From positions 992,001-1,056,000 of the forward strand of contig NZ_JACWMS010000002.1 in assembly GCF_014673215.1 (NCBI RefSeq): DNA of 64,000 nt. Direction: 5' to 3'. A program made the translations under genes and the position numbers. Origin of the DNA: Gordonia hankookensis (GTDB taxonomy: Bacteria; Actinomycetota; Actinomycetes; Mycobacteriales; Mycobacteriaceae). How positions within the stretch are numbered: the stretch's first letter is position 1; every line of letters begins with the position of its first letter. This document shows, piece by piece, positions 1-64,000 of the stretch. A model generated the notes under the pieces. The model did not search any database, had not been told where the DNA came from, and saw nothing but the letters and a program-made list of their open reading frames with translations.

Positions 1-1
1 C

Positions 2-1063
2 GCCGGGATGCTGGCACCCGCCGATGGCGAGTCGGTGTCCGCGGCACTGCGTGGGACCGATCCCGTCGGATTCACCCCGAACGGTGTCCCCGACGACCTC
101 ACGCCCGACCCCGGCAACCAGCGACCAGGCCAGATGAATGTGTCGGCAAGTGTCGCCAAACCCTTCGTCATCACGGGTGGACTCGGTGCAGGCACCACCG
201 GAGGCACCGGACCCCGCACCGTCAACGGGTCAACAGTGGCGCTGCCCTACGGGCTCGACCCGTCCACGACCCCGGTCCTGGGCAGCTACGGCTATCCGGG
301 CGAGGCACATCTGACCACCGGCTGGTACCGATTGCCCACGGTGCGCGCGGCGTCACCGCTGCTGGTGTTCAGTACGGCAGGCGCCGTATCGACGATCGAC
401 ACCTTCGGCGTCCGCAACTTCGGCCAGAAGCTCGTCGTCCAGTTCGGACGGCCCGGCCCCGATGGTTCGTTCACCCAGATCGGACCGGACGTGCTGCCGA
501 TCGATCCCGGCCCGGTCATCACCAACCGGCCCTGGCGCAACCTCCGGGTGCCGATGAGTGCGGCACCTCGGGCAGCCACCACGATGCGCCTGTCATTGCT
601 CGACAACAACCTCGGACAGAGTCAGTTCATCGGCATCACCCCGCCCAGGGCACCGCGATTGCGGTCGCTGCAGGATGTCGTCGGGTCACAGTCGCCGACA
701 CTGATCGACTTCACGGTCGGTGCGCATTTCCCGTGCCAGCGACCCCTGCGGGTGACCAACGGCGTCGCCGAGGTCCCTCGATGGCGAATCCTCCCCGACT
801 ACCCACTTGCCAACTCGCAGTCCAAGACCTGGCAGTCCGGCGCCGACGGAGGACTGTTGTCGATCTCGGAGTCGACCACCTCGGCGCAGGCCGTTCCGAC
901 ATACCTCAAGGACGACTGGGCACGCGAATGGGGAGCTCTGGAGCGGCTGACGCCACTCGCCGAGAACGCGGGGACGGCGCAGGTGAACACTTCTCAGACG
1001 ACACAGTGGGGCTGGTCACGCACCGGTTCGATCAGGGTGGAGCCGCAATCAGATGACGAGTGA
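2..1063 (+). CDS. Arabinosyltransferase (Emb family), 3' part only
   Basis: The reading frame is open from the window edge, so the N-terminal membrane part lies outside. What remains (about 350 residues) is the extracytoplasmic C-terminal region of an EmbA/B/C-type arabinofuranosyltransferase, which adds arabinose from decaprenyl-phosphoryl-arabinose during arabinan assembly. It aligns by eye with the C-terminus of the next gene: both have VGFTPNGVP or GFTPNGVP, PVLGSY, a TPPR motif, FPCQ, and PTYL followed by W-[AG]-R-[ED]-W-G. The stop overlaps the next gene's start by 11 bp, which suggests translational coupling. In M. tuberculosis the order is embC-embA-embB, so this would be embA or embC; the paralogue cannot be decided from the C-terminus. 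Confidence 0.93.
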   Translation, partial: AGMLAPADGESVSAALRGTDPVGFTPNGVPDDLTPDPGNQRPGQMNVSASVAKPFVITGGLGAGTTGGTGPRTVNGSTVALPYGLDPSTTPVLGSYGYPGEAHLTTGWYRLPTVRAASPLLVFSTAGAVSTIDTFGVRNFGQKLVVQFGRPGPDGSFTQIGPDVLPIDPGPVITNRPWRNLRVPMSAAPRAATTMRLSLLDNNLGQSQFIGITPPRAPRLRSLQDVVGSQSPTLIDFTVGAHFPCQRPLRVTNGVAEVPRWRILPDYPLANSQSKTWQSGADGGLLSISESTTSAQAVPTYLKDDWAREWGALERLTPLAENAGTAQVNTSQTTQWGWSRTGSIRVEPQSDDE

Positions 1064-4000
1064 GACAGTGACGCAGCCATCGACGCCACGCTCCCGCGAT
1101 CACCGCACCGCGAAGATCGTCGCGGTGGTGGCAGGGGTGTGCGGCTTCCTGGCTGCCATCCTCACCCCGCTGCTACCGGTGAATCAGTCCACCGCCGAAC
1201 TGAATTGGCCGCAGGGTGACAGCGTGGGCAGTGTCGCGGCGCCACTCGTCTCGTATGTGCCGATCGACATGGACGTGACGGTCCCGTGTTCACTCGCCAC
1301 GCGGTTGCCGCGGGACGGCGGACTCCTGCTGTCGACGATCCCGGAGGGCGGTCAGGATGCCGGCGCCCGCGCGCTGATGATCCGCGCCACGAGTGACGCA
1401 CTCACCGTCACCGATCGCGACGTGGTGATCCTCAACACCGATCGCGCCACGGCCCAGTCGAATCCCGGCTGCCGGATCAGGTTCCACGCCGACGGCTCCG
1501 GCGTATCGGCCCGATTCGAGAACGCCCCGGGCGACGGTCTGCACAACTTCTCGGTCGCCGATCAGGAGATGCGGCCCCAGATCGTCGGCATCTACACCGA
1601 TCTGCCCGATTCGGCGCCACGGGCCGGTCTGTCGGCGCATGCGACGATCGACACCCGCTATGTCAGCACTCCGTCGGCGCTGAAGCTGGCGGTCATCGTC
1701 GTCGGCATCATCATGACGATCCTGTCGTTGATCGCCCTTGGCGTTCTCGACCGCCGGGATGGCAGGGGACACAAGCGGTTCCTGCCCACCGGATGGTTCA
1801 CCATCCGCGGCCCCGACGTCGCCGTGTTCCTCATCCTGGCCTTCTGGTGGTTCGCGGGGGCCAACACCTCCGACGACGGGTACAACTTCACCGTCGGCCG
1901 GATCACCGGGGATGCGGGCTACGCGGACAACTACTTCCGCTATTTCGGCGTGCCGCAGGACCCGTTCGGCTGGCATTTCCAGGTCATCGCCGCGATGACC
2001 CACGTGAGCCTCGCCGCGCCGTGGATGCGCCTTCCGGCCTTCTTACTCGGCCTGCTCGGCTGGTGGCTCATCAGCCGAGAGGTGATCCCGCGTCTCGGCC
2101 GCGCGGTCCGCAACAGCACGCCCGCGGTGTGGTCGGCCGCCTTTGTCTTCCTGGCCATCTGGCTGCCGTACAACAACGGTCTGCGACCGGAGCCTGCCGA
2201 AGCCGTCGGCGCACTGCTGACATGGTGCTGTGTGGAGCGAGCGATCGCGACCAGGCGAATGCTGCCCTACGCCATCGCCGTCGTGGTTGCGGCATTCACG
2301 CTCGCCCTCGCACCCGGCGGCCTGATGGCCGTCGCCGCACTCCTCGCAGGCATCCGTCCGGTGGTCAAGACCTTGGTGACGCGACGCAAGCGCGACGGCC
2401 TGCTGCCCATGCTCGCCCCCGTCCTCGCGGCGGGAACGGCGGTGCTCTATCAGATCTTCTACGACCAGCCACTGATGCCGCTGATCGTCGGCAACAAGGT
2501 CGCCACCGACGTGGGTCCGACGCTGGAATGGTGGCAAGAACCTGTCCGGTACTACTACCTGATCCTGCCGACCGCCGACGGCACTCTCGCACGCCGATTC
2601 GGGGTGCTGGTCATGATCCTCTGCCTGGTGGTCGTGCTGCTCCGTCTGTTGCGTCGTGTGCACCCGAACGGAGTTGCCCGAGCGCCGATCTGGCGCCTCA
2701 TCGCGGTGATCCTGGGCACCATGTTCTTCATCGCGTTCACGCCGACCAAGTGGACCCATCACTTCGGCGTGTACGCAGGGATCGCGGCCGGTCTGGCCGC
2801 CGCCGCGGGCGCGATGATGGCCCCGGCCATCCTCCGGTCGCGACGCAACCGGACCTTCTTCGCCGCAGCGGTCCTGGCGGTCACCGCGATCTCGTTCACC
2901 GGTACCAACGGCTGGTGGTTCGTCGGCAGCTACGGCATCCCCTGGTGGGACCGGCCACCATCGATCGCCGGGATCAAGCTGGGCTGGCTGATCCTGGTGG
3001 TCGCGGTGATCACCGCGCTCGTGGGCCTGTGGTTCCATTTCCGCGACGACTACGTCGACGACACGACCAGGACACGCGGCGGCGACGGCTGGCCGTCGAA
3101 GCTGAAGTTCTCACCGCTGCCGGTGATCTCGGGACTGGTCGTGATCTTCATGGTGCTCTCGTTCGCCAAGGGCGGGTACGAGCAGCGCGACAGCTGGTCG
3201 TGGATGAAGTCGAATGCGCGGGCGATGGCCGGCAACGAATGCGCACTCGCGAACGACGTGCTGGTGGAACAGGATCCGAACACCGGCCTGCTGTCTCCCG
3301 CACCGGTCGACGGTCGGGTGGCGCCGACCACCTCGTCGGCACTGGCCGGCGCCGGGAACGGCAGTCCCGATCCGGACGGCTTCACACCGAACGGCGTGCC
3401 GAACCGGCTGTCCATCGATTCGACCGAGGAACAGGACACCGCGACCTCCACGGCCCAGAACACCGCCCAGTCGGGCGCGGGCTCCGACGCGTCCACCCAG
3501 ACGACCGAATCCGCACAGGGCGGGACAGAAGGTGGGCAGGGAGCACGCGGCGTCAACGGTTCGACCGTGCGGCTCCCGTTCGGGCTCGACCCGGCCAAGA
3601 CACCGGTGCTCGGTTCCTACGACTCCCCGAGCGGGACCGGGTCACTGACCACCGACTGGTATTCGCTGCCCGCGCGCAACGCTAATGCTCCGCTGCTCAC
3701 CATCGCGGCAGCCGGATCGGTACAGGCGGTCGACGGGCTCGGCGTGCAGCACAGCGGCCAGCAGGTCACCGTCCAGTTCGGCCGGACCGGAGCCGACGGT
3801 CGGGTGACCCCGGTCGGCGTGATGTCGCCCATCGACATCGGTGAGGTGCCCACCTGGCGGAACCTTCGATACCCGCTCGCCGACGCACCGCCGCGTGCCG
3901 ACGTGGTGCGGGTGGAGGTGCGTGACACCGCCGGAGCGCCGTCGGAGTGGGTGGCGATCACGCCACCCCGGGTGACCGAACTCCGCACTCTCAACGACGT

Positions 4001-4370
4001 CGTCGGGACCACCGATCCGGTGTTCATCGACTGGCTGCCCGGCATGGTCTTCCCGTGCCAGCAACCGATGAAGGTTCGTGACGGCGTTCTCGAGGTACCG
4101 AAGTGGCGCATCATGCCCGATGCCGAGGCCACCCGGAAGAACAGCCAGACCTGGATGTCCGGCAAGGCAGGCGGACCGCTGGGCATCACCGAGGCCATGC
4201 TGACCCCGACGTTGCTGCCGACCTATCTCCGTAACAACTGGGGACGGGATTGGGGTGGCCTGCAGAAGTTCACCGAGATCGACCCTGCCCCTCCTGCGCA
4301 GCTCGAATTGGGGACCGCGCGGCATTCCGGGCTCTACAACCCGGCACCCATGCGGTCGAGCGGGTACTGA
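1053..4370 (+). CDS. embB: Arabinosyltransferase, probable EmbB
   Basis: The 1105-residue product has the length of mycobacterial Emb proteins. An N-terminal membrane anchor is followed by an extracytoplasmic carbohydrate-binding-like segment, then many membrane helices (about residues 215-700), then a C-terminal extracytoplasmic domain. The catalytic Asp pair of this GT-C family is in SDDGYN (D274, D275), followed by NYFRYFG and PFGW. It transfers arabinofuranose from decaprenyl-phosphoryl-arabinose to the cell-wall arabinan outside the membrane. The symbol embB rests on position (last emb gene before the accD4-pks13-fadD32 island), not sequence; the NFTVGRI stretch resembles EmbA as much as EmbB. 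A Ser/Thr/Gln/Gly-rich low-complexity insert at roughly residues 788-830 is absent from the upstream paralogue. Confidence 0.93.
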   Translation: MTSETVTQPSTPRSRDHRTAKIVAVVAGVCGFLAAILTPLLPVNQSTAELNWPQGDSVGSVAAPLVSYVPIDMDVTVPCSLATRLPRDGGLLLSTIPEGGQDAGARALMIRATSDALTVTDRDVVILNTDRATAQSNPGCRIRFHADGSGVSARFENAPGDGLHNFSVADQEMRPQIVGIYTDLPDSAPRAGLSAHATIDTRYVSTPSALKLAVIVVGIIMTILSLIALGVLDRRDGRGHKRFLPTGWFTIRGPDVAVFLILAFWWFAGANTSDDGYNFTVGRITGDAGYADNYFRYFGVPQDPFGWHFQVIAAMTHVSLAAPWMRLPAFLLGLLGWWLISREVIPRLGRAVRNSTPAVWSAAFVFLAIWLPYNNGLRPEPAEAVGALLTWCCVERAIATRRMLPYAIAVVVAAFTLALAPGGLMAVAALLAGIRPVVKTLVTRRKRDGLLPMLAPVLAAGTAVLYQIFYDQPLMPLIVGNKVATDVGPTLEWWQEPVRYYYLILPTADGTLARRFGVLVMILCLVVVLLRLLRRVHPNGVARAPIWRLIAVILGTMFFIAFTPTKWTHHFGVYAGIAAGLAAAAGAMMAPAILRSRRNRTFFAAAVLAVTAISFTGTNGWWFVGSYGIPWWDRPPSIAGIKLGWLILVVAVITALVGLWFHFRDDYVDDTTRTRGGDGWPSKLKFSPLPVISGLVVIFMVLSFAKGGYEQRDSWSWMKSNARAMAGNECALANDVLVEQDPNTGLLSPAPVDGRVAPTTSSALAGAGNGSPDPDGFTPNGVPNRLSIDSTEEQDTATSTAQNTAQSGAGSDASTQTTESAQGGTEGGQGARGVNGSTVRLPFGLDPAKTPVLGSYDSPSGTGSLTTDWYSLPARNANAPLLTIAAAGSVQAVDGLGVQHSGQQVTVQFGRTGADGRVTPVGVMSPIDIGEVPTWRNLRYPLADAPPRADVVRVEVRDTAGAPSEWVAITPPRVTELRTLNDVVGTTDPVFIDWLPGMVFPCQQPMKVRDGVLEVPKWRIMPDAEATRKNSQTWMSGKAGGPLGITEAMLTPTLLPTYLRNNWGRDWGGLQKFTEIDPAPPAQLELGTARHSGLYNPAPMRSSGY

Positions 4371-4474
4371 GGACACCCCCGCGGCGGGTGCAGTGGCCCG
4401 CCAGGAACGAGCGTGCCGTGCCGAGACCACGGCACCACTACGCCCGAACGCGCCCTCGACCCGCATCGTCGCGT

Positions 4475-4487
4475 TAGCCTGGCGTCA
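4475..4487 (+). promoter_or_regulatory. -10 element of a likely leaderless promoter (MpaB gene)
   Basis: TAGCCT lies 6 nt upstream of the ATG at 4487 and no Shine-Dalgarno sequence precedes that ATG. The spacing would put the transcription start on the start codon. No convincing -35 box is visible. Confidence 0.4.
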
Positions 4488-5380
4488 TGGAGCGTGGTCC
4501 GGACACGTATCAGCACGCGCACGTCGCCGACGTCAGGCCCGCGCGGAGGCGTCCCCGTGTCCGGCGGACCGGTGATCTGGTCACCGGGCTCGGCCCGACC
4601 ATCGCCGGGGCCAACGTGATCATGCAGCTGGCGAATCCGAAGGTCGGCCACGGTGTGGTGGAGAGTCGTGTCGACTCCGGCAGCGCGGTGAAGCATCCGA
4701 TCAAGCGCAGTCGGACCACCGGGACCTTCCTGGCAGTCGCATTGATGGGTGACGACGACGACCGAACCTTCGTCGGGACCGAGCTGAAGCGTATCCACGA
4801 TCTCGTCTATTCGACCGCAGAGAGCCCCGTCCACTACAGCGCCAACGACTCCCGACTCCAGCTGTGGGTGGCGGTGTGCCTGGTGAAGTATTTCCTCGAT
4901 CAGTACGAACTCTTGTACGGATCGCTGAGTCCGGCCGAGAAGGACCGTGTCGTCGACGATTCCCGATGGCTCGGGACAACGCTCAACGTGACCGAGGACC
5001 AGTGGCCCGGCAGCTACGCCGATCTACAGGAGTACTGGCGCACCCAGCTCGACGACATGACCATCGACCCGCCGGTACGCGCACTGCTGCAACAACTCTC
5101 GGATCTGTCGTTCCTGGAGGACCGGATCGGACCGGCGGGCGCGATGGCACACAAGGTACTCGGCCGTCCGCTGAGCTATCTCATCAAGGCCGGGCTACCT
5201 CCCGAGTTCCGCACCATGATGCACTGGCGGTGGAGTCCCGCGGACGAAGCGGCCTACGACCGGACCCTGCGGGTGGCCCGGCTCGTCGAGCCGGCCACCG
5301 GACGTGTCGCACGAGGCCTGCTCCAGGCCTATCTGTACGACATGCGTCTGCGGCGGCGGTTGGGGATCCGGGTCTTCTGA
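4487..5380 (+). CDS. Oxygenase MpaB family protein (DUF2236)
   Basis: The 297-residue soluble protein has the pattern of the DUF2236/latex-clearing (Lcp/MpaB-like) oxygenase family: an N-terminal GDLVTGLGPTIAGANVIMQL-type segment, then a helical bundle with TGTFLAVALMGD, HYSANDSRLQLWV and MMHWRWS. Family members bind haem or carry out oxidative cleavages, but most actinobacterial copies have no known substrate. The ATG was chosen because it begins exactly where a -10-like TAGCCT would start a leaderless transcript. It stands alone, in the same direction as the emb genes and 116 bp after them. The family call is firm; the function is unknown. Confidence 0.8.
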   Translation: MERGPDTYQHAHVADVRPARRRPRVRRTGDLVTGLGPTIAGANVIMQLANPKVGHGVVESRVDSGSAVKHPIKRSRTTGTFLAVALMGDDDDRTFVGTELKRIHDLVYSTAESPVHYSANDSRLQLWVAVCLVKYFLDQYELLYGSLSPAEKDRVVDDSRWLGTTLNVTEDQWPGSYADLQEYWRTQLDDMTIDPPVRALLQQLSDLSFLEDRIGPAGAMAHKVLGRPLSYLIKAGLPPEFRTMMHWRWSPADEAAYDRTLRVARLVEPATGRVARGLLQAYLYDMRLRRRLGIRVF

Positions 5381-5392
5381 GTCGTTCCCGCT

Positions 5393-5409
5393 AAGGCAAT
5401 CGTTTCCTT
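5393..5409. promoter_or_regulatory. Imperfect palindrome upstream of VIT transporter
   Basis: AAGGCAA-tcg-TTTCCTT is a 17-bp dyad (6 of 7 positions paired) 37 bp upstream of the VIT-family start codon. Size and position fit a metalloregulator operator, but it matches no consensus I know. Confidence 0.3.
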
Positions 5410-5446
5410 GCTTGCGGGGATGTCATTGTGGCAGTTGAGTTGACCC

Positions 5447-6169
5447 ATGACCGTCGATCACGAACACCAGCATCGCGGCGAACCGCACACCGGTTCCCTG
5501 GCGAATCGGCTGAACTGGCTGCGCGCGGGCGTACTCGGCGCCAACGACGGGATCGTCTCCACGGCAGGCATCGTGGTCGGTGTGGCGGCTGCCACGGCCG
5601 ACCGTGGGCCGATCTTCACCGCGGGCGTCGCCGGACTGGCCGCGGGTGCCGTCTCGATGGCGCTGGGCGAGTACGTCTCGGTCAGCACCCAACGCGACAC
5701 CGAACGAGCACTGCTGGCGAAGGAAGAACGGGAACTGCTCGAGCAACCGCAGGCCGAGTTCGACGAACTCGTGGGCCTCTACGAGGCAAAGGGACTCACG
5801 CACGAGACCGCGTGCCGGGTGGCGCGGGAGCTCAGTGACCACGACGCCTTCGAGGCGCACGCCGACGCCGAGCTCGGCATCGACCCGCACGAGCTCACCA
5901 ACCCCTGGCAGGCCGCGTTCTCGTCGGCGGTCTCGTTCACCGCCGGAGCCCTGCTCCCGCTGATCGCGATCCTCGCGCCACCGGCCTCATGGCGAATCCC
6001 GGTGACGTTCATCGTCGTCATCGCCGCCCTGGCACTCACCGGCGCCGTCGGCGCGACGCTCGGCGGGTCACGTCCATGGCGACCGATGCTGCGGGTGGTG
6101 ATCGGGGGGGCGCTCGCGATGATCGTCACGTTCGCGATCGGGCGGCTCGTCGGGCACACCGTCGCATGA
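5447..6169 (+). CDS. VIT1/CCC1-family iron/manganese transporter
   Basis: The 240-residue membrane protein opens with the family signature LGANDGIVSTAGIVVGVAAA in the first helix, then a second helix with MALGEYVSVSTQRD. A charged cytoplasmic middle domain rich in Glu, Leu and Ala (about residues 80-145) follows, then three C-terminal helices. This is the five-helix layout of Ccc1/VIT proteins, which move Fe2+ or Mn2+ out of the cytosol. The acidic middle domain is the metal-binding part in characterised members. No partner gene is adjacent. The upstream 17-bp dyad may be its metal-responsive operator. Confidence 0.88.
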   Translation: MTVDHEHQHRGEPHTGSLANRLNWLRAGVLGANDGIVSTAGIVVGVAAATADRGPIFTAGVAGLAAGAVSMALGEYVSVSTQRDTERALLAKEERELLEQPQAEFDELVGLYEAKGLTHETACRVARELSDHDAFEAHADAELGIDPHELTNPWQAAFSSAVSFTAGALLPLIAILAPPASWRIPVTFIVVIAALALTGAVGATLGGSRPWRPMLRVVIGGALAMIVTFAIGRLVGHTVA

Positions 6170-6218
6170 CGTCGGCAACGGTGCATGTGACGAATTCTTC
6201 GCAGTACTGAAGAACCAC

Positions 6219-6246
6219 TTGACTCGAACACATGTTCGAGTACGCT
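6219..6246 (+). promoter_or_regulatory. Promoter of the 13E12/HNH gene, leaderless
   Basis: TTGACT (6219-6224) and TACGCT (6241-6246) are separated by 16 bp. Six bases later comes ATG at 6253, so the transcript most likely starts on the start codon. The spacer is filled by the SOS box. Confidence 0.7.
6224..6239. promoter_or_regulatory. LexA (SOS) box, perfect match
   Basis: TCGAAC-ACAT-GTTCGA matches the mycobacterial/Gram-positive LexA consensus TCGAAC-N4-GTTCGA at all 12 defined positions. It lies between the -35 and -10 boxes, where bound LexA would exclude RNA polymerase. In M. tuberculosis several 13E12-repeat genes are known LexA targets. Confidence 0.85.
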
Positions 6247-6252
6247 GGTCTC

Positions 6253-7485
6253 ATGGGGGAGATCAGATCGGTCATCGACAGCATGAGAGAGGTCACGGTC
6301 GCCGACACGGCGTCCGGGCGACAGGTGTTCGACGGCACCAAGACGTTGATGGAACTGCGCAATGTCGTCGATCATCTGCTGGCGGTGCATGCCGCGGCGC
6401 TGGATCGATTGGGCGTCGCGAAACAGTCCGGTGGCACGACGCGCAACCTGTTGATCGAGATGGGTGCCGCACCGGGTGTGGCGTCACGCTGGTTGCGGAT
6501 CGGCGCCGCGCTCGCGTCGTTGCAACGGTTGCCCGCCTACGCCGGCGACGGCGTGTTCTCCGGGGAGCATGTCGATGCGATCGTGCTGGGCGTGGCACAC
6601 ATCATCCGTCGCGCCACCGCTGACCTGTGCGATCAAGAACGCCTGGAGCATGAGCGGGCGCTGATCAGCCAGGCCATGTCCGGAGCGACGCCGAAGGAGA
6701 TCGGGCAGACCGCCCGGGAGCTCGGTAACCAGATCGCCGACGAGACAGGGGGTCTGCCGGCGTCCGAGGACCGCGGCGTCAACGAGTTCAGTGTGACCGA
6801 GACCGCGGACGGGCGCGTACGGGTGAAGGGTGATCTCGACATCGTGGTCGGCGAGAAGTTGATGACCGCGATCGACTCACTCTCCGGGGCGCGGCCCGAA
6901 CCGGACGGGTCACCCGATGCCCGCACGCGCGGTCAGCAACGTGCCGATGCCCTAGAACAGATCCTGGACGCTGCCGGAACCGCGGATCCGAGATTCGTGA
7001 CGCCACCGAAGACCCACATCACTCTGACCGTCCCGGCCGACACCCCCGACGCGGCGCGTCTGCAATGGCTGGGTCCGGTGTCCCAGGTGACCGCCAAACG
7101 GCTGGCCTGTGATGCCGGGATCACCGAGATCATCATCGACGGGCAGACGGTGCCGCTGCAGATGGGTCACGAGAAGCGGCTCTTCCCGCCCCACCTACGC
7201 AAGGCGATCATCGTCAGGGACAGGTGCTGCATCAAGTGCGGCGCGCCGGCCTCGTGGGGACACGTACATCATATGAGGCACTGGATCGATGGTGGACCAA
7301 CCGATCTCGACAACGGGTGTCTGCTCTGCCCTTCGTGTCATGCAGAGGTCCACGCGCACGGTTGGGAGATCGTGATGGGCCTCGACCGCCACCCCTGGCT
7401 GATCCCACCCGTCACCGTAGACCCGAGACGGCATCCGCTACCGGCCTACAACCGACGCACCATGCACCTCGACGCCGCCGCCTGA
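6253..7485 (+). CDS. 13E12-repeat (DUF222) HNH endonuclease family protein, SOS-controlled
   Basis: The 410-residue protein has an N-terminal DUF222 region, then a C-terminal HNH module at about residues 325-372 with CIKCG, GHVHHMRHW, DGGPTDLDNG, CPSCH and HAHGW, i.e. two CxxC pairs plus the His-Asn-His residues. Such genes are multicopy in mycobacteria; their DNA target is unknown, and roles in recombination or mobile DNA are often proposed. Start: an in-frame ATG at 6232 lies inside the SOS box and upstream of the predicted transcription start, so ATG 6253 is preferred. The gene stands alone and converges on mqo. A DNA-damage-inducible nuclease is the likely role. Confidence 0.87.
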   Translation: MGEIRSVIDSMREVTVADTASGRQVFDGTKTLMELRNVVDHLLAVHAAALDRLGVAKQSGGTTRNLLIEMGAAPGVASRWLRIGAALASLQRLPAYAGDGVFSGEHVDAIVLGVAHIIRRATADLCDQERLEHERALISQAMSGATPKEIGQTARELGNQIADETGGLPASEDRGVNEFSVTETADGRVRVKGDLDIVVGEKLMTAIDSLSGARPEPDGSPDARTRGQQRADALEQILDAAGTADPRFVTPPKTHITLTVPADTPDAARLQWLGPVSQVTAKRLACDAGITEIIIDGQTVPLQMGHEKRLFPPHLRKAIIVRDRCCIKCGAPASWGHVHHMRHWIDGGPTDLDNGCLLCPSCHAEVHAHGWEIVMGLDRHPWLIPPVTVDPRRHPLPAYNRRTMHLDAAA

Positions 7486-7673
7486 GTCACCGGCAAAGGC
7501 TCAGCGCAGCACATTCCCGCGCAGAACTTTCATCTCGCACCCGACCATCATCGGGATCGCATACGACCCTTGAGAACTCAATGGTGTGAACTCGATGGCG
7601 TGGGGGCACCGCGGCGGATGCCTGCCGCCCTGGGGACCGCGTCGCACGGTCTCCAGGCAGCGGGTTCCGTACG

Positions 7674-9170
7674 TCAGGATGCCCGGCGCAGACCCAGCGC
7701 GGAGGCCGACCGAGCGAGGCTGTTCTCCGCGGCCTCCCGGTCCCAGCGGACCCGCTCGAAATCCGGAATCGCCTTCTCCACCGCACTTTTCCAGCTCGCA
7801 TCCCATTCTTTCGGAAAGCACTGTCGCAGGAGGTCCACCATGATGGGAACCGCCGTCGATGCGCCCGGCGACGCACCGAGTAATCCCGAGATGGAGTGGT
7901 CGGCGCTCACGATGAGCTCGGTCCCGTGCTGGAGCACACCTGTCCGCCGCGAGTCCGGTGTCACGAGCTGGGCGCGTTGACCGGCCGAGATCAGCTCCCA
8001 CTGTTCAGATCGTGCGGCCGGAAAGAACTTCTGCAACTGCATGAATCGCCGTTTCGGACCGGCGACGAGTTCTGACAGCAGAAAGCGTATCAGTGACAGA
8101 TTCTGGAGACACGCCGCCAGAAGAACGTGCACATTGCGCCACCGCAGCGTGGTGAAGAAGTCGGCGAACCTGCCGTGTTTCAGCAGTTTGGTACTGAACG
8201 TGGCATAGGGCCCGAACAGCAGGTACTCCTCGTGATCGACGATGCGTTTGTCCAGATGCGGCACAGACATCGGCGGAGCACCGACCGCGGCCTGGCCATA
8301 GACCTTCGCGTCGTGCCGGGCGACGACGGACGGTGTTGCGCACCGGTAGAAGGCGGCACCGACCGGCAATACCGCATAGCCATCGATCTCTGGGATGCCC
8401 GCTTTTTGCAGCAGACGCAAGGCGAACCCGCCCGCGCCGACGAAGACGTGCTGCGCTCGTACCGTGAATTGCTGTCGGCGTCGCGTCTGCTTTCCGGTCA
8501 CACACCAACTGCGGTCCGGATTCTGGCGCAGTGTTCGCACATCGTGGTCGAGCAGCACCTGTCCGCCGCGCTCAACGATGATGCGGGTCAATGCCTTCGT
8601 CAGGGCGCCGAAGTCGACGTCAGTGCCCCGTGGATGTCGTGTCGCGGCGATCGGTTCGCCGGGTTCGCGTCCCTCCATGACCAGCGGCGACCACGCGGCG
8701 ATCTGGGCCGGATCCTCCGAGTACGCCATCTCTGCGAACAGTGGATCACCAGCCAGCGTCTGAAATCTGCGTTGCAGGTAGTCGACATCGCGAGAGCCGA
8801 ACACGACGTCCATGTGTGGCGTCGTGCTGACGAAATCCTGCGGGTCATCGAGGAATCCCGCGTCTGCCAGGTATGCCCACCACTGCCTGCTGAGGTGGAA
8901 CTGCGCAGCGACGGTGGTTGCCCTACTCCGGTCGGCCGGGTCCGGCATGTAATTGAGCTCGCACAGTCCCATGTGTCCGGTCCCGGCGTTGTTCCAGGGG
9001 TCGCTGCTCTCTGTGGCGAGCTCTCCGGCCCGCTCAACGAGGACGACTCGCCAATCCGGCTGCAGTATCGCGATCATCGAGCCCAGGGTCGCCGACATGA
9101 TCCCTCCCCCGACGAGGACGATGTCGGCCTCGCTGCCGATCCCCTCATCGGTGCCTGCACCTGTACCCAT
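7674..9170 (-). CDS. mqo: Malate:quinone oxidoreductase
   Basis: The 498-residue flavoprotein oxidises malate to oxaloacetate and passes electrons to the quinone pool at the inner membrane face. An FAD-binding VLVGGGIMSATLG motif lies at about residues 18-30, followed by NNAGTGHMGLCELNYMP, TPHMDVVFG and a C-terminal GASPGASTAVPIM; length and motifs are those of the Mqo family. Start: a GTG/ATG further upstream is possible (to 9203), but ATG at 9170 has AAGGAG 7 nt upstream. It is transcribed divergently from a LysR-type gene whose start region carries an 18-bp palindrome, so that regulator probably controls it. Confidence 0.95.
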   Translation of the reverse strand: MGTGAGTDEGIGSEADIVLVGGGIMSATLGSMIAILQPDWRVVLVERAGELATESSDPWNNAGTGHMGLCELNYMPDPADRSRATTVAAQFHLSRQWWAYLADAGFLDDPQDFVSTTPHMDVVFGSRDVDYLQRRFQTLAGDPLFAEMAYSEDPAQIAAWSPLVMEGREPGEPIAATRHPRGTDVDFGALTKALTRIIVERGGQVLLDHDVRTLRQNPDRSWCVTGKQTRRRQQFTVRAQHVFVGAGGFALRLLQKAGIPEIDGYAVLPVGAAFYRCATPSVVARHDAKVYGQAAVGAPPMSVPHLDKRIVDHEEYLLFGPYATFSTKLLKHGRFADFFTTLRWRNVHVLLAACLQNLSLIRFLLSELVAGPKRRFMQLQKFFPAARSEQWELISAGQRAQLVTPDSRRTGVLQHGTELIVSADHSISGLLGASPGASTAVPIMVDLLRQCFPKEWDASWKSAVEKAIPDFERVRWDREAAENSLARSASALGLRRAS

Positions 9171-9221
9171 CTGATGACTCCTTTTCGATGAACGCCTGAA
9201 CACTCACCGTCCCGCACAGCC

Positions 9222-9250
9222 ATCAATCCGTCCAATGAACTATCTGTCAA
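9222..9250 (-). promoter_or_regulatory. Candidate mqo promoter
   Basis: On the minus strand TTGACA (9250-9245) is followed after 17 bp by ATTGAT (9227-9222). The -35 is perfect and the -10 weak. It lies next to the palindrome at 9254-9271. Confidence 0.45.
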
Positions 9251-9253
9251 ATA

Positions 9254-9271
9254 TCATCCATATATGGATGA
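9254..9271. promoter_or_regulatory. 18-bp perfect palindrome over the lysR start codon
   Basis: TCATCCATATATGGATGA is its own reverse complement and includes the LysR gene's ATG at 9264. It contains the T-N11-A pattern of LysR-type regulator sites and abuts the mqo -35 box, so it could serve both autoregulation and mqo control. Confidence 0.6.
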
Positions 9272-10151
9272 ATGGGTCACCGAACTCTCCCCTCAGCTGC
9301 GCGCCCTGGTCGAGCTCGCCGTGCACGAAGGTCACGTCACCGGGGCGGCGGCGGCTCTCGGCATCCCGCAGTCGTCGATGAGCCGTCGGATCCATGCTCT
9401 CGAGAAGGCGCTGCACGTGCCCCTGGTAGTGCGCGACGGGCGGACTCTTCGTCTCACTCCGTCGGCGATCACATTGGCCGATTCGGTTCGGGCGCCGCTC
9501 CGCGAGATCGAGGCCGCCCTCACCCAGATCACCGACGCCGCCGATCCCGACCACGGCACCGTTCGGTTCGGCTTCCCCTTGACCATGGGTTCGGGACCGG
9601 TTCCCGGCCTTCTTGTCGACTTCAGCCGCCGTCATCCCGACATCCATCTTCAGCTCAAGCAGGCGCACGGCGCGGAACTCATTGACGATCTCCGCCACGG
9701 CAGACTCGACCTCGCGATCACGATCCCACCTCCGGCGGACCTACCGTTCCGGGTGCTCGCGACGCAGGAGATCTGCGCCATATTGCCGGAGGGCCATACT
9801 CTCGCCGGCCACCCCTCGGTTCTCCTCGGTGAGCTGTCCGATGAGCGATTCGTCGCGAATCCCCCGAGCTATCACCTACGCCAGGTCACCGAAGAGTGGT
9901 GTATGGCAGCAGGATTCGTCCCCGACATAGGGATCGAGATAACCCAGTTCTCCACCATTCGAGATTTTGTGCGCCGCGGTCTCGGCGTCGCTCTGCTGCC
10001 CCGGATCGCGGGCCGCCTCCGCGGCATCGTCGAGAAGCCCATTGCCGACGGTGAGCACACGCGTCAGATCGCCCTGACGTCGGCCACCAGGAGCCAGAGT
10101 CCTGCAACACAGCGGTTGAACGCTTTCATCGTTGCTCGACGCTTTCAGTGA
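9264..10151 (+). CDS. LysR-family transcriptional regulator
   Basis: The 295-residue protein has the LysR layout. A winged helix-turn-helix spans residues about 8-67 (LVELAVHEGHVTGAAAALGI, then SSMSRRIHALEKAL and PLVVRDGRTLRLT), followed by a linker helix and a two-lobed periplasmic-binding-like effector domain (GTVRFGF, GRLDLAI, GLGVALLPR). It sits divergently from mqo, 93 bp between starts, which is the classic arrangement for a regulator of the neighbouring gene. The effector is unknown; a C4 acid such as malate would be logical but is only inference. The start codon is embedded in an 18-bp palindrome. Confidence 0.92.
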   Translation: MDEWVTELSPQLRALVELAVHEGHVTGAAAALGIPQSSMSRRIHALEKALHVPLVVRDGRTLRLTPSAITLADSVRAPLREIEAALTQITDAADPDHGTVRFGFPLTMGSGPVPGLLVDFSRRHPDIHLQLKQAHGAELIDDLRHGRLDLAITIPPPADLPFRVLATQEICAILPEGHTLAGHPSVLLGELSDERFVANPPSYHLRQVTEEWCMAAGFVPDIGIEITQFSTIRDFVRRGLGVALLPRIAGRLRGIVEKPIADGEHTRQIALTSATRSQSPATQRLNAFIVARRFQ

Positions 10152-10310
10152 TCAGTCCGTGCCGAACAGCGGTGTTATCCTGGCGGCAGGCAACGCAATT
10201 GCCCCGCCCCAGGATGTGAAGAAGCTCGCGTCCCGTCATCACGATGTGAGCGACCGTCCGTTCCGACGGGAGGCCCGAATGGTCCCGTGTTCCCAGAGGA
10301 TCGATCCACG

Positions 10311-11543
10311 ATGATGCCTGAGCCCCATCGAGCTCCTACAGCCGAGGACGGGTTCACCCTGTTCGAGGATCTCGAACTGCACATGCAGTTCGCGCCGGTG
10401 TGTCGATTGACCGACGGCGCTGTCGCCGCGCTCGAACTGCAGCTCCGCGGACCTTCCGGGACCAGACTCGGGACGGCCGACGCGCTGCGTCGCGCCGCGA
10501 GAGTGATGGAACAGCATCACGTCATCGATCGGCGACGACACGAGTTCGCGCGCTCGGCCCGTGCTCGGTCCGTCGCGACCATCGTGCCGCTGCTGGTGGC
10601 GACGGATCTCGAGCTCCTCGACCAGTTCGAGGACGACGCCACCGACACCCCCGGACGTCAGATCATGGTCGTCATGCCGAGCGCGCTGTCTCGCAATCCC
10701 CAGCACACGCTCGCCCGAGTCGCCCGGGCACGGGCAGCCGGGAAGGTCATCTGCGTCGACGGCCTCGAACGTAGCGGGGATGCCGCCGTCCTGCTCTCCC
10801 TGATCGAGCCGGACATCATCCTCATCGGAGCAGACCTGCTGCAGCACAATGCCACTCAGGACTCCGCCCGGCTGGCACACATCCTGGCTGCGCACACCGA
10901 ACGAAGCCACGCCGTCGTCATCGCCGAAGGCGTCGACGACGACGCCCGTCGGATCACGGCCATGACGCTGGGGGCTTCGTTCGGGACCGGCGCGCTGTAC
11001 CCGTCGGTGGAGAGTCCCACAGCACTGTCGAACGTCCCGGTCGTACCCCTTCCCGACATGCCGGTGTGGTCGACCCCCGGTCCGAACCAGGCCACCCCGT
11101 ACGCCATCGCGTCCGCGTCCGTCGCGCCGCGCCTCGGCGACAAACGCCTGCTCATCGAGATGAGCAAGTCGCTCGAACACCAGGCCGCCACCGATGGCGC
11201 GGCCATCGTCCTCGGCACCTTTCAGCATGCCGAACACTTCACGCGACGAACCGCCGACCGATGGCGGCTGATGTCGGAGAACACCGGTCTCGCAGGCGTA
11301 TACGGTGTCGGACTGCCCGACCTGCGGGACGGCAATGTCCATCGGGCACCACTGCGGCCGGACGACGACCTCGTGGAAGAGTGGAACGTCGCCGTTCTCG
11401 GACCGCATTTCACCGCGCTGCTGTCGGCGCGCGACAGACACAGCGGCAACGACGACCTCGACCGCACGTTCGACTTCGTGCAGAGCTACGACCGGACGAC
11501 CGTCACGCAGGCGGTTCGTTCCATCCTGCTCCGATTCGACTGA
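10311..11543 (+). CDS. Degenerate EAL domain plus DICT sensory domain protein
   Basis: The roughly 410-residue protein has an EAL-like region (about residues 10-235) followed by a DICT domain (about 265-390: GTFQHAEHFTRRTADRW, GVGLPD, DLVEEWNVAVLGP). EAL domains hydrolyse cyclic-di-GMP, but the key motifs are altered: E-A-L is replaced by E-L-Q in ALELQLRG, the DDFG loop reads VDGLERSG, and AEGVE reads AEGVD. It is therefore probably a c-di-GMP or light/redox sensor without phosphodiesterase activity. Start: GTG at 10287 is possible, but ATG 10311 has AGAGGA about 10 nt upstream. It converges on accD4. Confidence 0.75.
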   Translation: MMPEPHRAPTAEDGFTLFEDLELHMQFAPVCRLTDGAVAALELQLRGPSGTRLGTADALRRAARVMEQHHVIDRRRHEFARSARARSVATIVPLLVATDLELLDQFEDDATDTPGRQIMVVMPSALSRNPQHTLARVARARAAGKVICVDGLERSGDAAVLLSLIEPDIILIGADLLQHNATQDSARLAHILAAHTERSHAVVIAEGVDDDARRITAMTLGASFGTGALYPSVESPTALSNVPVVPLPDMPVWSTPGPNQATPYAIASASVAPRLGDKRLLIEMSKSLEHQAATDGAAIVLGTFQHAEHFTRRTADRWRLMSENTGLAGVYGVGLPDLRDGNVHRAPLRPDDDLVEEWNVAVLGPHFTALLSARDRHSGNDDLDRTFDFVQSYDRTTVTQAVRSILLRFD

Positions 11544-11573
11544 GCCGCGAGGAAAGACCGGCCTGTCGAGGTC

Positions 11574-13124
11574 TCAGATGGGCATCAGGTAGTGCTTACG
11601 CGGCGTCCGGTACTCCGTCTTGTCGCGCAACTGTGCCAAGGCCTTTCGCAACTGAAGCCTCGTCTCGGCGGGCTCGATCACCGCGTCGATGTAGCCGCGC
11701 TCGGCTGCCAGATACGGCGTGGCCATGTTGGTGTTGTAGAAGTCGATGAAGTCGCGGCGGACCTTGTCGGCGTCAGCCGCCGACATCCCCTCGGTCTGAC
11801 GACGGGTGAGCACCGCGGCAGCCGACTCCGCGCCCATGACCGCGATCTTGGCGCTCGGCCATGCCAGATTGATGTCGGCGCCGAGCTGTTTACAGCCCAT
11901 CACCGCATAGGCGCCGCCATAGGCCTTGCGGAGCACCACGGTCACCTTCGGGACGTCGGCCTCCACGTACGCATAGAGGAACTTGCCGGATCGACGGATG
12001 GTGCCCTTCTGCTCCTCGGCGAGTCCCGGGAGAATGCCCGGCGTGTCCACCAGGAACACGAGCGGAATGTGGAAGGCGTTGCAGATCCGCACGAAACGCG
12101 TGGCCTTCTCCGACGAATCAGTGTCCAGCACACCGGACATCACGCTTGGCTGGTTGGCAACCACGCCGACGGCGCGACCATCGACCCGGGCATACCCGGT
12201 CAGGATATTCGGCGCGAACAGCTCGCCGACCTCGTGGAAGGCGCCGTCGTCGAACAGCTTGATGACGATGTCGTGCATGTCGTAGCCAGCATTGTCGTTG
12301 TCCGGCATGAACTCGTTGAGCGACAGATCCGACTCGGTGATCTCCGGCTCGAGACCGGGATTGATGATCGGCGGCAGCTCGTATGCGCTCGACGGCATGT
12401 ACTGCAGGTACTCGCGCACCCACTCGAATGCCGTCTTCTCGTCCACCGCGACGTGATGGATGTTGCCCCAGCGCGCCTGGTTGTGCGCGCTGCCGAGGTC
12501 CTCGGCCGAGATGTCCTCGCCGTTCACCTGTTTCAGCACATCGGGTCCGGTGACGAACATGTAGCTCTTGTCCTCGACCGCGACGAGGATGTCGGTGTTG
12601 GCGGGCGTGTACACCGCACCACCCGCGCACTTGCCGAGGATCACCGAGATCTGCGGCGCCAGACCGGAGAGCAACAGATTGCGCCTGCCCATCTCCGCAT
12701 ACCAGGCCAGCGACGTCACCGCGTCCTGGATGCGGGCACCCGCCGAGTCGTTGATACCGACCATCGGGCATCCGATCTTGCCGGCCCACTCCATCAGCGC
12801 GGAAACCTTGCGCCCGAACATCTCTCCGACCGTGCCGCCGAACACCGTCTGGTCGTGCGAGAATGCCGCCACCGGGCGGCCGTGCACCAGTCCGTGTCCG
12901 GTGACGACGCCGTCGCCGTATCCGCTCTGGGCGGCTCCGGGCATCTTTGCCAGCGCACCGATCTCGACGAAGGTCCCCGGGTCGAACAGCATGGCCAACC
13001 GCTCACGCGGTGAGCAGATGCCCTTCGCCTCGCGCTTGGCGATCGCCTTCTCGCCTCCGGGCTCCTTGGCGGACTCCAGCTTCTCGCGGAGGTCGGCCAG
13101 TTTTCCGGCGGTGGTGTCAGTCAC
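11574..13124 (-). CDS. accD4: Acyl-CoA carboxylase beta subunit AccD4
   Basis: The 516-residue carboxyltransferase subunit has the two-lobed fold with [29 protein letters not shown] and, in the second lobe, TPGILPG and [12 protein letters not shown]. In Mycobacteriales AccD4, working with AccD5/AccA3, carboxylates the long alpha-branch acyl-CoA that Pks13 condenses with the FadD32-activated meromycolate. It is the last gene of fadD32-pks13-accD4. The GTG start lies 8 bp after the pks13 stop and is preceded by AAGGAG, which overlaps that stop. Family and role are firm by sequence and synteny (Rv3799c). Confidence 0.96.
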
Positions 13125-13132
13125 GGTGCTCC

Positions 13133-16100
13133 TTACTCGCCAGCGTCGCCGCGGCGGCCCACATTCTTCAGACGCGCGGTGAGGTCCGCCCCGATCCTGC
13201 CGATATAGGGCTCATCGACGATCGAGAGGTGGTCGCCGCCGATGTGGATGATCTCCAGGTCGTCGACCACCTCGCCCCACCTGCCGTCCTCGTCGATCTT
13301 CGCCCACTGCGGCTCGAGTTCGATCGCTCCGTCGTGCATCTTGTCGGCACGATAGAGGATCACCTTGCCGTCGTAGCTCGTCGGTTCGATGTTGGTGAGC
13401 GCGCGGTTGTCGAGGAACGAGGTGCGCTGGTGCTCGATGATCCCGCCGGGAATCTTGGTGCCCGACATCGACATCATCTCCATGATGATCTGGAACTGTC
13501 CCTCGTCGTCGGCCTCCACGAGGCGATCCATCGGGATCGGTACGTCCTCATCGAGGTCGTAGGTCTTGACCGCGAAATCGCGCCAGCGCTCCAGGCGGGC
13601 CCGCTTGGTGTCGGCGGTCTCGACCACCGGCTCCGACGGACGCACCACGTCGATCAGGCCGACGAAGTCGACGACCTCACCTTCGTCGCGCAACACCTGC
13701 GCACATCCGTAGGCCAGTGCGCCACCGAGCGACCACCCGATCAGTACGTACGGCCCGTGCGGCTGGATCTCACGCAGGCGCGGCATGTACTGCAGCACAC
13801 GCTCCTCGATCGAACCCTCGACGCGATCGAAACCGATCACCGGCTGGTCGTCGGGAAGTCGCTTGAGCAATGCCTCATACGCCGACGTGTTGCCACCTGC
13901 CGGGTGGAAGAGCAACGCGGGCACCGGATCACCGGCCGACGGGTCATACGACTTCTTGCCGTCCGGAACCAGACGCAGGTACCGGATGAAGCCGTCGGTG
14001 TGCGCGCTCGCGTCGAGGAACTCGCGAACGTAGTTCGACATCTCCTCGATGGTCTCGGAATCGAGGATGTCCTCGACGTCGATGTCGCCGCCGGTCCGCT
14101 CGTTCAATCGATCGGTCAGCTGCTGGGCCACGTCGTCGGTGAGTACCGGGAGCTTGTTGAAGACGCCGCCTGCCGACTTCTTGGTGACCACGGCGTACAC
14201 GCCGAACGTCAGGCGCTCGGCCGCATCTCGAGGCGGCACATCGGAACCCGTTGCGTCGGCGACCGCAGACTGATCCGTGAGGTTGGTCGCGGGCTTGGTG
14301 GTGCTGTCGGCGGGTCTCGATACGGCGCTCGCTTCGCTCGGGCCTACTCGACCGTCGGTGGGGTTGCTGTCGGCGGGTCTCGATACGGCGCTCGCTTCGC
14401 TCGGGCCTACTCGACCGTCGGTGGGGTTGCTGTCGGCGGGGGCCGGGTTGCTGTCAGCGGGTGTGGTGGTGCTGTCGGCGTCGATGAGTGCGTTCAGCGC
14501 TGCGGTGTCGAGATCGCCCTGTCCGGCAGAGCCTTCCGCGAGCTGCGCGACCTCGTCGCGGTGCTCGACGGCGTAGGTGACGAACTTGACCACGTCGGCC
14601 AGATTGGCCTGCCGCATCGCCTGCAGCTGCAGCTGCGGGATGTCGAACTCGAACTCGACACGATTCTTGATGCGGACCGCCATCAGCGAATCCAGCCCCA
14701 GCTCGATCAGCGGGATCTCGCGGGGCAGGTCCTCCGGGTCGTAACCCATGGACTCCCCGACGATCACCGCAAGCCGATCCTCCACGGACTCACCGGAATC
14801 CGGGTTCCACTTGTTGCCGATGTCGTCGACCACCTCGTCCTCGACCACGACCTTGTCATCGGCGAAGACCGCTGCCGGCGACGTCTGCGCAGGCTCGGAC
14901 GCGTCGACCGGGGGCACGTCTCCACCGGTCACGACCGCCTCGAACACCACGCGGAAATCCTTGTCCTGCTTGCTGTGCACGGTGACCGACGCACCACCCG
15001 GGTGCGGGCTGAGTGTGGTGGTCAACGTGCCGACGGCCGGGATGTCGCCATGGCCCAGAGCGGCACCGACAGTGGCACCTGCCAGCACCTGCGCCGCGGC
15101 CGCCCGCACGAGTTCGCGCGGATCGGTGACCGCCGAGGCGTTCACCTCCCAGGCGTGCCGCCCGTCGGGCAGTGCGACGTGCGAACCCGGAGCCTTACCC
15201 GACGATCCGCCGGACGACAGCTGCGCCTTGAGCCAGAAGTCCTTGCGCTCGAAGCGGGTCCGCGGGATCTCCCCGAACTCACCGCTGCCGAACAGCGAGC
15301 CCACGTCCACCGGGTGTCCGTGCACGTACAGCTTCATCAGCGCGTTCACCACACCGAAGCTCTCGTCCTCCTTGCGCCGCAAGGTCTCGATGAGCTCGGC
15401 GTCGTGCAGGCCCACCGAGAAGGTCACCGCGGCAACGGAGATGAGGACGGCGGGATTCGGCGAGAGTTCCAGGAACGTGCGGTGACCGTTCTCCACCGAC
15501 TTCGCGATCGCCTGGCTGAACCACACGCTGTGGCGCAGGCCCTTGGTGAAGTAGTCGATCGTGTGGACCGGGTCGTGACCAGGGCGGTAGAACGTCTCCC
15601 GATCGACCGAACTGTAGAAGCCGACGGACGGACGCAACGGTTCGATCCCGGTGAGCTCATAGGCGAGTTCGCCGAGCAGCGGGTCCATCTGCGAGGTGTG
15701 GCTCGCACCCTTGGTCTGCAGTTTGCGGCCGAGCTTGCCCTCCCCCTCGGCCCGCGCGACGATCGCGTCGACCTGGGGTTCGGGACCACCGATCACCGTG
15801 TGGGTGGGTGCCGCGTAGACGCAGATCTCGAGGTCGGGATAGTCGACGAGCACGTCGCTGATGTCCTCGGCGCTGTACTCGACGAGGGCCATCAGGCGGA
15901 TGTCGTCCCCGGTGAGCATCGACTCGCCCTCGCCCATCAGACGCGAGCGCTGGCAGATCACGCGGGTCGCGTCTTCCAGCGAGAGCCCGCCGCTGATGTA
16001 CGCGGCCGAGGCCTCACCCATCGAATGCGGAACCAGCACACCGGGTTCCGCACCGAAGTGGCGCAGCGTGTCGGCCAGCGCCACCTGGATGGTGTAGATG

Positions 16101-18556
16101 CCGACCTGGCTGGTCTCGATGCCGTAGGTCTGCTCGTCGTCGAGGAACACCTCCGCGATCGAATAGCCCAGCTCGTTCTCGACAAAGGCATCGACCCGGT
16201 CGACGTACTTCTTGAACACCGGGTTCTCGGTGTAGAGCTGCTTGGCCATCTTGCGATGCTGCGAGCCGAATCCGGAGAGCAGCCAGACCGCCGATGCGGC
16301 GTCCGGGGAGTCCGCCGAGTAGACGAGCGGATTGTTCTTGCCCTCCGCGATCGCGCGCAATCCGGTGACCGCGTCCTCGTGCGACCGCGCCATCACCACC
16401 GCGCGCGACCGACCGTGGTTACGGTGGGCGAGCGCGCGCCCGATGTCGGCGAGCGATGTCGCCTGCCCTGCTTCGGATTCCAGCCATGCGACCAGATCCT
16501 CGGCCGCCTTGCGACGGCGTGACGGCAGGAAGCCCGAGACCACGAGCGGAACCACCGAGCCCTCGACGGCACAGGGCCCGAAGCCCTCGGCGGGGTCCTT
16601 CTCGACGACCTCGACGGCCTCGGGTTCCTTCTTGGCCTGCGCGGCGAGAATCGCACGCTCCGCTTCGGTGAGGTACTCGTCGTCGTCTTCGTCGTCGAGG
16701 TTGGCTGGTCTCGATACGGCCGCTCCTTCGTCGCTCCCTACTCGACTGGCGGAAGAAACGCTGCCTACTCGACCGGCGGAAGAAACATCGCCACCACCAT
16801 CACCGTCCACGCGACCGTCGGAAGGATCGAGGTCTGACGGCAAGGGCTCGCGGACCACGATGTGTGCGTTGGTACCGCCGAAGCCGAAACCGGAGACACC
16901 GGCGATGGCGTGACCCGAATAGCGCGGCCATTCGGTGTTCTCGGGGACGACCTTGAGTCCGTTCGATCCGAACTGGATGTACGGGTTGGGACCCGCGTAG
17001 TTCAGGGACGCCGGGATGCTGTTGTTCTGCATCGAGAGGACCACCTTGGCGAGCGCGCCTGCGCCCGCAGCGGACTCCATGTGACCGAAGTTGGTCTTCG
17101 CGGATCCGAGCAGGGCGGGCGTGCCCACCACACGACCCCGACCGACCACACGACCGAGCGCATCGGCCTCGATCGGGTCACCCAGGATGGTGCCGGTGCC
17201 GTGGGCCTCCACGTAGTCGATGCTGCGCGGATCGATGGCCGCGTCGGTGTAAGCGTCGCGCAGGACTTCCACCTGCGCCTCGGGGTTGGGGGCAAAGATG
17301 CCGTTGGAGCGGCCGTCCGAGTTGACCGCGGAACCCGCGATCACCGCGAGGACCTGGTCGCCGTCGCGACGGGCGTCGGCCAGTCGCTTCAGCACGAACA
17401 GCCCGCCACCCTCGGAGCGGACCATGCCGTCGGCGTCACTGGAGAAGGCCTTGATGTGGCCGTCCTTGGCGACCGCGCCGATGGTGTCGAAGCCGACGGT
17501 CGCCGCGGGGGTCAGGATCATGTTGACGCCGCCGGCCAGCGCGACCTCGGACTCACCCGATCGCAGGCTTCGGACCGCCTGATGCACGGCCACCAGCGAC
17601 GACGAGCACGCCGTGTCGAGGGCGACGGATGGACCGTGGAAGTCGAAGAAATAGGAGACCCGGTTGGCGATGATCGACGTCGCCGTACCGGTCAGTGCGT
17701 AGGCCGCCGTCTCGTCGGAGCCTTCGCCCAGACCCAGTGCTGCCATCAACTGGTAGTCGTTGGTGGACGTGCCGACGAAGACGCCGACCGAACCGCCCTT
17801 GAGATCGCTCGGCGGGATGTGGGCGTGTTCGAGCGCCTCCCACGTCAATTCCATCGCCAGACGCTGCTGCGGGTCGACCATCTCGACCTCACGCGGGCTC
17901 ATCTGGAAGAAGTCGGCGTCGAACGCCTTCACGTCGTCGAGGTAACCGCCACGCAGGTTCCGCTTGTCGAGCACCTCGGCCATCCGCGCGTCCGCCCTGA
18001 ACTCGGTCCAGCGGTCGTCCGGTAGGTCGGAGATGCCGTCACGGCCCTCGATCAGGGCCTCCCACGTCGACTCCGGGGTGCTGCCTGCCTTCGGGAACCG
18101 GGTGGACAGTCCGACGATCGCGATGTCGTCGTCGGCGCTGCGCTCGCGCTGCCAGAACGTGTCGGAATCCGCATCGAGGCCCTCATCCGGATCACCCTCG
18201 ATGATGCGCTTGGACAGCATCGCGATGGTGGGATGGTTGTAGGCGGCGGTCGCCGTGAGGATGACGCCGGTCTTGTCCTCGACGTCGGCGGCCAACGCCA
18301 CCGCGTCGCGCGAGGAGAGCCCGAACTCCTCCATCGGCCGGTCGTCGGAGATCTGGTCTGCCGGGATACCGGTGGCTTCCGACACCCAGCCGCGCAGCCA
18401 GTCACGCAGTTCGGCGACGGTGAGATCGCCGACGGTCTCGCCGGCGGTTCCCTCGGTGTGTCCCTCGATGTGCGAAGTGTCGTCAGCGCGGCTCGACGAC
18501 GAATCGTCGCCGGGCTCGAGATTGCCGGACTCTTCGGTATTCAGTTCAGACATCAT
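13133..18556 (-). CDS. pks13: Polyketide synthase Pks13, mycolic acid condensase
   Basis: The roughly 1807-residue enzyme joins two fatty chains in the last condensation of mycolic acid synthesis and loads the product onto trehalose. Domain order: ACP1 (phosphopantetheine Ser about S82 in GLSS), ketosynthase (active Cys about C317 in DTACSSS), acyltransferase (Ser about S845 in PHSMGE), ACP2 (Ser about S1290 in GLDSL), thioesterase (Ser about S1609 in GWSLGG). The order is that of Rv3800c, but the protein is some 75 residues longer because two interdomain linkers hold copies of a dispersed repeat (residues about 590-617 and 1377-1418). The AT motif has Pro where Gly is usual (GxSxG). Start is uncertain: ATG 18556 or 18553, or GTG 18580. 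Confidence 0.97.
14302..14427 (-). repeat. 63-bp direct repeat x2 inside pks13, each holding a dispersed palindromic element
   Basis: Two 63-bp units (14302-14364 and 14365-14427) encode two copies of a 21-residue repeat, [20 protein letters not shown] followed by R. Each unit contains a roughly 41-bp element (14313-14353, 14376-14416) with ends GGTCTCGATACG and CTACTCGACC around a GC-rich arm pair. A third, incomplete start of the unit follows at 14428. It lies in the ACP2-thioesterase linker. Confidence 0.9.
16707..16787 (-). repeat. Dispersed palindromic element in pks13 KS-AT linker, with 27-bp partial duplication
   Basis: GGTCTCGATACGG at 16707 and CTACTCGAC at 16738 are the same conserved ends as in the 14.3-kb copies. 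The right part is then repeated with a 27-bp period (CTACTCGAC again at 16765). On the coding strand it yields [14 protein letters not shown], homologous to [14 protein letters not shown] from the other linker. Confidence 0.85.
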
Positions 18557-18628
18557 TTCCAGACTACTGATCGAGGGCACCCGCAGAGGTGACCACGGGT
18601 GATTCGGGTACCGGGGACCTCGACGGCG

Positions 18629-20530
18629 CTATTCGGCGTCGGGAAACGCGGTCTGCTTGTAGCCGCCACGAAGGCTGCCGTCGATGTAGGCCGCGCGGGT
18701 GGCGCGACGGGCGATCTTGCCGCTCGAGGTCCGCGGGATCGATCCGGCCGGCACGAGCAGGATGTCGCGGGCCATCACGCCATGACGGGACGCGATGGCG
18801 GCCCGGACGGTGTCGGCGATCTCCTGCGGATCGTTCCGCTTGCCCGGTCCGCGCTCGGCGACGATCACGAGCTGCTCCGACGCATCGTCGGCATCGAACT
18901 TCAGACCGCTCGTGGACTGCTCGAACACCACCGGAGGGAGCTGATTCGACGGCACGGCGAACGCCGCGACGAAGCCGGGTCGCAGGCTCGCACTCGACTC
19001 CTGCGCGCTGTACTCGAGATCCTGCGGGTAGTGGTTGCGTCCGTCGACGATGACGAGGTCCTTGACGCGGCCGGTGATGTAGAGCTCGCCGTCGAGCCAG
19101 ACGCCGTAGTCGCCGGTGCGCATCCAGATCGAGTCCGCGGGGGCGCCCTCGGTGTGGCTGCCCTCGGCAAGCGGATTGGCGACCTTGTTGTGGAAGGTCT
19201 CCTCGGTCTCGTCGGGCTTGTTCCAGTAGCCGGCACCGATGTTGAGGCCGCTCAGCCAGATCTCACCGACGTGGCCGTCCTGCTGCTCGGTCGCGGTGTC
19301 CGAATCCACGATCGCCGCCCACTGGCTGACCGCCACCTGGCCACAGGAGACCTGCGCGACGGCGTTCGGCGAATGCTGGTCGACCACCTGGAAACGGCCC
19401 GCGTTGAGCTCGTCGCGATCGACGTAGATGATCTTGGCCTCGTTCTCGCGCTGCGTCGCGGAGACGAAGAGCGTTGCCTCTGCCATGCCGTAGCACGGCT
19501 TGATGGCCGTTTTCGGCAGACCGTACGGCTCGAAGGCGTCGTTGAACTTCTTCATCGAGCTGACCGTGACCGGCTCCGATCCGTTGATCAGACCGATGAC
19601 GTTGGACAGATCGAGGCTCTCGCCCTCCTTCGGCAGTCCGCGGACGGCGGCGTGCTCGAAGGCGAAGTTCGGGGCGGCGGCGTAGGTCTCCGCACCGTCG
19701 CTGGCGGCGGCGAGTTCCTTGATCCACCGGCCGGGCCGACGGACGAAGGCCTGCGGACTCATGATGGTGATGTAGCGGCCACCGAGCGCGGGCAGGATCA
19801 CGGTGAGCAGGCCCATGTCGTGGAACATCGGCAGCCATGTGACGCCACGGGCATTGCGGTCGATCTCGATCGTGTCGTAGATCTGCAGCACATTGGCGGC
19901 GACGGCCTGGTAGGTGATCTCGACGCCTGCGGGCACGCGGGTGGATCCGGACGTGTACTGCAGGTAGGCGACGGTGTCCTTGTTGTGGTCCTTACCCGCG
20001 ACCGGGGCGACCCAGCTCGACCCGACCGAATCGGGAACGGCGTCCACGGCGATGACACGCGGGCGTTCCTTGGCGGGGAGCGGCTTGAAGAAGTCACGGA
20101 CCGCTTCGGCAGACTTCGTGGAGGTCAGGATCGCGGTGGGCCGGCAGTCACCGAGGACTGCGTGCAGGCGGTCGGTGTGCCCGGGCTCGTCGGGAGAGAA
20201 GAGCGGGACCGCGACATTGCTCGCATAGAGCGCGGAGAAGAAGCCGATCACGTATTCGAGCGACTGCGGCGCGAGGATCGCGACCCGATCGCCCGGCTTG
20301 GTGACCTGCTGCAGCCGTGCCGCCACCGCGCGCAGTCGTTTGCCGAACTGCGCCCACGTCAGATCCTGCGCCTCACCGTCACGCTCACGGCTGTAGTCGA
20401 TGAAGCGGTAGGCGAGGGTGTCGGCCTCGTCGCGCACATTGCGCTCGACGTAGTCGACGAGTGTGGCGTCCTCGGTGAAATGCAGTTGTCCGTTCTCATC
20501 GAGGAACTGCTCGAATTCTGTGTTCAACAT
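18629..20530 (-). CDS. fadD32: Long-chain fatty acyl-AMP ligase FadD32
   Basis: The 633-residue adenylating enzyme activates the very long meromycolic acid as acyl-AMP and loads it on the N-terminal ACP of Pks13. Visible motifs are [16 protein letters not shown] (ATP binding; FAALs have the R-x-P-x-G-V form), [38 protein letters not shown] and the closing K in SSGKIARR. The ATG has AGGAG 6 nt upstream. It is first in the operon with pks13 (about 75-bp gap) and accD4, as in M. tuberculosis (Rv3801c). The operon probably starts from the promoter at 20624-20652. Confidence 0.97.
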
Positions 20531-20623
20531 CCGTTACTCCTGTGGCCCCCACGTGGCAGGCAACGCCGCCTGGTCGGTCGGCACTCCCCGCGATGCCGTC
20601 CGGCCGATGCCTTTCACGCCCTG

Positions 20624-20652
20624 TGTACTACCGCGGTCACGGTAGTCCAATG
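20624..20652 (-). promoter_or_regulatory. Candidate promoter of fadD32-pks13-accD4 with an operator in its spacer
   Basis: On the minus strand TTGGAC (20652-20647), 17 bp, TACACA (20629-20624). The inverted repeat ACTACCG-N6-CGGTAGT (20627-20646, 7-bp perfect arms) fills the spacer. It lies about 95 bp upstream of the fadD32 start. The regulator is unknown. Confidence 0.5.
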
Positions 20653-20782
20653 TCGTTATCTGCTCGAAATGCTCATGATCGTCAACTCGATCTTCGTGGC
20701 GGCGCACACGGGACAAATCCCCCGGTTCGCCGCCACCCGATGTCCGTTCACCTGGTCATATGCGTTCAGGCCGTCGGCAATC

Positions 20783-21769
20783 TTACTCTCCCTTGAGAAG
20801 CTGGATCACCGGCGCGAACGCATCCATCTGGGTCGGGAACACCCCGACGTAGGACATCGACGTCCGCCGCCGGACCTCCCGGATCTGGTCCGCGATCTCC
20901 TCGAAGGTACCCATCGCCAGGTAGGGCGAATGCAGCACGTCCGCGACGGTGAACTCGGTGTCCCGCTCGATGTTGGGCGGATAGCCCTGCTCGAGCGCCT
21001 TCAGCGCCATCTCCGCCGTGGCCTCGCGGTCGTCGGTGATGACGATGACGGCGATCGTCCAGTTCAGTTCGATCTCGTCGAACCGGTCACCGGCGGTCTC
21101 ACGAATCCGGTCGACGCGCTCGGCCGTCCTCTCGATCGTCATGTCCGAGAGCTTCATCTTGCCGTCGCGCGTGGTGCTCGGCGCCACGGAGATGATGTCG
21201 GCGTGCTTGGCGGCCAGCGCGAGCATCTTCGGCCCACCACCGCCGACGGCGATCGGCGGGCGCGGCCCCTGACGCGGTCGCGGGCTGCCCTCGAGTCCGT
21301 TGATCTGATAGAACTCGCCGTCGAAGTCGACGGTCTCGCCGCGCATGAGGCCGTCGAGGATGGTCAGCGCCTCGTCGAGGCGCCGGATACGGACGCCGGG
21401 GCTCTCGAACTCGATGCCCGCCTTGTCGAACTCTTCCTTCATCCAGCCGGCACCGATGCCGAGCTCCAGCCGGCCCTTCGACAGCACGTCGATGGTGGTG
21501 GCCTCTTTGGCCAGGAGTGCCGGATGCCGCCAGCCGTTGGCCAACACCGACGTGCCGAGCCGGATGGTGCTGGTGGCCTGGGTCAGTGCGCCGAGTGCAG
21601 CGATGGGACCGACCTGGTTGCCGAGATGGTCGGGGACGGCGAAGGAGTCGTAACCGTATTCTTCGGCCGTCTGCGCGAGTTTCACGAACTTGCGCGCGCC
21701 GCCCTCGTCCTTGTTGCCTTCGCCGCCGGCGCCGAACCGGAACTTTCGCAGGTTCCCGGGTTCGCTCAT
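20783..21769 (-). CDS. LLM-class F420-dependent oxidoreductase (TIGR03621-like)
   Basis: The 328-residue luciferase-like (alpha/beta barrel) protein has the F420 family features: FAVPDHLGNQVGPIAALG near residue 45, LGTSVLANGWRHPALLAKE, GRLELGIGAGWMKEEF, and PPIAVGGGGPKML. Such enzymes use reduced coenzyme F420 to reduce unknown substrates, which fits an actinobacterium. The ATG is preceded by GAGGAG 8 nt upstream. It lies between the cutinase-like gene and fadD32, in the same direction. Substrate unknown. Confidence 0.85.
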   Translation of the reverse strand: MSEPGNLRKFRFGAGGEGNKDEGGARKFVKLAQTAEEYGYDSFAVPDHLGNQVGPIAALGALTQATSTIRLGTSVLANGWRHPALLAKEATTIDVLSKGRLELGIGAGWMKEEFDKAGIEFESPGVRIRRLDEALTILDGLMRGETVDFDGEFYQINGLEGSPRPRQGPRPPIAVGGGGPKMLALAAKHADIISVAPSTTRDGKMKLSDMTIERTAERVDRIRETAGDRFDEIELNWTIAVIVITDDREATAEMALKALEQGYPPNIERDTEFTVADVLHSPYLAMGTFEEIADQIREVRRRTSMSYVGVFPTQMDAFAPVIQLLKGE

Positions 21770-21936
21770 TCGAAATATCTCCTCGTGCGCGTGTGCGCGG
21801 TCGTCTGGGGCAGGTGCCCGATCGCCAACACACGTTAATGGAGCGAGAGGGCACCACCAAACGAATCGGTGAAGGTCGACGGCATATTACGGTGTATGCC
21901 ACATCTGGGACCTTTGACCCAGTCGATGCGTCGGCC

Positions 21937-22935
21937 TCAGTTGTGCGCGGGCCGCGGGGCGTCGCGGATCACATCACTCGCCCAGCCGTACATCCACTGG
22001 GTCGCGGTCGAACCGTCGTGTGACCAATAGCGAGGCGTCCCGTACATCGCGTGCACCGGATTGTTGATGGCACCCGCGAGCTGGCTCACCGCACCGATCG
22101 GATTCGTCACCGTCGGCGAATCACAGATCAGATCGCCTGGTGCACAAATGGATTGGACGCGGTCGCGGAGTTCCCCGAAGCCGCCGCTGCGTGCTCCGGT
22201 CATGGTGATCCCCGGCACGATCCCGCGCATGCCGGAGAGGGCGACCTCGGCTCCCACGCCATTGGGCGAAGGAGCGATGTCGTTCTGCTTGCCGGGTTCG
22301 CGGCGGCCGTCGGCGATGAGCCCGACGCCGAGGACGAGGTCCTGATCCGACGCGGGGAGCACTCCGCGCCCGTTGCCGATGGCGCTCGCGAGGTCACCGG
22401 CGATCACCGCTCCCTGTGAGAAGCCCATGATCACGTAGCGCGTCAACGGACAGTTCTTGTTGGTCTCGATGATCTTGCCCGCGGCCCGTTTGTAGCCCTG
22501 CGCCCGTGAGACGTTGTAGTCGCTCTGACGGTCGGTCAGGTTCGTCGGATTCCGGAACTGCGCGATGTAGGGCACCGTGTAGACGCTCGTTCGCGACGAC
22601 GGGAACTCGTCGGCCAACGCGCCCGACACCCGCAGCATCAGCGACTTCGGATTGGCCGTCGGCTGGTACGGATCGTCGTCGGGTGCCGACTCCCATGTCC
22701 CCGGGATGACGAGACTCAGGACGTCGGGACAGTCGGCCGACTGGGCGTCAGGACGCTCCTTGGTCTCCGACGTCGAGGGGCCGCCTGGTGTGGGCAGTCT
22801 CGGAGGTCCAGGCTGGAGAAGGGTGATCACCAGGATCACGATCAGGATGATCGCGACGATCGCCAGCAGACCGAGGAACAACAGCAATTTCGGCAGCCGT
22901 CGCTTTCCGCGCGGCTTGGCCTTACGTGCGCTCAC
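21937..22935 (-). CDS. Membrane-anchored cutinase-family esterase (Culp6/Rv3802c-like)
   Basis: The 332-residue protein has a basic N-terminus, one strong membrane helix (about residues 16-40), a Pro/Thr-rich linker and a cutinase alpha/beta-hydrolase domain with Ser in GFSQGA (about S173), Asp in the C-[AD]-P-x-D-x-[IV]-C-D region and His in NNPVHAMY. In mycobacteria the orthologue in this position is an essential envelope phospholipase/thioesterase associated with mycolate metabolism. The GTG start follows the DUF732 stop by 3 nt, so the two are co-transcribed. Confidence 0.88.
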   Translation of the reverse strand: MSARKAKPRGKRRLPKLLLFLGLLAIVAIILIVILVITLLQPGPPRLPTPGGPSTSETKERPDAQSADCPDVLSLVIPGTWESAPDDDPYQPTANPKSLMLRVSGALADEFPSSRTSVYTVPYIAQFRNPTNLTDRQSDYNVSRAQGYKRAAGKIIETNKNCPLTRYVIMGFSQGAVIAGDLASAIGNGRGVLPASDQDLVLGVGLIADGRREPGKQNDIAPSPNGVGAEVALSGMRGIVPGITMTGARSGGFGELRDRVQSICAPGDLICDSPTVTNPIGAVSQLAGAINNPVHAMYGTPRYWSHDGSTATQWMYGWASDVIRDAPRPAHN

Positions 22936-22938
22936 CCG

Positions 22939-23496
22939 TCAGCAGTAGTGCTCGTCAGCGGCTTTGATCACCTTGTCGGCCTTGGAGTTCGCCTCCGCCA
23001 CTGTTTTGGTGCCCGGACCGACCGATGCCGTCACGAAGGCCTTGACCGTGACCGGGTCGGTGCCCTTGCGCCGTTCATTGCAGACGTACTCGGCCATCGT
23101 GAGGGCCACCGAGTTGTCGGTGTCGCCCATGAACGTCACCTTCTGCGTCTTCAGGGCCGCGAGATATGACTGTCCCTTGCCGTCCACCTTCTGTCCGTTC
23201 GGGCCGGGGAAGCTCTGCGGCACGCCGGTGCTCGGGTCGGGCGCGGTGGCAGGCAGTGCCGAGCCTGCCGCAGCCGACGCACCGTTCTGTGCGGCGGAAC
23301 CGGAGGTCGGGGCCGCGGAGGCACCGGCGGACTCACCTGCCGAACTCGGCTGTGTCGAGTACATCGAGGTGGTGGTGACCGGGTTGCTGGTGATCGGAGC
23401 GGTGGCCGTCGAGTCGTCGGAACAGGCCGACACCGAACCCAGCGTCAGCGCGGCACCGGCCACGACCATCGCGAGTTGCAGAAACTTACTGGTCAT
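22939..23496 (-). CDS. DUF732 lipoprotein
   Basis: The roughly 185-residue exported protein has a signal peptide ending in a lipobox (LTLGSVSAC), then a Ser/Thr/Ala/Pro-rich low-complexity linker (to about residue 100) and a C-terminal DUF732 domain (SYLAALKTQKV through ADEHYC, with two conserved Cys). DUF732 proteins are common, small, exported mycobacterial proteins of unknown function. Start: ATG 23496 has GAGGAAG 5 nt upstream, preferred over the upstream start at 23568. It lies immediately upstream of the cutinase in an apparent operon. Confidence 0.8.
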   Translation of the reverse strand: MTSKFLQLAMVVAGAALTLGSVSACSDDSTATAPITSNPVTTTSMYSTQPSSAGESAGASAAPTSGSAAQNGASAAAGSALPATAPDPSTGVPQSFPGPNGQKVDGKGQSYLAALKTQKVTFMGDTDNSVALTMAEYVCNERRKGTDPVTVKAFVTASVGPGTKTVAEANSKADKVIKAADEHYC

Positions 23497-23737
23497 CGTC
23501 ACTTCCTCGTCGCGCCCGGACAGTGGTTCCGACGGTGATCCATCGACCCCGACCGCCCTGGCTCTCACCTGATGCCTCGCCTCGCCATCCGGCGATCGGC
23601 CTGCCGCAAGGCTACCTGCTCACCGGTGCCATTCCGGCACAGTGACCCGCCCGACCTGCGGAAACACACCGATTCCTCAGCGAAGTCTCAGCACGGGCGA
23701 GACCTGCGCTCAGATTCGCGACCTGGACGCGGGTTCG

Positions 23738-25258
23738 TCACCTGGTGACCCGTGCCCCGTCCTTGGCGGTCCACACGATCCGGCCGTGCTGGAAGGTGTT
23801 GAACCGGCCCTTGCCGTCTCGGGTGGGGAGCTCGTCACTGGTCGGCAGGCCGAGCGTTCCGCCCGGGCCGCCTGCGCCGACATAGGCTCCGCCGATGCCG
23901 CCGCCGATGACCTTCGGTCCCTTCGGCCCGGTGATGATGCGGCCACCTCGGAAGTCCTGCGCCTTGCCGCCGGGCACCGAGTACACCGGTGTCAGACATT
24001 CACCGAGCGACTTCCGATTGGCGTCGTAGACCTTGCGGAACCCGACCTTGCACGCGGGGCGATCGGCACCGAGTCCCAGCGCCGAGGCCGCCTGAGGCCA
24101 GGACTGTTCCATCTCGAACTGCCAGTACGGCCACGTGTGGGTACCCGACGGCCGGTACACCGCCTGCCCGGGGATTCCGAGCTGGTTCAGCTTGATGGCG
24201 AACTGCTGCGAGGTGACGCGACTCAGGATCTCCAGGCCGACGCCGGAGTAGTTGGTGGCCAGCATCGGGATGTCGGAGGCCTTGTCGTGCGGACCGATCA
24301 GACCGTTGCCCGACGACACGTAGAGACTCGTCCCGCGCAGTTTGTCGGCGAGCAGGTAGGGATCGTGTTCCTTCCACGCCGGATCACTCGGCGGACCGAA
24401 CATCTTCATCGAGTCGTAGCCACCGCCGTCGCGCAGGGCGAACTGGATGGCCTGCGGCATGCCGTACGAGGTCATCTGCAGGATGCCGGAGAACGACGCC
24501 GCGTATTTGTAGTAGCCCGGATTGCGGGCCGCGAGCATCATCGCCGCCGAGCCGCCCATCGACAGGCCCTGGATGCCGCGGACGTCGGTGGACCGCCACT
24601 GACCTTCCAGGACGGGCGGGAGTTCCTTCTGCAGGAACGTCTCCCAGCGATAGAGCTTGCCCTTGTCGCCGTCCTTCCAGTCGGTGTAGAAGCTGGACTC
24701 GCCGCCGATCGGGAGCACCACGTTGACGTTCTTGTCGCGGTAGAAGTCCTCGATGTCGGTGTTGAGGATCCAGCCACTCTGGTCCTCCTGGGCGCGCAGA
24801 CCGTCGAGGGTCACCAGTTGCGGGAAGCTCTGCCTGGGCTTGGCCCACCAGTCGCGGGCCAACAGGATCTGCACCTGGATGTCGTTGTTCATCGCAGGCG
24901 AGTGCACCCAGAGGGCGACACGGCGATCCGAGTACCAGTAGGTCTTGGTGACCTTGACCTCGCCGACGGGCTGAGCAGCCATCGGTGCGGGCGCGGCCGG
25001 GGTCGCCTGCGGTGCCGGTGCCGGAGCCTGCGGAGCGGGCGGAGCGGCTTCGCGAGGCTGAGCCGGGGCTGCCGGAGCCGCCGGGGCCGCGGGAGCCGGT
25101 GGCGCGGCGGGCTCTGCGCTCGCCGGGGCCACCGCGGCCGCGATGACGAGCACCACTGCGACGGCACTTGCCGCGCCGGCCGCCGTCCACCGGGCGATCA
25201 CCATGTTCTGCCCCCGTTCCTGCTGCGTCTCGTGACGCCGAACCACTCGCCGTTTCAC
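23738..25258 (-). CDS. Antigen 85-type mycolyltransferase with C-terminal LGFP repeats
   Basis: The 506-residue exported esterase transfers mycolic acid from trehalose monomycolate to arabinogalactan or a second trehalose. It has a signal peptide (cleavage near PASAEP), an Ala/Pro-rich linker (about 50-100), the Ag85 alpha/beta-hydrolase domain with Ser about S233 in GLSMGG and His in GTHTWPYW, then a C-terminal segment with LGFP-type units (GGIGGAYVGAGGPGGTLGLP, FQHGRIVW) that probably binds the wall. LGFP-bearing Ag85 proteins occur in Corynebacterium, Gordonia and Rhodococcus. The GTG start 25258 has AGGAG; ATG 25204 is an alternative. The next gene upstream is a shorter paralogue. Confidence 0.92.
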   Translation of the reverse strand: MKRRVVRRHETQQERGQNMVIARWTAAGAASAVAVVLVIAAAVAPASAEPAAPPAPAAPAAPAAPAQPREAAPPAPQAPAPAPQATPAAPAPMAAQPVGEVKVTKTYWYSDRRVALWVHSPAMNNDIQVQILLARDWWAKPRQSFPQLVTLDGLRAQEDQSGWILNTDIEDFYRDKNVNVVLPIGGESSFYTDWKDGDKGKLYRWETFLQKELPPVLEGQWRSTDVRGIQGLSMGGSAAMMLAARNPGYYKYAASFSGILQMTSYGMPQAIQFALRDGGGYDSMKMFGPPSDPAWKEHDPYLLADKLRGTSLYVSSGNGLIGPHDKASDIPMLATNYSGVGLEILSRVTSQQFAIKLNQLGIPGQAVYRPSGTHTWPYWQFEMEQSWPQAASALGLGADRPACKVGFRKVYDANRKSLGECLTPVYSVPGGKAQDFRGGRIITGPKGPKVIGGGIGGAYVGAGGPGGTLGLPTSDELPTRDGKGRFNTFQHGRIVWTAKDGARVTR

Positions 25259-25328
25259 CCTCGAACTCCTTCGCGCACCTGAGCATCACGGCGTCTGCCC
25301 TGGTGAGTCGGTAACTTTCTCCCCAGAA

Positions 25329-25345
25329 GTCACATCAACCTCACA
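25329..25345. promoter_or_regulatory. MtrA-like direct repeats upstream of LGFP mycolyltransferase
   Basis: GTCACA (25329-25334) and CTCACA (25340-25345) recur with 11-bp spacing. They resemble the GTCACA-type half-sites reported for mycobacterial MtrA at fbpB and oriC. Two imperfect half-sites are weak evidence alone. Confidence 0.25.
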
Positions 25346-25353
25346 GACAACAG

Positions 25354-25386
25354 AACGCCCTACGTGTTTCTTACACGTAGGGCGTT
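25354..25386. terminator. Strong rho-independent terminator between the two mycolyltransferase genes
   Basis: A perfect 14-bp stem (AACGCCCTACGTGT paired with its complement) closes a 5-nt loop. The plus-strand exit has TTTT; the minus-strand exit is T-rich (TTCTGTTGTCTGT). It lies 80 bp after the stop of the 25466-26455 gene, so it would end that minus-strand transcript and separate it from the LGFP gene. Confidence 0.8.
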
Positions 25387-25465
25387 CCGTTTTGCGTGCG
25401 CCACGCTGTTACGCGTGGGATTTGTGTGACTTATGTTGTTCGGCGAGTCGCCCCGCCGTCCGCGA

Positions 25466-26455
25466 TCAGCGGAAGAAGCCTCGGTTCTTGGCGTTCCACA
25501 ACATGTCCTGCCAGTAGCCCCATGCGTGGGTGCCGTTGGCGTCGTAGGTCATCACCGGCAGGCCCTGCAGGGCTGCGGCCGCCTCGAAGGCCTTGGCCTG
25601 CGTGAACGCCAGGACCTCGAGTGTCGAACCCTTGAACAGGTCGTCGAAGACGTTCGGCAGGGCGTTGTACTGACCGAACAGGCCGTTGCCCGAGCCGACG
25701 AAGATCTTCATGCCGTGCATGCGGTTGATGTTCATGAACGGGTCGTTGTCGAACCAGCGCGGGCTCCACGGCGGGCCCCACATGCTGTCGATGTTCCACG
25801 GCTTCGGGTCCACGTCCAGCATCGCGATACGCAGGGCGCTGCGCATGCCCGGCGCGTTCAGGAAGTTGTAGCCCGACAACGATGCCGCACGGTCGAAGTT
25901 GCGGCGGTTCTGCGCACCGATCACGAGCGCCGCGTTACCGCCCATCGACAGACCCGCGATGGCGTACTTGCGGCCGGCACCGACGCGGTAGCCGCGCGCG
26001 TCGAGGGCGCGGACCAAGGTGTTGGTGATGACGCAGTTCCACTTGTAGGTGTACTTCTGGCCGTTGAAATTGCTGGGCGCATCCCAGTCCGAGTAGAAGC
26101 TCGCCGGGCCACCGATCGGCTCCACGACGTTGACGCCGGAGCGCACCATCTCCTGGACGTTGCTGTTGATCTCCCAGCCGCTGTAGTCGTACTGGGCGCG
26201 CATGCCGTCGAGCAGGATGACGGTCTTGTAATTGCCCGGACGCTTCCAGGCACGGACCTTCACGTTCGGCATGCCGCAGCCGTTCACGAAGAACTGCTCT
26301 TGTCCGACCGATGTCCCACCGATTCGGGCGTTCGCCTGGCCCGCTCCCCCGATTACTCCGGCGAGTCCGATCACTGTCGCCATCGCGACGAACACGGCGA
26401 CGAAACGACTACTCGTCCGGCCGGTCGTCCGCGGTTTGGCAGCACCTTCGCGCAT
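25466..26455 (-). CDS. Antigen 85-type mycolyltransferase
   Basis: The 329-residue exported mycolyltransferase has a signal peptide ending near GQANA, then the Ag85 core: VILLDGMRAQYDYSGWEI, GPASFYSDW, catalytic Ser about S170 in GLSMGG, and catalytic His in GTHAWGYW. It is the length of mycobacterial FbpA/B/C and has no LGFP tail. It makes trehalose dimycolate and mycolated arabinogalactan outside the membrane. By synteny it corresponds to fbpA (Rv3804c) between fbpD and aftB, but the paralogue name is not transferable. The 377-bp upstream region holds a 5'-UTR hairpin and a CRP-like palindrome. Confidence 0.94.
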   Translation of the reverse strand: MREGAAKPRTTGRTSSRFVAVFVAMATVIGLAGVIGGAGQANARIGGTSVGQEQFFVNGCGMPNVKVRAWKRPGNYKTVILLDGMRAQYDYSGWEINSNVQEMVRSGVNVVEPIGGPASFYSDWDAPSNFNGQKYTYKWNCVITNTLVRALDARGYRVGAGRKYAIAGLSMGGNAALVIGAQNRRNFDRAASLSGYNFLNAPGMRSALRIAMLDVDPKPWNIDSMWGPPWSPRWFDNDPFMNINRMHGMKIFVGSGNGLFGQYNALPNVFDDLFKGSTLEVLAFTQAKAFEAAAALQGLPVMTYDANGTHAWGYWQDMLWNAKNRGFFR

Positions 26456-26488
26456 CGACTGTTTTCTCCCTCTGTCACCTGTCAGGTC

Positions 26489-26505
26489 GGGGACCTTCTG
26501 TCCCC
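26489..26505 (-). promoter_or_regulatory. 5'-leader hairpin of the Ag85 mRNA
   Basis: GGGGAC-cttct-GTCCCC forms a 6-bp GC-rich stem, extendable by GGTC/GACC flanks, about 35-50 nt upstream of the Ag85 start. It may stabilise the mRNA or affect translation; its function is inferred only. Confidence 0.35.
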
Positions 26506-26654
26506 GGCCCGACCGGTTCTTCTACGACACCCGGCCGCTGGCCCTCCCCGAACCGGTGCTCGATCGAGTCGTGAACGACTCGACCATCGGCCGACATCGG
26601 GCCGATCAGCACCGTTTTGGGAGCCTATTGCAAACCCCCTACCCTGACAAACCC

Positions 26655-26670
26655 TGTGACAGCAGTCACA
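26655..26670. promoter_or_regulatory. CRP/GlxR-type binding site
   Basis: TGTGACAGCAGTCACA fits TGTGA-N6-TCACA, the consensus of CRP-family regulators (Crp of M. tuberculosis, GlxR of Corynebacterium). It is centred about 208 bp upstream of the Ag85 start codon, plausible if the leader is long. Confidence 0.55.
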
Positions 26671-26832
26671 AGAGCCAGGGAGACCCCTCGGTGGCGGGTC
26701 AGCGCACGGGTGTCCTGGTCACGCTGGTCTATCGACCAGATCCCGCCGAACGTTACCGATTCGAGATATTGAACGGCAAACCGAACTGTTGCCGATCCGT
26801 TGCCGATCCGACGACCAGGAGCGACGAGATCA

Positions 26833-28980
26833 TCAGCGCGGATGGATGCGCGGAGGCATCTCCAACCCACACCGCTGGATCTCGTACTCGGGGTCCCGCT
26901 CGATTCGGTAGTCGGTGAACTTGAACGACTCTTTGAGGTTGCTCTTGAACCGTGCGAAGGTCCACGGGCCCTCATAGGACTCGAAACGGTCCTTGGTCTC
27001 CGGACAGGTCAATGCGACCTCCGCCTGCCGGACGACGTCCTCGTCGAGATAGCCGGGCAGCACCGGCTTACGGGGGAAGGCGTGCGCCTCGGCGACCACC
27101 CATTCCGACGGCAGCACCTTGTCGTGCCCGATCCGGCCGTCCTCGAGGCGTTCGGTATGGGCCGCTAGCGGGTACGCCAAGCCCATCTGGTCGATGACAC
27201 GGACGTCGAGCGGGGCGTTCATGCTCGTCATGCCCAGATTGAGGAAGTAGACCGACAGCTTTCGCTTGTCCTTCGGGATGTCGCCGGGCAGCTTGGCGAT
27301 GTACCACTCGTCGTAGTTGAACGACGGCAGGATGACCCCGCCCTGGCTGTGGTACTTGTCGATCCACTCGACCATCGCGCGCATACGCGGGTAGTCGAGG
27401 TAGTCCTCCGCGGTCACCGGATTCTGGTTGCCCATGTTGGTCGTATAGAAGCGACGCTCGTCGACGATCCCGCTGCGACCGATGTCGATACCGGCGTTGG
27501 GCAGGACGTTCTCGTGGCTGTCGATGGCCCAGACCAGCGTCGTGACCCAGATGGCCGCCATGACGACCGAGCCGACGAGCTGGACTCGCGTGCGCCGCGC
27601 GCGATCGGCGGTCGCGGGGGTGCGACGGAAGGCCGCGCGAACGTGGCCCGGGATGGTGACCGGAATCACCATCAGCGGCAACATCAGGGTGAACAACGGT
27701 ACGAGCAGGACGCGCCCGTGCATGAAGTCGCCGCCCTGCCGAATCCAGTAGACGCCGCTGATGAGCCCGGCGACCAGGATCATGACGACCACTGCGGTCG
27801 AGCTCTGCAGAGAGGCCGACCACCGCGCCGGCCGTGAGCGCGGATCGGTGGCGCCCGGGGCATCGCCGTCCGAGAGGCCGTCGTCGGTGACCCGCATACG
27901 GTTCCCGACGACGATCATGATCCCGGCGACGACGGCCAGCACGACCGGCAGCACCAGCACATAGGGACCGAACAGGTTGCCGACGTAGATGAAGCCCTGA
28001 TGCCACTTGGACCCGCTGGCGTCCTTGGCCACGGCCGGATTCGGCACCAACAGGGCGTAGTAGCCCATCCGGAAGATCTGATACCCCACGGGCAGGACGG
28101 CCGCGGCGACCACCATGGCGATCCGCATCTTCCACGACGACGGCGCCAGCAGCACGAGCAGCAGCGCCAGGCCGCCGAGAACGGTCAACTCGGGGCGGAT
28201 CAACGGCGCGAGTCCCGCGGTGAACGCCAACGTGATCGTGGCCGCCCGCCCGGGCCAGGAGGCGCCACTGCCGCGGCGTCGACTCCACGCGACCAGCTGA
28301 CACCACAACACCGCCACCCAGAAGATGCAGAGTCCGTTCTCCAGTCCGCTGGTGGCGAAGTCACGCGCAGGCGGCAGCGCGATGTAGACGATCGCACCCA
28401 ACGGCAGCAGGAGGGTCCACCCGTCGCCGCCGAGTCCGCCGAGGCGGGTGCCGAACAGTCGAGCGGTGCCGTACATGGCGATCGGGATCGCCGCGACGGA
28501 CAGCACGAGCGCCACCCAGAGGGCGACGTACTCGAGTTGACCGTCGGTGACCCAGGCCCAGAACCACAAGAGGTAGGTCCACGCGGTCGAGGTGTTGGCC
28601 TCCACGCGCTCACCGGCGTTGAACACCGGGCCGTTGCCGGCGAACAGGTTGCGGAGCGTCCGCAGGACGATGAGCCCGTCGTCGGCGATCCAGCGTCGCT
28701 GCCACGCACCGATCGCGAAGAACGTCGCCGTGGTGACGGCCCCGATGACGAAGCTGATGGCCGGCACCCATTGCCGAGGACCCCAGCCACGAACGCCGGT
28801 GCGGGTCGTCACGGTTCCGTCGGCCGGACCCCGGGTGCTCTCGGCGGGATCGCCGTTGCCGTCGGCGGTTTCGCGCGGTGCGGCCTCGAACTTCTCGGTG
28901 TCGGACTCGTCGGAATCGACGTCGGTGGTGGGACCCTGGGCGGAGGACGAGTGCTCAGGAGACTGCATAGACCGCGACAC
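26833..28980 (-). CDS. aftB: Terminal beta-(1,2)-arabinofuranosyltransferase AftB
   Basis: The 715-residue GT-C membrane glycosyltransferase has an N-terminal cytoplasmic acidic tail (about 70 residues), about ten membrane helices and a C-terminal extracytoplasmic domain. The catalytic Asp pair is in RWIADDGLIVLRTLRNLF, with the following GPVFNAGERVEANTS. It adds the last beta-1,2-linked arabinose residues that later carry mycolates, using decaprenyl-phosphoryl-arabinose. It is longer than Rv3805c because of the tail. The start overlaps the end of ubiA by 26 bp (an internal Met 12 bp later is also possible). Last gene of glf-glfT2-PAP2-ubiA-aftB. Confidence 0.93.
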   Translation of the reverse strand: MSRSMQSPEHSSSAQGPTTDVDSDESDTEKFEAAPRETADGNGDPAESTRGPADGTVTTRTGVRGWGPRQWVPAISFVIGAVTTATFFAIGAWQRRWIADDGLIVLRTLRNLFAGNGPVFNAGERVEANTSTAWTYLLWFWAWVTDGQLEYVALWVALVLSVAAIPIAMYGTARLFGTRLGGLGGDGWTLLLPLGAIVYIALPPARDFATSGLENGLCIFWVAVLWCQLVAWSRRRGSGASWPGRAATITLAFTAGLAPLIRPELTVLGGLALLLVLLAPSSWKMRIAMVVAAAVLPVGYQIFRMGYYALLVPNPAVAKDASGSKWHQGFIYVGNLFGPYVLVLPVVLAVVAGIMIVVGNRMRVTDDGLSDGDAPGATDPRSRPARWSASLQSSTAVVVMILVAGLISGVYWIRQGGDFMHGRVLLVPLFTLMLPLMVIPVTIPGHVRAAFRRTPATADRARRTRVQLVGSVVMAAIWVTTLVWAIDSHENVLPNAGIDIGRSGIVDERRFYTTNMGNQNPVTAEDYLDYPRMRAMVEWIDKYHSQGGVILPSFNYDEWYIAKLPGDIPKDKRKLSVYFLNLGMTSMNAPLDVRVIDQMGLAYPLAAHTERLEDGRIGHDKVLPSEWVVAEAHAFPRKPVLPGYLDEDVVRQAEVALTCPETKDRFESYEGPWTFARFKSNLKESFKFTDYRIERDPEYEIQRCGLEMPPRIHPR

Positions 28981-29875
28981 CCACGCATACTAACCAGGCG
29001 ACGGCCAGCAACTGCAGGACGCGGTCCCCGAGCGCGATCTCCTCCGGTTCACCCGCCTGGCCACCGTCGATGTCCACGGCGTAGCGCAGGATGGCGATGG
29101 TGAACGGGACCATCGAGATGGCGTAGGCGACGTTGGTGTCGTGCCCAGAGTTCTTGTCGAAGGCCCAGAGTCCGTAGAACACGACGACTGCGGTGGCGGC
29201 CACCGTCCACACGAAACGCAGATAGGTCGTCGTGTAGTACTGCAGTGCCTTACGGATCTTGGCGCCGGTACGTTCGGCGAGCTGGAGCTCCGCGTACCGC
29301 TTGCCGGCCGCCATGAACAGCGAGCCGAACGCCATGACGAGCAGGAACCACTGCGAGAGGGCGATCTCGGCCGCAACGCCACCGGCGATCGCACGCAACA
29401 GGAATCCCGACGACACGATGCAGATGTCGATGACGGGCTGGTTCTTCCACCCGAAGCAGTAACCGAACTGGATGGCCAGATAGATCGCGATCACCAATGC
29501 GGTCTGCCAGTTGGCGATGAAGGCGATGCCGAGCGAAGCGACGAACAGCACTGCCGCCAGGCCATAGGCGAGCGGCACGGGCACCACGCCCGCGGCGATC
29601 GGCCGGAAGCGCTTCGTCGGGTGGTTGCGGTCGGATTCGACATCTTTGGCGTCGTTGACGAGATAGATGCACGAGGCGGCGAGGCAGAACGCGACGAACG
29701 CGATCGCCACCGGACCCAGTACATCGCCGTCTCCCACGCTCCCCGCGGCCAGTGGCGCCGCGAGGACGAGGACGTTCTTGACCCACTGTCGCGGCCGAAC
29801 GGCCTTGATCAGACCGGTCGCCAGATTCTTCGGGGGTCCCAGCACCGGTTCGTGCTCGATCGGCTCTTCGCTCAT
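28955..29875 (-). CDS. ubiA: Decaprenyl-phosphate phosphoribosyltransferase (DPPR synthase)
   Basis: The 306-residue UbiA-fold prenyltransferase has about eight to nine helices, the first Asp-rich motif in NDAKDVESDRNHPTKRFRPI (NDxxDxxxD form) and RPRQWVKN near the N-terminus. It transfers 5-phosphoribose from PRPP to decaprenyl phosphate, the first committed step to the arabinan donor DPA (Rv3806c orthologue). ATG overlaps the upstream stop as ATGA, and it overlaps aftB downstream. Its product feeds the PAP2 phosphatase encoded just upstream and, after epimerisation, Emb and AftB. Confidence 0.95.
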   Translation of the reverse strand: MSEEPIEHEPVLGPPKNLATGLIKAVRPRQWVKNVLVLAAPLAAGSVGDGDVLGPVAIAFVAFCLAASCIYLVNDAKDVESDRNHPTKRFRPIAAGVVPVPLAYGLAAVLFVASLGIAFIANWQTALVIAIYLAIQFGYCFGWKNQPVIDICIVSSGFLLRAIAGGVAAEIALSQWFLLVMAFGSLFMAAGKRYAELQLAERTGAKIRKALQYYTTTYLRFVWTVAATAVVVFYGLWAFDKNSGHDTNVAYAISMVPFTIAILRYAVDIDGGQAGEPEEIALGDRVLQLLAVAWLVCVGVAVYAVS

Positions 29876-30486
29876 GTCCTCGGGCTCATCTCGTTCCTGG
29901 ATGTCGCGAACAGTCTGTCACCCGCCACCACGGCGGCCGCGCTCGCGGTTCCGATCGCCGCTCCGGCGAGCACATCGGTGGGGTAGTGCACACCCAGGAC
30001 CAGCCGCGACAGCAGCATCGGGGGCACCAACGCGGCCGGCAGCACCGCTGGGGGCAGACCCGCGGCGCAACCGAGCAGGATCGCCGCGGCCGTCGTCGAC
30101 GTGGCGTGCGACGACGGGAAGCTCAACTTACTGGGGGTGGAGACCCCGATGCGGATGTCCGGATGTGACGGTCGGGGACGCCGGACCACCCGTTTGATCA
30201 CGACCGATGCGGCGTGGGCACCGAAGGCCCCCACCCCGGCCTCGATCCATCGTCGCCGGGCATTCGTGTCCCCGCGACGGTGCGCGAGTGCGGCGCCGGT
30301 GCCCGCCACGGCCAGCCATCCCAGCGAATGCTCGCCGAAATGCGAGAGACCCCGTGCCGCCGGGACCACAGCGGGCCGATCGGCGATCGCGGACTGCAGA
30401 CGGACCAGGAACCCGGCCTCGCCGCTGCTCGGCCCGACGACGCCGTTCACCTCCGCGCGGTGTGCATCAGTCGATTCCGAAGACAC
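29872..30486 (-). CDS. PAP2-family phosphatase, probable decaprenylphosphoryl-phosphoribose phosphatase
   Basis: The 204-residue membrane protein has the PAP2 phosphatase motifs KRVVRRPRP (K-x6-RP type), PSSHATS (SGH-type) and S-R-x7-H-Y-x-x-D (SRLVLGVHYPTD). By synteny with Rv3807c it would remove the 5-phosphate from decaprenyl-phosphoryl-phosphoribose made by UbiA. Its start lies within the last 20 bp of glfT2 and its stop overlaps the ubiA start by 4 bp. The chemistry class is firm; the exact substrate is inferred from context. Confidence 0.88.
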   Translation of the reverse strand: MSSESTDAHRAEVNGVVGPSSGEAGFLVRLQSAIADRPAVVPAARGLSHFGEHSLGWLAVAGTGAALAHRRGDTNARRRWIEAGVGAFGAHAASVVIKRVVRRPRPSHPDIRIGVSTPSKLSFPSSHATSTTAAAILLGCAAGLPPAVLPAALVPPMLLSRLVLGVHYPTDVLAGAAIGTASAAAVVAGDRLFATSRNEMSPRT

Positions 30487-32407
30487 GCGCCCAACTCTCC
30501 TGACTCGTCAGTTCTTGATGCTTGGCGCGGTAGGTCTCGCGCATCTGCGGGAACCGCTCGCGCAGTTCTCGCACCAGTGCGGCCGATTCCTTGGCCAGCG
30601 CGATCATCTTGTCACGGTCACGTTGCCGGTAGACCACACCGCGGCCGTCGGCTGTGGTGACGGTCACCCCGTCCACGCGGCCGAGGCTGAACCAGCGCGC
30701 CTCGATCGGCGGATAATTCGCCTGCGGCACCTCATGATGACGGGGGTCGGCCGGACGGACGTTGTTGATCACGGCCGCCGCGAGAGACTTGATCTTGGCG
30801 ACCGTGCCCACCGGCACCCGGGTGCCGAGGTGGGTCGCCTCGCCGCTGGTCCGCGGGAGTTCGGTCGCCGACGGCAAGACCACGGCGTCGGGATACTGCT
30901 TGCGCATCTGGGCGATCTTCGGCAGCGCGGTCGGCAGCAGATCCCGGATGTGATCGGGTCCGGCGAGGAAGTCGCGGATCGCCTCGTTCTGGATCGCGAC
31001 TGTCGAATACTCCAGGCACAGAAGGTGTTTCGACGTCGCCTTGACCATCGACTTCAGGATCCCGTCGATCGGGCCGTCCTGGATCAGCGACGCGACCACC
31101 AATCGGTTGCGCAGGTGGAAATAGGCCTGCCAGTCGATGGCGTCATCCTTGTCGCTCCAGGCCATGTGCCAGATCGCGATACCCGGAACGGTCGCCGTCG
31201 GATAGCCGGCCCGAGCAGCGCGGAGCGCGAACTCCCAGTCGTCCCATTTGATGAACAGCGGCATGGGCAGCCCGATGGACTCCGCGCACTCGCGCGGGAT
31301 CATGCACATCCACCAGCCGTTGCCGTCTACGTCGATCCGCCGATGGAGGTTCTTGGAGTTCTCCCGGTCGCGCAGTGGATGTTTCGCGAAGTTGTGGTCA
31401 TAGGAGACGAACGGCGCGGCGGTCCACATGAAGTTGTGCCGGTTGATCACCTCACCCATGCAGTGCAGATGACTGCGATCCTGCAGGTTGAGCATCTGCC
31501 CGCCGACGAGCATCGGGGTCTTGGCGAATCGGGACATCGCCAGCGCCCGCAGGATCGAGTCGGGCTCGATCATGATGTCGTCGTCCATGTAGAGGATGTA
31601 GGGAGAGTCGGTGAGCCGCAACGCCTCGTACATGATCCGCGCGTAACCGCCCGACCCGCCGAGGTTGGGCTGTTCGAAGATGTGCAGCCGGTCGCCGAGC
31701 GCTCCGGCCGCCTCGCTGTATCCCGGCTCGTCGATCACCTTGCGGGTGCCCTGATCGGGCATCAGCACGGCGTCGATCACCTCGTCCACGAGCGGGTCGG
31801 ATGTCAAGGCCGCCAGGGCATTCACCGCATCGGTCGGCCGGTTGAAGGTGGGGATGCCGATGGTGACGCGACGGGTGTCCGGCCCGGCGGGGCTGTCGAT
31901 CGGCGCGTACCAGCCCGCCGCCACGATCTCGGTGTCGGTGTCGCTGGTGATGTCGAACCAGATCCAGCCGCCGTCCTCGAACGGTCCGAGGTCGAGCTCG
32001 AACTCCGCGACGCCGCGGCCGGTCTCGTCGGTGGCGACGAGGTCACCGCCGATGCCGATCCGAGAACCGTCGATCTTCGAGCGGTACAGGTCGACTCGAC
32101 AGGTGCCGATCACCTCGACACGCAAGACGACCGATTCCAGGATGCTCCAACGCCGCCAGTACGACGCGGCGAAGGCGTTGAAGTAGGTCTCGAAGCTCAC
32201 CTCGGATTCGGCCCCCACGAGCACCGATGTCCGGCTCGGGGCATGGGCGCGCCGCGAATTGTCCTCCGACTCCACCAGATACAACGATCGCACGTCGATC
32301 GGCTCACCGGGCCGCGGGAAGATGACCCGCTGCAGAAGCGCTTTCGCCTTCGACGGTGCGGAGCCCGCTTCCGGGATGTCGGTCTGATCCACCGGGGTCA
32401 CGGTCAT
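30467..32407 (-). CDS. glfT2: Galactofuranosyltransferase GlfT2
   Basis: The 646-residue processive GT2-fold enzyme polymerises most of the cell-wall galactan from UDP-galactofuranose with alternating beta-1,5 and beta-1,6 links at the cytoplasmic face. An N-terminal beta-rich domain is followed by the GT-A core with TIGIPTFNRP, QPNLGGSGGYAR, the metal-binding YMDDDIM, the WDDWEFALRAARAGY acceptor region and IWHMAWSD. Length is close to Rv3808c (637). The ATG follows the glf stop directly (TAG then ATG) and its end overlaps the PAP2 start. Confidence 0.96.
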   Translation of the reverse strand: MTVTPVDQTDIPEAGSAPSKAKALLQRVIFPRPGEPIDVRSLYLVESEDNSRRAHAPSRTSVLVGAESEVSFETYFNAFAASYWRRWSILESVVLRVEVIGTCRVDLYRSKIDGSRIGIGGDLVATDETGRGVAEFELDLGPFEDGGWIWFDITSDTDTEIVAAGWYAPIDSPAGPDTRRVTIGIPTFNRPTDAVNALAALTSDPLVDEVIDAVLMPDQGTRKVIDEPGYSEAAGALGDRLHIFEQPNLGGSGGYARIMYEALRLTDSPYILYMDDDIMIEPDSILRALAMSRFAKTPMLVGGQMLNLQDRSHLHCMGEVINRHNFMWTAAPFVSYDHNFAKHPLRDRENSKNLHRRIDVDGNGWWMCMIPRECAESIGLPMPLFIKWDDWEFALRAARAGYPTATVPGIAIWHMAWSDKDDAIDWQAYFHLRNRLVVASLIQDGPIDGILKSMVKATSKHLLCLEYSTVAIQNEAIRDFLAGPDHIRDLLPTALPKIAQMRKQYPDAVVLPSATELPRTSGEATHLGTRVPVGTVAKIKSLAAAVINNVRPADPRHHEVPQANYPPIEARWFSLGRVDGVTVTTADGRGVVYRQRDRDKMIALAKESAALVRELRERFPQMRETYRAKHQELTSQESWARVFGID

Positions 32408-33646
<1,239 letters not shown>

Positions 33647-33807
33647 TCAGGGTAACGGACCCTTCCTGAGTAATCGCCGTGCACACGTCCCGACCGCCGG
33701 TCGCGGCGAGTACGCCCGTGACGAAGCGTCCGAACGCGGGTATTCTCGACCCACTCGGCCTGCAGCCATCGGGCCTGGACATCCAGCGTTGAGTTCAGGG
33801 GCTGCCC

Positions 33808-34548
33808 GTGGTCGTTCTTCCCGTTTCCTCTCCCGACAGACCTGCGCCCGACCGCGTCGTGGTGGTGGTCCCCGCGCACAACGAGGAACGATTGCTGCCG
33901 GCATGCATCGCCGCCCTCGACGACGCGACGAGCCGGGTCGCCGTCCCGGTCGAGCTCGTCGTCGTGCTCGACGCATGTACGGACGGATCCGCCGGGCTGA
34001 TCCCCGAGCATGTGACGACCGTCATCGGCACGGCCCGGTCGGTCGGGGCTGCGCGCCGGAGCGGGTTCGCACCCCATCTGGACATCCCGAACGCCCACCG
34101 GACCTGGTTCGCCACCACCGACGCCGATTCCGAGGTGCCACCCGACTGGCTCGCGACGCAGCTCGACGTCGCCGGTCGCGGCGCCGACGCCTTCGTCGGG
34201 ACGATCACCCCGAAGAACTGGGACAGCTGGTCACCGCGGACCGCGCTCATCTTCGGCGACCGCTACCTGCCCGGCGACGGGCACTTCCACGTCCACGGCG
34301 CCAACCTCGGGGTCCGCGCGGACTGGTACCGGAGGGTGGGCGGCTTCGCCGCCCGCACCGGCGACGAGGACGTCGATCTCATCCGGCGCCTGCGGGCCGC
34401 GGGCGCACGGATCGACCGGAGTGGACGGTCGCCGGTGATCACGTCCACCCGGGCCGACGGTCGCACCGACGCCGGATTCGCCGCCTACCTGAATCAACTC
34501 GAGATCCTGAGCCGCCAGGACCCACCCGCGCGAAAGGTGTCACCGTGA
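33808..34548 (+). CDS. Glycosyltransferase family 2 protein
   Basis: The 246-residue soluble GT-A protein has VVVVVPAHNEERLL, VVLDACTDGSAG, TTDADSEVPPDWL (metal-binding DxD) and a C-terminal DEDVDLIRRLRAAGA, the layout of GT2 enzymes without membrane helices. Sugar donor and acceptor are unknown. The GTG start was chosen by the first motif; its GTGA stop/start overlap with the next gene makes it the head of a four-gene, translationally coupled cassette. It is divergent from glf, 167 bp away, in the place where mycobacteria carry erp. Confidence 0.87.
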   Translation: MVVLPVSSPDRPAPDRVVVVVPAHNEERLLPACIAALDDATSRVAVPVELVVVLDACTDGSAGLIPEHVTTVIGTARSVGAARRSGFAPHLDIPNAHRTWFATTDADSEVPPDWLATQLDVAGRGADAFVGTITPKNWDSWSPRTALIFGDRYLPGDGHFHVHGANLGVRADWYRRVGGFAARTGDEDVDLIRRLRAAGARIDRSGRSPVITSTRADGRTDAGFAAYLNQLEILSRQDPPARKVSP

Positions 34549-35612
34549 TCGTCGACGCTCCCGCACTCGCCTACCGCATCGTCAACGAGGGCGCGCTGGA
34601 TGTCCCACTACCGGGTCGCGGCGAGACCGCGATCCGGTTGCGGACCCTCGCCGACTTCTGTCATCGCGACATCTCGGTGGGACGACTCGTGGAGGCCCAT
34701 CTCGATGCCGACGCGATCCTCGCGGAGATCGCCGGTGAACGTGTCGGGCCGGACGAGCTGTGGGGCGTGTGGGCGGCCGAACCGCCCGAACCCAGGGTCA
34801 GCGCCGAGTACGGCTCAGGGCGCTGGCTCCTGTCCGGCGCCAAGCCATGGTGTTCGGGCGTCGCGGCCTGTACGCACGCCCTCGTGACGGCGAACCACGG
34901 GTCGCATCGTCGACTGTTCGCGATCGACCTGCGACAGCCTGCCGTGCGCGCCGAACGCGGGGGCTGGGCAGCTGCCGGGATGCGGGGCACCGAGACCGGT
35001 AGCGCCCGCTTCGACCGGGCGCTCGCGCGCCCGATCGGCGAGCCCGGTCAGTATCTGAGCCGGCCGGGCTTCTGGCACGGCGGCATCGGTGTCGCGGCGT
35101 GCTGGCTCGGTGGGGCCCGCAAGGTCGCCGGGGCTCTCTATCAGCGGACGCAACGGCCGAACGGTGACCACCACGCCGACGACCTCACCCTGATGCATCT
35201 CGGCGCAGTCGACGCGATGCTGGCCGGCGGCCGGTCGATGCTCGAGCAGGCGGCGATCGCCGTCGATGCCGCGCCCAAGGATGCGGCGGCAGCGCGTCTG
35301 ACCGCCCATCAGGTGCGATGGGGTGTGGAGCAGATAGCCACCGCCGTCATCGACCGGGTCAATCGCGCACTCGGTCCCGGGCCCCTCGTCCACGACCGCG
35401 AACACTCGCGTGCCGTCGCGGACCTCGCCGTCTACATCCGTCAGTCGCACGCCGATCGAGATCTCGTGGAGCTGGGCAGGCTCGCGGTCGAGCGGCACTC
35501 CTCGGACGAGCAGCCACCGTCGTCGATGGTGCCCGGGAATCCTGTGCCCGGGAACAGCGACGGGACCTCGACCGTCGTCCCTCGCCCGATCCCGGCGGAG
35601 ATCCTGCGATGA
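34545..35612 (+). CDS. Acyl-CoA dehydrogenase-like protein
   Basis: The 355-residue protein resembles the acyl-CoA dehydrogenase fold: a helical N-terminus, then a beta-domain (WGVWAAEPP, GSGRWLLSGAKPWCSG, GMRGTETGSARFD) and a C-terminal helical bundle (GVAACWLGGARKVAGALY, DAMLAGGRSML, HQVRWGVEQIATAVIDRVNRA). The usual catalytic Glu segment is not evident, so it may act on something other than an acyl-CoA. The start is GTG overlapping the GT2 stop (GTGA) and the stop overlaps the PIG-L start (ATGA). The same frame is open far upstream, but that part is only the shadow of the GT2 gene. Confidence 0.78.
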   Translation: MIVDAPALAYRIVNEGALDVPLPGRGETAIRLRTLADFCHRDISVGRLVEAHLDADAILAEIAGERVGPDELWGVWAAEPPEPRVSAEYGSGRWLLSGAKPWCSGVAACTHALVTANHGSHRRLFAIDLRQPAVRAERGGWAAAGMRGTETGSARFDRALARPIGEPGQYLSRPGFWHGGIGVAACWLGGARKVAGALYQRTQRPNGDHHADDLTLMHLGAVDAMLAGGRSMLEQAAIAVDAAPKDAAAARLTAHQVRWGVEQIATAVIDRVNRALGPGPLVHDREHSRAVADLAVYIRQSHADRDLVELGRLAVERHSSDEQPPSSMVPGNPVPGNSDGTSTVVPRPIPAEILR

Positions 35613-36397
35613 ACCCGGCGGGCCCGGCGCCGGGCGCGGCCGGGGAATTGGCGGTGACCCCGGTCTGCGACGACGGCACCCCGGAGGAGCAGTGGCAGCG
35701 CTGGCTGCAGGATCGCGCGCCGTGGCCGCCCCTGGAGCTCGACGTCGAGCGTCTCGTGGTGCTCGGCGCTCACCCCGACGACGAGGTGCTCGGAGCGGGC
35801 GGGATCATGGCGTCCGCCGCGGTCGCGGGCATCGAGGTGGAGGTCATCTGCATGTCAGACGGCAGCGCCTCCCACCCGGGCTCGCGGACCCTCACGCCCG
35901 AACAGCTGGCGACCCGCCGCCACGTCGAGCTGGAGACCGCGACCGCACTGCTGGGCCTCGCGACACCGCGCTGGTTCGGATTGCGCGACGGCGGGCTCAC
36001 CGAACAGACGCACACGATGGCAGGCATCGTCGACGCCGTCCTCGACGACCGGCCCGACGTCACGACCGGCCTGCTGTCGGTGTGGTCGAGAGACGGACAT
36101 CCCGATCACGACGCGGTCGGACGCTGCGCGACCGAGGTCGCCCGCCGTCGACGTCTGCCGCTGTGGATGTATCCGATCTGGATGTGGCACCGGGTGGTGC
36201 CCGGTGACTCGTCGGTGCCGTGGGACCGCGTGCTGGTCCATCGCCTCGACCCCGAGGTGCTCGCCGTGAAGCATGCCGCCATCCGCTCCTTCGACACCCA
36301 GATCAACCCGCTGTCACCCGACCCGGCCGATGCCGCCATCCTGCCGCCGCATGTCCTGGCACACCTCACCCGACCGTGGGAGTTCGTGATCGCATGA
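35609..36397 (+). CDS. PIG-L family deacetylase
   Basis: The 262-residue zinc-dependent N-acetyl-sugar deacetylase family protein (MshB/PIG-L/LpxC-like substrates) has the metal motif VVLGAHPDDEVLGAGG (HPDDE), CMSDGSASHPG, WFGLRDGGL and HPDHDAVG. Relatives remove acetyl from N-acetylglucosamine in mycothiol, GPI anchors or antibiotics. The ATG overlaps the previous stop by 4 bp and the next start by 4 bp, so it works with the GT2, ACAD-like and methyltransferase proteins. The N-terminal extension of about 50 residues before the metal motif is unusual for MshB. Substrate unknown. Confidence 0.9.
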   Translation: MNPAGPAPGAAGELAVTPVCDDGTPEEQWQRWLQDRAPWPPLELDVERLVVLGAHPDDEVLGAGGIMASAAVAGIEVEVICMSDGSASHPGSRTLTPEQLATRRHVELETATALLGLATPRWFGLRDGGLTEQTHTMAGIVDAVLDDRPDVTTGLLSVWSRDGHPDHDAVGRCATEVARRRRLPLWMYPIWMWHRVVPGDSSVPWDRVLVHRLDPEVLAVKHAAIRSFDTQINPLSPDPADAAILPPHVLAHLTRPWEFVIA

Positions 36398-37041
36398 CCG
36401 GCCGGCCAGCCCCATCGACACCGTCACCGGCGTCACAACCGCTCTCCGACGACTACTTCCACGACATGTACGCCGTCGCCGACGATCCCTGGGGTTTCAC
36501 CGAGCGCTGGTACGAACGCCGCAAGTACGCGCTCACCCTCGCGTCACTGTCGTCGGAACGGTACCGCCGCGCCTTCGAGCCGGGCTGTTCCATCGGGGTG
36601 CTCAGTGCCGAACTCGCACTCTGCGCCGACCACCTCGTGTGCATGGATCTCAGTCCCCGGGCGACCGAATTCGCGAGGCGACGCCTGGCCCGGCACAGCG
36701 ACCACGTGGAGGTCCTCACGGGCAACGTCGTCGTCGACTGGCCCGACGGCGAGTTCGACCTGATCGTGCTCAGCGAGATCCTCTACTACCTCACGCCGAC
36801 TCAGCTCGACGACCTCGTCCGGCGGCTGCCCCGCTCGCTCTCGCCGGATGGCGAGGTCGTCGCCGTACACTGGCGTCACACGGTTTCCGAGTACCCGCAG
36901 TCCGGGGACGACGTCCACGACCGTCTGCTCGACTCGGACCTCGTCCATTCCGCTGGTTATCGCGATGCGGATCTTCGCCTCGACCTCTTCGGACGAGAGT
37001 CGAGAGGATCGGTCGCCCAGCGCGAGGATCTCGTAGGCTGA
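36394..37041 (+). CDS. SAM-dependent methyltransferase, NodS-like
   Basis: The 215-residue class I methyltransferase has an N-terminal YFHDMYAVADDPWGFTERWYE segment typical of the NodS family, SAM-binding FEPGCSIGVLSAELA (the second Gly of GxGxG replaced, as in NodS-like proteins), VCMDLSP, and FDLIVLSEILYYL. NodS itself N-methylates a deacetylated chitooligosaccharide. The ATGA overlap with the PIG-L gene makes it the last of the four-gene cassette. A role in N-methylating the amine released by the PIG-L deacetylase is plausible but not shown. Confidence 0.85.
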   Translation: MTGRPAPSTPSPASQPLSDDYFHDMYAVADDPWGFTERWYERRKYALTLASLSSERYRRAFEPGCSIGVLSAELALCADHLVCMDLSPRATEFARRRLARHSDHVEVLTGNVVVDWPDGEFDLIVLSEILYYLTPTQLDDLVRRLPRSLSPDGEVVAVHWRHTVSEYPQSGDDVHDRLLDSDLVHSAGYRDADLRLDLFGRESRGSVAQREDLVG

Positions 37042-37094
37042 CCGTGTCAATTCCACCACCCGGCCCAGACCGGGAATGGCGCCGAGGAGCCGGC

Positions 37095-37769
37095 ATGAGA
37101 ACCGATCACACCGTCCAGATGGCCGAGATCATCCGAGAACTCCGCAGTGAGAGCCTCGACACGGAGACGGTTCTGCGGGGCATCTCGAAAACGGCTGTCG
37201 ACTCCGTACCAGGGACGGAATATGCGAGCGTGACCCTGGTGACCGGTGGTGTGATCGAGACACCGGTGATCGTCGGCGACATCGCCGGGAAGTCCGACGA
37301 CCTTCAGCGCGAACTGAACGAAGGCCCTTGCGTACGATCGGCCATCGACGACACCACGATCTTCATCGACGACATGCGGCACGAGCAGCGGTGGCCGCAG
37401 TATGCCGCGGCAGCGCGCGAACTCGGCATCGGCTCGATGGCGTGTTTCTGCCTCTACATCGACGGCCGCGACTTCGGTGCCCTCAACCTGATCAGCCCGA
37501 AGACACATGCGTTCGATGCCGATGCCATCTCCGTCGGCGAGCTCTTTGCCGCCCACTGCGCGGTCGCGTTCTCCGCGGTCCGGGAGAAGGAGCAGCTCCG
37601 GGCGGCGCTCAGTTCGCGCGACATCATCGGCCAGGCCAAGGGGATGATCATGGAGCGCTACCGGATCGACGCCGACGAGGCCTTCCGGCTGTTGTCGCGC
37701 CTGTCGCAGGACGCCAACATCAAACTCGTCGAGGTGGCCACCCGGATCGTCGAGTCGGGGCCCGAGTAG
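37095..37769 (+). CDS. GAF-ANTAR RNA-binding antitermination regulator
   Basis: The 224-residue protein has a GAF sensor domain (about residues 20-160; LNEGPCVRSAIDD, MACFCLYIDGRDFGALNL) and a C-terminal ANTAR domain (about 165-220; SSRDIIGQAKGMIMERYRID, AFRLLSRLSQDANIKL). ANTAR domains bind tandem stem-loops in nascent RNA and block termination. The ATG has GAGGAG 6 nt upstream. It lies 53 bp after the methyltransferase gene, same strand, so it may be transcribed with the cassette or regulate nearby leader RNAs. It ends 17 bp from the convergent SpoIID gene. Confidence 0.9.
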   Translation: MRTDHTVQMAEIIRELRSESLDTETVLRGISKTAVDSVPGTEYASVTLVTGGVIETPVIVGDIAGKSDDLQRELNEGPCVRSAIDDTTIFIDDMRHEQRWPQYAAAARELGIGSMACFCLYIDGRDFGALNLISPKTHAFDADAISVGELFAAHCAVAFSAVREKEQLRAALSSRDIIGQAKGMIMERYRIDADEAFRLLSRLSQDANIKLVEVATRIVESGPE

Positions 37770-37786
37770 TCGGTCGGGCCACCGAG

Positions 37787-39319
37787 TCAGCGCAGGACGT
37801 CGGACCGCGGGAATCCGACCACGGGCTGGCCGCCGCGGACCAGGTAGTCGGCGAGCCCCTTGCCGATCAGTGCGTGCGCACCGGTCTGCTCGCTGAACAA
37901 CATCAGCCCTCGCTGGAACAGCTGGATGACACCTGCACCATCGGGGGTCAGGTTCGGAACGCCGATCGCCTGGCCGAGCGGGCCGGTGACGCCACCGAGG
38001 TCGTCGAACTTCCCGTTCAGCGCAGAGGTCCCGATGGAGAGCAGCTGCGACGAACCCGGAATCAGTTTGTCGGGTAGCGAGCTCAGGCTGCCGAGATCGA
38101 ACGAACCGCCACCCGGACCGTCGGGGCCTGTCGGCGGTTTGACGATCTTCGGTTTGGCCACCTGCCCCTGCACGGCGAACCAGGAGGACTTGAGTTTGAG
38201 CATGGTGCGCGCTTCTTCGCCCGAGACCTCTCGGGTGCCCGACGAGCCGACGGCGCGGACCTTGACCGCGCGACCGTTCTCGGCACCGAGCCCGTTCGCC
38301 TCGACGACATCGAGGCTGCGCAGCGCACCCACGCCGAACGCGGCGCCGACACTGCCTGCGTTCACCGTCGCCGTCCAGTTCCGGTTCGGCGACGCGGAGT
38401 CGCCGTCGTCGCGCACCGCGGGGAATCGGCCGCCCGCCGTGTATCCGCCGGTGGACGAGGAGAACTCGGTGAAGGCCGGTTGCCCGCCCTGGCGCAGGAT
38501 CTGACCGGCGGTGGCATCGGCGGCGCGGTTGGTGCGCGGGTCCTCGCTCGCGACAGCGCCGTAGACCTGGGAGTTCTGGGTGTCGTCGATCTTCTTGCCG
38601 CCGGCGATGGCGGCCAGCGCATAGGTGCGTGCAGCGACGGCCTGCGCCTTGAGCGCCTCGGCGCCACCGGCGTCGGCCCATCCCGGGGAACTCTCCTTCG
38701 GGATCACGCCCTTGACATAGTCGTCGATGTGGAGGCGGTTCACGACCCGCCCGCCGTCGAATCCGAGCGCACCGCGGTAGGCCTGGTTCGATCCGCACAT
38801 CTTGAGGAATTCGTTGGCCGGCCGGCTCGGTCCCATGTTGATCGGCTCCACCGACGGCGCGGTCACCGTCCGTACCGGACCACCACCGCAGCCGGTGGTG
38901 ATGGTGGCGGTGTTCCCGGACAAGCTGACCGCCTGCCCGGGAGCCACCATTTGGCCACCGACTCGCATACCGGCGTCCGCGTGCACATTCACCGAGTTCT
39001 TACCGGTCAGGATGACCGAGATCTCGGGCCTGTCCACCTTCCCCGCGGTGGTGCCGCCGTAATAGTGGCGCAAAATCTGTTGTGCCGACCAGCCTTTGCG
39101 GGCGTAGCCGAACGCACCCCACTGTCCCATCCCACGTCCGTGCCCGAGACCGTGCCCGATGAGGGTGATCTGCGATCCGGCCGTGAGTGCGATGTCGTCC
39201 GACGACCTCTTCGCCTCGTTGGCCACCATCACACCTCCGGCGATCAGCACAGGCGCCAGCCCGATCGCAGCAAAGGACAGCGATCGGGTCCGGGCGTACC
39301 GAGGGCGTGCTCTGACCAA
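37787..39319 (-). CDS. SpoIID/LytB-domain exported protein
   Basis: The 510-residue protein has an N-terminal membrane/signal helix (about residues 14-33) and a SpoIID domain with ITLIGHGLGHGRGMGQWGA, IDDYVKGVIPKESSPGW (catalytic Glu of SpoIID) and EALKAQAVAARTYALAAI. In Bacillus SpoIID is a lytic transglycosylase acting on denuded glycan; in actinobacteria the role is unproven. The C-terminal part (about 440-510) is LGFP-like (GAHALIGKGLADYLV, GQPVVGFP), a wall-binding module. The start is TTG preceded by GGAAG; other starts are possible. It is divergent from a PGRP amidase, with a 9-bp-spaced triple repeat between them. Confidence 0.85.
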   Translation of the reverse strand: MVRARPRYARTRSLSFAAIGLAPVLIAGGVMVANEAKRSSDDIALTAGSQITLIGHGLGHGRGMGQWGAFGYARKGWSAQQILRHYYGGTTAGKVDRPEISVILTGKNSVNVHADAGMRVGGQMVAPGQAVSLSGNTATITTGCGGGPVRTVTAPSVEPINMGPSRPANEFLKMCGSNQAYRGALGFDGGRVVNRLHIDDYVKGVIPKESSPGWADAGGAEALKAQAVAARTYALAAIAGGKKIDDTQNSQVYGAVASEDPRTNRAADATAGQILRQGGQPAFTEFSSSTGGYTAGGRFPAVRDDGDSASPNRNWTATVNAGSVGAAFGVGALRSLDVVEANGLGAENGRAVKVRAVGSSGTREVSGEEARTMLKLKSSWFAVQGQVAKPKIVKPPTGPDGPGGGSFDLGSLSSLPDKLIPGSSQLLSIGTSALNGKFDDLGGVTGPLGQAIGVPNLTPDGAGVIQLFQRGLMLFSEQTGAHALIGKGLADYLVRGGQPVVGFPRSDVLR

Positions 39320-39372
39320 CGTCTTCCGAAGACCTTCCGTGCGGCTTGGACTGCTTCGTACATCGGAGTGCG

Positions 39373-39396
39373 TGTTACTGGTGTGACTGTTGTGAC
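39373..39396. promoter_or_regulatory. Three 9-bp-spaced repeats, MtrA-like, between SpoIID and PGRP genes
   Basis: TGTTAC (39373), TGTGAC (39382) and TGTGAC (39391) recur at exact 9-bp steps; on the other strand they read GTCACA. Mycobacterial MtrA is reported to bind loose 9-mer direct repeats of GTCACA type. The site lies in the 193-bp divergent promoter region of two cell-wall genes. Confidence 0.45.
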
Positions 39397-39512
39397 CCTA
39401 GTGAACTATCCGACGAATCATCAACCCCAGGAGATAACAACCGCATCACGAGTTTCGCAGACTCGGCGCGCGGCGTGGACGGTGCACCCGCCCGCCGACA
39501 CGATGGCGAACC

Positions 39513-40805
39513 ATGCGCCGCCCCCGCCTCAGCAGATCCCGCCCCAGACCCTCGATCGTGCTCGCCTCCGTGGCCGCGGCGATCGTCGCGAGTCCGTTCG
39601 CCGTCGTCATCGCCGGGTCGGACCCGCGCCCGACCGACCGCCACCGCGAGATCCCGACGACGACCATCGACGAGCTCGGCCTGGCCGACGTACCGTCGGC
39701 GGTTCTCGACATCGCCGAATCAGGGCTCGCCGCAGCGGGAATCCGACTTCCCGAACCCGATCCGCGAGTTCCACTCCCCGAGGCCGACGACCGACCTGTC
39801 GGTGCGGCCGTCAAACACATCGTCGGGGACAAACCCCTGAAGATGGTTGCACTCACCTGGGATCGCGCCATCGATGCGTCGATGCTGTTGCGCGCCAAGC
39901 ACTCCGACGGCAGCTGGGGTGACTGGACAAAGCTCGAGCCTGTCGACAACCCACGCGCGCCGTCTCCCGAACACCCGACCGGCACCGAGCCCGTCTGGGT
40001 GGGCGACGCCCGCGAGGTCCAGGTGGCCGTGACCGACGACGGGCTGGCCATCCCGGCCGCCCAAGCTCCGGGCGGGGGACTCGTCGAGTGGGGCATCGGT
40101 ACCGCGAGTGCCGTGGTCGAGAAGCTGCTGACCAGTGCCATGTCGGCCATGACGGCGACGCTGGTCAGCCCGGAGAGTCTGCTGTCGCTGGGCTCCTCGC
40201 TGTTGACCCCACTGCTGGGCGGCCCGTCGGTGGTCGCCCGCGCGCAATGGGGTGCCGACGAATCAATCCGCTGTTCGCAGCCGACCTATTCACCCGCGGC
40301 GCGAGCGGCCATCGTCCACCACACCGCGGGCAGCAACGACTACACGCCGGAGCAGTCCGCGGAGATCGTGCGCGGTATCTACGCCTATCACGCACGCACT
40401 CTCAACTGGTGCGACATCGGCTACAACGTGCTCGTCGACAAGTACGGACAGATCTTCGAAGGAGCGTTCGGCGGGCTCGACCGCAACGTCGAGGGCACCC
40501 ACACCGGCGGCTTCAACAAGGCGACGGTCGGCGTCTCGATGATCGGCAACCTCGACCAGGTCGCACCCACCCCCGCGATGATCTCGTCGGTCGCGCGGTT
40601 CCTCCGCTGGCGGCTGGGCAAGGCCGGCGTGAACGGCCTGGGCAGCGCCCAGCTCACCGCAGAACCGTTCACCGACAGCAAGTTCCCCGCCGGAGCGGTC
40701 ACCAGTCTGCCGGCGATCAGCGGGCACCGGGACTACAACAACACCAGTTGCCCAGGCGAACTCGGCTATGGCGCACTGACCGCCATCCGGTCCATGGCCA
40801 ACTAG
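39513..40805 (+). CDS. Peptidoglycan recognition protein / N-acetylmuramoyl-L-alanine amidase (Rv3811-like)
   Basis: The 430-residue exported protein has a signal helix (residues about 12-34), then an N-terminal domain of unknown fold with WDRAIDASMLLRAKHSDGSW and GDAREVQVAV, and a C-terminal PGRP/amidase-2 domain (from about 245) with RAQWGADESIR, VHHTAGSNDYT (first zinc His), IGYNVLVDKYGQIFEGAFGG, and GHRDYNNTSCPG (late His and Cys ligands). It should cleave the lactyl-amide bond between muramic acid and the stem peptide. Synteny matches Rv3811, near glf in mycobacteria. Confidence 0.92.
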   Translation: MRRPRLSRSRPRPSIVLASVAAAIVASPFAVVIAGSDPRPTDRHREIPTTTIDELGLADVPSAVLDIAESGLAAAGIRLPEPDPRVPLPEADDRPVGAAVKHIVGDKPLKMVALTWDRAIDASMLLRAKHSDGSWGDWTKLEPVDNPRAPSPEHPTGTEPVWVGDAREVQVAVTDDGLAIPAAQAPGGGLVEWGIGTASAVVEKLLTSAMSAMTATLVSPESLLSLGSSLLTPLLGGPSVVARAQWGADESIRCSQPTYSPAARAAIVHHTAGSNDYTPEQSAEIVRGIYAYHARTLNWCDIGYNVLVDKYGQIFEGAFGGLDRNVEGTHTGGFNKATVGVSMIGNLDQVAPTPAMISSVARFLRWRLGKAGVNGLGSAQLTAEPFTDSKFPAGAVTSLPAISGHRDYNNTSCPGELGYGALTAIRSMAN

Positions 40806-40816
40806 TCTCTCCCAAC

Positions 40817-40912
40817 CCAACCCCACCCGCAGCCGCGACGGTTCTTGGCAACCGCGCCCCCTTACGGGCGTCGCGGATGACGGAAACCGTCGCGGCTGCG
40901 GGGTGGGGTTGG
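40817..40912. terminator. Long hairpin between convergent genes
   Basis: Arms 40817-40843 and 40885-40912 pair over 27 bp with one bulged base (CCAACCCCACCC..., ending in CGACGGTT). The loop of about 40 nt contains a smaller CCGCG/CGCGG pairing. It lies just after the PGRP amidase stop and faces the HAD gene's end, so it probably acts as a bidirectional terminator, though without a U-tract. Confidence 0.65.
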
Positions 40913-40963
40913 GGGTGGGAGGGGAGGGTTGGGGTGGGTTGGGTTTGGGAGTGGGGAGAGGGG
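40899..40963 (+). other. G-run tract with G-quadruplex potential
   Basis: Around 65 bases hold at least ten runs of three or more G on the plus strand, separated by 1-3 bases (GGGGTTGGGGGTGGGAGGGG and on). It overlaps the right arm of the hairpin and reaches the stop codon of the HAD gene. Confidence 0.7.
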
Positions 40964-41818
40964 TCAGAACCAGCGCTCGAGGACTCGGGCGACGCCGTCG
41001 TCGTTGTTGGTCATGGTGACCTCGTCGGCAGCGGCGAGCGCCGCCGGATGACCATGCGACATCGCGACGCCGTGATGAGCCCAGGTGAGCATCTCGACGT
41101 CGTTGGGCATGTCCCCGAACGCGATGGTCGATGTGTCGCGCAAGCAGGCGAGGCCGACGAGATCCTGGAGTCCCGCGGCCTTGTGGGTGTCCGGCATCGA
41201 CAACTCGATCAGCCCGTTGTCGGTGGAGAACGTGATCTGGGCGAGCCCGCCGATCGCGTCGCGCAGACGGGCCGCCATCTCATCGCTGCGCAGGTCCGGT
41301 TGCCGGACAAGGAGTTTCACTGCCGGCTCGGCGTACACCTCGTCATCGCCGACCTCGATGTGGTCGGGGTTGAGCCACGCGTGCCGGTATCCGGCGGTCG
41401 CGACGAACGGAAGCGTCGCAGCATCATGGGCCGACCGGCCGGCGCGCTCGGCCGCGATGCCACAGCCCGGGATCTGCCGATGGGCACGCTCGACCAGCTT
41501 CTCCAACGTGTCGGAATCCAGTGTCGCCGCGGAGATCACCCGATCGTGCTCGACGTCGTAGAGGATCGCACCGTTCGCACACACCGCGTAGCGGACCTTC
41601 GCGGCGGTTCCCTCGAACTGATCGGTGATCTCGGCGATCCAGCGGGGTGGTCGGCCGGTGGCCAGAACGAACTCGACCCCCGCGTCGACCGCACGGCCCA
41701 CGACCTCGATGGTGCGATCGGACACGCGGTTGCGGTCGTCGATCAACGTGCCGTCGACGTCGGTGGCGATCAGCGTGGGTGGACCGAATTCCTTGGTGCC
41801 CAGGTTATCTCGGGTCAC
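40964..41818 (-). CDS. HAD-superfamily (Cof/IIB) phosphatase
   Basis: The 284-residue protein has HAD motif I IATDVDGTLIDD, motif II VLATGRP, and motif III/IV around IAFGDMPNDVEML, with a large IIB cap between. It is a cytoplasmic phosphatase of sugar-phosphate type, substrate unknown, orthologous by position to Rv3813c. The GTG start overlaps the stop of the upstream acyltransferase (GTGA), giving a three-gene operon with two PlsC-like genes. A G-rich tract begins at its stop codon. Confidence 0.9.
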   Translation of the reverse strand: MTRDNLGTKEFGPPTLIATDVDGTLIDDRNRVSDRTIEVVGRAVDAGVEFVLATGRPPRWIAEITDQFEGTAAKVRYAVCANGAILYDVEHDRVISAATLDSDTLEKLVERAHRQIPGCGIAAERAGRSAHDAATLPFVATAGYRHAWLNPDHIEVGDDEVYAEPAVKLLVRQPDLRSDEMAARLRDAIGGLAQITFSTDNGLIELSMPDTHKAAGLQDLVGLACLRDTSTIAFGDMPNDVEMLTWAHHGVAMSHGHPAALAAADEVTMTNNDDGVARVLERWF

Positions 41819-42588
41819 CGCTCACCACGCGCTTTCTCTGCGCGCGCGGCCGCCTTCTCGACGGCCTCGGCATCTTCGATCACATGCGCCTCCTCAGGCG
41901 TCGGCGCGGAACCGCCCAGTCTCGACGGCACCCAGAAGGCGTCCGCCGGGTGCGGTCCGTACGTGTCCTGCACCTCGTGCAGGAGGGTGTTCATCGTCTC
42001 CTTGAGCCGCGCGGTCGCCTCGTCCGGGCCTTCATCGGGCCGGACCGTCAGCGGCTTGCCGAATCGCACCGACACCGGGAGATGACTGCGGCCCATCTGG
42101 CGGGAACCGGTCTTCGTCTTCGTCCACTGCCGATGCGCGCCCCACACGATCGACGGCACGATGGGGACCTGCGCCTCGACGGCCATCCGCACGGCGCCGG
42201 TCTTGAACTCCTTCAGCTCGAAACTACGGCTGATGGTCGCCTCGGGATACACGGCGACGATCTCACCCTCCCGCAGCCGCGACACCGCCGCCCGGTACGC
42301 CTCCGCCCCGACCGAACGGTCCACCGGCACCGTTTTCGTGTGGTTCACCAGAAATCGCATGATCGCGATGTCCATCACCTCGGACTTGATCATGTACCTG
42401 GTGCGGCGGCCGGCCCGGTACATCCCCAGGGCGGCGGGCAGGAAGTCGGTGTAGGCGGTGTGGTTGACGGTCAGGACCGCACCCCCGGTCCGCGGGATGT
42501 TCTCGAGTCCTGAGAACCGCAGGTCGAGACCCTGCGCACGGACCAGGCCGTGCGCGATGATCTCGAGCGTCCGGTAGACCGGTTCCAT
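41815..42588 (-). CDS. 1-acyl-glycerol-phosphate-type acyltransferase (PlsC family), copy 1
   Basis: The 257-residue membrane-associated acyltransferase has motif I NHTAYTDF (HX4D), the VPVDRS motif, and YPEATIS (motif III). It probably acylates a glycerolipid or glycolipid. It is a tandem paralogue of the next gene upstream: both share YRAAVSRLREGEIVAVYPEA or the equivalent, and a C-terminal RLGGSAPT-x-EEA. M. tuberculosis has three such genes here (Rv3814c-Rv3816c). It lies 27 bp after copy 2 and overlaps the HAD gene. Confidence 0.9.
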   Translation of the reverse strand: MEPVYRTLEIIAHGLVRAQGLDLRFSGLENIPRTGGAVLTVNHTAYTDFLPAALGMYRAGRRTRYMIKSEVMDIAIMRFLVNHTKTVPVDRSVGAEAYRAAVSRLREGEIVAVYPEATISRSFELKEFKTGAVRMAVEAQVPIVPSIVWGAHRQWTKTKTGSRQMGRSHLPVSVRFGKPLTVRPDEGPDEATARLKETMNTLLHEVQDTYGPHPADAFWVPSRLGGSAPTPEEAHVIEDAEAVEKAAARAEKARGER

Positions 42589-42615
42589 GACGGCAAGCCT
42601 ATCTGGCGCGAACGA

Positions 42616-43386
42616 TCAGGATTCCCCGTCCGGTGCGTCCCGTTGCGCCCGCTTGGCGGCCTTGGCGGCCTGCTCTTCGGCGTCCATCCGGTTGGCCTCC
42701 TCGAGCGTGGGGGCCGAGCCGCCGAGCCGCGCGGGCACCCAGTATTCGCCGTGGGGATGTTCGCCATAGGCATCCTGTAGCTCGAGCAGCTTCTCGCTCA
42801 TCACCTTGTGGAGGCGGCCGGTGATCTCCTCGGCGCTGCCCACCGGTTCGACGGGCTCGGCCACGCCGATCATGATCTTGGCGCCGCTGCGGCCCAGGTT
42901 CTTCGGATGCCCCTTCGTCCACACCCGCTGCGCTCCCCAGATGACCGTCGGGATGATGGGGGCATCGGCCTCCAGCGCCATGCGGGCCGCTCCGGACTTG
43001 AAGTCCTTCAGCTCGAAACTGCGGCTGATGGTCGCCTCCGGGTAGACCCCGACGAGTTCACCGCGCTTCAGATAGTCCACCGCGTCCCGATAGCTCTGCG
43101 CGCCGCTCCCGCGGTCCACCGGGATGTGCTTGAGCGCACGCATGATCGGTCCGGAGATCTTGTTGTCGAAGACCTCCTTCTTCGCCATGAAACGGACCTT
43201 CCGGCGATGTTGCAGGAACGCCGGGATGCCCGCGTAAGTGAAGTCCATGTAGCCGGTGTGGTTGATGGCCACCACACCCGGTCCGTCCTTCGGCACGTTC
43301 TCGACGCCGGACACCGTGAACTTCAGCCCCTCGGCCAGCCACAACAGTCGTGCGGTCGTGATCACAGCGTCGTAGACGGGTTCCAT
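42616..43386 (-). CDS. 1-acyl-glycerol-phosphate-type acyltransferase (PlsC family), copy 2
   Basis: The 256-residue PlsC-type protein has INHTGYMDFTYA (HX4D), KHIPVDRGSG, GVYPEATISRSFELKDF and IWGAQRVWTKGHPKN. It is roughly as long as copy 1 and collinear with it through the whole length, indicating a tandem duplication with diverged specificity. First gene of the operon with copy 1 and the HAD phosphatase. It is divergent from the MBL-Rieske gene, 94 bp between the two starts. Confidence 0.9.
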   Translation of the reverse strand: MEPVYDAVITTARLLWLAEGLKFTVSGVENVPKDGPGVVAINHTGYMDFTYAGIPAFLQHRRKVRFMAKKEVFDNKISGPIMRALKHIPVDRGSGAQSYRDAVDYLKRGELVGVYPEATISRSFELKDFKSGAARMALEADAPIIPTVIWGAQRVWTKGHPKNLGRSGAKIMIGVAEPVEPVGSAEEITGRLHKVMSEKLLELQDAYGEHPHGEYWVPARLGGSAPTLEEANRMDAEEQAAKAAKRAQRDAPDGES

Positions 43387-43436
43387 GCGTCGAGCTTAGG
43401 TCATCGCCGAGGGGCTACCCTGAAGGCCGATTTGTT

Positions 43437-43462
43437 CTCGGACCATCCCCGCTCGGTCCGAG
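43437..43462 (+). promoter_or_regulatory. Leader hairpin before the MBL-Rieske gene
   Basis: CTCGGACC (43437-43444) and GGTCCGAG (43455-43462) form an 8-bp perfect stem with a 10-nt loop, ending 5 bases before the AGGAGG ribosome-binding site. A -10-like TACCCT lies at 43416-43421, so the hairpin would be in the mRNA leader. Confidence 0.5.
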
Positions 43463-43467
43463 TACTC

Positions 43468-43473
43468 AGGAGG
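43468..43473 (+). promoter_or_regulatory. Shine-Dalgarno sequence that fixes a TTG start
   Basis: AGGAGG lies 7 nt upstream of TTG 43481. No ATG or GTG with comparable support occurs nearby, so the TTG start is preferred. Confidence 0.75.
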
Positions 43474-43480
43474 CGAGAAG

Positions 43481-45061
43481 TTGCAGATCACCAGCATCGG
43501 ACATGCCGGTTTCCACATCCGGACCAGCGCCGGTTCCATCCTGTGCGATCCGTGGGTCAACCCTGCCTATTTCGCGTCGTGGGTGCCGTTCCCGGACAAC
43601 TCCGAACTGGACTGGAAGTCGCTGGGCGACTGCGACTACCTCTACGTCTCACACCTGCACCGCGACCATTTCGACGAGCGCAATCTCCGCGAGAACGTGA
43701 ACAAGGACGCCACCGTCCTGCTGCCCGACTATCCGGTGCCCGATCTGCGCCGCGAGCTCGAAGAGCTCGGCTTCCACACCTTCGTGGAGACCGAGGACTC
43801 CGTGAAGACGACGGTCACCAACGACAAGGGTTCGCTGGATGTGATGATCATCGCACTGCGAGCGCCTGCCGACGGCCCGATCGGCGACAGTGGGCTGATC
43901 GTCTCCGACGGTGAGACCACCTGCTTCAACATGAACGACGCTCGCCCCATCGACCTCGATGTGATCGACGAGGCGTTCGGCCACGTCGACGTCCATCTCC
44001 TGCAGTACTCGGGTGCGATCTGGTACCCGATGGTCTACGACATCCCGCGCAAGTCGAAGGCCAACTTCGCGGCGCAGAAGCGACAGCGCGGCATGGACCG
44101 GGCGCGGTCCTACATCGAACAGGTCGGGGCGAGCTGGGTGGTCCCGTCGGCCGGGCCACCGATGTTCCTCGATGACGACCTGTTCGGCCTGAACGACTTC
44201 GGCTCCGGCGTCGACGGTGCGGACGAGACGTCGATCTTCCCGGACCAGGAGACCTTCCTGGAACAGATGCGGATTCACGGCACCGACGACGGCGAACGCC
44301 ACCGCGGCCTGATGATGGTGTCCGGGTCGGTCGCCGAGTTCACCGGCCCGGCGCTGAACGAGGTCTCACACCCATATGCACCGCATGAGGTGTTCGGCGA
44401 GAACAAGCGGGCGTACCTGGAGCGGATGAAGGAGAAGTTCGCGCCGGTCATCGCCGCCGACAAGGCGACCTGGGCGGTCGACGACGGCGAGCCGCTGCTG
44501 CCCCCGCTGCGGGATCTCTTCGAGCCGATCATGGCGCAGTCCGATCTCATCTGCGACGGCATCGGCTACCCGGTCGGCCTCGTGATGGACGACCAGACCG
44601 TGGTGCTCGACTTCCCGAATCGCATCGTCCGCGAGCCGAAAGAAGGAGAGGGCAAGTACCGCTACGGCTTTCGGATCGCACCGGAGCTGGTGCGAACCGT
44701 GCTCCGCGACGACGAGCCCGACTGGGTCAACACGATCTTCCTCTCCACGCGATTCACGACGTGGCGGATCGGCGGTTACAACGAGTATCTCTACACCTTC
44801 TTCAAGTGCCTCAGCGACGAGCGGATCGCCTACGCGGACGGCTGGTTTGCCGAAGCACACGACGATTCGGCGTCGATCACCAAGGACGGTTGGGAACTCC
44901 AGCGCCGCTGCCCGCACCTGAAGGCGGATCTCTCCAAGTTCGGCGTGATCGAGGGCGACAAGCTGACCTGCAATCTGCACGGTTGGCAGTGGGACCTGCC
45001 GAGCGGCCGGTGCCTCACATCCAAGGGGCACGAGTTGCGCGCCGAGCGGCTCGACGGCTGA
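43481..45061 (+). CDS. Metallo-beta-lactamase-fold hydrolase fused to a Rieske [2Fe-2S] domain (Rv3818-like)
   Basis: The 526-residue two-domain protein has, N-terminally, an MBL-fold region (about 1-280) with ITSIGHAGFHI and the metal motif SHLHRDHFDERN (HxHxDH). The C-terminal Rieske domain (about 455-515) has ligands C477, H479, C497 and H500 in CPHL and CNLHGW. The combination suggests redox-coupled hydrolysis or hydroxylation; UlaG/CMP-Neu5Ac-hydroxylase-like proteins share this pairing. No substrate is known. Position matches Rv3818. Translation starts at TTG with a strong AGGAGG. The TetR gene follows 37 bp later and may be co-transcribed. Confidence 0.88.
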   Translation: MQITSIGHAGFHIRTSAGSILCDPWVNPAYFASWVPFPDNSELDWKSLGDCDYLYVSHLHRDHFDERNLRENVNKDATVLLPDYPVPDLRRELEELGFHTFVETEDSVKTTVTNDKGSLDVMIIALRAPADGPIGDSGLIVSDGETTCFNMNDARPIDLDVIDEAFGHVDVHLLQYSGAIWYPMVYDIPRKSKANFAAQKRQRGMDRARSYIEQVGASWVVPSAGPPMFLDDDLFGLNDFGSGVDGADETSIFPDQETFLEQMRIHGTDDGERHRGLMMVSGSVAEFTGPALNEVSHPYAPHEVFGENKRAYLERMKEKFAPVIAADKATWAVDDGEPLLPPLRDLFEPIMAQSDLICDGIGYPVGLVMDDQTVVLDFPNRIVREPKEGEGKYRYGFRIAPELVRTVLRDDEPDWVNTIFLSTRFTTWRIGGYNEYLYTFFKCLSDERIAYADGWFAEAHDDSASITKDGWELQRRCPHLKADLSKFGVIEGDKLTCNLHGWQWDLPSGRCLTSKGHELRAERLDG

Positions 45062-45098
45062 GCCTCGCGATCCGAGACGACAGAATCCGGGAAACGCA

Positions 45099-45737
45099 GT
45101 GGCACAACGCTCTTACCGCGGCCGCACGGTCGAGGAACGGCAGTCCGAACGCCGGGACAGGTTCATGTCCGCTGCGCTCGACGTCTTTGGTACCAGCGGC
45201 TACGACCGCGGTACCGTGTCGGCCATCTGCGCAGCCGCCAAGTTGTCCCGCAGGCAGTTCTACGAGTTGTTCGACACCCGCGAGGACCTGCTGATCGCGG
45301 CCTACGACATGATCCATGGCGAGGCGCGCTACGCCGTCCTCGAGGCGTTCGCGGACGTTGACGCGGAGGCCGGCATCGAGGAGCGCACCCGCGCGGCCGT
45401 GGGGGCGTTCTTCGACTCGGTCGCGACGGATCCCCGCCGCATGCGGATCGCGTTCGTCGAGGTCGGCGGCGTGAGCAGTCGGGTCGAGGCGCATCGCGTG
45501 CAGGCCCGGGAGCAGTGGACCGAGTTCTTCTCCGCCGCGGCCGCCGAGTTCACCGGATTGTCGGAGTCGGAGTTCGGGTTCACCTACGAGGCCGCCGCGT
45601 TCATCGGCGCACTGACCGAGGCCGGGCGTCTCTGGGCGAGCAGCCAACACCGGCCCGATCGGGACACCGTGGTGGAGATGTTGGTCGGCATCATTCTGTC
45701 CTTTGCCGCGGGCCGATCCACTCCGGAAGACCGCTGA
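45099..45737 (+). CDS. TetR-family transcriptional regulator (copy A)
   Basis: The 212-residue protein has an N-terminal TetR helix-turn-helix (about residues 18-65: AALDVFGTSGYDRGTVSAIC, KLSRRQFYELFDTREDLL) and a helical ligand-binding C-terminus. The C-terminal segment RIAFVEVGGVSSRVEAHR recurs almost unchanged in the TetR gene at 61027 (VAFVEIVGVSSRVEKHR), so the two are paralogues. The GTG start was chosen by the HTH position. A promoter with a large palindrome follows 9 bp after its stop. Ligand and targets are unknown. Confidence 0.9.
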   Translation: MAQRSYRGRTVEERQSERRDRFMSAALDVFGTSGYDRGTVSAICAAAKLSRRQFYELFDTREDLLIAAYDMIHGEARYAVLEAFADVDAEAGIEERTRAAVGAFFDSVATDPRRMRIAFVEVGGVSSRVEAHRVQAREQWTEFFSAAAAEFTGLSESEFGFTYEAAAFIGALTEAGRLWASSQHRPDRDTVVEMLVGIILSFAAGRSTPEDR

Positions 45738-45745
45738 CGCAGCAA

Positions 45746-45808
45746 TTGCCCACGCTGACCTGCCGTGCTACGTTCTGCGCAATGTGGAACACAGCGTTCT
45801 CACATTGC
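45746..45808 (+). promoter_or_regulatory. Promoter plus 30-bp operator with no recognisable downstream gene
   Basis: TTGCCC (45746-45751), 17 bp, extended -10 TGC-TACGTT (45766-45774). Over the start site lies an inverted repeat, GCAATGTG (45779-45786) and CACATTGC (45801-45808), with inner GAAC/GTTC. Reading on, only very short frames follow until the convergent DMT gene end at 45958. Confidence 0.6.
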
Positions 45809-45957
45809 CGGCTTCGCTGGTGACCACGGCGTGCCGACCCGCCTGAGCGCGGGAGGTCACGTCGGTCTGGGGGTCACCGGAGCGGTGTTCGGAGATCACT
45901 TCGGCGCCGCTCCGGTGACGGACTCGTCACCCGGTCCTGTCGCACCCCCGTCGTGCC

Positions 45958-46824
45958 TCACCCCTGGGGAACAGCGGGCGACGACGCCACGGTGACCGCA
46001 CCCGCGACCGCCGCGACGAATGCGATGACGGCCACCGTCCCCCAGCCGGCACGCGTGGTGTCGCCGAGCAGCGCGATGCCCACCGCACCCGGCACCACCG
46101 TCTCCCCGACCACGAGTGCGGCGGCGGCACCGTTGACCGAACCGGTCTGCAACGCCACGGTGAACAGGTAGAAGCCGCCCACACCGCACACGACGATCGC
46201 GTACGCGGCCGGATCGGTGAGCAGGTCGCCGACGGAGAACGGCTCGATGCCGTGCACTATCCGGACGGCGACGGCCATCAGCCCGAAGACGACACCGCCG
46301 AGCAGGCCGGCGACCACCGCGATGCGGGCCCCCATCACCATGACGATCGCCTGGCCGCCCACGATGAGCACGATCCCGAGGATCAGTACCGTCCAGTGCA
46401 GCCAGGCCCCGTCGTGGCCGTGACCCTCGTCGACGGAGGCCAGCGCGAGCACGACCAGCGCGACGATCACGACCGCGATGGCGATCTGGTCGCGGGTGCG
46501 TAAGCGGACATGAAGGATCACGGTCGCCAGGATCGCCGTCACGACGAGGTTCGCGCTGACGATCGTCTGCGCGAGGAACAACGGGATCTCCCGCGCCGCG
46601 ACGAGGTTCCCGATGAATCCGATGCCGTCGAAGACCAGACCGGCCAGGAACGAGACCGTGAGCATCGCAGCCACCGTCGACCGCAGGCTGGGAGCGTGCG
46701 ACTGTCCGGATTCGTCCGTGCCCATCGTCGGGTCCGCCACGCTCTGGGCGCCCCGGGCCTGCAGGACGGATGCGGTTCCGTAGCCGAGCGCAGCGACGAT
46801 GGCGGCGACGATGCCGATGATCAT
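45958..46824 (-). CDS. DMT-superfamily-like multispanning membrane protein, copy 1
   Basis: The 288-residue protein has about nine to ten hydrophobic helices, in the pattern of DMT/EamA-type transporters. It starts GIVAAIVAALGYGTASVLQA and has a conserved late segment QTGSVNGAAAALVVGETVVPGAVGI followed by LLGDTTRAGWG. It is a close tandem paralogue of the next gene (the same late segment reads QTGSVNGAAAALVVGQTVLP there). Substrate unknown. The 220 bp downstream to the TetR gene hold only the orphan promoter-operator. Confidence 0.8.
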   Translation of the reverse strand: MIIGIVAAIVAALGYGTASVLQARGAQSVADPTMGTDESGQSHAPSLRSTVAAMLTVSFLAGLVFDGIGFIGNLVAAREIPLFLAQTIVSANLVVTAILATVILHVRLRTRDQIAIAVVIVALVVLALASVDEGHGHDGAWLHWTVLILGIVLIVGGQAIVMVMGARIAVVAGLLGGVVFGLMAVAVRIVHGIEPFSVGDLLTDPAAYAIVVCGVGGFYLFTVALQTGSVNGAAAALVVGETVVPGAVGIALLGDTTRAGWGTVAVIAFVAAVAGAVTVASSPAVPQG

Positions 46825-46881
46825 CGGATCAGTATGTCGCGTTCCGGCGCGCGTGCTGAAACATCACGCCGCCACCGAAGG

Positions 46882-47820
46882 TCACCGCTGCCGTTCGACG
46901 TCGCGCTGGGTACGGCCGTAGCCTCTGGGCATGTTCGTGACATCGGCGGATTCGACCGCCGTGACCGCCCCCGAGGAGGCGAGGACGACGCCGCCCCCGA
47001 CTGCGGCGGTGAAGGCGACGATCGCGACCGGGCCCCAGCCCGCGCGCGTCACATCGCCCAGCAGCAGGATGCCGACCAGACCGGGAAGTACCGTCTGGCC
47101 CACCACCAGGGCGGCGGCCGCACCGTTGACCGAGCCCGTCTGCAACGCGACGGTGAACAGATAGAAGCCACAGATCCCGCTGAACAGCAACCCGTAGAGC
47201 GCCGGGTCGGTGAACAGGGCGCCGGGATGGAAGGGGTCGAGGCCGTCGAGGATGCGTGATGCCACCGCCATGACGCCGAAGACCGCACCGGCGATCAGCC
47301 CGGTGGCGGCGGCGATGTGCTTGTGCATCACCCGCATGACGACGATGCCCAGACCGAACAGGAGCGGGCCTGCCACCAGGACCGCCCAGTGCATCCAGCG
47401 TTCGTCGTCGACCCCCTCACGACCGGCGGACACCGCGAGCAGCACGAGTGACGCGATCACCACCGTCCCGGCGAGCCAGTCCCGCATGGTCAGCGACACG
47501 TGCAGGACGACCATCGCCAGCAACGCGGTCGCCACGAGTCGCGCGGAGATGATGGTCTGCGACAAGAACAACGGGATCAGCCGGGCCGACAGGATGGTGG
47601 AGATGAACCCGACGATGTCGAAGACGAATCCGATCAGGAACGGCACCGTGAGCATCGTCGCGACGGTGGACCGAAGCGACGGATGGGATTTCGACGATTT
47701 GCGGCGTTCTTCCCGGATCGCCGCACGCTGCGCGACCTGATCTGCCCCCAGCGCCTGCAACACTGCTGCCGCGGCGAACGCGAAGGAGCCGATCACCGCG
47801 ATGACGATGCCCGTGGTCAT
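46882..47820 (-). CDS. DMT-superfamily-like multispanning membrane protein, copy 2
   Basis: The 312-residue paralogue of copy 1 has the same helix count, start (GIVIAVIGSFAFAAAAVLQALGADQ), internal basic loop (REERRKSSKSHPSLRSTVAT) and late QTGSVNGAAAALVVGQ segment. The two lie 57 bp apart on one strand and are probably co-transcribed. A heterodimeric transporter, as in some DMT pairs, is possible but not shown. Confidence 0.8.
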   Translation of the reverse strand: MTTGIVIAVIGSFAFAAAAVLQALGADQVAQRAAIREERRKSSKSHPSLRSTVATMLTVPFLIGFVFDIVGFISTILSARLIPLFLSQTIISARLVATALLAMVVLHVSLTMRDWLAGTVVIASLVLLAVSAGREGVDDERWMHWAVLVAGPLLFGLGIVVMRVMHKHIAAATGLIAGAVFGVMAVASRILDGLDPFHPGALFTDPALYGLLFSGICGFYLFTVALQTGSVNGAAAALVVGQTVLPGLVGILLLGDVTRAGWGPVAIVAFTAAVGGGVVLASSGAVTAVESADVTNMPRGYGRTQRDVERQR

Positions 47821-47847
47821 CCGAGGGTGACTATCCCGTGTGCCGGA

Positions 47848-49104
47848 TCATCGGGGCTCGAGCACGTCGGCGCCCACGAACCGTGCGAGCTCCGGCGGGA
47901 GCTTCACCGAGCCATCGGGCTGCTGGTGATTCTCCAGGATCGCGACAATCCAGCGGGTGGTCGCGAGGGTGCCGTTCAGCGTCGCCGCGATCTGCGGTTT
48001 GCCGTTCTCGTCCCGGTAGCGGATGGACAGTCGTCGCGCCTGGAAGGTCGTGCAGTTCGACGTCGAGGTCAGCTCGCGGTAGGTGTTCTGTGTCGGCACC
48101 CATGCCTCGCAGTCGTACTTGCGGGCGGCCGACGAGCCGAGATCCCCACCGGCGACGTCGATCACCCGGTAGGGGACGTCGATGGCGGCGAGCATGTCCC
48201 GCTCCCACCCGAGCAGCTTCTGATGCTCGGCCGGGGCCTCCTCGGGCCTGCAGTAGATGAAGCCCTCGACCTTGTCGAACTGATGGACCCGGATGATCCC
48301 TCGGGTGTCCTTGCCGTAGCTGCCGGCTTCCCGACGGAAGCAACTCGACCAGCCCGCATAGCGTTTCGGACCGTCGGCGAGGTCGATGATCTCGTCCGAG
48401 TGGTAACCGGCCATCGGCACCTCCGACGTGCCGACCAGATAGAGGTCGTCGTCTGCGAGGTGATAGACCTCGTCGGCGTGGGCCCCGAGAAAACCGGTGC
48501 CGCCCATGATCTCCGGCCGCACCAGGACCGGCGGGATCATCAGGGTGAAGCCGTTCGCCACCGCCTTCTGCGCGGCCATGTTGAGCAGTCCGAGCTGGAG
48601 CAGGGCGCCCTGACCGGTCAGGAAGTAGAAGCGCGACCCGGACACCTTGGCCCCGCGCTCCATGTCGATGAGCCCCAGCGACTCCCCGAGTTCCAGGTGG
48701 TCCTTCGGGTCGTCGATCGTGCGCGGTTCACCGACGTGCTCGAGCACCACGTAGTCGTCCTCGCCACCGGCAGGGGCGCCGTCCTCGACGAGGTTGGAGA
48801 TCGCGCGGTGCGCGGTCGTCGCCGCCTCGTCGGCCGCATGCTGGCGGCCGACCGCGGCCTTCACCTGCTCGGCGAGGTCCTTGCCCTTGGCCAGCAGCGC
48901 GGCCTTCTCGTCACCCTGCGCCTTGCCGACCTGCTTGCCGAGTGCCTTCTGCTCGGACCGCAGCGTGTCGGCCTCGACGATGGCCGACCGTCGCGTTGCG
49001 TCGGCGTCGAGCAGGGCGTCGACCAGGCCGGGATCCTCGCCCCTCGTCCGCTGCGAGGCTCGCACGAGGTCGGGGTTCTCACGAAGAATCTTGAGGTCGA
49101 TCAC
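47848..49104 (-). CDS. serS: Seryl-tRNA synthetase
   Basis: The 418-residue class II synthetase charges tRNA-Ser. The N-terminal antiparallel coiled-coil arm spans about residues 28-105 (Leu/Ala/Lys/Glu-rich, [16 protein letters not shown]). The catalytic core follows, with motif 2 in [21 protein letters not shown] and motif 3 in [18 protein letters not shown]. The GTG start at 49104 begins [15 protein letters not shown], the usual SerS N-terminus; the much longer open frame upstream is a shadow of the SGNH gene. Syntenic with Rv3834c. Confidence 0.98.
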
Positions 49105-49239
49105 GTATGAAACCCTACTTGAGGTGTGGTTGCGGCCGTAACGGAGTCGCGCCGCCCACCGATCCTCATCACGACACCTCGCGCCCCGCACTCGCCCGGC
49201 GCTCCTCCAGTTCCGCCCGGTCCGGAAAGGACTCCCCTC

Positions 49240-50172
49240 ATGCACGTGACCCGTGCGTTCGTCACGCGTGCCGCGACCGTCGCGGCTTCTCTGGTGACCG
49301 TCGCGATCGTCGCCGCGGGGATGGCGGTCGTCGAGTTCAGCAGTCCCGACGTGGAGGCATCTGCGGCGCGCGCCGAGCGCCCGACGTCTGCCGGGAATCC
49401 GGCGGCGAAGTATGTGGCCTTGGGGAGTTCGTACGCGGCCGGTCCCGGCGCCACCCGGCTGGTGGACCGACGGTGTCTGCGGACCGCGGACAATTACCCG
49501 CACCGGGTGGCCGCCGCCCGCGGTCTGTCGCTCACCGATGTCACCTGTTCCGGGGCGACGACGGCGAACATCCTCCGTACACCCCAATACCCGTACGCCG
49601 ACGTCCCGCAGATCACCGCGGTCACCCCGGACACCGATCTGGTCACCGTCACCATCGGCGGCAACGACCTGGGCTACATCAGCCGAGTCGCCGCCCAGGG
49701 CTGCGCGAACACGGTCGCCAATCTGACGCGCGGCAGCGTGATCAGCGGTTGCCGCGCCCGTGCACGCGTCCGGCCGGAGCCTTCTGCCGATGCCTATACG
49801 GCGGTCGAGCACGCAATCGTCGAGATCGTCTCGCAGGTACGGTCCCGCGCACCGCGTGCCAAGGTCGTGCTCGTCGACTATCCGCCTCTGATCGATCCGC
49901 ATGCACCGCAGTGCAGTCGGATTCCATTGACCGCCGGCCAATCCGCCGAGACCGTCCGCGTCCACGACGGGCTGGTCGCCGCGACCGCACGCGCCGCCCG
50001 CGTCTCCGGGTCCACGCTGGTGACCGCGTCGAAGACCGGCGCCGCGCACACGGCGTGCTCGTCGCAACCGTGGCTGTCCGGCTTCGAGCCGCCCGCGCCC
50101 TACCATCCGACGGAACTCGGCAAATCGGGTGTTGCACAACTGGTTCTACGGGCGCTGAACCGGGCCGGCTGA
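49240..50172 (+). CDS. Secreted SGNH/GDSL-type esterase
   Basis: The 310-residue exported hydrolase has a signal peptide (residues about 1-38), then SGNH blocks: block I as [10 protein letters not shown] (GDS replaced by GSS, nucleophile Ser retained), block [12 protein letters not shown], and block V near PYHPTELGK with the Asp/His pair represented by xPxH. Typical relatives are secreted lipases or carbohydrate esterases with disulfides; six or more Cys are present (C-L-R, VTCSG, QGCA, SGC, QCS, TACS). ATG 49240 has GGAAAGGA about 9 nt upstream. The 36-bp repeat array follows its stop. Confidence 0.87.
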
Positions 50173-50179
50173 CGGGCGG

Positions 50180-50220
50180 GGTCTCGATACGCCACTCGCA
50201 AGCTCGTGGCTACTCGACCA
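50180..50220. repeat. Dispersed palindromic element, intergenic copy
   Basis: It begins GGTCTCGATACG and ends CTACTCGACCA, the same ends as the three copies inside pks13. The centre (CCACTCGCAAGCTCGTGG) differs but keeps CCAC/GTGG pairing. It begins 8 bp after the SGNH stop and runs into the tandem array. Confidence 0.85.
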
Positions 50221-50514
50221 ACAGGAACGGCCCGCACACTCGCGGCCACCCGACCAACAGGAACGGCCCGCACGCTCGTGGCTACTCGACCAACGGGAAC
50301 GGCCCGCACACTCGCGGCCACCCGACCAACAGGAACGGCCCGCACACTCGCGGCCACCCGACCAACAGGAACGGCCCGCACACTCGCGGCCACCCGACCA
50401 ACAGGAACGGCCCACACACTCGCGGCCACCCGACCAACAGGAACGGCCCACACACTCGCGACCACCCGACCAACAGGAACGGCCCACACACTCGTGGCCA
50501 CCCGACCAGCGGTA
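50215..50514. repeat. 36-bp tandem repeat array (8 full units plus a partial)
   Basis: Units start at 50215, 50251, 50287, 50323, 50359, 50395, 50431 and 50467, each beginning CGACCAACAGGAACGGCCC and ending with a CTCG[CT]GGC[CT]AC-type stretch. A few positions vary (ACAGG/ACGGG, CCGCAC/CCACAC, CGCGG/CGTGG). The ninth copy breaks off after CGACCA. There are no non-repeated spacers. Confidence 0.95.
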
Positions 50515-50527
50515 GGGCCGGCCCCGG

Positions 50528-50959
50528 TCACCCGGCCGGGCGCTCCCAGAATCGGACATAGTCGGTGCGGCCGAACATCTGGGCGGCGTCGTGCGCCGAC
50601 GGCGTGCCCGCATGGGGGTCGGCACCGGCCCGGACCAGTAGCTCCACCACGTCGTCGTGCCCCTTGAACACCGCACCGGCCAGCGGCGTCTGTCCCTTGT
50701 CATTGGCGACGTCCGCGTCCGCGCCGTGGTCGAGCAATGCGGTCACCGCGGGCGCCGAGCCGTGGTAGGCGGCGAGCATCAGCAACGAATCCCCCGCCTG
50801 GTTCCGCAGATCGACGGGCACACCGGCCTCCAGGTAGGCCCGCAATGTCTCGGCATCGCCTGCCCGGGCCATGTCGAAGAGTCGACCCGCCAGTTCGGCG
50901 ACGTCGTCGGGGACCTCGGCGCGGGACTCGTTCGGGTGGTCGGGATCGTCGGGGGTCAC
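50528..50959 (-). CDS. Ankyrin-repeat protein
   Basis: The 143-residue protein has three to four ankyrin repeats: AGDAETLRAYLEAGVPVDLRN, AGDSLLMLAAYHGSAPAV, LLDHGADADVANDKGQTPLA and GHDDVVELLVRAGADPHAG. Small bacterial ankyrin proteins usually bind another protein; the partner is unknown. The start is GTG at 50959 (VTPDDPDHPNE), since the longer frame upstream overlaps the divergent septum-formation gene. Its 3' end abuts the 36-bp repeat array. Confidence 0.88.
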   Translation of the reverse strand: MTPDDPDHPNESRAEVPDDVAELAGRLFDMARAGDAETLRAYLEAGVPVDLRNQAGDSLLMLAAYHGSAPAVTALLDHGADADVANDKGQTPLAGAVFKGHDDVVELLVRAGADPHAGTPSAHDAAQMFGRTDYVRFWERPAG

Positions 50960-51065
50960 GGGCGTGAGTCTAGTGGCGCATTTCCGGCGCCATACGATCC
51001 TCGCCGCTCGGCAGCGGTGCGGCGGGGGTACTGCACCCTCCCGACAACAGGCATGATGGATCCCG

Positions 51066-52286
51066 ATGAACGACGACGACCCCACCCCCGACGACGCCGA
51101 CGACTGGGTGCGCCTACCCGGCGACGACGACACCGACCGTGTGGACGTCGTCGACGATTCCCCAGGTGAGGGGCGCTCGACCGGTGCCGACGACCACCAG
51201 GACGAAGCGACGAAACCGAGCGGGTGGCTGACCACCATGCTGGCCCACCCCACGCGCGTGGTGTTGTCGGCGGTGGTGATCGGCGCGATCGTGGCCGGCG
51301 GGATCGCGCTCGCGCTGGGGGTCTTCAACGACAGCGGCAGCGTCGGCGGGACCGACATCGGTGAGAACGAACGGATCGCCCAGAACGCCTTCACGAAGTC
51401 GGTGACCGGGGACTGCCTCGATTGGCCCGCCGGTGACCCCGGTAACCCGAGCAAGGTCGGCTGCGATCAGAAACACCGGTTCGAAGTGGCCGGACCGCTG
51501 GACACCGCAGTGCTGCCCGGCTCCGAGTTCGGCGAATCCGCGGTGTGGCCGGGCACCGAACGATTCGCCGCGATCCGCGACGAACAGTGCCCGGTGATCG
51601 TCGACCAGTACCTGGACGGACGGCTCGATCCGCAGGGACGGTTCTCGGTCGGCATGATGTACCCGTCGCAGGTGCAGTGGGACAAGGGCGCCCGCGAACT
51701 GCGCTGCGGGGTCCAGCAGACCGGTAAGGACGGTGCACCGGAACAGTTCGTCGGCCGGGTCGCCGACCAGGATCAGTCCTTCCAGTGGCCCGCCGGCACC
51801 TGCATCGGGATCGACCGTGCCACCAAGAAGCCGACCGGGACCACGGTCAACTGCACCGAGGCACACGCGTTCCAGACGACCGGCACGGTCTCCCTCGCGC
51901 CGCGGTTCGGGGATCGGCTCTCGGGCAAACCGTGGCCGGCCGCCCAACAGCAGAACGACTACCTGCAGTCCATCTGCCCGGTCCAGGCGAACAGATTCCT
52001 CGGCGGCAAGAACAAGCTCGATGCGACCACCCTGAACGTGCAGTGGTCGGTGCTGTCGGAGCCGAGTTGGCTCGCCGGCAGCCGAACGGTCGTCTGCTAC
52101 CTGGGACTTCCCGACGGCGGCGGGTTCGCCACCTTGGTCGGCGATGCCCGATCCACCCTACTCATCAACGGCAAACTGCCGGTCCCGCCACCGGCGGCTC
52201 CCCCTGGCCGGGCGTTGCCGACACCGGTTCCGCTGCCGCCCGGCGTGGAGCCCAATCCGATCGAGACGCCCGCTCCGGCGGGGTGA
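51066..52286 (+). CDS. Septum-formation-domain membrane protein (Rv3835-like)
   Basis: The 406-residue protein has an acidic N-terminal cytoplasmic tail (about residues 1-60, many Asp), one membrane helix (about 63-90) and an extracytoplasmic part with two related Cys-containing repeats: VTGDCLDWPAG then GCDQKHRFEVAGPL, and AGTCIGIDRATK then NCTEAHAFQTTGTV. The tail is Pro-rich. This is the septum-formation family, named from Streptomyces proteins; actual function in division is unproven. It overlaps no gene but lies 4 bp before the zincin gene, matching Rv3835-Rv3836. Confidence 0.82.
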   Translation: MNDDDPTPDDADDWVRLPGDDDTDRVDVVDDSPGEGRSTGADDHQDEATKPSGWLTTMLAHPTRVVLSAVVIGAIVAGGIALALGVFNDSGSVGGTDIGENERIAQNAFTKSVTGDCLDWPAGDPGNPSKVGCDQKHRFEVAGPLDTAVLPGSEFGESAVWPGTERFAAIRDEQCPVIVDQYLDGRLDPQGRFSVGMMYPSQVQWDKGARELRCGVQQTGKDGAPEQFVGRVADQDQSFQWPAGTCIGIDRATKKPTGTTVNCTEAHAFQTTGTVSLAPRFGDRLSGKPWPAAQQQNDYLQSICPVQANRFLGGKNKLDATTLNVQWSVLSEPSWLAGSRTVVCYLGLPDGGGFATLVGDARSTLLINGKLPVPPPAAPPGRALPTPVPLPPGVEPNPIETPAPAG

Positions 52287-52290
52287 CCCG

Positions 52291-52641
52291 ATGCCGATCC
52301 GGATGTCCGACGACGAGTTCGACGGGCTGGTGTCCGATGCTCTCGACACCATCCCGTCGGAGTTGACCGACAACATGTCGAATGTGGTGATCCTCGTCGA
52401 GGCACACAACACCGAGGAACCCAGCATCCTCGGCCTCTACCACGGCGTCGCGCTCACCATGCGAGACCACGAATACGGCGGTTATCTGCCGGACACCATC
52501 ACCATCTACCGCGAACCGATCCTCGCGATGTGCCGCGACCGGGACGAGGTGGTCCGTGAGGTCGCCGTGACCGTCATCCACGAGATCGCCCACCATTTCG
52601 GCATCGACGACGCCTGGCTGCACGCCAACGGCTGGGGCTGA
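52291..52641 (+). CDS. Zincin-type metallopeptidase family protein (Rv3836-like)
   Basis: The 116-residue protein has a minimal zincin with the active-site helix VIHEIAHHFGIDD (HExxH plus a third ligand three residues on, in the HxxxHFGID form), preceded by GLYHGVALTMRDHEYGGYLPD and TITIYREPI. This small family (formerly DUF1025) is widespread in actinobacteria with no known substrate. The ATG is 4 bp after the septum-formation gene stop, so the two are one transcript. Converges with the phosphatase gene. Confidence 0.9.
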   Translation: MPIRMSDDEFDGLVSDALDTIPSELTDNMSNVVILVEAHNTEEPSILGLYHGVALTMRDHEYGGYLPDTITIYREPILAMCRDRDEVVREVAVTVIHEIAHHFGIDDAWLHANGWG

Positions 52642-52658
52642 GGGGCCAGGCCGAGCGA

Positions 52659-53321
52659 TCAGCCCATCGGATCGGTCACGAGGGGTTCGTCGACCGTCGG
52701 ACCGAACGGACCGGTGACCGCTCCCCAACGGTGCAGCCGCCACAGTCCGTCGACGTACTCGAGTTCGATGCTGCCGGTGTTCTGCAGATGCGTACTCGCG
52801 GCGAACGTCGGGTCGACACCGGCGAGCCGTGCCGCGATCAACCGGATCGCGGCGCCATGACTGACCACGTAGACATCGCGCTGATCGGGACCGACCAGGT
52901 GCCTGCTGGTGAGATCGTCGATCACCGGCAGATAGCGTTCGTAGACCATCGCGAGTGATTCGCCGCCCGGGAGCCGCGCCTCGATGTCCCCCTGGTGCCA
53001 CCGTTCGACGATCTCCTTGAACACGCCGTGGGCGTCGTCGTCGGAGCGGTCCTCGAGATCACCGACCTGGACCTCGTGTATGCCGGCTGCGACGTCGGGG
53101 GCGGTTCCCCACACCGATCCGATCAACTCGGCGGTCTGCTGGGCACGCCGCGCCACCGAACTGACCAGGACCACCCGATCGCCGGGTGTGTGCTCCAGCG
53201 CGAATCGCACGCCCTGACGACCGCCGAAATCCGTGAGGCCTGCGCCGGGCAGCGCGGTGTCGAGTCGCCGCATCACGTTCGAGGTCGTCTCGCCGTGCCG
53301 AACCAGGTGCAGCCGCGTCAC
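52659..53321 (-). CDS. Histidine phosphatase (phosphoglycerate-mutase-like)
   Basis: The 220-residue protein begins with the catalytic RHG motif VTRLHLVRHGETTSN, then SSVARRAQQTAEL and the second catalytic His in VVSHGAAIRLIAARL. The family includes acid phosphatases and mutases; the substrate cannot be told from sequence. The GTG start shares one base with the pheA stop (TAGTG), so they are translationally coupled. Orthologous by position to Rv3837c. Confidence 0.9.
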   Translation of the reverse strand: MTRLHLVRHGETTSNVMRRLDTALPGAGLTDFGGRQGVRFALEHTPGDRVVLVSSVARRAQQTAELIGSVWGTAPDVAAGIHEVQVGDLEDRSDDDAHGVFKEIVERWHQGDIEARLPGGESLAMVYERYLPVIDDLTSRHLVGPDQRDVYVVSHGAAIRLIAARLAGVDPTFAASTHLQNTGSIELEYVDGLWRLHRWGAVTGPFGPTVDEPLVTDPMG

Positions 53322-54262
53322 TACCGGACCTCCCCGCGTCGCAGGGCGGCGAACCAGGCCGCGCTGTCGGACGGATCCGGCGGCGGAGCCCCGGTTCCGC
53401 GATCGACCGGCCACGAGCCCAGGTAGACCACCCGCTCACACCGCCGGTACAGGGCGCGCAGCGCCTCGCCGACCGCGTCGTCGTCGAGATGGCCGACAGC
53501 ATCGAGATAGAACCGGTAGGACCCCGGTACATCCCGCCGCGGACGGGACTCGATCCGTGTCAGATCGATTCCCCGCGAGGCGAATTCGTTCATCGCAGAC
53601 ATCAGGCTGCCCGGCACGTTCGGCAGATCGAGGATCACCGAGGTGCGGTCGGCGCCGGTCGCGGGCGGCGGCGGCGCCGGTCGCCCGATGAGGAGGAATC
53701 GGGTGTAGGCGTCCTCCGCGTCGGCCACCCCGTCGGCCAGGGTCACCAGCCCCGACAGCCCAGCGGCCAGCGAGGTCGTGACCGCGGCATCGGCTCGTTG
53801 CGCCGCGACGTCGGCGGCGGCCGCCGCATTCGATGACGCCGTGACGAATTGGGCGTTCGGATAGAGCTTCTCGACCGATTCACGCACCTGCGCGGCAGCC
53901 ACCGGATAGGCGGCGAGACTCCGCACCTCGGTGGCGGGGATCGGTGTGCGGGCGGCGATGGTGAACGCGACGTCGAGGACCACCTCGGCGAACACCTGCA
54001 CGCGGCCGGTGGTGCCCCGATCGGGCGGGACCAGGGCATCCGCGGTGGCCGGTACGGCGCCCTCGACCGAGCTCTCGATCGGTACGCACCCGAAATCGGC
54101 GACCGCCCCACGGACCATCTCGATGGTCGACGCCGGACTCTTCGCCGCGATCTTCTGCACGTCACCGGTCGCTCGCGGCAACGGCACGCCCGCGGCGAGC
54201 ACCTTGTCGAGGGCGATCTCGGTGAAGGTCCCCGATGGCCCGAAATATGCGAACACTGACAC
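53321..54262 (-). CDS. pheA: Prephenate dehydratase
   Basis: The 313-residue enzyme converts prephenate to phenylpyruvate in phenylalanine synthesis. The catalytic domain has AYFGPSGTFTEIALD, VPIESSVEGAVP and the TRF motif (YTRFLLIG). The C-terminal ACT domain has VPGSLMSAMNEFASRGIDL and the ESRP allosteric motif, implying feedback by phenylalanine. Length fits the monofunctional actinobacterial form (Rv3838c). It is followed by the histidine phosphatase with a one-base overlap. Confidence 0.97.
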   Translation of the reverse strand: MSVFAYFGPSGTFTEIALDKVLAAGVPLPRATGDVQKIAAKSPASTIEMVRGAVADFGCVPIESSVEGAVPATADALVPPDRGTTGRVQVFAEVVLDVAFTIAARTPIPATEVRSLAAYPVAAAQVRESVEKLYPNAQFVTASSNAAAAADVAAQRADAAVTTSLAAGLSGLVTLADGVADAEDAYTRFLLIGRPAPPPPATGADRTSVILDLPNVPGSLMSAMNEFASRGIDLTRIESRPRRDVPGSYRFYLDAVGHLDDDAVGEALRALYRRCERVVYLGSWPVDRGTGAPPPDPSDSAAWFAALRRGEVR

Positions 54263-54349
54263 GACAAGATCGTAGTCGAGCGGGCACTCTGTCCGTTTCT
54301 GCTTCGGCCCGGCCCGAACGAAACGTTGACGAGCAGCGGCTCCATCTCT

Positions 54350-54368
54350 TAGGTTAGGGTTACCTTCA
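54350..54368 (+). promoter_or_regulatory. IdeR/DtxR iron box
   Basis: TTAGGTTAGGGTTACCTTC matches the IdeR consensus TTAGGTTAGGCTAACCTAA at 15 of 19 positions by hand alignment. It lies 22 bp upstream of the DUF2470 gene. The M. tuberculosis orthologue Rv3839 is a known IdeR-repressed gene. Confidence 0.8.
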
Positions 54369-54390
54369 TTGACCGAGAGCGAGGGAGCGC

Positions 54391-55146
54391 ATGACCCACG
54401 CAGTCACCGACCACCCGTCGGATGCCGAACTGATCCAGACCGCATGCCGGCGCGTGACCGGGGCGACCCTGGCCGTCGAGGGTGCCGAGACGGCGCCCGT
54501 CAACGTGATCCACCTGTTCGAGTCACAGGCCTTCGTGCTCGTCCCGACCGACGGCGAGGCGATGCTGCTCGCCGGCGACTGCCCCGACGGGCTCGCCGCG
54601 ATGGTCGAGGTCACCGACTGCGCTCCCATCGATCTCCGCGAACGTGTGCGGTCACTCATCTGGCTGAACGGTCACCTGCACGCGGTCCCGTCGAACCTGG
54701 AACGCGACCTCGCGCTGGAGATCGCCGCCGAACATCCCGACGACGGGCTCCTCGACATCGGGCACGGGCACTCGATGCTGCGCCTGCAGATCGACAGCGC
54801 GGTCATCGCGACGGCCTCGGGGGCCGCATCGGTCCCGGCTGCCGAGCTCGCCTGCGCGCTCCCCGACCCGTTCTGGGAATACGAGGGCGACTGGATCGCC
54901 CACCTCGACGCCGACCATGCCGACGTGGTGGGACAGCTGGCCCGCAAGCTGCCACGACAGCTGCGCACCGGACGGGTCCGTCCCCTCGGGCTCGATCGCT
55001 TCGGCATCCGGTTCCGCATCGAGGGCCCGGCAGGCGATTCCGATGTCCGATTGCCCTTCGCGCGGCCGGTCTCCGACGTCTACGAACTCTCCCAGGCGCT
55101 GCGCAACCTCGCGGGCTGCCCGTTCATCAACAGCCTGCCCGACTGA
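54391..55146 (+). CDS. DUF2470-domain protein (Rv3839-like), iron-regulated
   Basis: The 251-residue soluble protein has a HugZ-like layout. The N-terminal region resembles DUF2470 (TDHPSDAELIQTACRRVTG, VPTDGEAMLLAGD, GLAAMVEVTDCAPIDLRERVR), and the C-terminal half has LDADHADVVGQLARKLP and DRFGIRFRIEGPAGDSDVRLPFARP, which is itself DUF2470-like (binding haem in HugZ proteins). With the IdeR box 22 bp upstream, a role in haem or iron acquisition under iron limitation is likely; an enzymatic activity is not established. Confidence 0.83.
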   Translation: MTHAVTDHPSDAELIQTACRRVTGATLAVEGAETAPVNVIHLFESQAFVLVPTDGEAMLLAGDCPDGLAAMVEVTDCAPIDLRERVRSLIWLNGHLHAVPSNLERDLALEIAAEHPDDGLLDIGHGHSMLRLQIDSAVIATASGAASVPAAELACALPDPFWEYEGDWIAHLDADHADVVGQLARKLPRQLRTGRVRPLGLDRFGIRFRIEGPAGDSDVRLPFARPVSDVYELSQALRNLAGCPFINSLPD

Positions 55147-55178
55147 ACGCTCCGGCGCGCACCCGTAAGCTGTGCGCC

Positions 55179-55988
55179 ATGCGCGCCACGCTCCGATCGG
55201 TACTGACACCGGGGCGCCCACGGACCGTCGACGTCGTCACCGACCCGACCGAACGGCGCGCCATCGTCGTCGAACTGGTGATCGTCGGTGTGCTCACCTT
55301 CCTCTTCTCCGCCATCGCCGCCGCACTCTCACTCGTCGAGGCACAGCTGTCGGGAGGGATCGGGAACTCCACCGTCGCACTGAATCCGTCGCGTTCAGAT
55401 CTCGGCTGGATCGACTTCGTACGACAGCTGATGAGCGCGATCCGACTGTTCGCGATCGGCGCTCTCGGGATCTATCTCTTGTGGCGCAGCGGGATCGGTC
55501 TGAACCGGGTCGGACTCGGCCGATGGACCCCGCGCCGCGACATCCCGGCAGGCCTGGGTCTCGCCGCACTGATCGGACTGCCCGGCCTCGCTCTGGTCGC
55601 CATCGCGCGTGCGCTGGGGATGAACGCCCACCTGGTCCCGAGCGAGGTCGACGGCGTGTGGTGGCGCTGGCCGATCCTGATCCTGATCGCGATCGGCAAC
55701 GCGGCCGCCGAGGAGATCATCGTGGTCGCCTACTTCATCACCCGGCTGCGGCAGCTCGGCACATCGGAGAACACCTCCCTGGCCGCCAGTTCGGTGCTCC
55801 GCGGCGGGTATCACCTGTACCAGGGCGTCGGTGCGGGCCTCGGGAACATGGTCATGGGGCTGGTCTTCGGGCGGTTCTTCCAGATCACCTCACGCGTCTG
55901 GCCGTTGGTGATCGCACATGCCGTGATGGACATCGTCGCATTCGTCGGATATGCGCTGCTCCACGACCATCTGAGCTGGGTGGGGTGA
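55179..55988 (+). CDS. CPBP-family intramembrane metalloprotease (CAAX/Abi type)
   Basis: The 269-residue membrane protein has about seven to eight helices. The Abi/CPBP motifs are present: the Glu pair in NAAAEEIIVVAY, then an R-x3-H form in RGGYHLYQG and the late HAVMD motif. Family members include intramembrane proteases and bacteriocin-immunity-type proteins; the substrate is unknown. A -10-like TAAGCT lies 7 nt before the ATG without a Shine-Dalgarno sequence, suggesting a leaderless mRNA. It ends 9 bp from the convergent DUF4873 gene. Confidence 0.88.
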   Translation: MRATLRSVLTPGRPRTVDVVTDPTERRAIVVELVIVGVLTFLFSAIAAALSLVEAQLSGGIGNSTVALNPSRSDLGWIDFVRQLMSAIRLFAIGALGIYLLWRSGIGLNRVGLGRWTPRRDIPAGLGLAALIGLPGLALVAIARALGMNAHLVPSEVDGVWWRWPILILIAIGNAAAEEIIVVAYFITRLRQLGTSENTSLAASSVLRGGYHLYQGVGAGLGNMVMGLVFGRFFQITSRVWPLVIAHAVMDIVAFVGYALLHDHLSWVG

Positions 55989-55997
55989 TCCCGACCG

Positions 55998-56696
55998 TCA
56001 GATGGTCAGCGGTTCCAGCGGATACGGCGGCTGACCCACACCGACGACCCGCACGGCGCCCGACGGCGTGACCTCGGCCAGTCGTGCGTCCACCGGTCCG
56101 CCATCCCCGACCGACACGGTCACGTGCTTCACCCGATCGTCCTTCCATGTCCGCACATCCTCGCCGAACACCGTTCCGGCCCAGTGGTACAGGCCATCGA
56201 GCGGATCCAGATACCCGAAGACGCGAAGGTGTGCCTTGACCTCGTCACCGTCAGCCGAGAGCGTTGCATCGCCGTCGAAGACGTCGTCGTCGATCGACTC
56301 GGTGCCGATCCAGACGTAGTCGTCCGGCCGGAAGGCCCGCAGTCGCTTGCGGCGAGCGCGTTCCGAACCGACTGCGGCCCACTCGTTCTCGATCGGACGC
56401 CGCACCACCACCGACCTCGCACCGGAGACGACGAAATGCTCGACCAGATCGATGAGATAGCCGATCGACCGCTCATCGGTGAGAAAGAACTGTCCGGGGC
56501 GTCCCGCCGACGCGACCCCGAGATAGGCGCCATCCGGAGACGGCTCCTCGCGCACCGCGAGGTCGCCGGGCGCCGGATCGTCGACGACGTCGATCATCAG
56601 CGGCGACCGATCGATTCGCGTCGTGAATCGTCGTGCGAGCGGCCCACGCCCGATCACCGCGACCGACGTCGACTCGGCGACCGTCACCGGGAACAT
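55998..56696 (-). CDS. DUF4873-domain protein
   Basis: The 232-residue protein has a C-terminal DUF4873 domain (from about residue 140: DGDATLSADGDEVKAHLRVF, GYLDPLDGLYHWAGTVFG). DUF4873 usually forms the tail of flavin-containing monooxygenases; here it is a free protein whose N-terminus keeps only VAVIGRGPLARRF, a short remnant of a dinucleotide-binding loop. The ATG shares one base with the stop of the AurF-like gene (TGATG), so the two are coupled. It may be an accessory subunit for that oxygenase; this is inference. Confidence 0.75.
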   Translation of the reverse strand: MFPVTVAESTSVAVIGRGPLARRFTTRIDRSPLMIDVVDDPAPGDLAVREEPSPDGAYLGVASAGRPGQFFLTDERSIGYLIDLVEHFVVSGARSVVVRRPIENEWAAVGSERARRKRLRAFRPDDYVWIGTESIDDDVFDGDATLSADGDEVKAHLRVFGYLDPLDGLYHWAGTVFGEDVRTWKDDRVKHVTVSVGDGGPVDARLAEVTPSGAVRVVGVGQPPYPLEPLTI

Positions 56697-57619
56697 CACA
56701 GGAATCCGCCCCGGCGCCAGCCGTACCGTGAGAGTCTGCTCATCAGCCCGGCGCTCTCGAGAAATGCTGCGAGGGAGGCGAACCCGCGAACCTGGGCCTC
56801 GTGGAACCGCGGGTTGGCCCGGGCGGCGCGAGCCGCCGCCCGCCCATCGAGTCCGGCCCGGCGATACATCGCGGGATTGGTGAAGAGCCGACGGAAGAGC
56901 ACACCGGCGACGGCGTGCCCGTTGGCCGCGACGAAGGTCTCCCATCGACCACGGATCGGCTTGCGCCGCATGATCCCGTCGCGGGCGAACCCGATGTGCC
57001 GGGCCTCCTCGGCGACGTGCACCTGCATGAGACGGGCCACCAGCGGCTGCAGCCGCGGATCGTCGAGCATCTCGCGCTGCAGCGCGTCGAAGATCTCCTC
57101 GCCCACCAGTGCGGCCACCCACAGGAGGCTCCCGCGCAACGCGTGCGGCAGCAGCGCCATCACGGCCCGCTCCCACAGGCGCATCTGGAACGGCCGGGCA
57201 CCCGACCACTCGATGGCCCGTCCGAACATCACCATGTGTCGACATTCGTCGCCCATCTCGGTCAGGGCGTAATGCGTCGTCGGTGACGCGGGGTCGGCGA
57301 CCATCAGCCTGGCGAGCAACGTGCGATTGAGCAGATTCTCGAACCAGATGCCGACCGAGAGGATGTTGGCCATCTCCTGTCGGGAGAGCTCGATGCGCTG
57401 CTGGGGTGAGAGCCCTTCCCAGATCTCGGTGCCGACGAGGCTGAGCACGCTGGGCGGCAGGAAGTATCGCTCGGGTTCGGGCGCCCGATCCCAGTCCAGA
57501 TCCACCACCGGCGCATACGACCGTTTCACCGAGCCGTTGATCAATCGTCGCGAGACCGCCTCCCGGCCTGCGGTGTCACCACGCACCTCCTGGGTGGTCG
57601 CCTGTGTCGTCGCGGTCAT
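56696..57619 (-). CDS. AurF-like non-haem diiron oxygenase
   Basis: The 307-residue helical protein has the diiron ligand pattern of the AurF family: ELSRQEMANILSVGIWFEN, EMGDECRHMVMF (E-x3-E-x2-H type), EEIFDALQREM, and VAEEARHIGFAR (E-x2-H). AurF itself oxidises an aryl amine to a nitro group; other members act on different substrates. ATG 57619 is preceded by GGAGG 6 nt upstream, so the frame's earlier Met at 57673 is not used. It forms a two-gene unit with the DUF4873 gene. Confidence 0.88.
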   Translation of the reverse strand: MTATTQATTQEVRGDTAGREAVSRRLINGSVKRSYAPVVDLDWDRAPEPERYFLPPSVLSLVGTEIWEGLSPQQRIELSRQEMANILSVGIWFENLLNRTLLARLMVADPASPTTHYALTEMGDECRHMVMFGRAIEWSGARPFQMRLWERAVMALLPHALRGSLLWVAALVGEEIFDALQREMLDDPRLQPLVARLMQVHVAEEARHIGFARDGIMRRKPIRGRWETFVAANGHAVAGVLFRRLFTNPAMYRRAGLDGRAAARAARANPRFHEAQVRGFASLAAFLESAGLMSRLSRYGWRRGGFL

Positions 57620-57781
57620 CACACACCTCCGTGTCGCCGTGCCTGTGACCTCCGACACTAAGGACGTGGACATTATGTGTCAATACTCACTGTCACAGTT
57701 GTTGATGATGTTTTGTGTGATGGATCGCAGGCAGCCGTTCGACGGGCCGGGTCCCGATCGCCGATGCGTACATTGGTTGGG

Positions 57782-59200
57782 ATGAATACGCCAGAGCCGC
57801 CGATGATGCGTCGGCGCGGCGCCCCTCCCGGGCCTGCGCCACGCTCCGGTGACCCTGCTCGACGAGCCGCCCCCGGCGGCCCCCCGCCCCGCCGCAACCC
57901 GGCGCCGCCGCCACCCCAGGGACCACCACCCCAGGCACCGCGACCCCAGCAGGCCCCGCCACCGCCGGGTGCGCCCGAGCCCACCACCCACCTGCGCGAT
58001 CGCCGCCCCGACGGCTCGCGCTACCAGCCCCCGCTCGCGTGGTCGGACTCGCCGGGGTCTCCGAGACCCGGCTACGCACCGACACAGCAGCCCGAACCCA
58101 TCCCGGCACGCCCGTCCGGATCGCCCAGGCGTTCGGTGGAGCCCGGTCGTTCGAGCTCACGGGGGTCGGGAGGTGCGCCACCCCGCCGGCCACGGTCGAG
58201 TTCGACGGTCGCACCGCCTGCGCCCAAACCGAAGCGCAAACGCCGCCGGGTACGGGTCGGCCGACTCATCCTGGCAGTGCTGCTGCTCTTCGTCGTCGCG
58301 TCGGTGGGCCTGCTGTTCTACTACGACGGCAAACTCCACCGCACCGAGGCGCTCGTGCCCTACGCCGGCCGGCCTGCCGACACCCCGGGCACCAACTGGT
58401 TGATCGTCGGCAGCGACTCACGCGCCGACCTGAGTGACGACCAGCGTCAGCAACTCTCCACCGGCGACAGCGACGGGTCCCGCACGGACACCATCATGAT
58501 GGTGCACAAGCCGCCGAGCGGTTCGGCGATGATCATCAGCATCCCGCGCGACCTCTATGTCCCGATCCCAGGTCAGGGATCGCACAAGATCAACGCCGCA
58601 TTCAATTTCGGTGGACCCCAACTGCTCACCCAGACGGTCGAGCAGCTCTCGGGCGTCCGGATCGATCACTACGCCGAGATCGGCTTCGGCGGGTTCGACA
58701 GCGTGGTCGACGCCGTCGGGGGCGTCACCATCTGTCTCGATCAGCCGCTCAACGATCCCAAGGCCGGTCTGCGGCTACCGAAGGGATGCCAGGAGCTCGA
58801 CGGCAGGCAGGCCCTCGGACTCGTCCGTACCCGCGCCTTCCCGAATGCCGATCTCGAACGCGTGGTGAACCAGCGCAAGTTCCTGAATGCCTTGATGGCC
58901 AAGGCGACGAGTCCGTCGGTGCTCGCCAATCCATTCCGGCTGATCCCGTTCGTCAACGGAGCAGTCGATGCGCTCACCGTGGACAAGGGTGACCACATCT
59001 GGAACCTCATGGGACTCGCATGGGCGTTGCGCGGCAACCCGATCACCACCACGACACCGACCGGCGGCGACGAGTACACCGACGACGGGGACTCACTTGC
59101 GGTGGGGGACAACACCGAACAGTTCTTCACCTACATCCGCAAGGGCCTACCCGTGCCCGAAGATCTGCTGTCCGGCACAGGTGGCGTGCTCGGCGGGTGA
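57782..59200 (+). CDS. LCP (LytR-CpsA-Psr) family cell-wall ligase
   Basis: The roughly 472-residue type II membrane protein has a long Pro/Arg-rich cytoplasmic tail (residues about 1-155), one membrane helix (about 160-185) and an extracytoplasmic LCP domain with NWLIVGSDSRAD, RTDTIMMVHKPPSG, ISIPRDLYVPIPG and INAAFNFGGPQLL. LCP proteins attach polyprenyl-linked polymers to peptidoglycan; in Mycobacteriales Lcp1 links arabinogalactan. The start is taken at ATG 57782, where TACATT lies 7 nt upstream (leaderless type); ATG 57764 is in frame upstream. It follows synteny near Rv3840. Confidence 0.9.
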   Translation: MNTPEPPMMRRRGAPPGPAPRSGDPARRAAPGGPPPRRNPAPPPPQGPPPQAPRPQQAPPPPGAPEPTTHLRDRRPDGSRYQPPLAWSDSPGSPRPGYAPTQQPEPIPARPSGSPRRSVEPGRSSSRGSGGAPPRRPRSSSTVAPPAPKPKRKRRRVRVGRLILAVLLLFVVASVGLLFYYDGKLHRTEALVPYAGRPADTPGTNWLIVGSDSRADLSDDQRQQLSTGDSDGSRTDTIMMVHKPPSGSAMIISIPRDLYVPIPGQGSHKINAAFNFGGPQLLTQTVEQLSGVRIDHYAEIGFGGFDSVVDAVGGVTICLDQPLNDPKAGLRLPKGCQELDGRQALGLVRTRAFPNADLERVVNQRKFLNALMAKATSPSVLANPFRLIPFVNGAVDALTVDKGDHIWNLMGLAWALRGNPITTTTPTGGDEYTDDGDSLAVGDNTEQFFTYIRKGLPVPEDLLSGTGGVLGG

Positions 59201-59222
59201 GGCGAGGCGAGCCGAATGTTGG

Positions 59223-59246
59223 TGAGCCTGAACTCAGTTAGGCTCA
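59223..59246 (+). promoter_or_regulatory. IdeR-like inverted repeat upstream of ferritin
   Basis: TGAGCCT (59223-59229) and AGGCTCA (59240-59246) are perfect inverted arms around a 10-bp centre ending GTTAGGCT, which equals the IdeR half-site. The full 19-bp match is weaker (about 12 positions). In M. tuberculosis bfrB is activated by IdeR through upstream boxes. Confidence 0.5.
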
Positions 59247-59289
59247 ACTGGGCCGAACTGGGCTTTTCCGCCCTTCTACGATGGACCCC

Positions 59290-59835
59290 ATGACAGCCAC
59301 AACTGACGAGACCGTGTTCCACAAGCTGCTGCACGACCAGATCGGCAACGAGTTCGCCGCCGCGCAGCAATACATCGCGGTCGCCATCTACTACGACAGC
59401 CACGACATGCCTCAGCTGGCCAAGCACTTCTATGCCCAGTCGGTCGAGGAGCGCAACCACGCGATGATGATCGTGCAGTATTTCCTCGACCGCGACATCG
59501 AGGTGGAGATCCCCGCTGTCACGGCCCCGCGCAACGATTTCGTCGATTACCGGGCACCGATCGAACTGGCCTTGGCGCAGGAGAAGACCGTCACCGAGCA
59601 GATCGTCGATCTCGCCCGTGCCGCCCGCGACAGCGGTGATTACCTCGGCGAGCAGTTCATGCAGTGGTTCCTCGCCGAGCAGGTCGAGGAGGTCGCCACG
59701 ATGACCACCCTGCAGACGATCGCCGAACGCGCACAGGGCAACCTGTTCGACCTGGAGAACTTCGTCGAGCGTGAGGTCAACGGCGCGCCCGCATCCGCGA
59801 CCCCGGCTCCTGCTGCCGCAGGCGGGAATCTGTGA
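59290..59835 (+). CDS. bfrB: Ferritin (BfrB-like)
   Basis: The 181-residue iron-storage ferritin oxidises Fe2+ at a ferroxidase centre and stores it in a 24-mer. Ligand motifs are NEFAAAQQYIAVAIYYDS, SVEERNHAMMIVQ (E-x2-H) and FLGEQ-type YLGEQFMQWFLAEQVEE. It aligns along its length with M. tuberculosis BfrB (Rv3841), including QLAKHFYAQSVEERNHAMM. ATG 59290 is preferred over 59281 because it leaves the same distance to FHKLL as in BfrB. No haem-binding Met of bacterioferritin is seen. An IdeR-like site lies upstream. Confidence 0.95.
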   Translation: MTATTDETVFHKLLHDQIGNEFAAAQQYIAVAIYYDSHDMPQLAKHFYAQSVEERNHAMMIVQYFLDRDIEVEIPAVTAPRNDFVDYRAPIELALAQEKTVTEQIVDLARAARDSGDYLGEQFMQWFLAEQVEEVATMTTLQTIAERAQGNLFDLENFVEREVNGAPASATPAPAAAGGNL

Positions 59836-59862
59836 CAGCCCGCGTGGCCCGTCTCACATCGC

Positions 59863-60852
59863 TCAGCGCAGCGTGACCTGACGGCCGCGGATGCCGTCGC
59901 GCGACCGCAGTTCGGCGGTGGTGAGATCGCCGGTCTGGGCCATCGCCTCGGTGAGCCATTCGTCGAACTGGTCCAGGCCGGCGTACCACTCCTCGTGGTG
60001 GAGTTCGTTGTCCAGATCGAACACCGGCACCAACAACCCGTGGGTGCGGAACGACCCGGCGAAACGCGAACCCTCGCCGAGGGTCAGGCGATCGGCGGCA
60101 TGCAGCCGGGCCAGGGCGGTCATCAGGTCGTCCTCGTCCTCTGGCCGCACCCACCTCACATGCGCGCGCTCGCCGGCGTCGACCCACCAGGGTGCGCCGA
60201 CGCCACTCTTCGGGGTGAGACGCGCGGTCGGCATGATCGAGTCGTTCGCCCGCGCCAGCATGTCCGCGATCTCCGGCGGCACATCCGTTCCCGGCGGGAA
60301 CCACCACGAGAAGTCGTCGTAGACCACCAGATCCAACTGCGCGTCCACATCGAGCAACTCGGTGAGCGATCGCGACGTGCCGTCCGGCGTGTACTCCGCA
60401 TCCGGCTCCGCGTGAGCGGCCCACTCGATGGCATCCGCCATCGATCCGGGCACATCCACAGGTTCGGGGTCGGTCTGCATCGCGACGAGACCCTCTGGCC
60501 CGTTCGTCGCCTCACGGACCAGCGCCGGCACCGCGCCGGGAAGAATCGTCGCGAGCCGAACCGCGTTGCGAATCCCGTTCTGCCGTTGGGATTTCACCGG
60601 AGCGGCGGCATCGCCGGGTACCGCCGACGTCAGTTCGGGTTCGGCCGGTCCCGGTTCGACGAGCGCGACGTCGGCGATCGCCGATGCCACGAACGCACGC
60701 AACGCAACGAGGTCGCATTCGGCCGCGAGTCCCGCAAAGGGCCTGGGGGGCGGTGCCATCGCGGCGAGCTGCCGCTCCTTGCGCGCGGCCACCCTCTCGG
60801 CCCGATTGCTGCCCGGACGCGGTCCGCTGCCCCGTTTGCTCTTCTTCGCCAT
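59863..60852 (-). CDS. DUF5926-family protein
   Basis: The 329-residue acidic soluble protein has a basic N-terminus (MAKKSKRGSGPRPGSNRAER), a middle region GPEGLVAMQTDPEPVDVPGS and SLTELLDVDAQLDLVVYDDF, and a C-terminal WFPPGTDVPPEIADMLARAN, RWVRPEDEDDLMTALARLHA. It matches the DUF5926 family that is common next to ferritin or glpQ genes in actinobacteria and sometimes misnamed as SecA-like. Function unknown. Start ATG has GGTGGAG a few bases upstream. It converges on bfrB. Confidence 0.8.
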   Translation of the reverse strand: MAKKSKRGSGPRPGSNRAERVAARKERQLAAMAPPPRPFAGLAAECDLVALRAFVASAIADVALVEPGPAEPELTSAVPGDAAAPVKSQRQNGIRNAVRLATILPGAVPALVREATNGPEGLVAMQTDPEPVDVPGSMADAIEWAAHAEPDAEYTPDGTSRSLTELLDVDAQLDLVVYDDFSWWFPPGTDVPPEIADMLARANDSIMPTARLTPKSGVGAPWWVDAGERAHVRWVRPEDEDDLMTALARLHAADRLTLGEGSRFAGSFRTHGLLVPVFDLDNELHHEEWYAGLDQFDEWLTEAMAQTGDLTTAELRSRDGIRGRQVTLR

Positions 60853-61026
60853 GGCTCCACCCTCTCACGAGGCGACCCCGCCGGGTCCATGGCCGCGGCC
60901 GATCGCAGAGGGCCGACGGCGGGTGTGGGCCGTCCAGGACAGCCCGGGGAGAGCACACGGACAGCGGCTATCACCTGCACCGTCGTTGACCGAACCAGGC
61001 GCCCGACCCGTTTAGACTGGTCGGGT

Positions 61027-61650
61027 ATGGGCGTGAAGGATCGGACCTATGGCGGCATCTCGGTGACCGAACGCCGAGATCACCGTCGCGTCCGATTTCT
61101 CGACGCAGGCCTGGCGGTGTTCGGCGAGGACGGCTACCAGAACGCCTCCGTCTCGTCGATCTGCGCCCGCGCCGATCTCGCCCGAGGCCACTTCTACGAG
61201 CAGTTCTCCGATCGTGAGGAGTTGCTGCTGGCGGTCTATGACCGAATCCAGGACGATGGCCGCGCCGCGGTCACCGAGGCACTGGCGACCCTGGATGACG
61301 GCGACATCGAGACGCGGGCGCGATGCGCCGTCGACGCGTATGCCCGGAGTATCGGGTCGGACCACCGCCGAGCTGCGGTCGCGTTCGTCGAGATCGTCGG
61401 CGTGAGTTCTCGCGTGGAGAAACACCGCCTCGACCAGCGCGCCGTGTGGGGCGAGTTCATCGCGGCCGAACTGACACGGGCTCTCGGCGAGGATTACGTT
61501 CCGCCGGGGGGCTGGTCGACGGCCACCACCGCGATCGTCGGTGCACTGACAGCAATGGTCGAACAATGGGCATCGAGTCCGGACGAACCCGCCCGACGCC
61601 TTCATGACGTCAGTGACGTCCTCGTCCGGTTCCTGCTCGCGCTGACCTGA
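61027..61650 (+). CDS. TetR-family transcriptional regulator (copy B)
   Basis: The 207-residue protein has a TetR HTH (about residues 20-66: LDAGLAVFGEDGYQNASVSSI, DLARGHFYEQFSDREELLL) and a helical C-terminus with VAFVEIVGVSSRVEKHR, shared with copy A at 45099, so they are paralogues within 16 kb. A -10-like TAGACT lies about 8 nt before the ATG, so the mRNA is likely leaderless. A palindromic promoter site follows 56 bp after its stop. Ligand unknown. Confidence 0.9.
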   Translation: MGVKDRTYGGISVTERRDHRRVRFLDAGLAVFGEDGYQNASVSSICARADLARGHFYEQFSDREELLLAVYDRIQDDGRAAVTEALATLDDGDIETRARCAVDAYARSIGSDHRRAAVAFVEIVGVSSRVEKHRLDQRAVWGEFIAAELTRALGEDYVPPGGWSTATTAIVGALTAMVEQWASSPDEPARRLHDVSDVLVRFLLALT

Positions 61651-61698
61651 GAGTCGCTCGTCCTCAATTGCTGCGAGCACCATGCTGGGGCGGTAGTT

Positions 61699-61720
61699 TA
61701 TGATAGTGAACGGAGTTCAC
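61699..61720 (+). promoter_or_regulatory. Promoter -10 with operator palindrome after TetR copy B
   Basis: TATGAT (61699-61704) is followed by the perfect inverted repeat GTGAAC-gga-GTTCAC (61706-61720), overlapping the expected transcription start. It lies between TetR copy B and a small gene at 61808. No good -35 was found. Confidence 0.55.
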
Positions 61721-61807
61721 CTGTGTGGTCGCGCGAATCAGAGGAGGACACATGCTGCATCACGACATGGCCGGTACCGCCCGCGGTCCGGAGGAGGTCG
61801 GACAGAC

Positions 61808-62077
61808 ATGGCTCTTCTGAAGAAGAAGCGGGAGCCCGAGGTCGAGCCGGTCGCCGAGACCCCATCGGCCGAGCCGGAGATCGTCATCGGCAGCGCGGTA
61901 TCGGCGACGCTCGATGACGGCACCGTCGTGGAGGCGGTCGTGGTCGACGATTTCGGCGAACAGACCGAGGCGTCGCTGACCCATATCGGATCACGCCCGA
62001 TCCGTGCCAAGCGCTGGGCCATCAAATTGGCCACCGGCGAGTTGGCCTTCACCGACACCATCGAACCGCACCACTAG
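61808..62077 (+). CDS. Small acidic conserved-looking protein, function unknown
   Basis: The 89-residue protein starts MALLKKKREPEVEPVAETPS, continues with DDGTVVEAVVVDDFGEQTEA and ends GSRPIRAKRWAIKLATGELAFTD. I do not recognise the family; the second half looks like a small beta-barrel-type fold. ATG 61808 has GGAGGAGG about 9 nt upstream, which fixes this start over an earlier in-frame one. It is the first gene after the palindromic promoter site at 61699-61720, so it is the likely target. Confidence 0.65.
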   Translation: MALLKKKREPEVEPVAETPSAEPEIVIGSAVSATLDDGTVVEAVVVDDFGEQTEASLTHIGSRPIRAKRWAIKLATGELAFTDTIEPHH

Positions 62078-62137
62078 CCGATACGAGAGCGCACTTCCCA
62101 CGTGCGACACGGCGAATTGTCAGGGGAGGGCAATCCG

Positions 62138-62377
62138 TTGCTCAGTAGTTCTGCCGAGATATTCACGTCCGAGGACCATGCGCGGATCACCGCGGCGGCG
62201 CGAGTACGCAGCCATGTCGCGTTCGATGAGGTTGCGGCGCTACGTACTCCGGGCCCCGTGTGGTCGTCGTATCTGAATGCGCTCGGGCTGCCCGATCTGG
62301 CCGACCGCGCTCGGACCAGGCTGCCCGCCGACATCGCCGACTTCGGTGCGCGCTCACGCGACGTCGGCTCACGGTGA
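62138..62377 (+). CDS. Small hypothetical protein
   Basis: The roughly 79-residue protein (LSSSAEIFTSEDHARITAAA, VRSHVAFDEVAALRTPGPVW) is of unknown family and predicted soluble and helical. TTG 62138 has GGGGAGGG 7 nt upstream and is preferred; GTG 62102 in the same frame has no ribosome-binding site. It lies 60 bp after the small gene at 61808. Coding status is moderately supported by the open frame and the RBS. Confidence 0.5.
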   Translation: MLSSSAEIFTSEDHARITAAARVRSHVAFDEVAALRTPGPVWSSYLNALGLPDLADRARTRLPADIADFGARSRDVGSR

Positions 62378-62404
62378 GATCCGCCGTACCTGTCCAGGAG
62401 CCGC

Positions 62405-63196
62405 TCAGTCGACGGTGACCAGCCAGTCACGGACTTTCGCCGGGCGATTCGTCGCGAGCCATCGAACGCCGAGATCCGCGCAGAGTTGGACGTCGACCTG
62501 CTCGTCGACCGTCCAGCAGTAGGTGACCCGACCGGCAGCGGCGGCCCTGTCCACCAGATCCGGGTTCAGCCGCAGGGTTTCCACCGACGGCCCGATGCCG
62601 GTGGCGCCCACCGCCGTCGCGGCACTGCCGCCGAGCAGGCGGGCGGTGTCGCCGAGCAGGATCGTCGGCAGCATCGGAGCGTGCCGGCGAATCCGCCACA
62701 CTCCTGCCGACGAGAACGAGATGACCACCGCGCGACTGTGATCCGCCGACGGGGGCGTCCCGACACCGAACTCGTGGAGCAGTGCCAGCAGCTTCTGTTC
62801 CACCAGGCTGCCGTAGCGCACCGGATGCTTGGTCTCGATGAACAGCCGCACGGGCCTGCGCCAATCCAGCGTCAGGGAGAGCAGCTCCCGCAGGGTCAGC
62901 ACCGACGCCTTGTCGCCTGCCGGATGCCAACTGCCGAAGTCCAGATCGCGCAGCTCCGCCAACGACATCTCACTGACCACACCGGTTCCGTCGGAGGTCC
63001 GGTCGACAGTGCGGTCGTGGACGCAGACGAGTTCCTGGTCGCTGGTCAGCCGGACGTCGCATTCGAGGCCGTCGGCGCCCTGACTCAGGGCCAGCTCGTA
63101 GGCAGCGAGGGTGTGCTCGGGGAGAGCCTCCGACGCGCCACGGTGCGCCACCACGGCCGGCTTGCCGGATCGGGAGATGTGCTCCATACCCGTCAT
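62405..63196 (-). CDS. glpQ: Glycerophosphodiester phosphodiesterase
   Basis: The 263-residue enzyme cleaves glycerophosphodiesters to glycerol-3-phosphate and an alcohol. The GDPD fold motifs are AHRGASEALPEHTLAAYELA (HR and metal-binding E), GLECDVRLTSDQ and CVHDRTVDRTSDGTG, with LFIETKHP later. No signal peptide is seen, so it is probably cytoplasmic. The ATG overlaps the stop of the upstream DUF4328 gene by 4 bp. Position corresponds to Rv3842c (glpQ1). Confidence 0.94.
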   Translation of the reverse strand: MTGMEHISRSGKPAVVAHRGASEALPEHTLAAYELALSQGADGLECDVRLTSDQELVCVHDRTVDRTSDGTGVVSEMSLAELRDLDFGSWHPAGDKASVLTLRELLSLTLDWRRPVRLFIETKHPVRYGSLVEQKLLALLHEFGVGTPPSADHSRAVVISFSSAGVWRIRRHAPMLPTILLGDTARLLGGSAATAVGATGIGPSVETLRLNPDLVDRAAAAGRVTYCWTVDEQVDVQLCADLGVRWLATNRPAKVRDWLVTVD

Positions 63197-64000
63197 GCGA
63201 CCGCCACCCAGCGTCGTGACGGTACGGGTTCGTCCTGCGGGGCACCGAAAATCGCCATCAGGCGAGTGCCGAGCCACCACGCGAACACCCCCGACACCGC
63301 CGAGCTGATGACCACCGCCGCAAGCCCGTTGGCGGACGTCTGGATCGAGCCCGAAGCCGTCGCGACGATGCGGGTGACCACCGCGATCGCGGCGAGCACG
63401 TTGACGAGCGCCCAGGCCACCCACAACTTGGTGAGCCGGCTCCGAGTGCGTTCGGCCTCGAGATCGTCGCGGATCCGTGCGACCTCGTGCAGGAGGACCG
63501 CAGCTCCCGCCACGTTGACGAGCGGTACGGCCGCGAGCAGCGCGATCTGCCACCGGGGTCGCGGGTCGCGCAGAGCGTGTCGTCGATAGGCGTCGTCGCG
63601 CAGGGTGATGATCCACCGGGTGAAGACCACGGTCGCGTAGACGAACACCCCGAACGCCACCAGCCCGGCGAAGATCACCAGGAAAGCCGATGCCCGGTCC
63701 GTCCATCCGGCGACCGGCACGGACCTGTTGACCACCAGCAGGACGTAGCGGAGCAGATGGACGATCGCGGCCAGTCCGAGGGCTCCGGCCAGGAGCCGTA
63801 GCGCGTGGAGGAGGGCGGCCGTCAGCGCCTCGAGCGGGTTGCGGTGGTCAGCGCCTGGCTCGACCGGGACGTCACGCAGGCCCCAACGCGGGACGTAGAC
63901 GTATCGCGGGATCGGCCGCGGCCCCGGCGGGACCGCCAGGCGCCGGGCCGGGATGGCCTCCGGTGGTCGGCGGGCGACCCACCGGACATGCCTGGCCCGG
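63193..64000 (-). CDS. DUF4328 membrane protein, 5' end outside the window
   Basis: The frame is open to the window edge. The visible about 268 residues begin with RWVARRPPEAIPARRL and PRYVYVPRWGLRD, typical of DUF4328 proteins, then about five to six helices (LLRYVLLVVNRSVPV, ASAFLVIFAGLVAFGVFVY, WQIALLAAVPLVNVAGAAV, LWVAWALVNVLAAIAVV). Function unknown. It is coupled to glpQ by an ATGA overlap, corresponding to Rv3843c. The GTG at 63735 is internal, not the real start. Confidence 0.85.
   Translation of the reverse strand, partial: RARHVRWVARRPPEAIPARRLAVPPGPRPIPRYVYVPRWGLRDVPVEPGADHRNPLEALTAALLHALRLLAGALGLAAIVHLLRYVLLVVNRSVPVAGWTDRASAFLVIFAGLVAFGVFVYATVVFTRWIITLRDDAYRRHALRDPRPRWQIALLAAVPLVNVAGAAVLLHEVARIRDDLEAERTRSRLTKLWVAWALVNVLAAIAVVTRIVATASGSIQTSANGLAAVVISSAVSGVFAWWLGTRLMAIFGAPQDEPVPSRRWVAVA

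Follow-up and report, generated by a model that had tools for sequence, protein, structure and literature searches.

Short imperfect palindromes of about 19-49 bp, each with a variable core that pairs with itself, form a superfamily that has diversified by species across Gordonia, and the repeat analyzed here is one of its members. Our main reading, to which we assign a probability of roughly 0.75, is that these hairpins lie mostly 3' of genes and also enter coding DNA, and that the linkers of the polyketide synthase Pks13 have repeatedly gained, lost or exchanged them. The direct observations behind this reading are the scatter of copies, the covariation of their arms, their placement with respect to called genes, enrichment in linkers, presence and absence among species, open reading frames and the lack of a PF01797 match. 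The starting point was a stretch of 64,000 nucleotides from Gordonia hankookensis (contig NZ_JACWMS010000002.1, positions 992,001 to 1,056,000), called the window below. Pks13, an essential enzyme in mycobacteria, condenses mycolic acids.

Results

In the window, pks13 (13133..18580, minus strand) encodes an ACP-KS-AT-ACP-TE polyketide synthase of 1815 amino acids, for which Pfam returned the KS, AT and TE domains and phosphopantetheine sites in two stretches. The gene hosts three 41-bp copies of the element, all on the plus strand and antisense to it: two in the ACP2-TE linker (14313..14353 and 14376..14416) and one in the KS-AT linker (16707..16747). The pattern GGTCTCGATACG-N-CTACTCGACC matches exactly at the first two and at a fourth, 40-bp copy (50180..50219, plus strand) that lies between convergent genes with its GGTC end 7 bp past the upstream gene; no match was found in any of 100 shuffles of the window. 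The KS-AT copy ends in CTACTCGACT, with a final T where the pattern has a C. An earlier note on this DNA had listed these four copies, and all are real, although the last ends at 50219 rather than 50220 and the KS-AT copy spans exactly 16707-16747. As it had also claimed, the three genic copies share one orientation and one reading frame and encode related peptides, all reading RVG...VSRPA. Their assignment to the two linkers was right as well, but the ACP2-TE copies lie in two tandem 63-bp units (14296..14421, plus strand; 14296-14358 and 14359-14421, 97% identical), each made up of the element and 22 bp of linker DNA. The second is therefore a tandem duplicate of the first, and pks13 contains two independent genic sites, not three. 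A scan of the window against Rfam at gathering thresholds gave no matches, and a known RNA family was rejected on that ground.

Partial copies of the element accompany several of the full ones. Within pks13, a half-element is repeated in tandem as two 27-bp units with 93% identity (16732..16785, plus strand; 16732-16758 and 16759-16785), and eight half-element units in 36-bp steps follow the fourth copy (50220..50507, plus strand), an array that is much shorter in the sister genome (G049). Of the 63 copies placed in the genome of the window (G000), 20 are trailed by half-element repeats, 17 of these copies being intergenic, which makes such repeats a trait of the family and not local to pks13. 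The 63-bp and 27-bp duplications had been taken for later local expansion; both repeats exist, and the shorter one belongs to this family-wide habit.

The genome of the window holds 60 exact copies of the element, which is 39-49 bp long, and a reversed-pattern control found none. When 63 copies were placed against called genes, 57 proved intergenic and six genic. In-frame insertion into unrelated proteins was seen in five genes of this genome, namely pks13 and four others. Five of the six genic copies are antisense, and the sixth, which lies at the C-terminal end of a TetR gene, is sense; the C-terminal tail of a Dyp-peroxidase is another genic site. These counts bear out the earlier proposal of an intergenic repeat family able to colonize protein linkers. 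The reverse situation, linker peptides conserved in all relatives and no further DNA copies in the genome, is not what we found: besides the 60 exact copies, the peptides are absent from the sister genome.

Intergenic copies are unevenly placed with respect to genes. Copy-bearing regions comprise 23 convergent, 13 tandem and 2 divergent gene pairs, compared with 5, 15 and 9, respectively, among the gaps of at least 60 bp in the window. Of 43 GGTC ends, 25 fall no more than 27 bp from a called stop codon; of 42 ACC ends, one does. Divergent pairs were again short of copies in a second set (60 loci from 12 genomes, many of them overlapping), where the tendency to lie near stops was less marked, with 13 of 31 GGT ends and 5 of 35 ACC ends at this distance or closer.

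The window's element represents one type within a hairpin family spread across Gordonia, with species-specific subfamilies and the ends GGTYTCGA and CTCRACC, which reaches 584 matches in the genome with the highest count. Its centre arms paired in 211 of 255 cells (mean 163, maximum 179 in 2000 permutations), as in a covarying stem. The hairpin is preceded by GGTCGA-GTAG in the window's type and by GAGGTG, GAGCCG or GAGTGC in other Gordonia subfamilies. In one other genome (G004), 23 close inverted pairs occur among the 100 places listed, and 20 of these have a spacer of exactly 27 bp; such fixed-spacer doublets do not stand out in the window's genome. When six sequences were folded as RNA, the z-scores were 0.79, -2.34, -2.16, -0.24, -1.05 and -0.14, a mixture that points to no uniform stable structure. 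Separately, the pattern also occurs in 21 stretches of viral contigs.

A Pks13 match was found in all 59 Gordonia genomes searched. Its three linkers (KS-AT, AT-ACP2 and ACP2-TE) carry 35 elements of different subfamilies, representing 21 distinct sequences, in 21 of 58 genomes and within 29,892 bp of linker DNA; these are not independent, since clades share types. The rest of pks13 (282,069 bp in the 58 genomes) gave eight matches, all from one conserved coding stretch. Judged by composition, the linkers are probably disordered, and their DNA is repetitive and of low complexity. The smallest number of presence changes on the tree is 10 for KS-AT, 10 for ACP2-TE and 3 for AT-ACP2; the strict scan counts decayed copies as absent, so some of these changes are decay. 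The ACP2-TE linker was unread, masked or cut short in three genomes (G041, G039 and G002). Thirty of the linker elements are antisense and five sense, and reading frames and lengths vary between clades. The Pks13 linker peptides are not conserved among relatives: elsewhere in Gordonia the linkers contain a different element, use another frame or lack the repeat.

Comparison with the sister genome adds a view of individual sites. Across 1772 aligned positions the two Pks13 proteins agree at 1688 (95.3%), and at 1790 amino acids the sister protein is 25 shorter. The sister lacks the element at the KS-AT linker, the ACP2-TE linker and the Dyp-peroxidase tail. In the outgroup (G041), the KS-AT linker has an apparent decayed copy, so this site may be an old insertion that was lost in the sister, and the readable part of the ACP2-TE linker is without the element. 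Of the two linker sites in the window, ACP2-TE alone thus looks like a recent gain. At eight intergenic sites compared between the window's genome and its sister, the sister also has an element at seven, and at five of these its core is unchanged or nearly so, which indicates that movement is rare. Two intergenic sites (C2:733654 and C2:748374) hold an element in both genomes with differing cores; a new insertion can therefore be mimicked when gene conversion overwrites an older copy.

Discussion

By anatomy, the nearest known kind is the REP/REPIN class rather than the Rickettsia palindromic elements (RPEs) with which the earlier note had compared the repeat. The in-frame logic is indeed shared, as RPEs are palindromes inserted in frame in unrelated genes, where they add peptide segments; according to PMC10969869, however, they are about 150 bp long and nearly half lie within ORFs, whereas the Gordonia unit is about 40 bp with 6 of 63 copies genic, in a comparison by description. 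REPs of the GTAG and CGTC superfamilies, as portrayed by Di Nocera et al. 2013 (PMC3733652), are likewise small high-copy palindromes in species-specific families, located mainly 3' of genes between convergent or unidirectional ORFs, with conserved-spacer dimers, tandem clusters and intragenic copies. The same paper suggests that intragenic REPs may lie in linkers or loops and describes different REPs at about one recB site in two Xanthomonas species. Intragenic REPs are thus already published. The Gordonia element differs in its ends (GGTYTCGA ... CTCRACC), in the GTAG motif, which stands beside the hairpin of the window's type and is lacking from several other subfamilies of the genus, and in the absence of PF01797 matches from every Gordonia genome searched. 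The main text of PMC3733652 mentions none of the words Gordonia, Actinobacteria, Mycobacteri- and Rhodococcus, and among the papers listed in our searches of an open-access collection for REPs, RPEs and palindromes in Actinobacteria or Gordonia, and for sequence words, none treats the family. The inverted doublets of G004 suggest the doublet as a spreading unit, as in REPINs; their 27-bp spacer is unlike the 71 and 110 bp reported by Bertels and Rainey 2011 (PMC3116915), and in the window's genome doublets are not the rule, half-repeats often trail copies, and no RAYT was found. Set beside MITEs (15-30 bp terminal inverted repeats and a target site duplication), the element is too short, and the empty sites have diverged too far in alignment for a duplication to be read.

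REP repeats presumably depend on RAYTs, the Y1 tyrosine transposases covered by PF01797. A profile search for PF01797 matched none of the 59 Gordonia genomes and none of three distant genomes of other families with the same element ends, with matches in 5 of 14 controls. A RAYT-borne REP was therefore rejected; the usual mover is missing, and mobility is inferred from distribution only. A bolder proposal, which we consider unlikely as it stands, is that a REP-like replicator superfamily of Gordonia and some distant actinobacteria has a dedicated non-RAYT enzyme, and that recurrent in-frame entry into Pks13 linkers steadily supplies new disordered sequence to an indispensable enzyme. In the main reading, the element would sit chiefly downstream of genes, like REP repeats, and coding copies would survive at places that tolerate a peptide insert, namely linkers, C-terminal tails and probably loops, as long as neither the element nor its half-repeats shift the frame. 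Copies may move as single-stranded hairpins through the action of some enzyme that is not a Y1 (RAYT-type) transposase, replication slippage may make the tandem half-repeats, and gene conversion may overwrite old copies. Linkers would then stand out as hot spots through the purging of insertions at other places rather than through targeting.

Several other explanations were weighed against this reading. The intergenic copies might be host-useful 3' elements, such as terminators or stabilizers of mRNA 3' ends as proposed for REPs, with the genic copies as by-products. We hold this to be possible if somewhat doubtful: the position of GGTC ends just past stops in the window's genome, the avoidance of divergent pairs, the preserved arm pairing and the antisense bias of genic copies, expected if a sense hairpin disturbed transcription, all fit it, but the weaker stop-codon placement in the second sample, the lack of a uniform stable fold and the sense copies inside Pks13 of G006, G018, G019, G027 and G053 do not. 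Concerted evolution, which we regard as rather unlikely, would require one or a few early linker entries that ectopic gene conversion from dispersed copies rewrites to the current subfamily, so that the changes would mostly be losses. It accounts well for the two intergenic sites with exchanged cores, for linker types that track clades on the tree, and for the similar frame of the KS-AT copies of G000, G024 and G054 and the decayed copy of G041. It accounts poorly for linkers that hold both orientations, with frames and lengths varying by clade, and for the ACP2-TE and Dyp-peroxidase elements missing from the sister, the former also from the readable outgroup linker.

Selection in Pks13 for the repeated peptide as a functional linker motif, its likeness to intergenic DNA being secondary, seems very improbable. 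The uneven use of frames by antisense linker elements (13 in frame 0, 17 in frame 2, none in frame 1) would favor it, as frame 1 is open in the window's element type and an AMP-binding enzyme makes use of it. However, the encoded peptides vary by species, the strict scan found no linker element in 37 of 58 genomes, and exact copies are dispersed as DNA; a conserved peptide motif was rejected, given peptides that differ among Gordonia and are absent in the sister. Chance similarity in GC-rich repetitive linker DNA could draw on the low complexity of these linkers, but besides the blank window shuffles and reversed-pattern control, codon-shuffled linkers averaged 0.20 elements (maximum 2) against the 35 observed, which makes chance untenable.

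Under the main reading, a selfish-looking repeat keeps reshaping a protein with its reading frame unbroken, and related species carry their own versions in the same linkers. Linker peptides of actinobacterial proteins such as VSRPA, LVEPVET and VERSRD can be products of DNA repeats rather than protein motifs. Up to hundreds of copies per genome, species-specific types and fixed-spacer doublets, yet 59 genomes without a PF01797 match, raise the question of the mover. Pks13 itself amounts to a natural experiment: across 58 genomes, hairpins have been gained, lost or exchanged in one set of three linkers, so that tolerance of an inserted peptide and the rules of frame are open to direct study.

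The element in the Gordonia hankookensis genome

The earlier note had reported a palindromic element of roughly 41 bp four times in the window, within the linkers of the large polyketide synthase Pks13 (closest named relatives: Gordonia) and between genes. Three of these copies match GGTCTCGATACG-N-CTACTCGACC exactly, and the fourth has its last base altered. The whole-genome count that the note had proposed gave 60 exact copies of 39–49 bp in the assembly (G000; 7 contigs, 5.22 Mb), split 27/33 between the strands and usually followed at the 3′ end by RGCGG or RGCAG; the reversed pattern, run as a control over the same genome, had 0 matches. Between the conserved ends, the first five and last five positions of the centre paired in 211 of 255 cells (51 distinct copies); permuting the 3′ arms 2000 times gave 163 on average and never more than 179. 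Since the arms pair above all permutations, the variable centre stays self-complementary as its sequence shifts.

We called genes with a codon-usage caller of our own, which was trained on the window and applied to 132 kb surrounding the copies. The 63 copies placed comprise the 60 with GGTC/GACC ends and 3 with GGTT/AACC ends, leaving out the window's base-altered KS-AT copy; 57 are intergenic and 6 genic, and an extra 3′ half-element follows 20 of the 63 (an extra 5′ half precedes 2). With 3 copies at a contig end excluded, 54 intergenic copies had a called gene on either side: 34 convergent, 17 tandem and 3 divergent, although these are clustered and hence non-independent. Per intergenic region the figures are 23, 13 and 2, and for comparison, gaps of 60 bp or more in the window are 5 convergent, 15 tandem and 9 divergent. 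The GGTC end faces a gene 3′ end in 43 cases, 25 of them at 27 bp or less, as compared with 1 of 42 for the other end; this asymmetry near stops arises partly because the ACC side bears the tandem half-elements. In another set of 60 loci, drawn from 12 Gordonia genomes (including 20 overlapping pairs), stop-codon proximity was weaker, with 13/31 GGT ends and 5/35 ACC ends at 27 bp or less. Of these loci, 45 were intergenic with a called neighbour on each side (24 convergent, 18 tandem and 3 divergent), and 12 of the 60 lay inside called genes, several resembling chance matches of the loose pattern.

Outside pks13, genic copies in G. hankookensis occupy the C-terminal tails of a Dyp-type peroxidase and of IspD and the C-terminus of a TetR regulator. 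One more lies within an AMP-binding enzyme, in its adenylation domain and immediately before the LIFTSGTTG motif (L015:1501-1539). In this last enzyme, the copy and apparent half-repeats sit within a long adenylation-domain insert. In-frame half-repeats accompany the Dyp, IspD and KS-AT copies (e.g., ARVATPSA, GRVVDKHSTPA). The 63-bp local duplication noticed earlier proved to have as its unit one element plus 22 bp of ACP2-TE linker; a similar element-plus-spacer duplication, at intergenic C2:808731-808832, differs between G000 and its sister genome G049.

Recurrent elements in Pks13 linkers

The Pks13 region was obtained from 58 further genomes; with G000 added and G044 dropped (KS-side ORF unrecovered), 58 were scanned. 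Counting only innermost matches, the strict scan found 17 elements in KS-AT, 4 in AT-ACP2 and 14 in ACP2-TE linkers (21 distinct sequences within 29,892 bp), compared with a mean of 0.20 and a maximum of 2 in codon-shuffled linkers (300 rounds). The remaining 282,069 bp of Pks13 gave 8 matches, every one in the conserved coding stretch MVE(I/M)FLDD...IET. At least one linker element was present in 21 of the 58 genomes (KS-AT in 12, AT-ACP2 in 3, ACP2-TE in 12). The strict scan overlooks decayed copies and single-end-base variants such as the window's KS-AT copy, and G041, G039 and G002 entered it with an unread, masked or truncated ACP2-TE linker.

From clade to clade the linker elements vary in their ends, core and frame, and in some cases in orientation as well (30 antisense, 5 sense). 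Named relatives show the same variation: the encoded peptides read LVEPVET/LVELVET in G. jacobaea, sputi, otitidis, lacunae and amicalis, RGAQATSLET in G. amarae, and VERSRD in G. zhenghanii and spumicola; G. araii carries a sense-oriented copy. Taken on its opposite strand, the G. amarae ACP2-TE element is identical to dispersed copies in another genome, G004. On a Pks13 tree (FastTree, 1513 columns outside the linkers), elements must have appeared or disappeared at least 10 times in KS-AT, 10 times in ACP2-TE and 3 times in AT-ACP2, with decay scored as a change.

The KS-AT and ACP2-TE linkers (L053-L110, G049, G041) also contain short peptide repeats that expand and have no relation to the hairpin (ADSN, AESN, GDVESxSQGS), so these linkers are generally fast-evolving repeat regions. 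Separately, Pks13 of L230 (G041), L232 (G039), L233 (G002) and L084 is spread over two or more frames and is interrupted within or close to ACP2-TE and, in G041, also in AT; either sequencing error or a real split may cause such breaks.

Comparison with the sister genome

Of 1772 aligned Pks13 positions, 1688 are identical between G049 and G000. The G049 gene has no element in its KS-AT or ACP2-TE linker, although its genome holds 50 dispersed window-type matches. The next outgroup, G041, has no element in the readable part of ACP2-TE and an apparent decayed copy in KS-AT (AGRVANEESASVGVSTP). Judged from these sequences, the ACP2-TE element was most simply gained in the window's lineage, and the KS-AT copy would be older and lost in G049. 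Among 11 sites compared over a syntenic 400 kb, G049 has an identical or almost identical core at 5 intergenic sites, a different core at 2, and no element at intergenic C2:911920 (poorly aligned) and at all 3 coding sites (both Pks13 linkers and the Dyp tail). Unlike cores at one site point to replacement by gene conversion or to independent reinsertion.

A Gordonia-wide superfamily

The window type (CGATACG-N-CTACTCRACC) is present in 27 of 59 Gordonia genomes, at 0 to 107 copies per genome, and in 3 of 74 Pks13 loci from named species and isolates. Looser patterns are expanded species-specifically: GGTCTCGA-N-CTCGACC to 419 (G058), 275 (G031) and 195 (G018) copies, and GGTTTCGA-N-CTCAACC to 584 (G007) and 265 (G004), with reversed-pattern controls at 0–4 per genome. 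Where loose counts are low, the matches listed mostly look unrelated, and a match in 59 of 59 genomes is meaningless alone. Among 100 listed matches of the 265 in G004, there are 23 facing inverted pairs spaced 25–28 bp apart, 20 of them GGTT-facing doublets with a spacer of exactly 27 bp.

A phylum sample of 396 genomes, scanned for TCGATACG-N-CTACTCRACC, yielded the window type in five: G000 itself, one of the two further Gordonia included, and three carriers from two other families of the class (215, 26 and 18 copies). It was absent from all 12 sampled genomes of other genera in the same family. In the 215-copy carrier (G272), some same-end copies stand in tandem at 168–172-bp steps (C1:166765-167489). 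The exact-end pattern also occurs in 21 viral-contig stretches (L127-L147), which may be either phage genes or DNA of the host.

We searched for the Y1 transposase family PF01797, which includes the RAYT partners of REP elements. None of the 59 Gordonia genomes had it, nor did any of the three distant carriers; of 14 control genomes, 5 were positive in the same search, E. coli included.

Origin and possible roles

The kind of repeat is itself already known. PMC3733652 treats intragenic REPs, suggests flexible linkers as their location and describes differing REPs at about the same site in recB; REPIN doublets are covered in PMC3116915, and PMC10969869 summarizes RPEs. The inverted doublets of G004, with their 27-bp spacer, are REPIN-like, and PF01797 has no match in that genome. 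"Gordonia" is absent from the main text of PMC3733652 and PMC10969869, and searches of an open-access collection listed no account of this Gordonia repeat family. New here are the lineage concerned, the missing RAYT and the way the elements recur across three linkers of one enzyme.

To the observed arm pairing, positions, enrichment, frames and species differences, the scheme we favor would add movement, slippage and conversion. A REP-like hairpin replicator would leave copies that persist downstream of genes, and within genes only where the in-frame peptide does no harm; slippage at the hairpin would generate polar arrays of half-repeats, and subfamilies would be homogenized by conversion among their copies. 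By analogy with the functions proposed for REPs in PMC3733652, the intergenic copies could possibly serve the host in termination or mRNA stability.
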